Shown piece after piece: positions 1 through 44,053 of a stretch of 44,053 bases of DNA (position 1 is its first letter; each line of letters starts with the position of its first letter). The position numbers and the translations under genes were made by a program. The notes under the pieces were generated by a model, which had not been told where the DNA came from, did not search any database, and saw nothing but the letters and a program-made list of their open reading frames with translations. The DNA is from Thiobacillus denitrificans. Its GTDB lineage: Bacteria; Pseudomonadota; Gammaproteobacteria; Burkholderiales; Thiobacillaceae. Location: contig DYFW01000007.1 of NCBI GenBank assembly GCA_020725005.1, forward strand, positions 1 through 44,053, in the 5' to 3' direction.

Positions 1-62
1 GCCGCCACCTCGACCCGGGCGAGCCCGGCTGCACCGCCGGCGGCGGCGCGCCGTGTCCTTGA
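1..62 (+). CDS. Possible 3' end of a truncated upstream gene
   Basis: A frame open from the window edge ends at a TGA at 60-62 and would encode a short Gly/Pro/Cys-containing tail (RHLDPGEPGCTAGGGAPCP). The next gene starts about 50 bases later on the same strand, which fits the end of a preceding gene. The piece is too short to assign a family, and an open frame of this length is common by chance in GC-rich DNA. Confidence 0.3.
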   Translation, partial: RHLDPGEPGCTAGGGAPCP

Positions 63-112
63 TCCGCCCGCCTCCGTCCGAGCGACGGGGGTTCATTTAC
101 GCAAGGTGCGCC

Positions 113-1390
113 ATGGCCAAGCTTCTCCCATTCAGCCTTGTCTTTCTGACGCTCGTCGTCCTGGCACCGGCATCCGCGCAGGAGACACCTACGCCGGCGC
201 AGCTGAAAGTCGCCGCAGCCCAGGCCGCCATCGACAAGCTGGCCAAGGCCGACACGCCGGTTGCGCTCGCCAATGCCTACGCCCGGCTTGCGCTGGCGCA
301 GGCGCAACGCGCGCGCGAAGCCGCCGACCCGACCTACTACGCAGAGGCTCAAGCTGCAGTCGACCGCGCCCTCAGCCTCGTCCCCGGCCATCTCGACGCG
401 CGCCGCACCCGAATATGGATCCAGCTCGGCCGCCACGAGTTCGCCGACGCCCTGCAAGCCGCCGAAAAACTCAACCGCGAACTGCCTGACGATCTGCAAA
501 CTTACGCGTTTCTCACCGACGCCCGCATCGAACTCGGCCATTACGCGGACGCCGAGAAAAGCGCGCAATGGCTGCTCGACCTGCGGCCCGGCAATGTCCC
601 GGGGCTGACCCGCGCGGCCTATCTGCGCGAACTGTTCGGCGACCTCGAAGGCAGCCTCGACCTGATGCAGCAGGCCTGGCAGCGCACGCCGCCCACCGAA
701 ACCGAGGATCGCGCCTGGCTGCTCACCCAGATGGCGCATCTGGAACTGGCGGCCAACCGTGCGGACCGGGCGGACGCGCTGCTCGCCGAGGCGCTGCGCG
801 CGTTTCCCGATTACCACTACGCGCTGGCCCAGCTCGCCCGGGTGCGACAGGCGCAGGGACGCCATGCCGACGCGGTCGCGCTGCTGCGCCGCCACGTCGC
901 CCTCGCGCCGCACCCGGAAAATTTCTTCTACCTTGGCGAAGCGCTGGCGCGGCAAGGACTGACTGCCGAGGCACGGATGGCGTTCGCGCGCTTCGAAACC
1001 GATGCCCGCCGCGAAAGCGCCGCGCAGGACAACGCCAACCGCGAGCTGATCCTGTATTACGCCGACCATGCGCGCCGCCCCGCCGAAGCGCTGCGGCTCG
1101 CGCGCCTGGAAATCGCGCGGCGGCAGGACATCCAGACGCTCGACGCCTACGCCTGGGCGCTCTACCGCAACGGAAAATTCCGCGAGGCGAACGCCGCCAT
1201 CGAGCGGGCGCTGGCGGTCGGCACGCTCGATCCCAAATTGCACTATCACGCCGGCATGATCGCGATGAAACTCGGCCGCGCCGGCAAAGCCCGCCAGCGG
1301 CTGGAAACCGCGTTGCGCCACGCGCCCTGGGCCGGGTTCGCCCCGGACGCGCGGCAGGCGCTCGCCCGCGTCGGCAAGCGCACCGGATGA
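113..1390 (+). CDS. Secreted tetratricopeptide-repeat (TPR) protein
   Basis: The protein is about 425 residues long. The ATG at 113 is preferred over an in-frame start 60 bases upstream because it puts a clean signal peptide (hydrophobic SLVFLTLVVLAPA, then cleavage after ASA) at the N-terminus. The rest is nearly all alpha-helical Ala/Leu/Arg-rich repeats typical of TPR units, for example A-Y-A-x-L-A-L-A-Q-A near residue 60 and paired helices to the end. TPR proteins are scaffolds; no catalytic motif is visible. A PEP-CTERM gene follows after 25 bases with its own strong ribosome binding site, so the two are probably co-transcribed. The secreted TPR protein may help sort or assemble that surface protein, which is inference from adjacency only. 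Confidence 0.8.
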   Translation: MAKLLPFSLVFLTLVVLAPASAQETPTPAQLKVAAAQAAIDKLAKADTPVALANAYARLALAQAQRAREAADPTYYAEAQAAVDRALSLVPGHLDARRTRIWIQLGRHEFADALQAAEKLNRELPDDLQTYAFLTDARIELGHYADAEKSAQWLLDLRPGNVPGLTRAAYLRELFGDLEGSLDLMQQAWQRTPPTETEDRAWLLTQMAHLELAANRADRADALLAEALRAFPDYHYALAQLARVRQAQGRHADAVALLRRHVALAPHPENFFYLGEALARQGLTAEARMAFARFETDARRESAAQDNANRELILYYADHARRPAEALRLARLEIARRQDIQTLDAYAWALYRNGKFREANAAIERALAVGTLDPKLHYHAGMIAMKLGRAGKARQRLETALRHAPWAGFAPDARQALARVGKRTG

Positions 1391-1415
1391 CACCCCACCC
1401 CCAAGGAGACACGCC

Positions 1416-2114
1416 ATGACCCTACGCCCCTGTATCGCCGCCGCCCTGCTCGCCTGCGCTGGGCTCGCCCATGCCATCCCTGTCGTTTTTACCAACCCCG
1501 CATACCCTGTCAGCACCCAGGCCGATGCGGGCGACAGCTCGGACGGCCCGAACGCCGATGCCGGCGACGGCAGCGTGCTTCCATTGCAGCGCAGCGCCCA
1601 GGCGCTCGGCAGCGGCGGCGATACCGCCTCGGCCGTGGCTTTTGCCGACGCAGCCTTGCTGGCGGCAACCGCCGACGCGAACAGCATCCTCGGCCCGGCG
1701 TCGGCATCAGCCGTCGCGCTGTTCAACGGCAGTTTCGACGCGCTCGCCGGCATCCTGACGCTGAGTTTCGACTTCGACGCCCAGTCCAGCGTGCTCGGCG
1801 CGGCAATCGCGGACAATGTGCTTGCCATCACGCTCCTGGTTGACGGCTCGACGCTGTTCGACGGCATTTTCGATTCCAGCACCCTCTACTCACAGGACTT
1901 CTTCATCCCGCGCGCCGGGTCGGGCTTCATCGACCTGAGTCTGATTTCGAGTGCCGACGCGTTCGCCGGCGATGGCGCCTTTGCACTCGGCAGCGTCAAT
2001 TTCGCGCTCGATGCCGCACCGCTTCCGGAACCTTCCTCGCTCGGCCTGCTGGCAGCGGGTATCGCCGGAATTTCCTGGGTACGCTTGCGCCGGCACCCGC
2101 GCAGCTCACGCTGA
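1416..2114 (+). CDS. PEP-CTERM sorting domain protein
   Basis: A 232-residue secreted protein with a signal peptide (MTLRPCIAAALLACAGLAHA). Its C-terminus is a classic PEP-CTERM tripartite signal: PLPEPSSLGLL, a hydrophobic helix (LLAAGIAGISWV) and an Arg-rich tail (RLRRHPRSSR). In this family the tail is recognised by exosortase (EpsH/XrtA), and the proteins are linked to exopolysaccharide and floc formation. The body is rich in Ala, Ser, Asp and Gly with alternating hydrophobics, so a beta-rich surface protein is likely; no enzymatic motif is seen. AAGGAG at 1402-1407 sits well before the ATG. A hexose-phosphate mutase that can feed polysaccharide synthesis lies just downstream. No exosortase gene is in the window. 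Confidence 0.85.
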   Translation: MTLRPCIAAALLACAGLAHAIPVVFTNPAYPVSTQADAGDSSDGPNADAGDGSVLPLQRSAQALGSGGDTASAVAFADAALLAATADANSILGPASASAVALFNGSFDALAGILTLSFDFDAQSSVLGAAIADNVLAITLLVDGSTLFDGIFDSSTLYSQDFFIPRAGSGFIDLSLISSADAFAGDGAFALGSVNFALDAAPLPEPSSLGLLAAGIAGISWVRLRRHPRSSR

Positions 2115-2194
2115 ACCACACGGCAACCGCTTCTGCAGCATTTCGACACGGGGCCGCGCTAGAATCGACGCATTCGCCAATCAGGGAGTGCGCA

Positions 2195-3568
2195 GTGGAA
2201 TACCCCAAGGAAATCTTCAAGGCCTACGACATCCGCGGCATCGTCGGCAAGACCTTCACCCCCGACATCGTCGAGGCCATCGGCCATGCCATCGGTTCCG
2301 AGGCCGCGGCGCGCGGCCAGACGGAAATCTGCATCGGCCGCGACGGGCGGCTCTCCGGCCCCGAACTCGCGGCGGCGCTCGCGCGCGGCATCCGCAAGGC
2401 CGGCATCGGCGTGGTCGACCTCGGCATGGTCGCCACGCCGATGACCTATTTCGCCGCGTACCAACTGAACACGAACAGCGCGGTGATGGTCACCGGCAGC
2501 CACAATCCGCCCGACTACAACGGGCTGAAAATGGTGCTCGGCGGCGAGACGCTGTCGGGCGACGCCATCCAGGCGCTGCGCCAGCGTCTCGTCGACGGCA
2601 ACCTCGTGCACGGCGAAGGCGGCTACCGCAGCCACGACATCGCGGGCGAATATCTCGCGCGCATCGTCTCCGACGTCAGGCTCGCGCGGCCGATGAAAAT
2701 CGCGGTCGACTGCGGCAACGGCGTGCCCGGCGCGTTCGCGCCCAGGCTGTTCCGCGACCTCGGCTGCACGGTCGACGAATTGTTCTGCGAAGTCGACGGC
2801 AACTTTCCCAATCACCATCCCGACCCCTCGCAGCCGAAGAACCTGCAGGACCTGATCGCGCACCTGAAGACCAGCGACGCCGAAATCGGCCTTGCCTTCG
2901 ACGGCGACGGCGACCGCCTCGGCGTCGTCACCAAGGACGGCAGCATCATCTTCCCCGACCGCCAGCTGATGCTGTTCGCCGACGACGTGCTCTCGCGCAA
3001 TCCCGGCGCCGAAATCATTTTCGACGTCAAGTCGACGCGCAAGCTGTTCGACTGGATACGCGAACGCGGCGGCAAGCCGACGCTCTGGAAGACCGGCCAC
3101 AGCTTCATCAAGGCCAAGATGAAGGAAACCGGCGCGCTCCTGGCGGGCGAAATGTCCGGCCACGTGTTCTTCAAGGAGCGCTGGTACGGCTTCGACGACG
3201 GCCTTTACGCCGGCGCGCGCCTGCTCGAGTATCTGAGCCGGCAGGCCGACATCGACGCCACCCTGCACGGCCTGCCCGACACGGTGAACACGCCCGAGCT
3301 CAACATCAAGATGGCCGAGGGCGAGCATTACGCGCTGATGGAGCGGCTGCAGAAGAGCGCGACATTCCCCGACGCGAAGGAAGTCATCACCCTCGACGGC
3401 CTGCGCGTGGAATACCCCGACGGCTTCGGGCTGGCGCGCCCGTCGAACACCACGCCGGTGATCGTGCTGCGCTTCGAGGCCGATAACGAAGCGGCGCTGG
3501 CGCGCATCCAGGCCGACTTCCGCCGCGTGATCCACGAGGCGGCACCCGGCCTCGCGCTGCCGTTCTGA
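2195..3568 (+). CDS. Phosphomannomutase/phosphoglucomutase
   Basis: A 457-residue cytoplasmic alpha-D-phosphohexomutase, the usual length for AlgC/ManB-type enzymes. It interconverts hexose 6-phosphate and 1-phosphate, supplying GDP-mannose or UDP-glucose for surface polysaccharide. The catalytic phosphoserine loop TGSHNPPDYNG is present (Ser102), as is the Mg-binding FDGDGDR loop (residues 235-241, Asp236/238/240). The substrate-specificity loop GEMSGH lies near residue 318, and the phosphate-binding R-P-S-N-T-T-P segment is near the C-terminus. The start is a GTG preceded by AGGGAG at 2183-2188. It lies 80 bases after the PEP-CTERM gene, a setting consistent with exopolysaccharide production. 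Whether mannose or glucose is the main substrate cannot be told from the sequence. Confidence 0.93.
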   Translation: MEYPKEIFKAYDIRGIVGKTFTPDIVEAIGHAIGSEAAARGQTEICIGRDGRLSGPELAAALARGIRKAGIGVVDLGMVATPMTYFAAYQLNTNSAVMVTGSHNPPDYNGLKMVLGGETLSGDAIQALRQRLVDGNLVHGEGGYRSHDIAGEYLARIVSDVRLARPMKIAVDCGNGVPGAFAPRLFRDLGCTVDELFCEVDGNFPNHHPDPSQPKNLQDLIAHLKTSDAEIGLAFDGDGDRLGVVTKDGSIIFPDRQLMLFADDVLSRNPGAEIIFDVKSTRKLFDWIRERGGKPTLWKTGHSFIKAKMKETGALLAGEMSGHVFFKERWYGFDDGLYAGARLLEYLSRQADIDATLHGLPDTVNTPELNIKMAEGEHYALMERLQKSATFPDAKEVITLDGLRVEYPDGFGLARPSNTTPVIVLRFEADNEAALARIQADFRRVIHEAAPGLALPF

Positions 3569-3594
3569 AGCGGCGACGCGCGACGGAGACCGTC

Positions 3595-4560
3595 ATCGAC
3601 TGCCTGCTCCTACGTGACGACGCGCCCGCGGGCGAGGCGATCGCGTTCGACGCGATCAGCGAACACGTCGGCAAGCCCGACCGCTTCCTCTGGGTCGAGC
3701 TGAAGACGCCCGACAGCCACACCATCACGCGGCTGGGCGAGGAGCTCGGTCTGCACGCGCTGGCGCTGGAGGACGCGATCTCGACCCACCAGCGCCCCAA
3801 GCTCGAGGAATACGACCATCACGTGTTCATTGCCGTGCGTACCGTGCAGCTGTGGGAGTCGCGCCTCGAATTCGGCGAGACGCATCTCTTCGTCGGCAGC
3901 AATTACGTCGTCGCCATCCGCCACGACAGCGGCAGCGGCTATCACCGGGTGAGCGAGCGCCTGCAACGGCGCCCGCCCGGCGTCAGGACCGGCACGCCGT
4001 ACGCGCTGTACCTGGTGCTCGACCTCATCGTCGACCAGTTCCGCCCGGTGATCGCGGCGATGCAGGAACGTTTCGGCGCGCTGGAGAGCCAGCTCATGAG
4101 CGGCGCCAAGGCGAGCCGCGACACGCTGGAAAAGCTCTACGCGATGAAGCGCGACCTTACAGCGCTGCGCGACGCGGTCGAACCGATGCAGGACATCACG
4201 CAGGACCTGCTGCGGGTCCACACGCAGTTCGCCACCAAGGAGCTCAAGGCCTACTACCGTGACGTCCACGACCACGCGGTACGCGTGACGGTGGCGATCG
4301 ACCACCTGCGCGTGTCGACCTCGGACGCGATGCAGTTCAACCTCGCGACGCTTTCTCTCAAGCAGAACGAATCGGTGCAGAAGCTCGCCGGCTGGGGCGC
4401 GCTGCTGGCGCTGCCGACCGTGGTGTTCAGCCTCTACGGCATGAACTTCGAATACATGCCGGAACTCAAGTGGCCCTGGGCCTATCCCGCGCTGCTCCTG
4501 GGAACCGGCGTCGCGGTTGCCGTGCTGTACCGACGGCTCAAGCGGCGCGGCTGGATTTGA
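3595..4560 (+). CDS. corA: CorA-family magnesium/cobalt transporter, no canonical start codon
   Basis: The frame encodes a CorA-like protein with an acidic cytoplasmic domain, two C-terminal membrane helices and the selectivity motif YGMNF followed by the periplasmic MPEL loop near the C-terminus. Homology-like sequence clearly begins at IDCLLLRDDAPAGE (position 3595). However, the frame contains no ATG, GTG or TTG between the stop at 3486 and a GTG at 3823, which would remove about 76 conserved residues. GGAG at 3585-3588 is well placed for initiation at the ATC at 3595 (six-base spacing). A CTG at 3565 overlapping the stop of the upstream mutase is another option. From 3595 the product is 321 residues, normal for CorA. 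Either a rare start codon is used or the start has been lost by mutation or sequencing error. Confidence 0.85.
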   Translation: MDCLLLRDDAPAGEAIAFDAISEHVGKPDRFLWVELKTPDSHTITRLGEELGLHALALEDAISTHQRPKLEEYDHHVFIAVRTVQLWESRLEFGETHLFVGSNYVVAIRHDSGSGYHRVSERLQRRPPGVRTGTPYALYLVLDLIVDQFRPVIAAMQERFGALESQLMSGAKASRDTLEKLYAMKRDLTALRDAVEPMQDITQDLLRVHTQFATKELKAYYRDVHDHAVRVTVAIDHLRVSTSDAMQFNLATLSLKQNESVQKLAGWGALLALPTVVFSLYGMNFEYMPELKWPWAYPALLLGTGVAVAVLYRRLKRRGWI

Positions 4561-4563
4561 CGC

Positions 4564-5739
4564 TCACTGGCGAACGGCGCGCGCGTACCGAACGCGGGTG
4601 ACGCCGGCGGCGTCGCGGTCGAGCCAGGCGACATGCAGCGTGCCCTTCGCGTCCAGCGTCGCCACCGGGTCGGACTGCGCGCCCGGCCCGTGCGCGCCGG
4701 GCACCGCGACGTCGTCGCCGAAGGCTTCGCCGTCCCATGCCGACAGCCACACGTCGGGCGTGCCGTCGCGGGCGTCGTCCCACAGCGCGACCAGGCGCGT
4801 GCCGTCGCTCACGACCAGCGCGTGCCACTGCGCCATGTTGTCGCCGAAGCTGTCCTGCACCTTGAGATTGCGACCGAAGCTGCGCGTGCCGGGGTCGAAG
4901 GCCGCGTAGACGTCGTAGCCGGAGAGGAAGTCACGCTTGTCGAGCCACACGGCGACCAGGCCCCGCTCGCCCCAGCGCGCGAGCGTGGGGCGCATCGCGC
5001 CGGTGCCCGCGCCGAGCCCGCCGGGCGCGCTGCCGCTCTTGATGTCGGTGAGACGCACCGGCGGCGTGAAGCCGCCGTCGCGGCGATGGCTGACCATGGG
5101 CACGGTGTGGCGGTGCCGGCGGTCCTCCCAGGCGACCGCGAGCGTGCCGTCGCCGGCGACCGCGAGCGCGGGCCAGCCCTGCTCGTCGACCGGCTCGGCC
5201 GCCTCGACCGGCTGCGCCGACTGCACGGCGAGCGCGCCGCGCGTTTCCGTCAGCGTGGCGACGACGATGCGCCTGAAGCGGCCGGCCTGTTCGGCCCACG
5301 CCGCGTAGAGGGCACCGCCGCCGCGCGCGAGCGTGACCTGCGCCGCACCGGTCCCGGCAAGCTGCAGTCGCCTGCCCTGCGGCCACACCTGCGCGTAGAC
5401 CCTGCCGGCTTCTTCCCACGCGGCGAGAAAGCGCCCGCCGTCGAGCGCCAGCACCACCGGCTCGTAGCATTCCTGCTTGCCGAGCCGGATTTCGCGCTGG
5501 AACCCCTTGGCCTTGGCCGGCTTCACCGCCAGGTAGCATTGCGGCGCGCCGCTGCGGTTGTCTTCCCACACCACGCCGACCGTGCCGCCCGACACCGCGA
5601 TGCCCTGGCGGTTGGCAGATTCCAGGTGCGGAAAGATATTCACGCCCGGCGCGGTGTTGACAGTGAGTGGTTCGCTCCACGACCAGCCGGCGTGCGCCGG
5701 CCCCGTCACCGCCGCGAGCAGCAGGATCGCCGCCCTCAC
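4564..5739 (-). CDS. Secreted sialidase-like beta-propeller protein
   Basis: A 391-residue product with a signal peptide (VRAAILLLAAVTGPAHA). The GTG start overlaps the TGA of the upstream thioredoxin gene (GTGA), showing translational coupling. Repeated motifs of the form W-E/D-D-x-R occur at intervals (VVWEDNRSGAPQ, VAWEDRRHRH, VWLDKRDFLSGYDVY, LWDDARDGTPDVW). They alternate with beta-strand-like segments, as in six-bladed propellers of the sialidase/BNR superfamily. I do not see the sialidase Arg triad or true S-x-D-x-G-x-T-W Asp boxes, so catalytic sialidase activity is not supported; a binding or scaffold role outside the cytoplasm is more likely. It converges with corA, with only three bases between the two stops. 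Confidence 0.75.
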   Translation of the reverse strand: MRAAILLLAAVTGPAHAGWSWSEPLTVNTAPGVNIFPHLESANRQGIAVSGGTVGVVWEDNRSGAPQCYLAVKPAKAKGFQREIRLGKQECYEPVVLALDGGRFLAAWEEAGRVYAQVWPQGRRLQLAGTGAAQVTLARGGGALYAAWAEQAGRFRRIVVATLTETRGALAVQSAQPVEAAEPVDEQGWPALAVAGDGTLAVAWEDRRHRHTVPMVSHRRDGGFTPPVRLTDIKSGSAPGGLGAGTGAMRPTLARWGERGLVAVWLDKRDFLSGYDVYAAFDPGTRSFGRNLKVQDSFGDNMAQWHALVVSDGTRLVALWDDARDGTPDVWLSAWDGEAFGDDVAVPGAHGPGAQSDPVATLDAKGTLHVAWLDRDAAGVTRVRYARAVRQ

Positions 5740-6230
5740 GATTTCTCGCCCAGGAACTCGAGCAGCGTCTTCTGCTTGTAATGGCCGCCGCGCACGTAGC
5801 GGTCGTAGTCCTGGAAGTCCTTTACCGTCTTGAAGCCGGGCGCCTGGAAAATCTTGTCGCCCTGCGGCGTCAGGTACACGAACAGCGGCGTCGCGAAGGC
5901 CTGCAGGCGCACGCCGAGTTCGGCCTCGGTGATGCGCTCGCCAGTGGGCAGCGTGAGCCGCCTGCCGGATTCGGCGTCGACGTAGACCAGCACGTAGTTC
6001 TCGCTGTAGAGTTGCTTCAGGCCCGCGTCGGAGAAGGTCGTCTTGTTGGTGTGGTCGCACCAGGCGCAGCCGTAGCGCCCGAAGTACATGAAAATCGGCT
6101 TGCCGCTCGACTTCGCTGCCTTGAGGCCGGCGTCGAAATCGACGAAGGGGTAGCCCTTGGGCGGGTCGGCGAGCGCCGCGCCGGCCCACAGGCTGGCCGC
6201 TGCCAGTACGGACGCGATCAGTTTTTGCAT
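5736..6230 (-). CDS. Secreted thioredoxin-fold protein (SoxW/DsbD-C-like)
   Basis: A 164-residue protein with a signal peptide (MQKLIASVLAAASLWAGAALA) and a thioredoxin fold. The redox motif Y-G-C-A-W-C-D-H has cysteines at about residues 55 and 58, and the cis-proline region is ATPLFVYL. It resembles periplasmic thioredoxin-like proteins such as SoxW, which keep partner thiols reduced or handle heme and metal-protein cysteines. The ATG at 6230 has a good upstream GGAGAC. Its stop overlaps the GTG of the beta-propeller gene, so the two proteins are made together and may act on each other. No sox genes lie in the window, so a SoxW role is not demonstrated. Confidence 0.82.
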   Translation of the reverse strand: MQKLIASVLAAASLWAGAALADPPKGYPFVDFDAGLKAAKSSGKPIFMYFGRYGCAWCDHTNKTTFSDAGLKQLYSENYVLVYVDAESGRRLTLPTGERITEAELGVRLQAFATPLFVYLTPQGDKIFQAPGFKTVKDFQDYDRYVRGGHYKQKTLLEFLGEKS

Positions 6231-6303
6231 GGTTGTCTCCTTGGGTCGAGCACCCATTCTGCTAAATTCGCTTCTTCCTGCAATCCTCTTTCCATACCGA
6301 CCC

Positions 6304-6861
6304 ATGAGCCATGATTCCGTTCGCATCGGCCTCGTCTCGATCAGCGACCGCGCCAGCCAGGGCATCTACGAAGACCGCGGCCTGCCCGCGCTCGAGGCTT
6401 GGTTCGGCGAGGTGCTCGCCAACCCCGCGAGCTTCGTCACCCGCCTGATCCCTGACGAACAGCCAACCATCGAGGCGACGCTGATCGAACTCGCCGACGT
6501 GGAGCAATGCGCGCTGATCCTCACCACCGGCGGCACCGGCCCGGCGCCACGCGACGTCACCCCCGAGGCGACGCTGGCCGTCGCGCACAAGGTGCTGCCC
6601 GGCTTTGGCGAGGCGATGCGCGCAGTATCGCTGAAGTACGTGCCGACCGCGATCCTGTCGCGCCAGGTCGGTGTCACCCGCGGATCGAGCCTCATCCTCA
6701 ACCTGCCCGGCCAGCCCAAGGCAATCAAGGAAACGCTCGACGGCGTCTTCGCCGCCGTGCCCTACTGCGTCGACCTCATCGGCGGCCCGTACCTGGAAAC
6801 GCGGCCCGACACGATCGTCGCATTCCGGCCAAAATCGGCGCAGCGGCCGCCCGCCGGCTGA
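6304..6861 (+). CDS. mogA: Molybdopterin adenylyltransferase
   Basis: A 185-residue MoaB/Mog-family protein. It carries the signature TTGGTGPAPRDVTPEA (near residue 76), the IGLVSISDRAS N-terminal strand and the NLPGQPKAI segment that contacts molybdopterin. MogA activates molybdopterin with ATP to adenylyl-molybdopterin before Mo insertion, in the cytoplasm. The ATG at 6304 matches the family's usual start; the longer upstream extension in this frame overlaps the divergent thioredoxin gene. The NapA molybdoenzyme encoded 23 kb away would need this cofactor. It converges with the protease gene, with seven bases between stops. Confidence 0.92.
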   Translation: MSHDSVRIGLVSISDRASQGIYEDRGLPALEAWFGEVLANPASFVTRLIPDEQPTIEATLIELADVEQCALILTTGGTGPAPRDVTPEATLAVAHKVLPGFGEAMRAVSLKYVPTAILSRQVGVTRGSSLILNLPGQPKAIKETLDGVFAAVPYCVDLIGGPYLETRPDTIVAFRPKSAQRPPAG

Positions 6862-6868
6862 GCCAGGC

Positions 6869-7669
6869 TCAACCGCCGTAGCGGTTGCGGAAGGCCTGGT
6901 CGAGATTGATTTCGCGCGCCGTCGCCGGCCCGATCACGCAGGCGTCGAGGCTGGCCGGCATCACCAGCCTGCCCGTCGCACCGACATGGCGCCCGGCCAT
7001 GATTTCCGCCGCGTGGCGCGGCACGTGCGCCGGCAATTCCGGGTCGGCGTAGCCGTCGGGATAGACCGGGCGGCCGCCGGCCGCGTACTTGTCGGTGGCT
7101 CCCAGCGTATGCAGCAGTTCGTGTGCGATGACGATGGCGTTCTGCCGCTGCTGGCGCGCGTCGGCGAAAACGTGGATGACGCCGATCAGGCCCTTCTGCA
7201 GGCCCAGCGAGTGCTCCAGCGCCACGCCCTCCCGCGCGGTGTGGTAGAGGAGAAACAGTTTGACCGTGCCGAGCTGCGGCAGCCACTGCCCCGACTGCCG
7301 GTACACCCACCAGCGCAGCTTGAGACTCCACGCGATGTTCGCGAGCGCGCCGCCGCGCGGGGGCGCCGGCGGCGGCACCCGCAGCGCCGGTTTGAGGCTG
7401 ACGTGGATCGCCGGCGAGACCGGCGCGCCGTAGCGCGCGATTTCGCGCTCGAGGAAGGTGTTGATCTCGTCGAAATCGGCCGGCTGGAGCGCGGCGATCA
7501 TCGCGCCAGCCAGCGCCGAGCCATCGCCATTGACCGGAATGATCTGCACCTCGATCGGACCGCGCCAGCCGCGCACCATCCATTGCTCGAGGAAAGTGAG
7601 ACTTGCTGCCGCGGCCAGCAGGCCCAGCAAAATCAAAATGCGGAGTCGGCGAAAGCGCATGCGCGTCAT
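6869..7669 (-). CDS. Membrane-anchored putative zinc metalloprotease (HELLHTLG)
   Basis: A 266-residue protein with one N-terminal membrane helix (RILILLGLLAAAASLTFL) after a basic start, so it is probably anchored facing the periplasm. The segment HELLHTLGATDKY at residues 183-195 gives HExxH followed by a G and an acidic residue at metzincin-like spacing (HExxHxxGxxD). The rest does not resemble a family I can name. A Pro/Arg-rich insertion (about residues 98-107) separates an N-terminal domain from the catalytic half. Some proteins of this type are annotated only as hypothetical. Substrate and role are unknown. Starts at 7669 or the ATG three codons later are equally possible. Confidence 0.7.
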   Translation of the reverse strand: MTRMRFRRLRILILLGLLAAAASLTFLEQWMVRGWRGPIEVQIIPVNGDGSALAGAMIAALQPADFDEINTFLEREIARYGAPVSPAIHVSLKPALRVPPPAPPRGGALANIAWSLKLRWWVYRQSGQWLPQLGTVKLFLLYHTAREGVALEHSLGLQKGLIGVIHVFADARQQRQNAIVIAHELLHTLGATDKYAAGGRPVYPDGYADPELPAHVPRHAAEIMAGRHVGATGRLVMPASLDACVIGPATAREINLDQAFRNRYGG

Positions 7670-7730
7670 GTCCCGGAATCGTCGGCAAGCGGGGCACGGC
7701 GGGGTTCGCTGCCCCGCGCCCCCGGGGCGG

Positions 7731-8297
7731 TCACTCGGCGTCCTGCATCGCCGCGCGGATCACGTGGTAGATCTCGCGGAAGGCCCGCGGCGGCTTGTTG
7801 CGCGCCGCCTCGTCGCGCGCGTTGCGGATCAGCTGGCGCAGGTGCGTGACGTCGGTGTGCGGGTAGGCGTCGAGAAAGCGCGTCAGCGCCTCGTTGTCGG
7901 CGATGAGCTTCTCGCGCCACTTCTCGGCCTGGTGCAGCCTGGCGTTCTCCTGCGCCGACACCCCCTTGAAGGCATCGAGTTGCGCCCGGATGGGCGCCGG
8001 ATCGATGCTGCGCATGAGCTTGCCGATGTATTGGCGCTGCCGGCGCAGTGCGCTGTTCTGGGTGATCTTGCGACAGGCGGCGACCGCCTCGCGCAGCGCT
8101 TCCGGCAGTTCGATGCGACGGAACTGCGCCTCGGGCAGCTTCACCAGCTCGGTGCCGAGATCCTGCAGGGCCTCGACCTCGCGCTTCTTCTGGCTCTTGC
8201 TGGGGCCGTCGTAAACGTCGTCGGGGTCGAATTCCGGTTCGGCATCGGGGTCGATCAGGCGCACGGCGGGGCTTTCGGTTGCTGTTATGATCGGCAT
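7731..8297 (-). CDS. yjgA: Ribosome-associated protein YjgA/DarP (DUF615)
   Basis: A 188-residue, charged, helical protein of the DUF615 family. Recognisable stretches are PSKSQKKREVEALQDLGTELV near the N-terminus, LRRQRQYIGKLMR in the middle and the C-terminal FLDAYPHTDVTHLRQLIRNA. In E. coli, YjgA (DarP) associates with 50S precursors and helps late large-subunit maturation. The ATG at 8297 is preferred; an in-frame GTG at 8318 would add seven residues. It is divergent from pmbA, the same pairing seen widely in proteobacteria, which supports both calls. Confidence 0.9.
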   Translation of the reverse strand: MPIITATESPAVRLIDPDAEPEFDPDDVYDGPSKSQKKREVEALQDLGTELVKLPEAQFRRIELPEALREAVAACRKITQNSALRRQRQYIGKLMRSIDPAPIRAQLDAFKGVSAQENARLHQAEKWREKLIADNEALTRFLDAYPHTDVTHLRQLIRNARDEAARNKPPRAFREIYHVIRAAMQDAE

Positions 8298-8354
8298 TGT
8301 AGTTTCTGACGCCGACACCTGCCCAGCCCGACCTGCCCATATCGCCTTTTCCCC

Positions 8355-9695
8355 ATGTCACGTTCCCAGTTCAGCTATACCCGCGACCAGCTTGCCACAC
8401 TCGCCCGCGTCGTCATCGATCACGCCATGCGGCGCGGCGCCAGCGCCGCCGACACCGAGATTTCCGAAGGCGTCGGCCAGAGCGTGAGCGTCCGGCAGGG
8501 CGAGATCGAAACCATCGAGTACAACAAGGACAAGGGCGCCGGCGTCACCGTCTACCTCGGCCAGCGGCGCGGCCATGCCTCGACCTCGGACCTGTCGGAA
8601 GCGGCGTTGAAGAGCGCGGTCGAAAAGGCGCTCACCATCGCCCGCTACACCGCCGAGGACGAGGCCGCGGGCCTGCCCGACGCCGAGCGCCTCGCAAAGG
8701 ACGTGCCCGACCTCGACCTCTACCACCCCTGGGACTTGAGCGTGGAAGAGGCCGCCGAACGCGCCCGCGCCTGCGAAGCCGCCGCGCTCGCGGTCGACAA
8801 GCGGCTCACCAATTCCGAAGGCGCGGGCGTCAACCTCCACACCTCGCAGTTCGTCTACGCCAACAGCCTCGGCTTCTGCAACGGCTACGCCGGTTCGCGC
8901 CACGGCATGTCGGTCGCCGTCATCGGCGAGGACAAAGGCGGCATGCAGCGCGACTACTGGTACACCAGCGCGCGCAACGCCAACGACCTCGACCCGGCCG
9001 AGACCGTCGGCCGCATCGCCGGCGAGCGCACCGTGCGGCGGCTGAACGGCAGGAAACTCGACACCCGCACCTGCCCGGTCGTCTTCGAAGCGCCGATCGC
9101 CACCGGCCTCATCGGCAATTTCGTCGCCGCGGTGTCCGGCAGCAGCCTCTACCGCAAATCGTCGTTCCTGCTCGACAGCCTCGGCAAGCCGGTGTTCGCG
9201 CCGCACGTCAGCATCCGCGAGGCGCCCTTCATCCGCGGCGGCCTCGGCAGCGCGCCGTTCGACAGCGAGGGCGTCGCCTGCATGGACCGCGACGTCGTCA
9301 AGGACGGCGTGGTAGCGGGCTATTTCCTGTCGAGCTACTCGGCGAGAAAACTCGGCATGACGACGACCGGCAACGCCGGCGGCAGCCACAACCTGCTGGT
9401 GAGCCACGGCGAGCTCGACCTCGATGGCCTCTTGAAGGAAATGGGCACCGGGCTTCTGGTCACCGAGCTCCTCGGCCACGGCGCCAACATGGTCACCGGC
9501 GACTACTCGCGCGGCGCCGCCGGCTTCTGGGTCGAGAACGGCGAGATCCAGTATCCGGTCGAGGAAATCACCATCGCCGGCAACCTCGCCGACATGTTCC
9601 GTGGCATCGTCGCCATCGGCCGCGACGTCGAGCGCCGCGGCGCCAAGCAGGTCGGCTCGATCCTGATCGACCGGATGACGGTGGCGGGCAACTGA
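8355..9695 (+). CDS. pmbA: Metalloprotease PmbA/TldE
   Basis: A 446-residue member of the TldD/PmbA (modulator of gyrase) family, the usual length for TldE. Visible hallmarks are the N-terminal region with S-V-S-V-R-Q-G-E-I-E-T-I-E-Y, the C-terminal SSYSARKLGMTTTGNAGG block and the GDYSRGAAGFWVENGEI segment. In E. coli TldD and TldE form a complex that degrades unfolded peptides and matures microcin B17 and CcdA; the metal site is in TldD, so this subunit probably depends on a TldD encoded elsewhere. It is divergent from yjgA and followed by an unrelated esterase gene after a REP-like hairpin. Confidence 0.93.
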   Translation: MSRSQFSYTRDQLATLARVVIDHAMRRGASAADTEISEGVGQSVSVRQGEIETIEYNKDKGAGVTVYLGQRRGHASTSDLSEAALKSAVEKALTIARYTAEDEAAGLPDAERLAKDVPDLDLYHPWDLSVEEAAERARACEAAALAVDKRLTNSEGAGVNLHTSQFVYANSLGFCNGYAGSRHGMSVAVIGEDKGGMQRDYWYTSARNANDLDPAETVGRIAGERTVRRLNGRKLDTRTCPVVFEAPIATGLIGNFVAAVSGSSLYRKSSFLLDSLGKPVFAPHVSIREAPFIRGGLGSAPFDSEGVACMDRDVVKDGVVAGYFLSSYSARKLGMTTTGNAGGSHNLLVSHGELDLDGLLKEMGTGLLVTELLGHGANMVTGDYSRGAAGFWVENGEIQYPVEEITIAGNLADMFRGIVAIGRDVERRGAKQVGSILIDRMTVAGN

Positions 9696-9696
9696 C

Positions 9697-10362
9697 ATGA
9701 CCGTGGTGCATACGACTCCACACGGGCTTCAGCCCGTAGTGGATCGCAGTGCCCTTGTGGCGCAGCGTCTTTTCGTTGCGCTTCTCGCCGTTTTCCTGCT
9801 CGCCGCGTGCGAGCGCGACCCCACCCTGCCCCGGCTGAACCCGCACGACGTCATCGTCGCCTTCGGCGACAGCCTCACCTACGGCACCGGCGCGAGCGCG
9901 GACAGCGCCTACCCCGCCGTGCTCGCGGCGCTCACCGGCCGCACCGTGGTCAACGCCGGCGTGCCGGGCGACACCACGGCGAGCGCCCTGGCGCGCCTGC
10001 CCGCCGTGCTCGACGAATACAAGCCACGCCTGGTGCTGCTGTGCCTGGGCGGCAACGACATGCTGAGGAAGCAGCCCGAATCCGCCACCGAGAACAACCT
10101 GCGCCTGATGGTGCAGACCATTCGCGCCAGCGGCGCGGAAGTCGTGCTGATCGGCGTGCCCGCGCCCAAGCTCTTCGGCGGCGCGCCCGATTTCTACGCG
10201 CGCGTGGCGGACGCGATGAAGCTGCCGCTCGAAGACGAGGTCTTCGTCGAGGTCTTGCGGGACAACCGCCTCAAGGCCGACCCCATCCACGCCAACGCCG
10301 CCGGCTACCGCGTCGTCGCCGAGCGCCTGGCGGCATTCCTGCGCGAGGCGGGCGCGCTGTGA
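9697..10362 (+). CDS. GDSL-family esterase/lysophospholipase, lipoprotein (TesA-like)
   Basis: An SGNH hydrolase with all blocks visible: FGDSLTYGTG (nucleophile Ser), the Gly block in VVNAGVPGDT, LGGND (Asn of the oxyanion hole) and DPIHANAAGY (Asp/His). It is similar to TesA/arylesterase, which hydrolyses thioesters and lysophospholipids in the periplasm. A lipobox LLAAC shows it is a lipoprotein. The start is uncertain: the ATG at 9697 gives a long, odd leader that reads through a palindrome (9718-9742), whereas a GTG at 9757 gives a textbook 17-residue lipoprotein signal (MAQRLFVALLAVFLLAA-C). The stop overlaps the GTG of the next gene, so it is coupled to the TRAP permease genes. Confidence 0.87.
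   Translation: MTVVHTTPHGLQPVVDRSALVAQRLFVALLAVFLLAACERDPTLPRLNPHDVIVAFGDSLTYGTGASADSAYPAVLAALTGRTVVNAGVPGDTTASALARLPAVLDEYKPRLVLLCLGGNDMLRKQPESATENNLRLMVQTIRASGAEVVLIGVPAPKLFGGAPDFYARVADAMKLPLEDEVFVEVLRDNRLKADPIHANAAGYRVVAERLAAFLREAGAL
9718..9742. repeat. REP-like palindrome
   Basis: The two arms pair as CCAC-ACGGGCT and AGCCCGT-A-GTGG around a TC loop, with one bulged base. The core CGGGCTTCAGCCCG is the kind of short palindrome repeated in many proteobacterial genomes as REP elements tied to RAYT (IS200-like tyrosine) transposases. It lies between pmbA and the likely true start of the GDSL gene. Only one copy is in the window. Confidence 0.6.
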
Positions 10363-10898
10363 ACGCCCTGCTCGCCCTGGCCCGCGTGATCGACGCCGTC
10401 ACCGAACGCGTCGGCCGCGCCGTCGTCTGGCTGGTGCTCGTCGCCACGCTCGTCTCGGCCGCCAACGCGCTCGCACGCTACGCGCTCGGCGAAAGCTCGA
10501 ACGCCTGGCTGGAAATCCAGTGGTACCTGTTCGGCGCGATGTTCCTGCTCGCGGCGGGCTATACGCTCAAACACAACGGCCACGTGCGCATCGATATCTT
10601 CTATAACCGCCTCACGCCGCGCGGGCAGGCGTGGGTCGACCTCGTCGGCGGCCTCGTGTTCCTGCTGCCGATGGCCGGGCTGCTCGCGTGGCTCGCGTGG
10701 CCGATGTTCCACGAAGCGTGGGTCACGCACGAGCTGTCGCCCGACGCCGGCGGGCTCGTGCGCTGGCCGGTCAAGCTCTTGCTGCCAGCAGGCTTCGCCC
10801 TGCTCGCGCTGCAGGGCGTGGCGGAAGTCATCAAGCGCATCGGCGTCATCAGCGGCCACCTCGTGCTGCCGCAGGAAAAGCCGGAGGAAGAGGTCTGA
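10359..10898 (+). CDS. dctQ: TRAP transporter small permease (DctQ family)
   Basis: A 179-residue inner-membrane protein with four hydrophobic segments (around residues 18-40, 50-68, 90-110 and 128-148) and the DctQ-like LEIQWYLFGAMFLLAAGYTLKHNGHVRIDIFY block. With the large permease it forms a sodium-driven TRAP importer for organic acids. The GTG start at 10359 overlaps the TGA of the GDSL gene, and its own TGA overlaps the ATG of dctM, so translation is coupled through three genes. The subfamily resembles those for 2-oxo acids or chloroaromatic/mannitol-type ligands; the substrate cannot be read from sequence. No binding-protein gene is adjacent; one lies at 22459-23544. Confidence 0.92.
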   Translation: MNALLALARVIDAVTERVGRAVVWLVLVATLVSAANALARYALGESSNAWLEIQWYLFGAMFLLAAGYTLKHNGHVRIDIFYNRLTPRGQAWVDLVGGLVFLLPMAGLLAWLAWPMFHEAWVTHELSPDAGGLVRWPVKLLLPAGFALLALQGVAEVIKRIGVISGHLVLPQEKPEEEV

Positions 10899-12295
10899 TG
10901 GACGCCGGTTTCCTCGCGCCGCTGATGTTCGCGGACCTGGTGGCCTTCCTGCTGCTGGGCTACCCGGTCGCGTTCGCGCTCGCCGCCAACGGCCTCCTGT
11001 TCGCGGGTATCGGCATCACCCTGGGCCTGTTCGACGTATCGCTGCTCTCCGCGCTGCCCGAGCGCGTCTACGGCATCGCGGCCAATCCCACGCTGCTGGC
11101 GATTCCCTTCTTCGCCTTCATGGGCCTCATCCTCGAGCGCTCGGGCATGGCCGAGGACCTGCTCGACACCATCGGCCAGTTGTTCGGCGCGATGAAAGGC
11201 GGGCTCGCCTACGCGGTCATCCTGGTCGGCGGCCTGCTCGCCGCGACCACCGGCGTCGTCGCCGCGACGGTCATCGCGATGGGCCTGATTTCGCTGCCGG
11301 TGATGCTGCGCCACGGCTACGACAAGCGGCTCGCCTCCGGCGTCATCGCCGCTTCCGGCACGCTGGCGCAGATCGTGCCGCCCTCGCTGGTGCTGATCGT
11401 GCTCGCCGACCAGCTCGGCGCCTCGGTCGGCGACATGTACAAGGGCGCGCTCTTGCCCGGCGCAGGCCTCATCGGCCTGTATCTCGCGTTCGTCTTCCTG
11501 GTGACCCTCGTCCGGCCGCAGCTGGCGCCGGCGATGCCGGCATCCGCGCGCACGCTCAGCGGCACGGCCCTGCTCGCCCGCGTGCTGATCACGCTGGTGC
11601 CGCCGCTGGTGCTGATCTTCCTCGTGCTCGGCACCATCTTCCTGGGGGTGGCCACCCCGACCGAGGGCGGCGCGATGGGCGCGGCGGGCGCGCTGCTGCT
11701 GGCGTGGACGCGCGGGCGGCTGTCGCGCCTGCAGCTCACGCAGGCGATGGACAGCACGACCCGCCTCACCACCTTCGTCATTTTCATCCTCATCGGCTCG
11801 ACGGTCTTCACCCTGGTGTTCCGCGGGCTCGACGGCGACGTGTGGGTCGGGCACCTGTTCGACCACTTGCCCGGCGGCGTCATCGGCTTCCTCATCGTCG
11901 TGAACCTGCTGGTGTTCACGCTGGCCTTCTTCCTCGACTTCTTCGAGATCGCCTTCATCGTCGTGCCCTTGCTCGCGCCCGTCGCATACAAGCTCGGCAT
12001 CGACCCGATCTGGTTCGGCGTGATGCTCGCGGTCAACATGCAGACCGCCTTCATGCACCCGCCCTTCGGCTTCGCGCTGTTCTACCTGAAGAGCGTCGCG
12101 CCAAAATCGATCCGCACCATGGACATCTACTGGGGCGCACTCCCCTTCCTCGTCATCCAGCTCGTGATGGTCGCGGTCGTGCTCGCCTTCCCCGACGTCG
12201 TGCTGCGCGATGCGCCGCCGGAGGCGAGCAGCGTCACCGACATTCCCATCGAGGTCGACCCGGACGCGAATTTCCTGCCGCCCGAGTGGCGCTGA
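10898..12295 (+). CDS. dctM: TRAP transporter large permease (DctM family)
   Basis: A 465-residue polytopic membrane protein with about a dozen hydrophobic helices. DctM signature segments are GYPVAFALAANGLLFA near the N-terminus, GGLLAATTGVVAATVIAMG, IASGTLAQIVPPS-like (VIAASGTLAQIVPPSLVLIV), GVATPTEGGAMGA and the C-terminal FFLDFFEIAFIVVPLLAP. It is the transport subunit that moves substrate with Na+. It overlaps dctQ by one base (TGATG). The C-terminal tail after the last helix is longer and acidic (SSVTDIPIEVDPDANFLPPEWR), probably cytoplasmic. Confidence 0.94.
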   Translation: MDAGFLAPLMFADLVAFLLLGYPVAFALAANGLLFAGIGITLGLFDVSLLSALPERVYGIAANPTLLAIPFFAFMGLILERSGMAEDLLDTIGQLFGAMKGGLAYAVILVGGLLAATTGVVAATVIAMGLISLPVMLRHGYDKRLASGVIAASGTLAQIVPPSLVLIVLADQLGASVGDMYKGALLPGAGLIGLYLAFVFLVTLVRPQLAPAMPASARTLSGTALLARVLITLVPPLVLIFLVLGTIFLGVATPTEGGAMGAAGALLLAWTRGRLSRLQLTQAMDSTTRLTTFVIFILIGSTVFTLVFRGLDGDVWVGHLFDHLPGGVIGFLIVVNLLVFTLAFFLDFFEIAFIVVPLLAPVAYKLGIDPIWFGVMLAVNMQTAFMHPPFGFALFYLKSVAPKSIRTMDIYWGALPFLVIQLVMVAVVLAFPDVVLRDAPPEASSVTDIPIEVDPDANFLPPEWR

Positions 12296-12379
12296 CCTTG
12301 CCTCTCAAAACGTGAGAAAATGGCGGCCCTCGCGCCGGCACTGCCGCGCGCGCCCCTTCCCCCTCGCAAGGACCGCCTC

Positions 12380-12706
12380 ATGAGCGAACTCATCATCGAA
12401 GACCTCGTCGTCGGCAGCGGCGACACCGCGCGCGCCGGCCAATCCGTGTCGGTGCACTACACCGGCTGGCTCACCGACGGCAGGAAATTCGATTCCAGCG
12501 TCGACCGCAACGATCCCTTCGAATTCCGCCTCGGCGCCGGCCACGTCATTCCCGGCTGGGACCAAGGCGTGGCCGGCATGCAGGTCGGCGGCCGCCGCAA
12601 GCTGACCATTCCGCCGGAGCTCGCCTATGGCGCGCGCGGCGCGGGCGGCGTGATTCCGCCGAACGCCACGCTGGTGTTCGAAGTCGAACTGCTGGCGATC
12701 AACTGA
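12380..12706 (+). CDS. FKBP-type peptidyl-prolyl cis-trans isomerase
   Basis: A 108-residue single-domain FKBP, close in size to FkpB/FKBP12-like cytosolic isomerases. The conserved [32 protein letters not shown] and [24 protein letters not shown] blocks span the whole protein, so the active-site aromatic pocket is intact. It catalyses proline isomerisation during folding. The ATG at 12380 has AAGGA upstream; an in-frame ATG at 12320 would add a Pro/Ala leader with no signal-peptide character and is not preferred. It stands between the TRAP genes and ygiQ on the same strand. Confidence 0.93.
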
Positions 12707-12738
12707 GTCCCTCGTCCGCAGCGTCTGCGGACACCGCC

Positions 12739-14967
<2,229 letters not shown>

Positions 14968-15008
14968 GCTTTTCCCCGGCCACCCGTATCACGTAAGCTG
15001 CTTTCGAC

Positions 15009-15320
15009 ATGACCCCCCGCGACCTCCTCCGCGCCAAGCTCAATCTCGAAACCGCCCGGCTCGCCTGGCCCGAGCTCGAACGCCACTTCGCGCGCGGCGT
15101 GGTGATCAAGGTCGCCGCCGGCATGGACCTGGTCGACGCCGCGCTCGAGATCGCCGAGGACAACACCGCGCGCGTGCAAGCCTGGCTCGCCGACGGCCGC
15201 ATCGCCCGCGCCGGCGCGAGCGACGCCGAGGACTGGCATGCCCGCCAGCCGAGGTTCTGGGCGGTGGTCGTGGCGCCGTGGGTGCTGATCCAGGAAACGT
15301 CCGGGGAACGGGCGTCGTAA
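15009..15320 (+). CDS. DUF2288 family protein
   Basis: A 103-residue cytoplasmic protein starting MTPRDLLRAKLNLETARLAW, followed by LERHFARGVVIKVA, a helical middle and the ending FWAVVVAPWVLIQE. These features match DUF2288, a small family of unknown function common in proteobacteria and cyanobacteria. No catalytic motif is visible. It sits on the same strand 41 bases after ygiQ and converges on metR. Confidence 0.82.
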   Translation: MTPRDLLRAKLNLETARLAWPELERHFARGVVIKVAAGMDLVDAALEIAEDNTARVQAWLADGRIARAGASDAEDWHARQPRFWAVVVAPWVLIQETSGERAS

Positions 15321-15377
15321 GCGCCGCCACGGGCCGCGGCCGGCGCGGACGGCGCGCGCGCCGGGCCCTGCCCGGAT

Positions 15378-16301
15378 TCACTCGGCGCGTATGCCGGGCA
15401 GGCGGGCAAAGCTCTCGCGTTTGACGGTGTCGATGAAGTCGACGACAAAGGCGCGCGCCGCGTCGGCCGCGCGCACCGCCGCGTAAAGCTCGGCCCACAG
15501 GCCGTGCCTGCCGATGGGGCGCGCGACGATGTAGCCGCGCTCGAGATAGGGCGCGACCGCCCACGCGGGCAACGCGGCGAGTCCACGCCGGCTGGCGACG
15601 AGCTGCAGAATCGCGACCGTCAGTTGCGCCTCGCGACGCGGCGGCCGCACCCCGGCGGGCGCCAGGACGCGACGCACCAGATCCAGGCGGTCCTCCGGCA
15701 CCGGATAGGTGATCAGCGTGTGGTCGGCAAAGTCGGCCGGCGCGAGCCACTTCTTCGCGGCGAGCGGGTGGCCCGGCGGCAGCAGCGCCAGCATCTCGAA
15801 GCCGAACAAGGGCAGCATGACCACGCCGGCGCGCGGCGCACTTTCCGAGGTGATGACCAGGTCGGCCTGCTGGTCCAGCAGCAACCCGACCGGATCGTCC
15901 TGGAATCCCCCCAGCAAATCGAGCTCCACGCCGGGCCACACGTCGCGGTAGCTGTCCATCGCCGGCATCAGCCAGTCGTAGCAGGTGTGGCACTCCACCG
16001 CGATGCGCAGCTCCCCCGCGTCGCCGTCCTTCAGCTTGGCCAGATCGCGCAGCGCCGCATGCACCTGCGGCAGGGTCGCGTGCGCCAGCGCCAGCAGGCG
16101 GCGGCCGGCGGCCGTCAGGCCCAGCGGTCGCGCGGCGCGCTCGACCAGCGGCAGGCCCAGCGCCTCTTCCAGCGCCTTCAGCTGATGCGACACCGCCGAT
16201 TGCGTGAGATGCAGGCGCTCGGCGGCGGCGGTCAGGCCGCCCGCTTCGGCCACCGCCTGCAACAGGCGCAGATGACGCAGCTCGATATGAGAATCGTTCA
16301 T
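15378..16301 (-). CDS. metR: LysR-type regulator of methionine synthesis MetR
   Basis: A 307-residue LysR-type protein. The N-terminal winged helix-turn-helix is clear (LRHLRLLQAVAEAGGLTAAAERLHLTQSAVSHQLKALEEALG), followed by the linker helix and a periplasmic-binding-like effector domain with ECHTCYDWLMPAM and PVPEDRLDLVRRVL. MetR uses homocysteine as co-inducer and activates metE and metH. It is divergent from metE across 80 bases with two MetR-type sites between or overlapping the starts, a textbook arrangement that makes the assignment firm. Confidence 0.93.
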   Translation of the reverse strand: MNDSHIELRHLRLLQAVAEAGGLTAAAERLHLTQSAVSHQLKALEEALGLPLVERAARPLGLTAAGRRLLALAHATLPQVHAALRDLAKLKDGDAGELRIAVECHTCYDWLMPAMDSYRDVWPGVELDLLGGFQDDPVGLLLDQQADLVITSESAPRAGVVMLPLFGFEMLALLPPGHPLAAKKWLAPADFADHTLITYPVPEDRLDLVRRVLAPAGVRPPRREAQLTVAILQLVASRRGLAALPAWAVAPYLERGYIVARPIGRHGLWAELYAAVRAADAARAFVVDFIDTVKRESFARLPGIRAE

Positions 16302-16322
16302 GGAATTTATGAGAAATATTCG
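16288..16322. promoter_or_regulatory. Two MetR-type operator sites
   Basis: The MetR consensus is TGAA-N5-TTCA. Two sites fit it: TGAGAATCGTTCA at 16288-16300 (7 of 8 fixed bases), overlapping the first codons of metR, and TGAGAAATATTCG at 16310-16322 (6 of 8). Their centres are 22 bases apart, two helical turns, so MetR dimers would bind the same DNA face. They lie between 60 and 94 bases upstream of the metE ATG. They could serve metE activation and metR autorepression together. Confidence 0.65.
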
Positions 16323-16381
16323 TTTGTCTCATGATAATGGCAGCGGCATCATGGCGTCCATCATTCACTGGGAGCACACAC

Positions 16382-18679
16382 ATGGCACGGGCACACGTAT
16401 TGGGCGTACCTCGCATCGGACCGCAGCGGGAGCTGAAATCCGCACTGGAGGCCTACTGGCGCGGCGACATCGACGAGGCGGCGCTGCAATCGGTAGCGAG
16501 CGGCATTCGCCAGGCCAACTGGCAGCGGCAGCACGCGGCCGGGCTCGATTTCGTCACCGTGGGCGATTTCGCGTTCTACGACCAGATGCTCAACCACGTC
16601 GCGCTCCTGGGCTGCGCCCCGGCGCGCTTCGGCTTCGGGAGCACGCTCGGCCTGGCCGAGTATTTCCAGCTGGCGCGCGGCAATGCCGCCTCCCCTGCGA
16701 TGGAAATGACCAAGTGGTTCGACACCAACTATCACTATCTCGTCCCCGAACTAAAACCCGATACGCAGTTTTCGCCGGGCACGGCCTGGCTGTTCGACGA
16801 AGTGGCCGAGGCGCGGACGGCGGGTTTCAATCCCAAGCCCGTGCTGATCGGCCCGCTCACCTTCCTGTACCTGGCCAAGGAAAAAACCGCGGGCTTTTCC
16901 CGCCTCGACCTGCTCGACCGTCTGTTGCCGGTCTACGGCGCGATCCTGGCGCGGCTGAAAGCGCAAGGTGTGGAATGGGTGCAGATCGACGAACCGATCC
17001 TGGCGCTGGACCTGGACGCCGACTGGCGCACCGCGTTCGAGCGCGCCTATCATCAACTGAATGCCGCCGGCGTGAAGCTGCTGCTCGCCAGCTATTTCGG
17101 CCCGCTGCGCGAGAACCTGCAGGTGGCGATGAAGCTGCCCGTGGCCGGCGTGCATGTCGACTGCGTGCGCGGCGGCGACGAACTGGCGCAGGTGATCGAC
17201 TGGCTGCCCGTCAGCAAGGTGCTGTCGGCGGGGGTGATCGACGGGCGCAATGTCTGGGCCACCGATCTGGCCGCCGTGCTCGATCGTTTCGAGGAAGTGC
17301 ATCGACGCCTCGGCGACCGGCTGTGGGTCGCGTCCTCGTGTTCGCTGCTGCACGTGCCGGTGAGCCTGACCGGCGAAACCCGGCTCGATCCCGAGCTCAG
17401 GCGCTGGCTCGCGTTCGCCGACGAGAAAATCACCGCGCTCGCCGTGCTCAAGACCGCGTTCAATGCCGGCCGCGCGGCGGTGGCCGCGGCGCTGGCCGAC
17501 AACCAGCAAGCGCTGGCGTCACGTCGCGCCTCGACCCGCGTGCACGACGCGGCGGTCGGCGAGCGGCTGGCCGCGCTCACCGCCACGCACGACACGCGCA
17601 ACCAGCCGTTCGCGGCTCGCCAGGCGGCGCAGCGCGTACGCCTGAAGCTGCCGCCGTTCCCGACCACGACCATCGGCTCGTTCCCGCAGACGGCCGAGAT
17701 CCGCAGCGCCCGCGCGCGCTTCAGGAAAGGCGAGCTGAGCGAAGCCGAGTACACCGCGACGATGCAACGCGAAATCCGGCGCGCCGTCGAGAAACAGGAG
17801 GCCCTGGGACTCGACGTCCTGGTGCACGGCGAGGCCGAGCGCAACGACATGGTCGAATACTTCGGCGAACAACTCGCGGGGTACGCGTTCACGCAGAACG
17901 GCTGGGTGCAGTCCTACGGCAGCCGCTGCGTGAAGCCGCCGGTGATCTACGGCGACGTGTCGCGTCCACGCCCGATGACGGTGGAGTGGACACGCTACGC
18001 GCAGTCGCTGACCGACAAGCCGATGAAGGGCATGCTGACCGGCCCGGTGACGATGCTGCAATGGTCCTTCGTGCGCGACGACCAGCCGCGCTCGACGACG
18101 GCGCTGCAGATCGCGCTGGCGATCCGCGACGAAGTGAACGATCTCGAAGCGGCCGGCATCGGCATCATCCAGATCGACGAACCCGCCTACCGCGAAGGGC
18201 TGCCGCTCCGCAAGGCGGACTGGCCGGCGTATCTGGACTGGGCGAGCCGGGCGTTCCGTATCAGCGCGTCCGGCGTGGCCGACACCACCCAGATCCACAC
18301 CCACATGTGCTATTCGGAATTCAACGACATCCTGCCCGCGATCGCGGCCATGGACGCCGACGTCATCACGATCGAGACCAGCCGCTCCGACATGGAACTG
18401 TTGCGCGGCTTCGGCGACTTCAACTACCCGAATGAAATCGGTCCGGGCGTCTACGACATCCACAGCCCGCGCGTACCGACCGCGGCGGACATGACGCGAC
18501 TGCTGGAAAAGGCCGCGCAGGTCATTCCGCCCGACAACCTGTGGGTCAACCCCGACTGCGGCCTGAAAACGCGCGGCTGGGCGGAGACCGAAGCCGCGCT
18601 GGCGAACATGGTGGCGGCGGCCCGGACGCTCCGGCACACATACGCGCGTCCGCTGGCGGCCACGACAGCCCAGGCATGA
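16382..18679 (+). CDS. metE: Cobalamin-independent methionine synthase
   Basis: A 765-residue protein, full length for MetE. It transfers the methyl group from 5-methyltetrahydropteroyl-triglutamate to homocysteine. All four zinc ligands are at the same numbers as in E. coli: His641 and Cys643 (in THMCYSEF), Glu665 (in TIETSRSD) and Cys726 (in [11 protein letters not shown]). The N-terminal half is the degenerate duplicate typical of the family ([20 protein letters not shown] at the start). The ATG at 16382 gives the standard MetE N-terminus. It is regulated by the divergent metR. Confidence 0.97.
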
Positions 18680-18731
18680 GGCACGCCCCGGACGAAACCC
18701 GCGGCGCGGGCGTCGCCCGGCCGCGTCCGGC

Positions 18732-19127
18732 TCAGGCAGCCAGGCTGTCCTTCACCCGCATCAGGCGCGCGCGCGCTTCGTTCGCCACCCCGTGCACCGC
18801 GGGGTTGGACACCAGCTTCACCATGATGCCGGGGTCGAGGAAGGACACGGTGATCTTGCCGTCGGCTTCCTCGCGCACCACCACGTTGCACGGCAGCAGC
18901 ATGCCGACGTCGGGCTCGGCGCCGATCGCCTGGTGGGCGAGCGGCGGATTGCACGCGCCGAGGATGCGGTAGGGGCGCATGTCGACGTCAAGCTTGGCCT
19001 TCATCGTGCTCTTCACGTCGATGTCGGTGAGCACGCCGAAGCCTTCGGCCTTCAGCGCTGCAGTGACTTTCTCGATGGCCGCGTCGAAGGGGCCGCTGAC
19101 TTTGGTTTCGAATCCATAGTCGCTCAT
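18732..19127 (-). CDS. DUF302 domain protein
   Basis: A 131-residue protein almost entirely made of a DUF302 fold: [42 protein letters not shown], then [16 protein letters not shown] and [10 protein letters not shown]. The family is widespread, often near cytochromes or sulfur-metabolism genes, and has no proven function. No signal peptide is present, so it is probably cytoplasmic. The ATG at 19127 is preferred over one six bases upstream because AGGAG then has proper spacing. The conserved CNP and LPC cysteines are retained. Confidence 0.88.
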
Positions 19128-19198
19128 GGTCATGCTCCTGATGAAAAGTTTGAATGCGGCATTTTACCCGCTCGTGCGTGGCAGAATCCTTGCGGCGG

Positions 19199-19642
19199 TC
19201 AGGGTTCCAGCGACTGCTTCTCCATCTTCCACCACAGCTGGTACACCTCGTCCGACCATAGCGACTTGATGTAGGCAACCGTATCCTGCATCTGCTGCTC
19301 GCTCAGCCTGCCTTGCCACGCCGGCATGTTTCCCTGCCCGCCGGGGCTGCCCTCGCGGATTATTTCCAGCAGGTCGGCGGTCGGGTGGTGCCAGGCGTGC
19401 GCGCTGGAGTCGAGCGGCGGCGGCGGGAAACGCCCGTCGGCGTCGCGGATGCGCCAGTCACCGGGCGGGCCCTTGCCGTCGACGCCGTGGCACGCCATGC
19501 AATGCTGCTCGTACACCGCCTTGCCGCGCGCGATCTGCGCGGGGTCGGCGTAGCGGTCGGGCGGCGAGGCGTCGAGCAGCGACGCCTCGCACGCGCTCAG
19601 CAGCAGTGCTGCGGCAGTAACAAGCAGGGGAATGCGGACCAT
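19199..19642 (-). CDS. Cytochrome c lipoprotein
   Basis: A 147-residue class I-like cytochrome c. A lipoprotein signal ends in LLLSAC (Cys18), and one heme site C-M-A-C-H is at residues 48-52. A distal Met in GNMPAW is the likely second ligand. The C-terminal helix QMQDTVAYIKSLW is typical of cytochrome c. It would be a membrane-tethered periplasmic electron carrier. GGAGACGCC precedes the ATG at 19642. It lies between a DUF302 gene and a Mut7-C gene on the same strand, with small gaps (71 and 42 bases). The electron partners are unknown. Confidence 0.9.
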   Translation of the reverse strand: MVRIPLLVTAAALLLSACEASLLDASPPDRYADPAQIARGKAVYEQHCMACHGVDGKGPPGDWRIRDADGRFPPPPLDSSAHAWHHPTADLLEIIREGSPGGQGNMPAWQGRLSEQQMQDTVAYIKSLWSDEVYQLWWKMEKQSLEP

Positions 19643-19684
19643 GGCGTCTCCAGGCGATGATGGAAGCAGAGCGCGCAAACCCGC

Positions 19685-20434
19685 TCAGGTTCCCGGGTGG
19701 TTCATCACGCTGTCGAGCAGGCGCTGCATGTTGCGGAAGTGCGACCCCTCCCAGTACACGCGTCCGCACCGGTCACAAGTGGAAAAGCGCGCGTACAACT
19801 CGCGCACCTTCGGCGGCAGGCGGTCGAGCACGCTCGCCTTGTCCACCGGCCGCAGCGGCACGTTGCAGTGCAGGCAGCGCGTGAAGGGCTTGGCACGCCG
19901 CGCGAGATCGAAGCGCATCACGACCTCGCGCAGCTGGTCTTCCGATTTCAACGCATGCACGTAACACCCGTGCGTCACCGCGCGCCGCTTCAGCAGTTCG
20001 CGGTCGCGCGTCAGCACGATGCGGCCGTCACGTTCACAGATGGCGATGATGTCGTCGTCGTGGAAATGGTTGTCGTACAGCGTATCGAACCCCAGCATGC
20101 GCAGGAGGTGCGCCACCCCCCCGAGATGCGCGTCGGCGACGAAGCGCGTCCCGGGCAGGGGAGGCTCATGCATCCGCAACTGCGGCGTCACGTCCATCGC
20201 CCCGATGCGCGGATACACCGCCACCCGGTCGCCCTCCTCGAGGATGCGGTCGAAACCCACCGGCTCGCCATTGACGAGGATGCGTGCCACCTCGGTGTGC
20301 GGCACCCCCAGCGCCTCGATCATGTGCTTGGTCGTCGCCCGGCGCGCGCACGGCACGCTGAATTCCTGCCGGCGCCGCTTCGGCGCGAGAAAGTCGTTCA
20401 GTTCATCGTGAAAGCTGAAACTCGCGGTGACCAT
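19685..20434 (-). CDS. Mut7-C RNase domain protein with ubiquitin-like N-terminus
   Basis: A 249-residue protein. The N-terminal 80-90 residues look like the ThiS/ubiquitin-type beta-grasp domain that often precedes Mut7-C (VLVNGEPVGFDRILEEGDRVAVYPRIG-like). They are followed by the Mut7-C PIN-like nuclease domain with FVADAHLGGVAHLLRMLGFDTLYDN, D-D-D in HDDDIIAI and LTRDRELLKRR. A zinc ribbon with two Cys pairs (CLHC and CDRC) sits near the C-terminus. Members are predicted RNases, with the acidic residues as metal ligands. The ATG at 20434 is chosen; the open frame extends 21 codons upstream with no SD. Substrate unknown. Confidence 0.88.
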   Translation of the reverse strand: MVTASFSFHDELNDFLAPKRRRQEFSVPCARRATTKHMIEALGVPHTEVARILVNGEPVGFDRILEEGDRVAVYPRIGAMDVTPQLRMHEPPLPGTRFVADAHLGGVAHLLRMLGFDTLYDNHFHDDDIIAICERDGRIVLTRDRELLKRRAVTHGCYVHALKSEDQLREVVMRFDLARRAKPFTRCLHCNVPLRPVDKASVLDRLPPKVRELYARFSTCDRCGRVYWEGSHFRNMQRLLDSVMNHPGT

Positions 20435-20615
20435 ACGGGTGAATACACGTTCACGGCGCGCCACACCCCCGCAAACCCGGCCTTGCCAATCCGGCAAGAA
20501 TCGGGCGAGGGGAACCGCGCCGTTATCGCCGGATCAGACTGCGCAACCGGTATGCGACCGTAGGGGGGCGAGCTTCTACAACTATACGCCCGCTTTCGCT
20601 TTCAGGCGGCGGGAG

Positions 20616-20663
20616 GCGGCCAACAAAAAGCCGACGCGTGGCGCCGGCTTTTTTGTTGGCCGC
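20616..20663. terminator. Bidirectional intrinsic terminator
   Basis: The 18-base arm GCGGCCAACAAAAAGCCG (20616-20633) pairs with a matching arm at 20645-20663 across a short loop; the right arm carries one extra T. The A-run on one side and the T-run on the other make it a possible terminator in both directions. It sits just past the stop of the PEP-CTERM gene transcribed from the right, and upstream of the Mut7-C gene, so it mainly ends the PEP-CTERM transcript. Confidence 0.8.
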
Positions 20664-20671
20664 TGAAGAAA

Positions 20672-21253
20672 TCAGGCTGTCTTGCGGCAGCGCAGCGCGC
20701 TCAAGCCAGCCAGACCGATACCCAGCAAGGCCAGCGAGGCGGGTTCCGGAACATTGTTTCCGCCTCCGATATCTCCTGCGGTGAGATTAATGCGAACCGA
20801 GCCAGGTTGACCACCGACCTGGGTGAGGTTGGCCCATTCTGCCGTGGTTCGCGCATCATCGGCGATCGTCAACTCATAAATGCCAGCAGCAAGCCCGGTA
20901 AAGGTGGTGCTTTCCCAGTGCACCACGCCGCCGAAGAGGTTGGGGTCGGTCGACAACGGGAACGGGTACGGGCTGGGCCCCCAGAAGAAATTATTGACGC
21001 CATCGATCAAACCGGCGGGTTTCGACGTCACGACCGGACCTACGAAAGGCTGGGTTTGCGAATAGGTGAGGCTCACGCCCACAAGCGTCGCCTGTCCCTC
21101 GGGGCCAGGTACGCCACTATGATTGTAATGCCCCGCCCAGAAGGTCACTTCCCCCGGGTTGGTGCCGGGCACGTAGCCCAATGAAGTCGTATGGGCCGAA
21201 GCCGCGCCTATGCCCCCGAATGCGAGCGCCAGTGCCAGAGCTGACTTTTTCAT
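20672..21253 (-). CDS. PEP-CTERM sorting domain protein
   Basis: A 193-residue secreted protein. It starts at the ATG at 21253, preceded by a perfect TAAGGAGG; an upstream in-frame start is rejected for lack of SD and signal. The signal peptide is MKKSALALALAFGGIGAASA. The C-terminus is a clear PEP-CTERM signal (NVPEPASLALLGIGLAGLSAL followed by RCRK). The body has beta-rich segments (TSLGYVPGTNPGEVTFWAGHYN, AAGIYELTIADDA) without an enzymatic motif. A sigma-54-type promoter lies 92-106 bases upstream, matching the known sigma-54/PrsK-PrsR control of some PEP-CTERM genes. It is unrelated in its body to the other PEP-CTERM protein at 1416. Confidence 0.87.
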   Translation of the reverse strand: MKKSALALALAFGGIGAASAHTTSLGYVPGTNPGEVTFWAGHYNHSGVPGPEGQATLVGVSLTYSQTQPFVGPVVTSKPAGLIDGVNNFFWGPSPYPFPLSTDPNLFGGVVHWESTTFTGLAAGIYELTIADDARTTAEWANLTQVGGQPGSVRINLTAGDIGGGNNVPEPASLALLGIGLAGLSALRCRKTA

Positions 21254-21344
21254 TTCGTGCCTCCTTAACAGTTCGTTAAAAAGAACCTGGCGCGACTTCC
21301 TGTATCCAGCCAACTGGCGCGCCATATGTCTTGGCGATTTCCAA

Positions 21345-21359
21345 GCATTGGATATGCCA
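21345..21359 (-). promoter_or_regulatory. Sigma-54-type promoter of the PEP-CTERM gene
   Basis: On the minus strand the sequence reads TGGCATATCCAATGC, followed by T. The GG and GC doublets have exactly the 10-base separation of a sigma-54 promoter (consensus TGGCACG-N4-TTGCW), with mismatches only outside the key doublets. Transcription would start about 80 bases before the ATG at 21253. The rest of 21254-21719 is comparatively AT-rich and shows no convincing gene. Confidence 0.65.
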
Positions 21360-21719
21360 GGACAGATGGGAAAATTTATTTCTGTCAAGTTTTCACGACG
21401 TTATTGAATATTTATCTTAACAAGAATTAAAAGTCCTGAATAAATTCAGGCGTCTCTGTAAGAAATCCCGACAGCCAACAGGAAACAACATGGGGTTTTC
21501 TTGCCTCCGATCCGCCATCAATGCGGCTCGGGCCCGAATCAGCGACATTTCCAGTGGCAGCGCAGTCGCCAGGCAACCGTCGATCACCGACGCCTCACAC
21601 GACAAGCCGCGATCAAGGTGGAGCCCGGCATATTCGTTCTGCAAACGGTTGCGTCTAGTGGGCGCGGATACCTTGCACCGGCACGGGCGCCGGGCATCCC
21701 ATACAGTCCAGGCTGCGGC

Positions 21720-22343
21720 CTAAATCCGGCTCGCCGTCTGCCGCATCACGTCCGCGGCGAAGCGCATCGCCATTTTCACCGGTAGCGGCAGCGGCGCGCC
21801 GCCATGGTCGATCGCGGTCTGGGCGTGCCGGGCTTCGTCGACTTTCATCTGTTCGACGACGGCACGGCTCCTGGCGTCGGCTTCGGGGAGTTTCTGCAGG
21901 TGGCCGTCGAGATGGGCTTCGACCTGACGCTCGGTTTCGGCAAGGAAGCCGAGGTTCCACTTGTCGCCGAGCAGGCCCGCGACGACGCCTATCCCAAATG
22001 CACCACCGAACCACAGGGGGTTCAGCAGGCTCTTGCGGCCGCCGAGCTCGTCGATGCGCTGCTCGCACCAGGCGAGGTGGTCGGTTTCCTCGCGCGCGGC
22101 GTGTTCGAGTTCGGCACGCACTTTGTCGTTTTTCGCGGTGAGCGCCTGGCCGGCGTAGAGCGCCTGCGCGCAGACCTCGCCGACGTGGTTGACGCGCATG
22201 AGCGCGGCGGCACGGGCTTTTTCCGCCGCGGAAAGTTCAGCCTCGGGGCCGCTGGCGGGGTAAGGCCGGCCGGCGTGCGGGCTGGCGAAGACGGTGCGCA
22301 GGCCGAGGTCGAAGGTGGTGATGAGCTGGTCGAGTCGGTTCAT
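21720..22343 (-). CDS. coq7: Demethoxyubiquinone hydroxylase COQ7
   Basis: A 207-residue di-iron carboxylate protein. It hydroxylates the demethoxy-ubiquinone intermediate in ubiquinone synthesis at the membrane. Iron ligand motifs are visible: the first Glu in [15 protein letters not shown]-x-x-H in [10 protein letters not shown] and the distal E-x-x-H in VDEARH. A central hydrophobic Gly-rich stretch ([17 protein letters not shown]) is the membrane-contact region typical of the family. It is not obviously co-transcribed with its neighbours. Confidence 0.94.
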
Positions 22344-22395
22344 GGTGGTCAGCCTTTCGTAATCAAGGGTGCCTGAACACGCAACGCATGGATAC

Positions 22396-22427
22396 CGTCA
22401 TTGCTTCGGCTACGCCCCGCAATGACG
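22396..22427. repeat. CGTCATTGC inverted repeat
   Basis: Perfect 9-base arms (CGTCATTGC at 22396-22404, GCAATGACG at 22419-22427) flank a 14-base centre. Palindromes built on GTCATTGC/GCAATGAC occur as dispersed intergenic repeats in many proteobacteria. It lies in the 115-base gap between coq7 and the TRAP binding-protein gene and could also act as a weak terminator, though there is no T-run. Confidence 0.6.
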
Positions 22428-22458
22428 CGAATGCGTGGGTGCGGCGACAGGCCCTCGA

Positions 22459-23544
22459 TCATTTCACGTAGTAGTTGAAATTGGCATACGCCGCCTCGTT
22501 GACCTTGAACCACTGGAACGCGGTGTCGCGGAAGGCCTTCCACGGCCGGTAGATGGCGGCGAAGTCGGCGTTGGTTCGGGCTTCGGCTTCGTACAGTTCG
22601 AAGGCCGCGCGGCGCGCGGCGAGCATGACGTCCTTGGGGAAGGGATGCAACTGCACGCCCTGGCCGACCAGGCGCAGGAGCGCGGGCGGATTCTTGGCAT
22701 CGTATTGCGCGAGCATGGATTGATTCGCCTCGACGGTGGCGACTTCGAACGCCTGGCGATAGGCCTCGGGCAGCGCCTGCCACACGGTCTGGTTGACGTA
22801 GAAGGAAAGCTGCGGCCCGCCTTCCCACCAGCCGGGATAGTAGTAGTGCTTGGCGATCTTGTGGAAGCCCAGCTTCTCGTCGTCGTAGGGGCCGACCCAC
22901 TCGGCGGCGTCGAGCGCGCCGCGTTCGAGCGCGGGGTAGATGTCGCTGCCGGGCAGCGTCTGCGGCACGGCGCCGAGCTTGGCCATGATCTTGCCGCCGA
23001 TGCCGGGAATGCGCATCTTCAGGCCCTTGAGGTCGGCGAGCGACTTGATCGGCTTCCTGAACCAGCCGCCCATCTGCGCGCCGGTGTTGCCGCCGGGAAA
23101 CTGCAGCACGTTGTACTTGGCGTAAAGGGTGCGCAGCAACTCGATGCCGCCGCCGGCGTACATCCAGGCGTTCTGCTGGCGCGCCGTCAAGCCGAAGGGC
23201 ACGGCGGTGTCGAAGGCGAGCCCGAGGTTCTTGCCGACGTAGTAATAGCCGGCGGAGTGGCCGCATTCGGCGGTGCCGTTGCCGACCGCGTCGAGCACCT
23301 GCAGGCCGGGGACGAGTTCGCCGCCGGCGAAGACGCGGATCTGGAAACGGCCGCCGGTCAGCGCGGCGACGCGCTTGGCCAGCGTCTCGCCAGCGCCATA
23401 GATGGTGTCGAGGCTCTTGGGAAAGCTCGACGCCAGCCGCCAGCGCACGGCGGGCAGCGGCTTCAATGCGTCGGGGGCAGCCTGCGCTGCGCCCAGCGGC
23501 AGCAGGGTGGCGGCGGCACCGCTGAGAAAATCTCGTCTTTGCAT
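22459..23544 (-). CDS. TRAP transporter substrate-binding protein
   Basis: A 361-residue periplasmic DctP/TakP-like binding protein. The N-terminus [22 protein letters not shown] is a twin-arginine-type signal. The mature part contains the family strand [49 protein letters not shown] and the Arg-bearing [20 protein letters not shown], where the conserved Arg binds the ligand carboxylate. This subtype (long, [16 protein letters not shown]) resembles those for 2-oxo acids or mannitol/chloroaromatic acids. No permease genes adjoin it; the DctQM pair at 10359-12295 is the probable partner. Confidence 0.93.
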
Positions 23545-23634
23545 GGCCTGGCTCCGGTTTTGGCCGATTATACGGGCCGGCCGCCGCATGTGCCGCGTGT
23601 TAAAATCCGGCTTTTCCAGCCCTGCCCGATCATC

Positions 23635-24879
23635 ATGTTCAACCGCCAAAACACCCTCGACAAGACCGATCCCGACCTGTGGGCCGCCATCGTCCAGGAA
23701 GAACGCCGTCAGCAGGACCACATCGAGCTGATCGCGTCGGAAAACTACACCAGCCCGGCGGTGATGCAGGCACAGGGCTCGCAGCTCACCAACAAGTACG
23801 CCGAGGGGTATCCGGGCAAGAGATATTACGGCGGCTGCGAGTACGTCGACATCGTCGAGCAGCTGGCGATCGACCGCGTGAAGGCGCTGTTCGGCGCCGA
23901 GGCCGCCAACGTGCAGCCCAACTCCGGCTCGCAGGCCAACCAGGCGGTGTTCATGGCCTTCCTGAAGCCCGGCGACACCATCATGGGCATGAGCCTCGCC
24001 GAAGGCGGCCACCTCACCCACGGCATGGCGCTCAACATGAGCGGCAAGTGGTTCAACGTGGTGGCCTACGGCCTCAACGAAAAAGAAGAAATCGATTACG
24101 ACAAAATGGAGCTGCTTGCGCGCGAGCACAAGCCGAAACTCATCATCGCCGGCGCTTCGGCCTACGCACTGCGCATCGACTTCGAGCGCTTCGCCCGGAT
24201 CGCCAAGGAAATCGGCGCCATTTTCATGGTGGACATGGCGCACTACGCGGGGCTGATCGCCGCCGGCGTCTACCCCAACCCGGTGCCGCACGCCGACGTC
24301 GTCACCTCGACCACGCACAAGACGCTGCGCGGGCCGCGCGGCGGCATCATTTTGATGCGCGCCGAGCACGAGAAGGCGATCAACTCGGCGATCTTTCCGG
24401 GGCTCCAGGGCGGCCCGCTGATGCACGTCATCGCCGGCAAGGCGACGGCGTTCAAGGAGGCGTCGACCCCGGAATTCAGGCACTACCAGGAGCAGGTGCT
24501 CGCCAACGCGCTGGTGATGTGCAAGGTGCTCGTCGAACGCGGCCTCAGGATCATTTCCGGCCGCACCGAGAGCCATGTGTTCCTGGTCGACCTGCGCGCC
24601 AAGAACCTCACCGGCAAGGAGGCCGAGGCGCTCTTGGGCCGCGCCCACATCACGGTCAACAAGAACGCCATCCCCAACGACCCGCAGAAACCCTTCGTCA
24701 CCAGCGGCATCCGCATCGGCACCCCGGCGATGACCACCCGCGGCTTCAAGGAACTCGAAGCCGAACAGCTCGCGCACCTCATCGCCGACGTGCTCGACGC
24801 GCCGGCCGACGAGGCGGTGATCGAGCGGGTGAAGGGCGAAGTGGCCAGGCTCACGGCGAAGTTTCCGGTTTATGGTTGA
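23635..24879 (+). CDS. glyA: Serine hydroxymethyltransferase
   Basis: A 414-residue PLP enzyme that interconverts serine and glycine with tetrahydrofolate. The PLP lysine is Lys229 in [13 protein letters not shown], and the N-terminal [15 protein letters not shown] and GSQANQAVF blocks are intact. The length matches the family. It begins the conserved glyA-nrdR-rib string, and the next gene is separated only by an 81-base spacer filled with a long inverted repeat. Confidence 0.97.
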
Positions 24880-24958
24880 TCAGAGGGCGGAAGACGGAGG
24901 ACAGACAATGGCCCCCGCTTTACTTTCAGTCATCTGTCCTCTGTCTTCCGTCCTCTGA
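24880..24958. repeat. Long imperfect inverted repeat between glyA and nrdR
   Basis: A 26-base arm at 24880-24905 (core CGGAAGACGGAGGACAG) matches the reverse complement of the arm at 24933-24958 at 24 of 26 positions, with a 27-base loop. The arms are purine-rich on one side and pyrimidine-rich on the other, built from GGAAGAC/GAGGACAG-like units. It fills almost the entire spacer, so the RNA would fold into a long hairpin just before the nrdR start. It looks like a mobile intergenic element rather than a classical terminator, since it lacks a T-run. Confidence 0.75.
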
Positions 24959-24960
24959 CC

Positions 24961-25443
24961 ATGAAATGCCCCTTCTGCGGCTCTCTTGACACCCAGGTCA
25001 TCGACTCCCGCGTCAACGAGGCGGGGGACGCGATCCGCCGCCGGCGTCGCTGCACGACGTGCGACAAGCGCTTCACCACCTGGGAGACCGCCGAACTGCG
25101 GCCGCCGCAGATCGTCAAGGCCAACGGCACGCGCGAGGATTTCTCGGAGGCCAAGCTCCGGGAAGGCTTCCGTCGCGCACTTCACAAGCGACCGGTGCCG
25201 ACCGAGCTGGTCGACGCCGCGGTCGAGCGCATCCGCCAGCTGCTGCTGACGCGTGGCGCGCGCGAAGTCCCGGCACGCGAGATCGGCGAACTCGTGATGC
25301 ACGAGCTGAAGAAGCTCGACAAGGTCGCCTATATCCGCTTCGCCTCGGTCTACAAGAGCTTCCAGGACCCGGACGATTTCCGCGACGTGCTGCAGGACCT
25401 GGAACGCGTGCCGCCGCAGGGCGTCGACGACATGTTCAAGTAG
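24961..25443 (+). CDS. nrdR: Transcriptional repressor NrdR
   Basis: A 160-residue repressor of ribonucleotide reductase genes. The N-terminal zinc ribbon ([17 protein letters not shown], then [16 protein letters not shown]) and the ATP-cone domain ([19 protein letters not shown]-like, residues 50-140) are both present, as in the family. It senses dATP/ATP and binds NrdR boxes. The ATG immediately follows the inverted repeat at 24880-24958, so its translation may be affected by that hairpin. glyA-nrdR order is conserved in proteobacteria. Confidence 0.96.
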
Positions 25444-25524
25444 CACCGTCGCGTAAGTTTCGCGTAAGGTTCAGTCCCGCATACTCGCGCTACCCGTTGT
25501 CCACGTTATCCAGGAGAGAAACCG

Positions 25525-26265
25525 ATGCTGCGCCAACTGTCCGTCATTACCCTGTCCTGCCTGAGCCTCGTTGCGTTCGCGGAGGGCCCGCACTGGACCT
25601 ACGAAGGCGCGCATGGTCCCGCCCACTGGGCCGATCTGGACAAGAACTTTGCCGAATGCCGGCTCGGCCATGCCCAATCGCCGATCGACATCCGCAATAC
25701 CCGGATCAAGGCCGACGCGCCTGACCTCGCGTTCGCCTACCAGCCGAGACCGCTGGCCATCATCAACAACGGCCACACCGTGCAGGTCAATGAGACGGGC
25801 GCCGGCACGCTGACGATCGACGGCCATGTCTACGAAATCGTGCAACTCCATTTCCATACACCGAGCGAGGAACGCATCCGGGGGCGTGCCTACGACCTGG
25901 TGGCGCACCTGGTGCACAAGGACGAGGCCGGCAAGCTCGCCGTGGTTGCCGTGCTGTTCAAGGCCGGGCATGAGAACGGCGCGCTGAAGACGCTATTCGC
26001 CAACATGCCGGTCGGCGCAGGCCCCGAGCACAGCGTTGCCGGCGTCATGTTCAATCCAGCCGACCTGCTGCCTGCGGCGCGCGGCTACTACCATTTCCGG
26101 GGTTCGCTCACGACCCCGCCGTGCAGCGAGGGCGTGGCATGGTACGTGCTCAAGACGCCGGTCGAGGCCTCGCGCGCGCAGCTCGCGCTGCTGCACAAGC
26201 TGTACGCACGCAACGCCCGTCCGGTGCAGCCGCTGAACGGCCGCGAAGTGATCGAGCACCTCTGA
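25525..26265 (+). CDS. Periplasmic alpha-carbonic anhydrase
   Basis: A 246-residue secreted alpha-class carbonic anhydrase that interconverts CO2 and bicarbonate. The signal peptide MLRQLSVITLSCLSLVAFA is followed by the family core. The zinc His ligands are His109 and His111 (QLHFHTPSEE) and His128 (VAHLVHK). The AQSPIDI block and SLTTPPCSEGVAWYVL are conserved; Cys45 and the Cys of PPCSEG can form the usual disulfide. AGGAG precedes the ATG. It interrupts the nrdR-ribD order found in relatives, so it was probably inserted here. A role in supplying inorganic carbon to an autotroph is plausible but inferred. Confidence 0.95.
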   Translation: MLRQLSVITLSCLSLVAFAEGPHWTYEGAHGPAHWADLDKNFAECRLGHAQSPIDIRNTRIKADAPDLAFAYQPRPLAIINNGHTVQVNETGAGTLTIDGHVYEIVQLHFHTPSEERIRGRAYDLVAHLVHKDEAGKLAVVAVLFKAGHENGALKTLFANMPVGAGPEHSVAGVMFNPADLLPAARGYYHFRGSLTTPPCSEGVAWYVLKTPVEASRAQLALLHKLYARNARPVQPLNGREVIEHL

Positions 26266-26290
26266 CCCGCTGCAACCGGGATCCCGTCCG

Positions 26291-26316
26291 ACGGCGCCCC
26301 CACACGGGGGCGCCGT
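26291..26316 (+). terminator. GC-rich hairpin, probable terminator
   Basis: ACGGCGCCCCC (26291-26301) pairs perfectly with GGGGGCGCCGT (26306-26316) around an ACAC loop. It starts 26 bases after the carbonic anhydrase stop and is followed only by a weak T-stretch (CATTTCC), so termination may be partial. It separates the carbonic anhydrase transcript from ribD. Confidence 0.65.
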
Positions 26317-26406
26317 CATTTCCGTCTGCGCGTTGCCGCAGAATTGCACGCCGCACGGCGAGCCGTGCTACTGTTCATGCGGTCGCACAACACAGTCTGC
26401 TCGGAG

Positions 26407-27486
26407 ATGAGATTTTCCGCCGCCGATTCCCGGCACATGGCGCGCGCGCTGCAACTCGCGGCGCGCGGCCTTTTCACCACCACCCCCAACCCGCGTGTCG
26501 GCTGCGTCATCGTCAGGGGTGACACGGTCGTCGGCGAGGGCTGGCACGCACGCGCCGGCACGCCGCACGCCGAGATTCACGCGCTGAACGCCGCCGGCGC
26601 GGCGGCGCGCGGCGCGACGGCCTATGTGACGCTCGAGCCCTGTTCGCACCACGGCCGCACGCCGCCGTGCGCCGAAGCGTTGGTGAACGCGGGTGTCGCC
26701 CGCGTGGTCGCGGCGATGAAGGACCCCAACCCGCTCGTCGCCGGCGGCGGCATCGACATGCTCACGCTCGCCGGCATCACCGCAGAAGTCGGACTGATGG
26801 AGGCGGAAGCGCGCGCGCTCAACCCCGGCTTCGTGTCGCGCATGACGCGCGGCCGGCCGTGGGTGCGCCTGAAGACGGCCGCCACGCTCGACGGCAAGAT
26901 CGCGCTGGCGAATGGACAATCGCAATGGATCACCGGCGAGGCCGCGCGCGCCGACGTGCAGCGGTTGCGGGCGCGGGCCTGCGCGATCCTCACCGGCAGT
27001 GGCACGGTGCGTGCCGACAATCCACGCATGAACGTGCGCGATCTCGACATCGGCCGCCAGCCGCTTCGCGTCGTCGTCGACTCCCGCTTGTGCACGCCGG
27101 CGAACGCAGCGATCCTGCCCGCACTCGTCGCCTGCCACCACGCCGAGTCCGGCGCGCGCGCGGCGCTCGAAGCGGCCGGTGCGGAGGTGGTCGAACTGCC
27201 CGGTTCCGGCGGCCGCGTCGATCTCGCCGCGCTCCTCGCCTTGCTGGCGCAACGGGGCGTCAACGAACTGCACGTCGAAGCCGGCGCGGCCCTGAACGGC
27301 GCGCTGCTCGAAGCGGGGCTCGTCGACGAATGGGTCGCCTACGTCGCGCCGGTGGCGGTGGGCGACGCCGCGCGCGGGCTGTTCGCCACCGCGCCGCTGG
27401 CCGCCCTGGCGGATGCTGCGCGCTTCCGCTTCGCCGACGTGCGCCAGGTCGGCGGCGACCTGCGGCTGACGCTCGTGCCGGCCTGA
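26407..27486 (+). CDS. ribD: Bifunctional riboflavin deaminase/reductase RibD
   Basis: A 359-residue two-domain enzyme of riboflavin synthesis. The N-terminal cytidine-deaminase-like domain carries the zinc site HAE at residues 54-56 and PCSHHGRTPPC with Cys79 and Cys88. The C-terminal reductase domain has RLKTAATLDGKIA and GSGTVRADNPRMNVR. The ATG at 26407 gives the family N-terminus (FSAADSRHMARAL); an ATG at 26377 is an alternative because GGAG abuts the chosen one. In relatives ribE follows directly; here the nap operon and a nitronate monooxygenase gene separate them. Confidence 0.95.
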   Translation: MRFSAADSRHMARALQLAARGLFTTTPNPRVGCVIVRGDTVVGEGWHARAGTPHAEIHALNAAGAAARGATAYVTLEPCSHHGRTPPCAEALVNAGVARVVAAMKDPNPLVAGGGIDMLTLAGITAEVGLMEAEARALNPGFVSRMTRGRPWVRLKTAATLDGKIALANGQSQWITGEAARADVQRLRARACAILTGSGTVRADNPRMNVRDLDIGRQPLRVVVDSRLCTPANAAILPALVACHHAESGARAALEAAGAEVVELPGSGGRVDLAALLALLAQRGVNELHVEAGAALNGALLEAGLVDEWVAYVAPVAVGDAARGLFATAPLAALADAARFRFADVRQVGGDLRLTLVPA

Positions 27487-27576
27487 GCGGCTTCAAGAAT
27501 AACTTCTCGACGGCGTCTGTCCGCTGCGCGGTCTGCCAGACCGGCCATCACGTCCGTCTCACGCCGGCCCCCGGCG

Positions 27577-28035
27577 CTACTTGCCCTTGAAGGTATTGCC
27601 GACCAGGTTCTTCACATCGGCCTGCGGCGTGTGGCACTGCGTGCAGTTGTAACGCCCCATGTAAAGCGCGTTGCGCCGCACATCGGTGTAATGGGACTTG
27701 GGTAGCGGGGTAGGCTCGCCTTTCACCTTTTTCTTGCCGACCTTGTCGGGCTGCTGGTGGCAGGACAGGCAGGCGTTGGAGTCGCGCGTGATCGGCGTGA
27801 GCCCGTCGAGGCTGTGCGGCACCTGCGGCGGCGCGCCCAGATAGGCGCGCGGCAGCACGCCACCGCTGTAGGGGTCGGCCTGCCGGTATTCGAACGGCGC
27901 GGGTTCGCTGTCGGCGGCAACGTCGGCCTTCGACAGCCCCATCTGATCCTCGGTCAGACCGGCATTCGCCGCCGCGGCAAGGTTCGCGACCAGCGAACAC
28001 GCCAGCAGGACTGCCATCGTCATCGGTGTTTTCAT
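27577..28035 (-). CDS. napB: Periplasmic nitrate reductase cytochrome subunit NapB
   Basis: A 152-residue diheme cytochrome c with a signal peptide. The heme sites are C-L-S-C-H (Cys89, Cys92) and C-T-Q-C-H (Cys131, Cys134). Other family residues (LTPITRDSNACLSCH, HYTDVRRNALYMGRYNCTQCH) are clear. It carries electrons to NapA in the periplasm. It is the last gene of the nap operon, 10 bases after napH. Confidence 0.95.
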   Translation of the reverse strand: MKTPMTMAVLLACSLVANLAAAANAGLTEDQMGLSKADVAADSEPAPFEYRQADPYSGGVLPRAYLGAPPQVPHSLDGLTPITRDSNACLSCHQQPDKVGKKKVKGEPTPLPKSHYTDVRRNALYMGRYNCTQCHTPQADVKNLVGNTFKGK

Positions 28036-28045
28036 TTCGTTCTCC

Positions 28046-28978
28046 TCAGTGTGGATTGGCCGCCTTGGCCAGGGTTGCCGCGTGGCGCGCGCGAATCAGG
28101 GGGCGCAGGTCGAAATTCAGGCTGTCTTCCGGGCAAAGCGCCGTACAGCGGCCGCAGTTGCTGCATTCTCCGGAAACGACCCAGCCTGTCCGCTCCAGTT
28201 TTTTCAGGTTCAACACCTGCGGTTCGGGACACACCCGCGCGCACTCGCCGCAGTGCGTGCAGCTCGTCTTGTCGAAACGCACCCGCAGCAGCGCGACCTT
28301 TCCGACCAGCGACCAGAACGCGCCAAGCGGGCACAGATGGCCACACCAGCCGTTTTTCAGGATCAAGAGGTCGAACAGGAAGATGGCGATCAGCGACAGG
28401 AAACCCAGGCCCATGCCGTAGATGAGGCCACGTTGCAGCATGCCGATGGGACTCACCCACTCGAACGCCGCCACCCCGGCGATGACGGACAGGATCAGCG
28501 CCGCGGCCAGCACGAAATAGCGGATGCCGCGTGGCAGCGAGAACAGCGTCGATACCGGCAAATGCTGGCGCAACCATCCGGCCAGATCGGTCACCGCGTT
28601 GACCGGGCAGACCCAGGCGCAGAACACGCGGCCGCCGACGAGCGCATAGAAGCCGAGCACGATCGCCGCGCCCAGGAGGGATTCGGTGTGCAACACGTGG
28701 CCGGCGAGGAAGATCTGCAGCGCGGCGAACGGATCGGTCATGGGCAGCACGCCGGCAAGCTCGGAAGCCGACAGGTTGCCGTTGAGGAGCGGCACGCCCT
28801 TCGCCGCTTCCCAGCCCCAGTGCGCGGTGCCGAAGAAGAGCAGCAGCACGCCGAACTGGGTCAGACGGCGCAGCACCAGATACCGCCACGACCACAGCCG
28901 CGCCGGCAACGTGCGCGCGTGCAGCTTTTCGATGCTGTCGAGCGCAGCGGAACGGGGATAGGCGGGCGGCGTGCTCAC
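28046..28978 (-). CDS. napH: Quinol dehydrogenase membrane subunit NapH
   Basis: A 310-residue membrane ferredoxin-type protein. Four or five hydrophobic segments are followed by a cytoplasmic C-terminal part with two [4Fe-4S] sites (CTHCGECARVCPEP and CSNCGRCTALCPED). The membrane region also holds the two C-x3-C-P motifs typical of NapH (CAWVCPVNA, CGHLCPLGA). With NapG it takes electrons from quinol. Its start overlaps the napG stop by four bases, so the pair is translated together. Confidence 0.95.
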   Translation of the reverse strand: MSTPPAYPRSAALDSIEKLHARTLPARLWSWRYLVLRRLTQFGVLLLFFGTAHWGWEAAKGVPLLNGNLSASELAGVLPMTDPFAALQIFLAGHVLHTESLLGAAIVLGFYALVGGRVFCAWVCPVNAVTDLAGWLRQHLPVSTLFSLPRGIRYFVLAAALILSVIAGVAAFEWVSPIGMLQRGLIYGMGLGFLSLIAIFLFDLLILKNGWCGHLCPLGAFWSLVGKVALLRVRFDKTSCTHCGECARVCPEPQVLNLKKLERTGWVVSGECSNCGRCTALCPEDSLNFDLRPLIRARHAATLAKAANPH

Positions 28979-29754
28979 GGCTCTCCCGCGTTCAGGTAAT
29001 CCATGCCCGGCGCGGCTTCGCCAGGCTTCGCGGGCGCCGCTGGCGCGGCGGAAGGCTTGAAGTCCTGCGTGATCTCGCCTGTATCCCTCCAGCCGTAACG
29101 GTAGTGTTCGCCGATTTTTCCCTGCACCAGGGCATGTGGCAGGATGCGGATCGCGGCGATTTCAGTGGGGCAGGCCTTTTCACAGATGCCGCAGCCGGTG
29201 CAGGCGTTCGAGTGCACCAGCGGAATGAACATGGCGTGCTTCGAGGTTTGCCGCGGATGCGTTTCCAGCGTGATGGCGCGGCCCTTGAGTGGACATTCAC
29301 GGTGGCAGATTTCGCAGCGCAGACCCTGGTACGACAGGCAGTTTTCGATGTCGATCACCGCCAGGCCCATGCGCGCATCCTCGATGCGCTTGAGCTCGGG
29401 CGACAGCGCGCCGGTCGGGCAGGCTTTCATGCAGGGGATATCCGGGCACATGATGCAGGCACCGCTGCGCGGTTCGTAGAAGGGCATGCCGATGGGCAGC
29501 TTCCCGCCAGCCGGCTGCAGCCGGAGGATGTCCGGCGGGCAGACGTTCACGCACTGCCCGCACTTGATGCACGCGGCGTTGAAATCGGCTTCCGCCAGCG
29601 CGCCGGGCGGGCGCAGGGCGAAAGGCGACGCCCGTGCCTCGTTGCGCAGGATGTATTCCCACAAGAGGCCGCCGGTGGCGGCGAAGGCGGCACCCTGCGC
29701 CAGCTTCACCAGGAAATCGCGGCGCTGCGGGTTGCCCGGAGCACGTTCAGCCAT
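28975..29754 (-). CDS. napG: Periplasmic ferredoxin-type protein NapG
   Basis: A 259-residue iron-sulfur protein. A twin-arginine motif (RRDFLVKLAQG) near the start sends it to the periplasm. Four Cys clusters for [4Fe-4S] centres are visible: CIKCGQCVNVCPPD, CIMCPDIPCMKACP, CEICHRECP and CTGCGICEKACPTE. It passes electrons from NapH towards NapB/NapA. It starts 21 bases after napA. Confidence 0.94.
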   Translation of the reverse strand: MAERAPGNPQRRDFLVKLAQGAAFAATGGLLWEYILRNEARASPFALRPPGALAEADFNAACIKCGQCVNVCPPDILRLQPAGGKLPIGMPFYEPRSGACIMCPDIPCMKACPTGALSPELKRIEDARMGLAVIDIENCLSYQGLRCEICHRECPLKGRAITLETHPRQTSKHAMFIPLVHSNACTGCGICEKACPTEIAAIRILPHALVQGKIGEHYRYGWRDTGEITQDFKPSAAPAAPAKPGEAAPGMDYLNAGEP

Positions 29755-29775
29755 GATGTCCGCCTGTGCGCGGCC

Positions 29776-32520
29776 TTACGCTTTGTAAATCCTGACCGCG
29801 CACTTCTTGTAATCCGTCTCTTTCGAGAGCGGACACGTGGTGTCGAGGGTGACCTTGTTGATGAGCACACTTTCGTCGAACCACGGCACGTAGACCAGGC
29901 CGCGCGGCACGCGGTTGCGGCCGCCGGTTTCCAGCCGCACCTTGACCTTGCCGCGGCGCGATTCGACCCACACCAGGTCGTTGCGCTTGAGCCCCTTGGC
30001 CGCCGCATCCTTCTCGTTGATCCAGCACACCGCGTTGGGCACGGCACGGTGCAGTTCGGGCACGCGGCGCGTCATGGTGCCGGAATGCCAGTGTTCCAGC
30101 ACGCGTCCGGTGCACAGCCAGAGGTCGTAGTTCGCGTCGGGTTTTTCCACCGGCGAGGCGTAGGGGCGGAAATAGATCTTGGCCTTGTGCGAGATGTCGA
30201 CCTTGTTGGCCGGGTCGCCCGGCTTGTCGAGATCGCCCATCACCAGCGCATTGCCGTTGTTACCGTAGAAATCGATCCCCCGTCCCTTCTCGACGTAGGG
30301 ATCGTATTCCTCGTTGTTGCGCCATGGTGTTTCCACCCATTTGCCGGCCTTCTGCACCACCGGCCATTTCAGGCCGCGCACCTTGTCGTGGTGATAAACG
30401 TCGAAGGGCGCGAGGTCATGGCCGTGGCCGCTGCCGAACTGGCGGTATTCCTCGAACATGGCCTTCTCGGGGAACCAGCCGTCCTTGAGCAGTTCGGCGG
30501 TGATATTGGGATGGCCCTTGGCGATGGGATCGGGCCACTTCACTTTCTTGTTTTCCGGCGTCGCGAAGAGCACCTCGTACAGCGTCGATTCCGGCGTGTA
30601 GCCCATCGCCACGGCGGCAGGCAGCACGTCGGGCAACCCGCCTTCGAGGCCCGGTATCTTCTGCGCGCCCCACACGTCCTTCAGCTTGAAGCGCTTGGAC
30701 AGCTCCAGCATCATCCAGATGTCCGGACGCGCCTGTCCGGGCGGCTGCACCTGCTGCCGCCAGACCTGAGTGCGCCGTTCGGCGTTGCCGTAGGCGCCCC
30801 ATTTCTCGTTGATCATCGCCGCCGGCAGGATCAGGTCGGCCACCTTGGCAGATACGCTCGGGTAGGCATCGGCGACGACGATGAAGTTGTTCATCTCGCG
30901 CGCGGCCTTGATCCAGTGATTGGCGTTGGCGGTGTTCTGCCAAGGATTGTTGACCTGGGTCCACGAGAACAGGATCTGCCCGTCTTCCAGATCACGCATG
31001 ATCTTCACGAAATGGCTGCCGACCTGCGGATTGATCGTACCGGCGGGAAGCTTCCAGATTTTCTCGGCGATGGCGCGGTGCTTGGGATTCGTCACCACCA
31101 TGTCGGCCGGCAGGCGATGCGCGAAAGTACCCACCTCGCGCGCGGTACCGCAGGCCGACGGCTGGCCGGTAAGCGAGAATGCGCCGTTGCCCGGCTTGCA
31201 CTGGCGACCGGTGAGCAAGTGGTTCATGTAGGCCTGCTCGTTCACCCACGAACCGCGCTGATGCTGGTTGAAACCCATGGTCCAGTACGACACCACCTTG
31301 CGGTTGCGGTCGCAGTAATAGTCGGCGAGCAGCTTCAGCTTGGCCTTGAACTGATCCATCGGTTCGTCGGGATCGCCCTTGGCGATCTCGGCGACGAAGT
31401 CGAGCGTGTAGGGTTCCAGCGCTTTCTTGAAGTCCTCGAAGCTGATCGCCCAATCTTTCATCGGCGTGGCGGCATTCTTCTGCGGCACCGCCTCGCCCGG
31501 CTGCCGCCGTTGTGCGATCGCCTCGTGCTTGTCGAGCACGCGCACCTGCTCGTTCTTGTAGATTTCCATCTCGGCGGCGCTGGCGTACTTGTCGGCGTTC
31601 TTGGGGCGGAAGCCGTAGCCGATGTCGTAGGGGCCGGTGGCGAACACGGTGTGCTTCTTCACGAAGTCCCAGTCCACCGCGTTGCGGTTCACGATCTCGC
31701 GCGCGATGTAGTTCTGGATCGCCAGATCGGCGCTGGGCGCGAACACGATCTCGGTATCGGCGATGTCCGACGACATGTTGCCGTACACGGTGAGGTTCAC
31801 CACCCGCATCTTGTCGTGGGTGAGGCGGCGGTTGGTGATGCGCGACCACAGGATGGGATGCATTTCCGCCATGTTGGCGCCCCACAGCACGGCGGTGTCG
31901 GTGTACTCGATGTCGTCGTAGTTGCCCTGCGGCTCGTCGATGCCGAAGGTCTGCATGAAGGCGGCGACGGCCGAGGCCATGCAGTGGCGGGCGTTGGGGT
32001 CGAGGTTGTTGGAACGGAAGCCTGCCTTCATCAGCTTGGCCGCGACGTAGCCTTCATGGATGGTGTACTGGCCGGAGCCGAAGATGGAAATGCCGGCCGG
32101 ACCTTTTTCCTTCAGCGCCCAGCGCAGCTTCTCTTCCATGATGTCGAGCGCCTGCTCCCAACTCACCGGCTGGAACTTGCCCTTCTTGTCGAACTTGCCG
32201 TTCGTCATGCGCAGGAGCGGTTGCGTCAGGCGGTCGGCGCCGTAGAGGATCTTGCCGTTGAAGTAACCCTTCACGCAGTTGAGGCCGCGGTTCACCGGCG
32301 CGTCGGGGTCGCCCTTGGTAGCGACGATGCGCCCGTTCTTGGTGGCGACCAGGATGCCGCAGCCGGTGCCGCAGAATCGGCAGACCGACTTGTCCCACTG
32401 CCAGTCTTTTTCCAGCTCGCGGGCAGCGGCTTCGGCCAGCCGCGTCAGCGGCAGGCTCACGGTGCTGGCAGCGACGCCGGCGACGGCGGTCTTGAGAAAT
32501 TCGCGACGGTTGACGGTCAT
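29776..32520 (-). CDS. napA: Periplasmic nitrate reductase catalytic subunit NapA
   Basis: A 914-residue molybdopterin enzyme that reduces nitrate to nitrite in the periplasm. The twin-arginine signal is [18 protein letters not shown]. The [4Fe-4S] cysteines are 47, 50, 54 and 82 (CRFCGTGCG and GLNCVKGY), and Cys180 in ARHCMAS is the molybdenum ligand. The protein is longer than the typical 830 residues of enterobacterial NapA; the sequence between residues 330 and 400 looks extended, as in some beta/epsilonproteobacterial forms. The ATG at 32520 is chosen because AAGGAGA precedes it and the Tat motif is then at the correct distance. Confidence 0.96.
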
Positions 32521-32538
32521 GGCGGTCTCCTTCAATGC

Positions 32539-32841
32539 TTATTGGCAGGCGTTGGCATCGAGACCGGGCAGTGCGGCGATCTCGGGCGGAAGTTCGGACA
32601 GGACTTCGTCGTCGTCCTCGAAATAGTGGAAGACCATCTCGGCCATCAGCACGCCGGGGACGGTCTTGATGCGGCGCAGTCCGTCGGCCTCGGCGCGCAC
32701 GCTTTCGGCTTCGAGCACGGCTACCAGGCGGCCGACGGCATCTTCGTGGTGAACCTCCACCCCCGGCAATGCGTTGAGCTCGGCAGCCACGGCTGATAGA
32801 TTCTCCGGGCGGGTCATGACGAGTATTCCTGAAAGGTTCAC
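32539..32841 (-). CDS. napD: NapA signal-peptide chaperone NapD
   Basis: A 100-residue cytoplasmic protein that binds the Tat signal of NapA during maturation. The ferredoxin-like fold is visible in LSGILVMTRPENLSAVAAELNALPGVEVHHEDAVGRLVAVLEAES. The GTG at 32841 is chosen because GGAGGA precedes it; the frame extends further upstream but into AT-rich leader sequence. The acidic tail DDDEVLSELPPEIAALPG is present. It is the first gene of napDAGHB and lies 18 bases before napA. Confidence 0.9.
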   Translation of the reverse strand: MNLSGILVMTRPENLSAVAAELNALPGVEVHHEDAVGRLVAVLEAESVRAEADGLRRIKTVPGVLMAEMVFHYFEDDDEVLSELPPEIAALPGLDANACQ

Positions 32842-32891
32842 GCGGTCCTCCTCCTTGTCGTTGGTGTCATCTGCTCCGGACAACGTCCATA

Positions 32892-32913
32892 ATAAAGATA
32901 ACAATATCTTTAT
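32892..32913. promoter_or_regulatory. Palindrome overlapping the nap promoter
   Basis: Perfect 9-base arms, ATAAAGATA and TATCTTTAT, flank ACAA. A possible -35 (TTGACT on the minus strand, 32940-32935) with a 17-base spacer puts a weak -10 at 32917-32912, so the palindrome would cover the transcription start of napDAGHB. That position suits a repressor. It is not a standard FNR/NNR box (TTGAT-N4-ATCAA) and does not fit NarL sites; some resemblance to AAGAT-type NsrR half-sites is weak. The regulator is unknown. Confidence 0.5.
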
Positions 32914-33024
32914 ATTTTATCTATTTTCCGGAGAAGTCAAGGCAATTTTTCGTACCCGCGGAAGGGCCTGCTCGCGCGCAGCGACTCAAGCCGGTGCCAC
33001 GCCCCACGGAGAGCCCGGCACGCC

Positions 33025-34194
33025 TCACGCCGCGACCGCATTCAGGGTTTTCAGGCCGGTCAGGAAGTAATCGACCAGCGCCTGCACCGGGCGGATTTCC
33101 TTGCCGAACGGCAGCGACGCCGCGCCCCGGAAGAACAGGCCCTTGGCGACGTCGCCCTTCAGCGCGGCCACCAGCTGCTGGTCGATGCAGAACTGGCCGG
33201 CGCGGGCGATGCCGTCGCGCAGGCCGCACTGGGTAAGGCAGTGCAGGCCCGACGCGCAGCGCGCCGGATCGGCCTTGGCGCAACCCTGCAGTTTTTCCTC
33301 GCGGCGCAGGTAGTTGGCGAGCCAGGGCGTCTTCACCGCGCGTGCCGGCAAGCCGGCGACGCTCATGAAGGTGACGATGTCCTCGGGCCCGGCCTCGGCG
33401 AGCACGCGCTTGAACTCGGGATGCGCGTCGCCTTCGACGGTGACGGCGAACGGCGTGCCGATCTGCACCGCGGCGGCGCCGAGTTCGAGCGCGGCGAGCA
33501 GCTTTTCGTGGCTATCGATGCCGCCGCCGACGATGAGCGGCATCCGCTCGCGCGCGATGCCGAGTTCGTCGAACAGCCGGAAAATCTCCGGCAGCACCTG
33601 CGCGAAGTCGAATTTCCCGTTGGCGAGATCGGCCGGGTTGGGCGCGCCGAGATGGCCGCCGGCGTAACGCGGATGCTCGATGACGATGGCATCCGGCAGG
33701 CGTCCCTTCTTCAGCCACTTCTTCAGCACGATGGCGACGCCGCGCGCGTCCGACAAAATGGGAATCAAGGCGACGTCGGGATAGCCCTCGGCAAGCTCGG
33801 GCAGATCGAGCGGCAGGCCGGCGCCCATGACGATGGCCTGCGCGCCCGAGGCACAGGCCTGGCGCACGTAGTCGGCGTGCGCGGCGACCGCCTTCATCAC
33901 GTTGACCGCGACAAGGCCCCGGCCGCCGGCGATCTCGAGCGCGGCACGGATTTCGCGGTCGAGCGCGACGAGATTGAGGCGGTTGAGCTCATGCTTGTCG
34001 CGGCAGCGCTTGCCGGCCTCGACCAGGTCGGCGTGGTGGTGCCGCAGGTCGATGCTCGCGATGGTGCCCATGCAGCCCGCGCGCGCCACCGCGCCGGCGA
34101 GGCGGTGCGCCGAGATGCCCACGCCCATCCCGCCCTGCACGATGGGCAGCAGGCGGCGACCGCGAAGGGAAAAATCTACTGAAGGCGACGTCAT
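33025..34194 (-). CDS. Nitronate monooxygenase-like FMN enzyme (NPD family)
   Basis: A 389-residue TIM-barrel flavoprotein. The N-terminal VQGGMGVGISAHRLAGAVARAGCMGT, AIVMGAGLPLDLPEL and the phosphate-binding GGGIDSHEKLLAAL blocks fit the nitronate monooxygenase/2-nitropropane dioxygenase family. The C-terminal part has a Cys-rich segment (LQGCAKADPARCASGLHCLTQCGLRDG) that is not in the classical fungal enzyme; such members may be enoyl-ACP reductase-like or other flavoproteins, so the substrate is open. It lies upstream of napD on the same strand but has its own promoter at 34224-34251. Confidence 0.82.
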   Translation of the reverse strand: MTSPSVDFSLRGRRLLPIVQGGMGVGISAHRLAGAVARAGCMGTIASIDLRHHHADLVEAGKRCRDKHELNRLNLVALDREIRAALEIAGGRGLVAVNVMKAVAAHADYVRQACASGAQAIVMGAGLPLDLPELAEGYPDVALIPILSDARGVAIVLKKWLKKGRLPDAIVIEHPRYAGGHLGAPNPADLANGKFDFAQVLPEIFRLFDELGIARERMPLIVGGGIDSHEKLLAALELGAAAVQIGTPFAVTVEGDAHPEFKRVLAEAGPEDIVTFMSVAGLPARAVKTPWLANYLRREEKLQGCAKADPARCASGLHCLTQCGLRDGIARAGQFCIDQQLVAALKGDVAKGLFFRGAASLPFGKEIRPVQALVDYFLTGLKTLNAVAA

Positions 34195-34223
34195 GACTGC
34201 ATCCGACCGTTGAACCAGGAATC

Positions 34224-34251
34224 ATTATATCCATTCGGACCCTCTTGTCTT
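34224..34251 (-). promoter_or_regulatory. Sigma-70-type promoter of the NPD-family gene
   Basis: On the minus strand AAGACA (34251-34246) is followed after 16 bases by a perfect TATAAT (34229-34224). Transcription would start around 34217, leaving a leader of some 23 bases before the ATG at 34194. It would be divergent from ribE. Confidence 0.55.
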
Positions 34252-34354
34252 CGTTTAATACGTGGGCGAATGGCGTATCGTATCGGGGTGGTTCACCGCC
34301 CCGCCCTAAACCCCTACAATGCGGGGTCCATCACGCAGGTTTCGCTCTTTATCC

Positions 34355-34960
34355 ATGTTCACCGGCATCATCCAGGCGGTCGGCCGCATCCACGACTACG
34401 AAGCCCGCGGCGCCGACGCGCGCATGGTGGTCAGCGGCGGCGGGCTCGACTTTTCCGACGTCGCGCCCGGCGACAGCATCGCGGTCGACGGCGTCTGCCT
34501 CACCGCCGTCACGCTCACCCCTGACAGTTTCACCGTCGACGTCTCCGCCGAGACGCTGCGCGTGACCGCCGGCTTTCTGCCCGGCGCCGAGGTCAATCTC
34601 GAGAAGGCACTGCGGCTGGCCGACCGTCTCGGCGGCCACCTCGTCTCCGGCCACGTCGACGGCGTCGGCAGGGTGCACCGCTTCGTCCCGGTGGGCGAAT
34701 CGCACCTGCTCGAGATCGACGCCCCCGCCGAACTCGCGCGCTACCTCATCCGCAAGGGCTCGATCACGGTGAACGGTGTCTCGCTGACGGTGAACCAGGT
34801 GAACGGCGCGCGCTTCGCGCTGAACCTGATCCCGCACACGCTCGAGATGACCACGCTCAAGCACCTGAAACCGGGCAGCCGGGTCAACCTCGAAGTCGAC
34901 ATGATCGCGCGCTACGTCGAGCGCATGATGCAATTCACCCACACAACGGACAAAGACTGA
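34355..34960 (+). CDS. ribE: Riboflavin synthase
   Basis: A 201-residue enzyme that dismutates two lumazines to riboflavin plus a pyrimidinedione. It has the expected two internal repeats: [28 protein letters not shown] and [13 protein letters not shown] in the first half, and [15 protein letters not shown] with the [11 protein letters not shown] segment in the second. The ATG at 34355 gives the universal MFTGII start; an earlier in-frame start is rejected. Its TGA overlaps the ATG of ribBA. No FMN riboswitch sequence precedes it. Confidence 0.97.
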
Positions 34961-36045
34961 TGAGCCTCGCCTCCACCCCGGAAATCATCGAAGAACTGAA
35001 AGCCGGCCGCATGGTCGTGCTGGTCGACGAGGAGGACCGCGAAAACGAGGGCGACCTCGTGATGGCCGCCGAGCACGTCACCCCCGAGGCGATCAACTTC
35101 ATGGCGAAATACGGCCGCGGGCTGATCTGCCTGACGCTCACCGACGCGCGCTGCCGCCAGCTGGGCCTCAAGCAGATGGTCAGCGACAACCAGACGCCAC
35201 ACGGCACGGCGTTCACCGTCTCGATCGAGGCGGCCGAAGGCGTGACGACGGGAATCTCCGCCGCCGACCGCGCCGTCACGATCCGTGCCGCGGTGAAGAA
35301 GGACGCGAAGCCGACCGACATCATCCAGCCCGGCCATATCTTCCCGCTGCGCGCGCAGCCCGGCGGCGTGCTGGTGCGCGCCGGCCACACCGAGGCCGGC
35401 TGCGACCTCGCGGGGCTGGCCGGCCTCGAACCCGCCGCCGTCATCTGCGAAATCCTCAAGGACGACGGCAGCATGGCGCGTCTGCCCGACCTGGTGCCCT
35501 TCGCGCAGGAGCACGGGCTCAAGATCGGCGCCATCGCCGACCTCATCCACTACCGCAGCCAGACCGAGAGCCTGGTCGAGCGCGTCGCCGACCGCCTGAT
35601 CCAGACCGTGTACGGCGCGTTCCGCCTCATCGCCTACCGCGACACCAGCGCGCGCGAAACCCACCTCGCGCTGGTGAAGGGCGAAATCCACGCCGACCGC
35701 GAAACGCTGGTGCGGGTGCACGAACCGCTCTCCGTGATGGACTTCCTCGACGTCACCGGCGGCGGCCATTCCTGGCCCATCCTCGGCGCGATGGAACGCA
35801 TCGCCGAAGCGCAGTCGGGCGTGCTGGTCCTGCTGCACCGGCCCGAAACCGCCGACGCCCTGCTCGACCGGATCAATCCGCCGCCCGTCGTCACGCGCAA
35901 GGTCGACCTGCGCGACTACGGCATCGGCGCGCAGATCCTGCGCGACCTCGGCGTCGGCAAGATGCGGCTGCTGGCGAGCCCGCGCAAGATGCCTGCGATG
36001 GACGGCTTCGGGCTGGAAGTCACCGGCTATTCCGAAAAAGCATGA
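34960..36045 (+). CDS. ribBA: RibB with degenerate RibA-like C-terminal domain (RibBX type)
   Basis: A 361-residue protein. The N-terminal ~200 residues are a full DHBP synthase: [10 protein letters not shown] at residues 23-32 and the [14 protein letters not shown] segment are intact, making the four-carbon precursor from ribulose 5-phosphate. The C-terminal half aligns in layout with GTP cyclohydrolase II but lacks the zinc-binding Cys cluster and the S-x-C-x-S-D-x-L-G block, so RibA activity is unlikely. Similar RibBX proteins are known in other proteobacteria, where a separate RibA is made. It is translationally coupled to ribE (one-base overlap) and followed by ribH. Confidence 0.9.
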
Positions 36046-36070
36046 TTCTCTGACAGGAAAGGGATACACC

Positions 36071-36538
36071 ATGGGCATCACCGACAACATCAACGAGCTC
36101 GACCCCGTCTACCAGGGCACAGGGTTGAAGATCGGCATCGTCATGAGCCGCTTCAACCGCGATATCTGCGAAGGCCTGCTCTCCGCCTGCGAAATCGAGC
36201 TCGCGCGGCTCGGCGTCGCCAAGGACGACATCCTGCTGGTCGACGTGCCCGGCGCGCTCGAACATCCGCTCGTCCTGCAGAAAATGGCGCAGTCCGGGAA
36301 ATTCGACGCGCTCATCGCGATCGGGGCCGTCGTGCGCGGCGAGACCTATCATTTCGAGATCGTGTCCAACGAATCCGCGCGCGGCGTCCTCGACGTGCAG
36401 CTCGAAACCGGCGTGCCGATCGCCAACGCCATCCTCACCGTCGACACCGAGGAACAGGGCCACCGCCGCATGGGCGAGAAAGGCCGCGACGCCGCGCGCG
36501 TGGCGATCGAAATGGCCAACCTCCTGAAACGCCTCTGA
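36071..36538 (+). CDS. ribH: 6,7-dimethyl-8-ribityllumazine synthase
   Basis: A 155-residue lumazine synthase that condenses DHBP with the pyrimidine from the RibA/RibD branch. Conserved blocks are [17 protein letters not shown] near the start, [38 protein letters not shown] and [16 protein letters not shown]. It is within the ribE-ribBA-ribH-nusB operon, one base before the nusB ATG. Confidence 0.96.
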
Positions 36539-36539
36539 C

Positions 36540-36986
36540 ATGGCCGGCTCCCGCAAAATCGCACGCGAGTTCACCCTGCAGGGGGTCTACGCCTGGCTGG
36601 TCGGCGGCGCCGACGTCACGCTGATCGCCGCCAACCTGAAGGAAGACGAGCAGTTCAAGCGCGCCGACGAGGCCTACTTCCGCACCCTGCTCTACGGCGT
36701 GGTGAAGGAGGAGGATCTCTTGAGCACGCGCATCGCCCCCTTGCTCGACCGGCCGCTCGCCGAGCTGTCGCCGATCGAGCGCGGCATCCTCCTCATCGGC
36801 GCCTACGAACTCGTGCATTGCCCGGACGTGCCCTGGCGCGTCGCCATCAACGAAGGCGTCGAACTGGCGAAGAAATTCGGCGGCACCGACGGCCACAAAT
36901 ACATCAACGGCGTGCTCGACAAGCTGGCGCAGGACGTGCGCGCGGTGGAAATCGAGCATGCGAAGAAGGATAAGCGTGAAGGGTAA
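36540..36986 (+). CDS. nusB: Transcription antitermination factor NusB
   Basis: A 148-residue all-helical RNA-binding protein that with NusE (S10) binds boxA of rRNA transcripts. The basic N-terminus ([19 protein letters not shown]) and the C-terminal [29 protein letters not shown] block are diagnostic. It starts one base after ribH, an order conserved in many bacteria. Directly after its stop is a repeat-filled spacer. Confidence 0.95.
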
Positions 36987-37000
36987 GGGGTAAGGCGGCC

Positions 37001-37035
37001 TCACGCCTCACGCCTCACGCCTCACGCCTCACGCC
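37001..37035. repeat. Tandem TCACGCC repeat in front of thiL
   Basis: Five perfect 7-base units (TCACGCC) run from 37001 to 37035, ending three bases before the thiL ATG. They are preceded at 36975-36998 by an imperfect reverse-complement set (GTGAAGGGTAAGGGGTAAGGCG), so the spacer can fold on itself like the element between glyA and nrdR. There is no room for a normal ribosome binding site. Unit number may vary by slippage. Confidence 0.8.
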
Positions 37036-37037
37036 CC

Positions 37038-37991
37038 ATGGAATTCGACCTCATCGCCCGCCACTTCACCCGCGCCACGCCCGGCGCGGTGCTCGGCGTG
37101 GGCGACGACTGCGCGCTTCTGGCGCCGACACCGGGGATGCAGCTCGCGGTGTCGTCGGACATGCTGCTCGAGGGCCGCCACTTTTCGCCGCAGGACGGGC
37201 CCGCCGGGCTCGGCCACAAGGCGCTCGCGGTGAATCTCTCGGATCTTGCCGCGATGGGCGCGACGCCGCGCTGGGCGACGCTGTCGATCGCGCTGCCGGC
37301 GGCGGACGAGGGCTGGCTCGCGGCGTTTGCGCGCGGCTTCTTCCGCATCGCCGACCAGCACGGCATCGAGCTCGTCGGCGGCGACACCACGCGCGGCCCG
37401 CTCACCCTGTCGATCACCGTCATCGGCGAAGTCCCGCCGGGGCAGGCGCTGCGCCGCGACGGCGCCCGTCCCGGCGACGACGTGTGGGTATCGGGCACGC
37501 TCGGCGCGGCGGCGATGGCGCTCGCCTACCGCCAGGGGCGGCTGTTCATGGAACAGATCGACGCCGCCAAGGTATTGCCCGCGCTCTACCTGCCGACGCC
37601 GCGCGTCGAACTCGGGCTTGCGCTGCGCGGCGTCGCCACCAGCGCGATCGACATTTCGGATGGACTTCTTGGCGACCTCGGCCACGTGCTCGAACGCTCG
37701 CAGGCCGGCGCCGTGCTCGACTTCGCCGCGCTGCCGACGCTGCCGGCGGTGCGGGCCTATCTGCACGAAGCCGTCGCGCGCGACTGCGTGCTGGCAGGCG
37801 GCGACGACTACGAACTCTGCTTCACCGCGCCGCCGGATAAACACGACGCCGTGCTCGCCGCCGCCGCGAGCGCAGGCGTCGCGGTCACGCGCATCGGCCG
37901 CATCACCGACACCCCCGGCCTCAGCGTCGTCGACGCCGACGGCGCCCCGCTCACGATCGAACGCACGGGCCATGACCACTTCGCGGCCTGA
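37038..37991 (+). CDS. thiL: Thiamine-monophosphate kinase
   Basis: A 317-residue kinase that makes thiamine diphosphate. The family signatures are GVGDDCALL in the N-terminal domain, SSDMLLEGRHFSP, KALAVNLSDLAAMGATP and DISDGLLGDLGHVLERS in the centre, and GGDDYELCFTAP. The start is uncertain in translation terms because tandem repeats abut the ATG and no SD is seen. Its end overlaps pgpA by 20 bases. Confidence 0.95.
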   Translation: MEFDLIARHFTRATPGAVLGVGDDCALLAPTPGMQLAVSSDMLLEGRHFSPQDGPAGLGHKALAVNLSDLAAMGATPRWATLSIALPAADEGWLAAFARGFFRIADQHGIELVGGDTTRGPLTLSITVIGEVPPGQALRRDGARPGDDVWVSGTLGAAAMALAYRQGRLFMEQIDAAKVLPALYLPTPRVELGLALRGVATSAIDISDGLLGDLGHVLERSQAGAVLDFAALPTLPAVRAYLHEAVARDCVLAGGDDYELCFTAPPDKHDAVLAAAASAGVAVTRIGRITDTPGLSVVDADGAPLTIERTGHDHFAA

Positions 37992-38460
37992 CCTCGGGTT
38001 TCTCTTCGCCCACCCCGCGCACCTCATCGCCTTCGGCTTCGGCACCGGACTCGCCCCGCGGGCGCCCGGCACCGTCGGCACGCTTCTGGGCCTGCCGCTT
38101 TTCTGGGCGATCGTCAGCGTTGCCCCCGACCGGCCGAACCAGATCATCCTCCTCATCGCCGCCTTCCTGCTTGGTATCTGGGCCTGCGCGCGCGCCGGCC
38201 GCGCGCTCGGCGTGCCGGACCACGGCGGCATCGTGTGGGACGAGATCGTCGCCTTCGCACTGGTGCTGGTGTTCACGCCGCCGGCGTGGGCGTGGGTCGC
38301 GATCGCATTTGCCTTGTTCCGCCTGTTCGATATCCTGAAACCGTGGCCGATCCGGCTCGCCGACCGGCGGCTGAAAAACGGCTTCGGCGTGATGTTCGAC
38401 GACATGCTGGCGGCGCTCTACGCGATCGCCGCCCTGAAAGGACTGCAATGGCTCGTGTGA
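37972..38460 (+). CDS. pgpA: Phosphatidylglycerophosphatase A
   Basis: A 162-residue inner-membrane protein that dephosphorylates phosphatidylglycerol phosphate. The N-terminal FGFGTGLAPRAPGTVGTLLGLPLFW and the DHGGIVWDEIVAF acidic block are the family hallmarks, with three or four membrane helices. The ATG at 37972 lies inside the end of thiL, giving a 20-base overlap. The last 13 bases overlap the next gene, so thiL, pgpA and pncC form one translational unit. Confidence 0.94.
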   Translation: MTTSRPDLGFLFAHPAHLIAFGFGTGLAPRAPGTVGTLLGLPLFWAIVSVAPDRPNQIILLIAAFLLGIWACARAGRALGVPDHGGIVWDEIVAFALVLVFTPPAWAWVAIAFALFRLFDILKPWPIRLADRRLKNGFGVMFDDMLAALYAIAALKGLQWLV

Positions 38461-38945
38461 GCGACGAAGAGCTGCACCAACTCGCTGTCGACCTCGGCGA
38501 GAAGCTGCGCGCGCGCGGCTGGATGCTCGCGACCGCCGAATCGTGCACCGGCGGCTGGGTCGGCCATCTCCTCACGTCCCTGCCCGGCAGCTCGCAATGG
38601 TACGAGCGCGGCTTCATCACCTACGCCAACGCCGCCAAGGTCGAAATGCTCGGCGTGTCGCCCGACACCCTGGCGACGCACGGCGCGGTGTCCGAAATCA
38701 CTGCCGCCGAAATGGCCGCGGGCGCCTTGAAGCACAGCCACGCGCAGGCGACGCTCTCGATCACCGGCATCGCCGGCCCAGGCGGCGGCACGCCGCAGAA
38801 ACCGGTCGGCCTGGTGTGCTACGGCTGGGCACTCGCCGACGGCACCGTCATGACCTCCACCTGCCGGCTCGACGGCGACCGCGAGGAAATCCGCTCGCGC
38901 GCCGTCGCGGCGGCGCTGCGGGGCTTGATCGAGCTGGTTGGATAG
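38448..38945 (+). CDS. pncC: Nicotinamide-nucleotide amidohydrolase (CinA C-terminal type)
   Basis: A 165-residue single-domain CinA-C protein. The catalytic stretch LATAESCTGGWVGHLLTSLPGSS and SITGIAGPGGGTPQKPVGLV are intact. It deamidates nicotinamide mononucleotide to nicotinic acid mononucleotide. It overlaps pgpA by 13 bases. Downstream is an 80-base gap to the convergent WYL gene. Confidence 0.94.
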   Translation: MARVSDEELHQLAVDLGEKLRARGWMLATAESCTGGWVGHLLTSLPGSSQWYERGFITYANAAKVEMLGVSPDTLATHGAVSEITAAEMAAGALKHSHAQATLSITGIAGPGGGTPQKPVGLVCYGWALADGTVMTSTCRLDGDREEIRSRAVAAALRGLIELVG

Positions 38946-39025
38946 GGGTCAGGGAAAAGCCTGTCGCGTGCCGGGCAAATCGACAAGCGCGGCGCAGCTG
39001 CACAAGACTCCCTGGATCCTGATTC

Positions 39026-39916
39026 CTAACTGAAAGCCCACGCCGCGAACGGCTCGATCTCGTCGCGGTTGAGCAGCATCAACTGGCTGGCTTGCGGATT
39101 CAGGCTGTGGTCCGGCGTGGTGTCGACGCCCAGGCGTTGCAGCACATAGCCCAACAGCGCCCGCCGCACCTCCACCTCGATCGCCTCCCCCGCCGCCGCG
39201 TAATCCTGCAGCAGAGCCTCGCGCCGCGGCGCATCCAGGCCCGCGTGCGGCGCGAGGCGCAGGCGCACCGTTTCCACCCAGTCCTCGTCGTAGTCCACGC
39301 TCGATTCCGCCGGCGTCTCCAGGCATTCCGCCTCGACGATGCGCGACAGCACGAAATCGCGGAACGCGCAGTGCGCCGCGTCGTACGCGCGCGCGTGCCA
39401 GCGCAGGCCGGTGTCGACCAGCGTGTGCGGCTCGATGACGCGGTCGCCTGCGCTGTCGCGGCCGGACAGCGAACGGTAGCGCACGCGCAGCTGGCGCCGG
39501 CCGAAAATCGCGCGGGTGAGCTGGGCGAGCGTCGCAGCCGGCGGCAGCCGCGCCGGCAGCGGCAGCGCGGCGGTCGGCACACCGTAGATCAGGGTGGCGC
39601 CGTAGGGGCCGTTGGCGACCGCGAGATTGGCGGCGATCACCGGCAGCACCGCGGCCGGCGCGAGGTCGGCAAAGAGCGGGCTGAAGTCCGGGCCCGGCAC
39701 GAAGCCGAACACGCCATGCTGATAGACGAGATTGCCCGGCGCCAGCTCGCCGTAGAGCTTGAGGTCCTTGGTCGCCGCCGGGTCGGACAGGCCGAAGGCG
39801 CGGGCCACGTCGCTGCGCGTCACCACGCCGGCGTAAAAAGCCATCACTTCGATGTACTGCAGGCGCTGGCGTGTCGACCACTTCACGTCCAGGCGCATTT
39901 TTTCCTTGGAATTCAT
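39026..39916 (-). CDS. WYL-domain transcriptional regulator (CapW/BrxR-like)
   Basis: A 296-residue protein. The N-terminal winged helix (WSTRQRLQYIEVMAFYAGVVTRSDVARAFGLSDPAATKDLKLY) is followed by a linker, a WYL domain (about residues 135-205, RQLRVRYRSLSG, EPHTLVDTGLRWHARAYD and FRDFVLSRI) and a C-terminal dimerisation extension. This domain order matches the CapW/BrxR regulators of phage-defence genes, but no defence genes are nearby. The ATG at 39916 is preferred; the frame runs far upstream but has no SD there. It is divergent from recA, and a perfect inverted repeat in the spacer is a candidate operator. Confidence 0.85.
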   Translation of the reverse strand: MNSKEKMRLDVKWSTRQRLQYIEVMAFYAGVVTRSDVARAFGLSDPAATKDLKLYGELAPGNLVYQHGVFGFVPGPDFSPLFADLAPAAVLPVIAANLAVANGPYGATLIYGVPTAALPLPARLPPAATLAQLTRAIFGRRQLRVRYRSLSGRDSAGDRVIEPHTLVDTGLRWHARAYDAAHCAFRDFVLSRIVEAECLETPAESSVDYDEDWVETVRLRLAPHAGLDAPRREALLQDYAAAGEAIEVEVRRALLGYVLQRLGVDTTPDHSLNPQASQLMLLNRDEIEPFAAWAFS

Positions 39917-39960
39917 GGCGCTTTCTCCGCTCTGCGGCGAATTATAGGGGGCCGGCCAGC

Positions 39961-39985
39961 AAATACAATTTATAAACTTGTATTT
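39961..39985. promoter_or_regulatory. Inverted repeat between the WYL gene and recA
   Basis: AAATACAA (39961-39968) and TTGTATTT (39978-39985) are perfect 8-base arms around a 9-base AT-rich spacer. The repeat lies 45 bases before the WYL start and 23 bases upstream of the recA -35 box, so it can serve both directions. Arms and spacing suit a WYL-family dimer. It is not a LexA box (CTGT-N8-ACAG). Confidence 0.6.
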
Positions 39986-40007
39986 TTTACTTACGTGATA
40001 TTTTTTA

Positions 40008-40036
40008 TTGACATCAAGAAAAGTATCGCCTAGAGT
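40008..40036 (+). promoter_or_regulatory. Probable recA promoter
   Basis: A consensus TTGACA (40008-40013) is followed after exactly 17 bases by TAGAGT (40031-40036, four of six -10 bases). This places the start near 40043 and a leader of about 50 bases before the recA ATG. Confidence 0.65.
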
Positions 40037-40094
40037 GCAGGCCATGCAGTCGCCCGCCGCCTGCCTTGACCGCAACCCCCTCAGGAGAAAGACC

Positions 40095-41127
<1,033 letters not shown>

Positions 41128-41144
<17 letters not shown>

Positions 41145-41586
41145 GCCCGACGTCGGCGAGCTGCGCAGCCGCGCGCTCGCCCTGCTGGCGCGGCGCGAGC
41201 ACACCCGCGCCGAGCTCGCCCGCAAGCTACAGGCCGCCGGCTACGACGCCGCCGACGTCGCTCCCCTGCTCGACGAATTCGAATCCAGGAACTGGCTCTC
41301 CGATCGCCGCTTCGCCGAAAGCTGGGTCGCCGACCACCGCGCCAAATCCGGCAGCGTCAAACTCGCCTACGAGTTACGCCAGCGCGGCGTGCCGGACACG
41401 GTGATCGACGAAGTGCTGCGTGGCGAGGAAGACAGCGAGCTCGACCGCGCGCGCGCGGTGTGGCGGAAGAAATTCGGCACGCCGCCCGCCGATGCAGCGG
41501 AGAAGGCCAGGCAGATGCGTTTCCTTCTAAACCATGGTTTCAACCTTGCTCTGGCCCAACAGGTGGTACGAAGCGAAGCAATCTGA
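41128..41586 (+). CDS. recX: Regulatory protein RecX
   Basis: A 152-residue three-helix-repeat protein that caps RecA filaments and inhibits recombinase activity. [22 protein letters not shown] at the N-terminus, [24 protein letters not shown] in the middle and [17 protein letters not shown] at the end match the family. The ATG lies inside the recA end (17-base overlap), the usual arrangement. It is followed by the convergent TMTC-like gene after 27 bases. Confidence 0.95.
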
Positions 41587-41613
41587 AATCACAACGGCAT
41601 GAACAGATCACTA

Positions 41614-43242
41614 TTATTTCTGTTGGCCAGATGCGCCAGGTATGCTGGACCGCCCCTTCATCACACTTAGCGCGACGCATGCTCCCATTGACTTCATGTC
41701 ACATGCATGTTCGAGGTCTGACATCGCCAGGTGGATATCCCCCTTGTCCCGATAGATCAAACCGCGCAAAGTAAAGCTAAATGGATCTTCCGGGAAGAGC
41801 GCAACGAAGGCATTCGCGTCACGCAGCGCGGATTCGAAGTCACCCAATTTTGCGTACGCAAAAGCACGGCCGGTGTATGCCCCCTTAAATCGGGAATCTG
41901 CACGCAATGCGCTTGTGTAGTCTGCGACCGCTGCATGCAGATCGCCCCCCTTCACGTTCCAATTACCCCGGTTTGCATAGACCCTCGCCACACCCGTCAC
42001 CTGTTCCTCGGGTAATTTCCGCACCGCATCGTCCCACAACGCATATCCACCGGAAAAGCTCTTCAGTCGATCACTGGAGGCATACGCAAAGGCGAGCGTA
42101 ACGCCCAGAATGATTGGCCAAAACAGCTTGTTAGGGAGATTGCGGCTTACCACGGGCACCAGCAGGAACAGAGGCCACATCCACAAATAGGTGCGATACA
42201 AGACGAAGGGCTCCTGAACTTTCACCGTGGAGAACTCCACCGCAAACAGCAACCATGGCGCAAGCAATGCAAACCCGACCAGACCGCGTCGACCGCCTTT
42301 CAGCAACAGGAAAACCGCGCCCAGTCCATAAATCGCGAATGCAGCGATCCCCAGCACATATTTGGTCTCCCAGATTTGCGTCGCAATCGGCACGCGCATG
42401 TCGACCGACATCCAGTCCGGGTTGGGAATCAGTATCAAACCGAGGTACTTGAAGAACAGCGATGCCTGCGTCATGGCGCTCAGCAACCAGATCAGGCCGG
42501 TGCCGGTCGCCTCAGCATCAATCTGAACCTGCGCTAACTGCTGCACGGCATGCGGCTCGTATATCCTGCCGACGACGGACAGGCTGTTAAAGATAACAAG
42601 CACTGCGATCGGCATAAACAGCGCAAAGGGCAGCACCAGGCGCTTCCATGTCTGGGCATTGAAACGCTCTGCCAGAGGCGTGAGCGCCAGTGCAACGGCA
42701 GGAATCAGGACGGCATGCTCCTTACTGTATGCAGAAAGTAGATAAAACAGCCCCGAGAAGAAAAAATAGGCTTTCTTGCGGGTCACCAGACCATTGAAAT
42801 AGGCACTCAGCGACAGCAAGCCAAACAGCGTCGCCATGAGAATGGTGCGCTGAACCATATAGCCGACCGCATAGACGGCCAGCGGGTGCAGCAGAAAAAG
42901 CAACGCAGCCGCGACGGCAGCACGCTCGTTGTTGCGGTGCGGCGCAACATGGCTGCTTATCTGCCTGATGAGGGAATACAGTCCAAACGCGGTCAGCGCA
43001 TGCAGGCCGACATTTGCGCTGCGTTGTGCGAAAACCCCGTCCTCGAAGACAAGGTCAAGCCAGGCCATCGTGACATAGGGCAACCAACGTAGGTGGAATG
43101 GATTGCCGTCGAGAAAAACGGCATGGATGCCGTACTCGAAAAAATTGATGTCGTCGAAGAAGGGCGCGTAGTGCAGCGAAGGCCAATACAGACCAAAGGC
43201 GCAGAGTGTCAGCAGTTGGAACGTGATCAAGCGCATGGGCAT
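41614..43242 (-). CDS. TMTC-like multipass membrane/TPR protein, putative pilin glycosyltransferase
   Basis: A 542-residue protein with about ten hydrophobic helices in the first 390 residues and TPR-like helices in the last 130 (AVADYTSALRADSRFKGAYTGRAFAYAKLGD, then a second pair). An Asp-Asp pair (residues 30-31, HYAPFFDDINFFEYG) in the first external loop is the position of the catalytic acidic motif in GT-C enzymes, including the TMTC O-mannosyltransferases, whose layout is the same. It is encoded downstream of a type IV pilin gene, so pilin glycosylation is plausible, but unproven. No SD is seen, and ATGs at 43242 and 43236 are both possible. Its base composition is clearly less GC-rich than the flanking core genes, suggesting acquisition. 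Confidence 0.65.
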   Translation of the reverse strand: MPMRLITFQLLTLCAFGLYWPSLHYAPFFDDINFFEYGIHAVFLDGNPFHLRWLPYVTMAWLDLVFEDGVFAQRSANVGLHALTAFGLYSLIRQISSHVAPHRNNERAAVAAALLFLLHPLAVYAVGYMVQRTILMATLFGLLSLSAYFNGLVTRKKAYFFFSGLFYLLSAYSKEHAVLIPAVALALTPLAERFNAQTWKRLVLPFALFMPIAVLVIFNSLSVVGRIYEPHAVQQLAQVQIDAEATGTGLIWLLSAMTQASLFFKYLGLILIPNPDWMSVDMRVPIATQIWETKYVLGIAAFAIYGLGAVFLLLKGGRRGLVGFALLAPWLLFAVEFSTVKVQEPFVLYRTYLWMWPLFLLVPVVSRNLPNKLFWPIILGVTLAFAYASSDRLKSFSGGYALWDDAVRKLPEEQVTGVARVYANRGNWNVKGGDLHAAVADYTSALRADSRFKGAYTGRAFAYAKLGDFESALRDANAFVALFPEDPFSFTLRGLIYRDKGDIHLAMSDLEHACDMKSMGACVALSVMKGRSSIPGASGQQK

Positions 43243-43329
43243 GTGCCAAAATCCGGGGCGACCAGAGTTTGTGTAAACGGGGTTTCGGTTAATGCTGAGG
43301 CATTCTGTCCTCGAACTGGATAGCAAACC

Positions 43330-43484
43330 GGTTCGGCGCGGCCTACCAATCCCGGATCGGCATGGTCCTTCGGCTTCCCCCAGATTCGCAGTAGCCCGCG
43401 GCACCCTTGCCGTTTGGCTAACTCTCCCCTTGCAGGGCAAGTAGAGGATTTCACCTCCAAGTAAGTGCGCCCTGCCGGGCGCAC
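43330..43484 (-). mobile_element. 5' remnant of a group II intron
   Basis: Reading the minus strand from 43484, the sequence begins GTGCGCCCGGCAGGGCGCAC, a typical 5' end and first hairpin of bacterial group II introns. It continues with the domain I hallmarks ACTTGGAGGTGAAATCCTCT, GTTAGCCAAACGGCAAGGGTG and GAATCTGGGGGAAGCCGAAG. It starts one base after the T-run of the pilin terminator, the insertion preference of class C introns. No reverse transcriptase frame or domain V follows; the TMTC gene starts about 240 bases downstream, so it is a truncated copy. The right-hand end (43243-43330) is unclear. Confidence 0.75.
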
Positions 43485-43519
43485 CAAAAAACGAAGGCCC
43501 CTCTGCTGAGGGACCCTTC
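43485..43519 (-). terminator. Rho-independent terminator of the pilin gene
   Basis: On the minus strand GAAGGGTCCCTC pairs with GAGGGGCCTTC (one bulge) around AGCA, followed by GTTTTTTG. It starts 32 bases after the pilin stop and is a strong intrinsic terminator. Its T-run abuts the group II intron remnant. Confidence 0.88.
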
Positions 43520-43551
43520 AGACGACCTGGGCTTAACCCAGGTGTACTGGA

Positions 43552-43896
43552 TTAGGGGTGGGTGCAAACTCCCGTTGCGATATCACATGTGATTTGAGTA
43601 GTGGCCCTATCACGAGCGTTAGCCGTAAGGTTTGCGTTCGGGAGGGCGTTGGTATTTGTGTAATTTGCGTTGGTGCAAGCAGAGTACTGGGGGGCAGGAA
43701 GCAGAGCCGTACTATTGTCCGCAATGGCGGCGACCACGCCGCGCGCGATGCCGGTCATCTCTGACTGGCAGGCGCGAACACGCGAACGGTCCGTATAGGT
43801 CTGGTACGCCGGCAGCGCGATCGCCGCCAGAATGCCGATGATCGCGACGACGATCATCAGTTCGATCAGGGTGAAGCCCTGTTGCGCTTTTTTCAT
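43552..43896 (-). CDS. pilA: Type IV pilin (PilA/PilE-like)
   Basis: A 114-residue prepilin. The leader MKKAQQG is cut by prepilin peptidase before [33 protein letters not shown], the canonical N-terminal helix with Glu5. The small globular part has a Cys pair near the C-terminus (TCDIATGVC) and an Asn/Thr/Ala-rich centre with potential O-glycosylation residues. The second of two adjacent ATGs (43896) is preferred because it has better spacing from AGGAG. It is transcribed from a sigma-54-type promoter and followed by a terminator, with a TMTC-like glycosyltransferase candidate beyond. Confidence 0.92.
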
Positions 43897-43960
43897 CATT
43901 TCATTTCTCCTAGGTAATGGATTGGGTCCAACAGGTCTCCCTGTCTTGGCACATTAACGT

Positions 43961-43975
43961 GCAGGTGGCGTGCCA
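43961..43975 (-). promoter_or_regulatory. Sigma-54 promoter of pilA
   Basis: The minus strand reads TGGCACGCCACCTGC followed by A, differing from the sigma-54 consensus TGGCACG-N4-TTGCA at one base. The start would be near 43950, with a leader of about 54 bases. Sigma-54 and PilR control of major pilin genes is well known. TTGGCAC and GTGCCAA also form an inverted repeat across 43946-43976. Confidence 0.82.
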
Positions 43976-44053
43976 ACTTTAGTCCGCCCGGGGAAGAAAA
44001 CCTCCAATCCCGCGTGGGGCCTTGCTTTGACGTGGTTTCCAGCCGGCGAATCC

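What the first reader, a model, noticed from the sequence alone, without database searches (positions are those of the whole stretch)
43243..43519. Truncated group II intron behind the pilin terminator
The minus strand shows a terminator hairpin with a T-run and, one base later, the hallmark 5' end and domain I motifs of a group II intron, with no reverse transcriptase and no domain V. Class C introns are known to insert just after terminators. The fragment sits between pilA and a low-GC glycosyltransferase-like gene, so it may mark where the pilin-modification gene was acquired or rearranged, and it could shape expression of that gene.
Basis: partly seen in the sequence, partly recalled or inferred. 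Interest (0 to 1): 0.72.

Follow-up and report, generated by a model that had tools for sequence, protein, structure and literature searches.

The report
Scar of intron fused to transposon
Behind a pilin gene lies a short dead remnant of a self-splicing mobile intron fused to a remnant of a DNA transposon, which looks like ordinary mobile-element debris sitting where this class of intron is known to land.

Summary
Half right. On the minus strand, directly after the pilA terminator, 43484-43367 (118 nt) is the 5' end of a group II intron. It is 88-90% identical to the best relatives' copies, including an annotated intron with ltrA in Azoarcus sp. KH32C. An intact relative (L067) encodes an RT closest to the class C GsI-IIC RT. 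Of 42 related 5' ends chosen for a T-run, 41 also follow a hairpin. Group IIC is therefore well supported. The rest of the interval is not intron: 43368-43255 matches the 3' end of IS256-family elements (last transposase codons with an internal stop, then the right inverted repeat). The pieces share 2 bases (GG) at the junction, so this is most likely a deletion scar. The held assembly shows no domain V and no group II RT. Seven distinct relatives have the pilA/TPR-gene pair with a terminator and neither element, so the scar does not mark acquisition of the downstream gene. Rfam misses the fragment because its D1 model starts near intron nt 86. New instance of known biology; low interest.

The parts
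43552..43899 (-). pilA-like type IV pilin gene, 115 aa, upstream of the scar
   Evidence: ORF; Pfam N_methyl E 6e-11
43486..43517 (-). intrinsic terminator of pilA: 10-pair stem 43517-43494 plus T-run; probable insertion target of the intron
   Evidence: terminator scan; fold z -4.05 for 43484-43545
43367..43484 (-). 5'-terminal 118 nt of a group II (IIC) intron, 3'-truncated
   Evidence: 88-90% identity to intact or longer introns; intact relatives have Rfam D1-D4 and D5 hits and an RT
43367..43368 (-). junction: GG shared by intron and IS (2-bp microhomology)
   Evidence: intron alignments end at 43367, IS alignments begin at 43368
43255..43368 (-). 3' end of an IS256-family element: last transposase codons with an in-frame TAG, original TAA, right inverted repeat; outer end about 43255 (inferred)
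   Evidence: 14 match rows; sequences; alignments and translation; transposase family of L014
41614..43242 (-). downstream TPR-containing protein gene (542 aa), starting about 12 bp after the IS end
   Evidence: ORF, Pfam TPR, orthologues next to pilA

Best explanation
A group IIC intron once inserted behind the pilA terminator, an IS256-family transposon landed in or next to it, and a deletion then joined intron nt ~118 to the last ~110 bp of the IS, removing the rest of both (order of events inferred). What is left is a non-functional scar between the pilA terminator and the start of the TPR gene. The 118-nt piece lacks the rest of domain I, domains II-VI and the RT, so it should neither splice nor move. 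The pilA terminator is intact. Shown: the two homologies, the junction, the terminator, the empty arrangement in relatives, the absence of intron machinery in the held assembly. Inferred: the order of events, and lack of function.
For: Intron side: best matches E 2.8e-42 to 4.9e-39, 90.0% over 118 of 119 nt to an Azoarcus sp. KH32C plasmid locus with annotated ltrA, RF02001, RF01998 and RF00029 hits. L067, an RT-bearing relative (80% identical at its 5' end), has D1-D4 and D5 and an RT scoring 397 bits to GsI-IIC RT against 130 bits for LtrA. Terminator habit: 41 of 42 distinct T-run + GTGCGCCCGGCA sites in the loci held have a perfect stem of at least 5 pairs before the T-run, against 29% after shuffling. 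IS side: 14 rows; the transposase of L014 is IS256 family (430.7 bits, cut-off 150), and the matched DNA is its last codons plus the terminal repeat. No row spans the junction. Relatives: 7 distinct pilA/TPR-gene spacers with a terminator and neither element on inspection; the four whole genomes among them (G034, G053, G011, G005) gave 0 matches to the scar.
Against: The fragment itself hits no Rfam group II model (explained by the model's start). No intermediate (intron with this IS beside it) was found. The assembly is in 388 contigs, so a missing intact copy could lie in a gap. The outer end of the IS (about 43255) and the lack of a target duplication rest on reading degraded sequence. Class IIC is inferred from relatives; the fragment lacks the regions that define the class. 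A hairpin-plus-T pattern is partly built in, since the 42 sites were chosen for the T-run.
Confidence: 0.94

Rival explanations
1. The whole 43484-43243 stretch is intron.
For: The 5' part is intron.
Against: None of 65 other match rows spans 43368/43367; the second part matches the coding end and terminal repeat of IS256-family elements, while intact introns continue differently after nt 118.
Confidence: 0.01
2. The remnant has been put to use, for example its first hairpin as a 3'-end stabiliser of pilA mRNA, or the fused segment as the leader or an in-frame N-terminal extension of the TPR gene.
For: The first intron hairpin is intact; the TPR gene frame is open back to a TTG at 43440, through both remnants.
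Against: Absent from the 7 relatives' spacers; internal stop in the IS piece's own frame and substitutions fit decay; no sigma-70-like promoter found; the open frame may be chance in GC-rich DNA.
Confidence: 0.04
3. Half of a split (trans-spliced) group II intron.
For: It is a clean 5' end with a break inside domain I.
Against: No domain V in the held assembly and no RT; no exon function, as it follows a terminator; the break abuts an IS remnant.
Confidence: 0.01

Closest known systems
Group IIC introns inserted after intrinsic terminators (Azoarcus sp. KH32C plasmid pAZKH copy, L128; GsI-IIC RT as nearest solved RT of relative L067)
   Same: 5' sequence, position directly after a terminator hairpin and T-run
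   Different: Only ~118 of ~1,880 nt (L128 3001-4878) remain; no RT, no domains II-VI; fused to an IS
3'-truncated bacterial group II intron fragments, as described for RmInt1 and relatives (passages of PMC5894124)
   Same: Loss of the 3' end including the IEP, 5' piece kept
   Different: Much shorter piece than FRE652 (652 nt), class C instead of RmInt1-like, breakpoint abuts an IS256 remnant
IS256-family insertion sequences (L014 as example)
   Same: Last transposase codons and right terminal repeat
   Different: Only ~114 bp remain, with an in-frame stop

Membership tests
group II intron | 5' end GUGYG and domain I sequence homologous to known group II introns | tested here: met
   118 nt at 88-90% to introns with Rfam D1-D4 and D5 and ltrA
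group II intron | domain V | tested here: not met
   no RF00029 match in the window or held assembly: a fragment, not an intron able to act
group II intron | intron-encoded RT/maturase (for mobile members) | tested here: not met
   no TIGR04416 match in the held assembly
group IIC (class C) intron | insertion directly after terminator hairpins | tested here: met
   own site; 41 of 42 T-run sites in held loci
group IIC (class C) intron | class C RT and IIC-type D5 in the same lineage | tested here: inconclusive
   RT of relative L067 closest to GsI-IIC RT; the fragment's own RT and D5 are gone
IS256 family | IS256 transposase | tested here: inconclusive
   only the last ~26 codons remain; the parent-type transposase of L014 passes NF033543 (430.7 bits)
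IS256 family | terminal inverted repeat | tested here: met
   right end CGTTTACACAAA... shared with L008-L010, L012-L015, L018; its complement at the left end of L014. Left end not present in the window
IS256 family | target-site duplication | not testable with these tools
   left end of the element is deleted

The most novel reading that the evidence does not exclude
Class C introns may erode from one side only: the terminator on their left is under selection, so deletions that survive remove the 3' end and leave a terminator-fused 5' stub whose first hairpin persists, and such stubs may build up as a second hairpin behind terminators across these genomes. The window's scar and three further sites in the same genome (contigs C97, C311, C243) would be examples.
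Probability: 0.15. Interest if true: 0.35.

Novelty: new member of a known kind. Interest (0 to 1): 0.15.

Why it matters
It is a clean worked example of a group IIC intron landing behind a terminator and then being reduced to a stub by a deletion involving an IS. It also shows that Rfam's D1-D4 models can miss short 5'-end intron relics because they begin about 85 nt into the intron. Beyond that it is ordinary mobile-element debris, and it removes a wrong reason for thinking the neighbouring gene was recently acquired.

Tried and rejected
Rfam on the window at gathering thresholds gave no match; at E up to 10 on 43100-43600 it gave three sub-threshold matches (ctRNA_pGA1 E 0.047, ftsZ-DE 0.7, BjrC68 1.7), which I take as chance hits on GC-rich tandem hairpins.

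I considered a special bias towards 5'-only intron relics. Of 43 domain V match rows in relatives I fetched 20 regions. Seven were cut short by contig ends, and 13 were examined: an RT motif was seen in 3 and a convincing 5' end in 1 (L127). So 3'-side remnants lacking a recognised 5' end exist too. My 5'-end pattern is crude and would miss other intron families. I do not claim a bias.

Whether short post-terminator stubs (about 20 nt, at contigs C97 and C311 of the own genome) are intron remnants is likely but not proven: Rfam finds no group II match there (L071 and L072). The DNA matches are only 26-27 nt (E 6.6e-5 and 4.3e-4). The C243 site resembles a second intron lineage by eye only. L130 among the 42 sites diverges from intron sequence after the motif and may be no intron; L132 had no stem. 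A search for IS256 in the own genome found another copy on contig C212, but the scar's DNA does not match it, so it is not the parent.

Not followed: the weaker homologues of the TPR gene (L042-L060) and most of the 103 plasmid records with matches (two loci, H1 and H4, were opened).

Full report
What was claimed.

What is there. The minus-strand order is pilA (43899-43552), a terminator-like hairpin with T-run (43517-43486), GTGCGCCC... from 43484, and the start codon of a TPR-protein gene at 43242. A DNA search of 100 genomes (the window's own and 99 relatives) found matches in 28 of 100, own genome included. The 66 match rows fall into two blocks. Apart from the window itself, 51 rows lie inside query positions 18-154, 14 lie inside 153-271, and none crosses. 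The feature is therefore two unrelated pieces joined at 43368/43367. Alignments put the intron piece at 43484-43367 and the second piece from 43368 onwards, with GG common to both.

The first piece is intron. Its best copies are 88-90% identical. One is on the Azoarcus sp. KH32C plasmid pAZKH, where ltrA, a group II intron reverse transcriptase/maturase, is annotated 290 bp further on, and where Rfam finds group-II-D1D4-3 (136 bits), group-II-D1D4-1 (57 bits) and Intron_gpII (49 bits). Reading that locus, the intron runs from 3001 to about 4878, so the window keeps about 6% of it. In the relative L067 the same 5' end (80%) is followed by D1-D4 and D5 hits and an open RT frame that passes TIGR04416 (349 bits, cut-off 300) and matches GsI-IIC RT (397 bits) much better than LtrA (130 bits). 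RF02001 begins at intron nt 85-86 in these copies, which explains why Rfam reports nothing for a 118-nt piece.

Position. Among the loci held I collected 42 distinct sites with a T-run and GTGCGCCCGGCA; 41 of 42 have a perfect stem of at least 5 pairs before the T-run, against a mean of 29% after shuffling the upstream bases. The T-run was part of the selection, so only the hairpin is a test; L130 may not be an intron and L132 fails. The pattern read backwards gave far fewer matches in the same 100 genomes (matches in G019, G027 and G078 only, against 18 genomes for the pattern). A review states that IIC introns insert at intrinsic terminator motifs and that most bacterial copies are truncated and many surrounded by other mobile DNA (PMC4424553, passages). 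[quoted passage not shown]

The second piece is an IS256-family end. In L014 the matching DNA is the end of a transposase gene that passes NF033543 (430.7 bits, cut-off 150) and PF00872. Eight such loci share the coding end, the stop and the terminal repeat CGTTTACACAAA.... In the window this piece has an in-frame TAG before the original TAA, so it is decayed. Its outer end is at about 43255, some 12 bp before the ATG of the TPR gene (inferred by eye). Only L014's transposase was tested; the other loci were judged by DNA likeness.

No machinery left. The held assembly (388 contigs, 99% complete) has no domain V match (101 of 101 candidates scored), no group II RT match, and no RF02001 match. 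Other possible 5' stubs lie on contigs C97, C311 and C243, each after a T-run.

Relatives. Eight loci with an orthologous TPR gene were read upstream (L033-L036, L038-L041); L035 and L039 print the same sequence, leaving seven. All seven have a pilin gene, then a terminator-like hairpin, then the TPR gene, with no intron or IS piece on inspection; the four whole genomes G034, G053, G011 and G005 had no match to the scar at all. In G053, G011 and G005 recA and recX lie next to the pair as in the window; in the others they were not seen. So the gene pair was in place without the intron, and the scar is a later event in the window's lineage (inference from absence in relatives).

Mechanism and verdict. 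The simplest course is insertion behind the terminator, arrival of an IS, and a deletion with 2-bp microhomology that removed the 3' part of the intron and the 5' part of the IS. The order is inferred. The product should be inert. It is a new instance of well-known decay, of low interest. The boldest reading left open is that terminators shield intron 5' ends, so that class C introns wear down to terminator-fused stubs; my limited check of domain V loci (13 examined of 43 rows) gives it no support, as 3'-side remnants also occur.

Noticed in passing
G000 contigs C97:3648-3674 (-), C311:3608-3633 (+), C243:2920 onwards (+); L003, L002, L158: Three further possible group II intron 5' stubs in the same genome, each after a T-run with a hairpin; C243 looks like a second intron lineage. 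No domain V in the assembly.
   Followed up: partly
window 43440-41614, minus strand: The TPR gene frame is open back to a TTG at 43440, through both remnants, so a 66-residue in-frame extension is formally possible; probably chance.
   Followed up: no
G000:C212:65-1017 (L172, L173): An IS256-family transposase gene elsewhere in the genome, in two frames of the search output; not a DNA match to the scar.
   Followed up: no
G014 contigs C12, C15, C45 (L065, L066, L070): A relative with several intron 5' fragments with partial D1 hits and no domain V match found in the genome: many truncated copies.
   Followed up: partly
window 41614-43242: The TPR gene next to pilA has homologues beside pilins in relatives, but Pfam gives only TPR repeats; its role in pilin modification is unsupported here.
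   Followed up: partly
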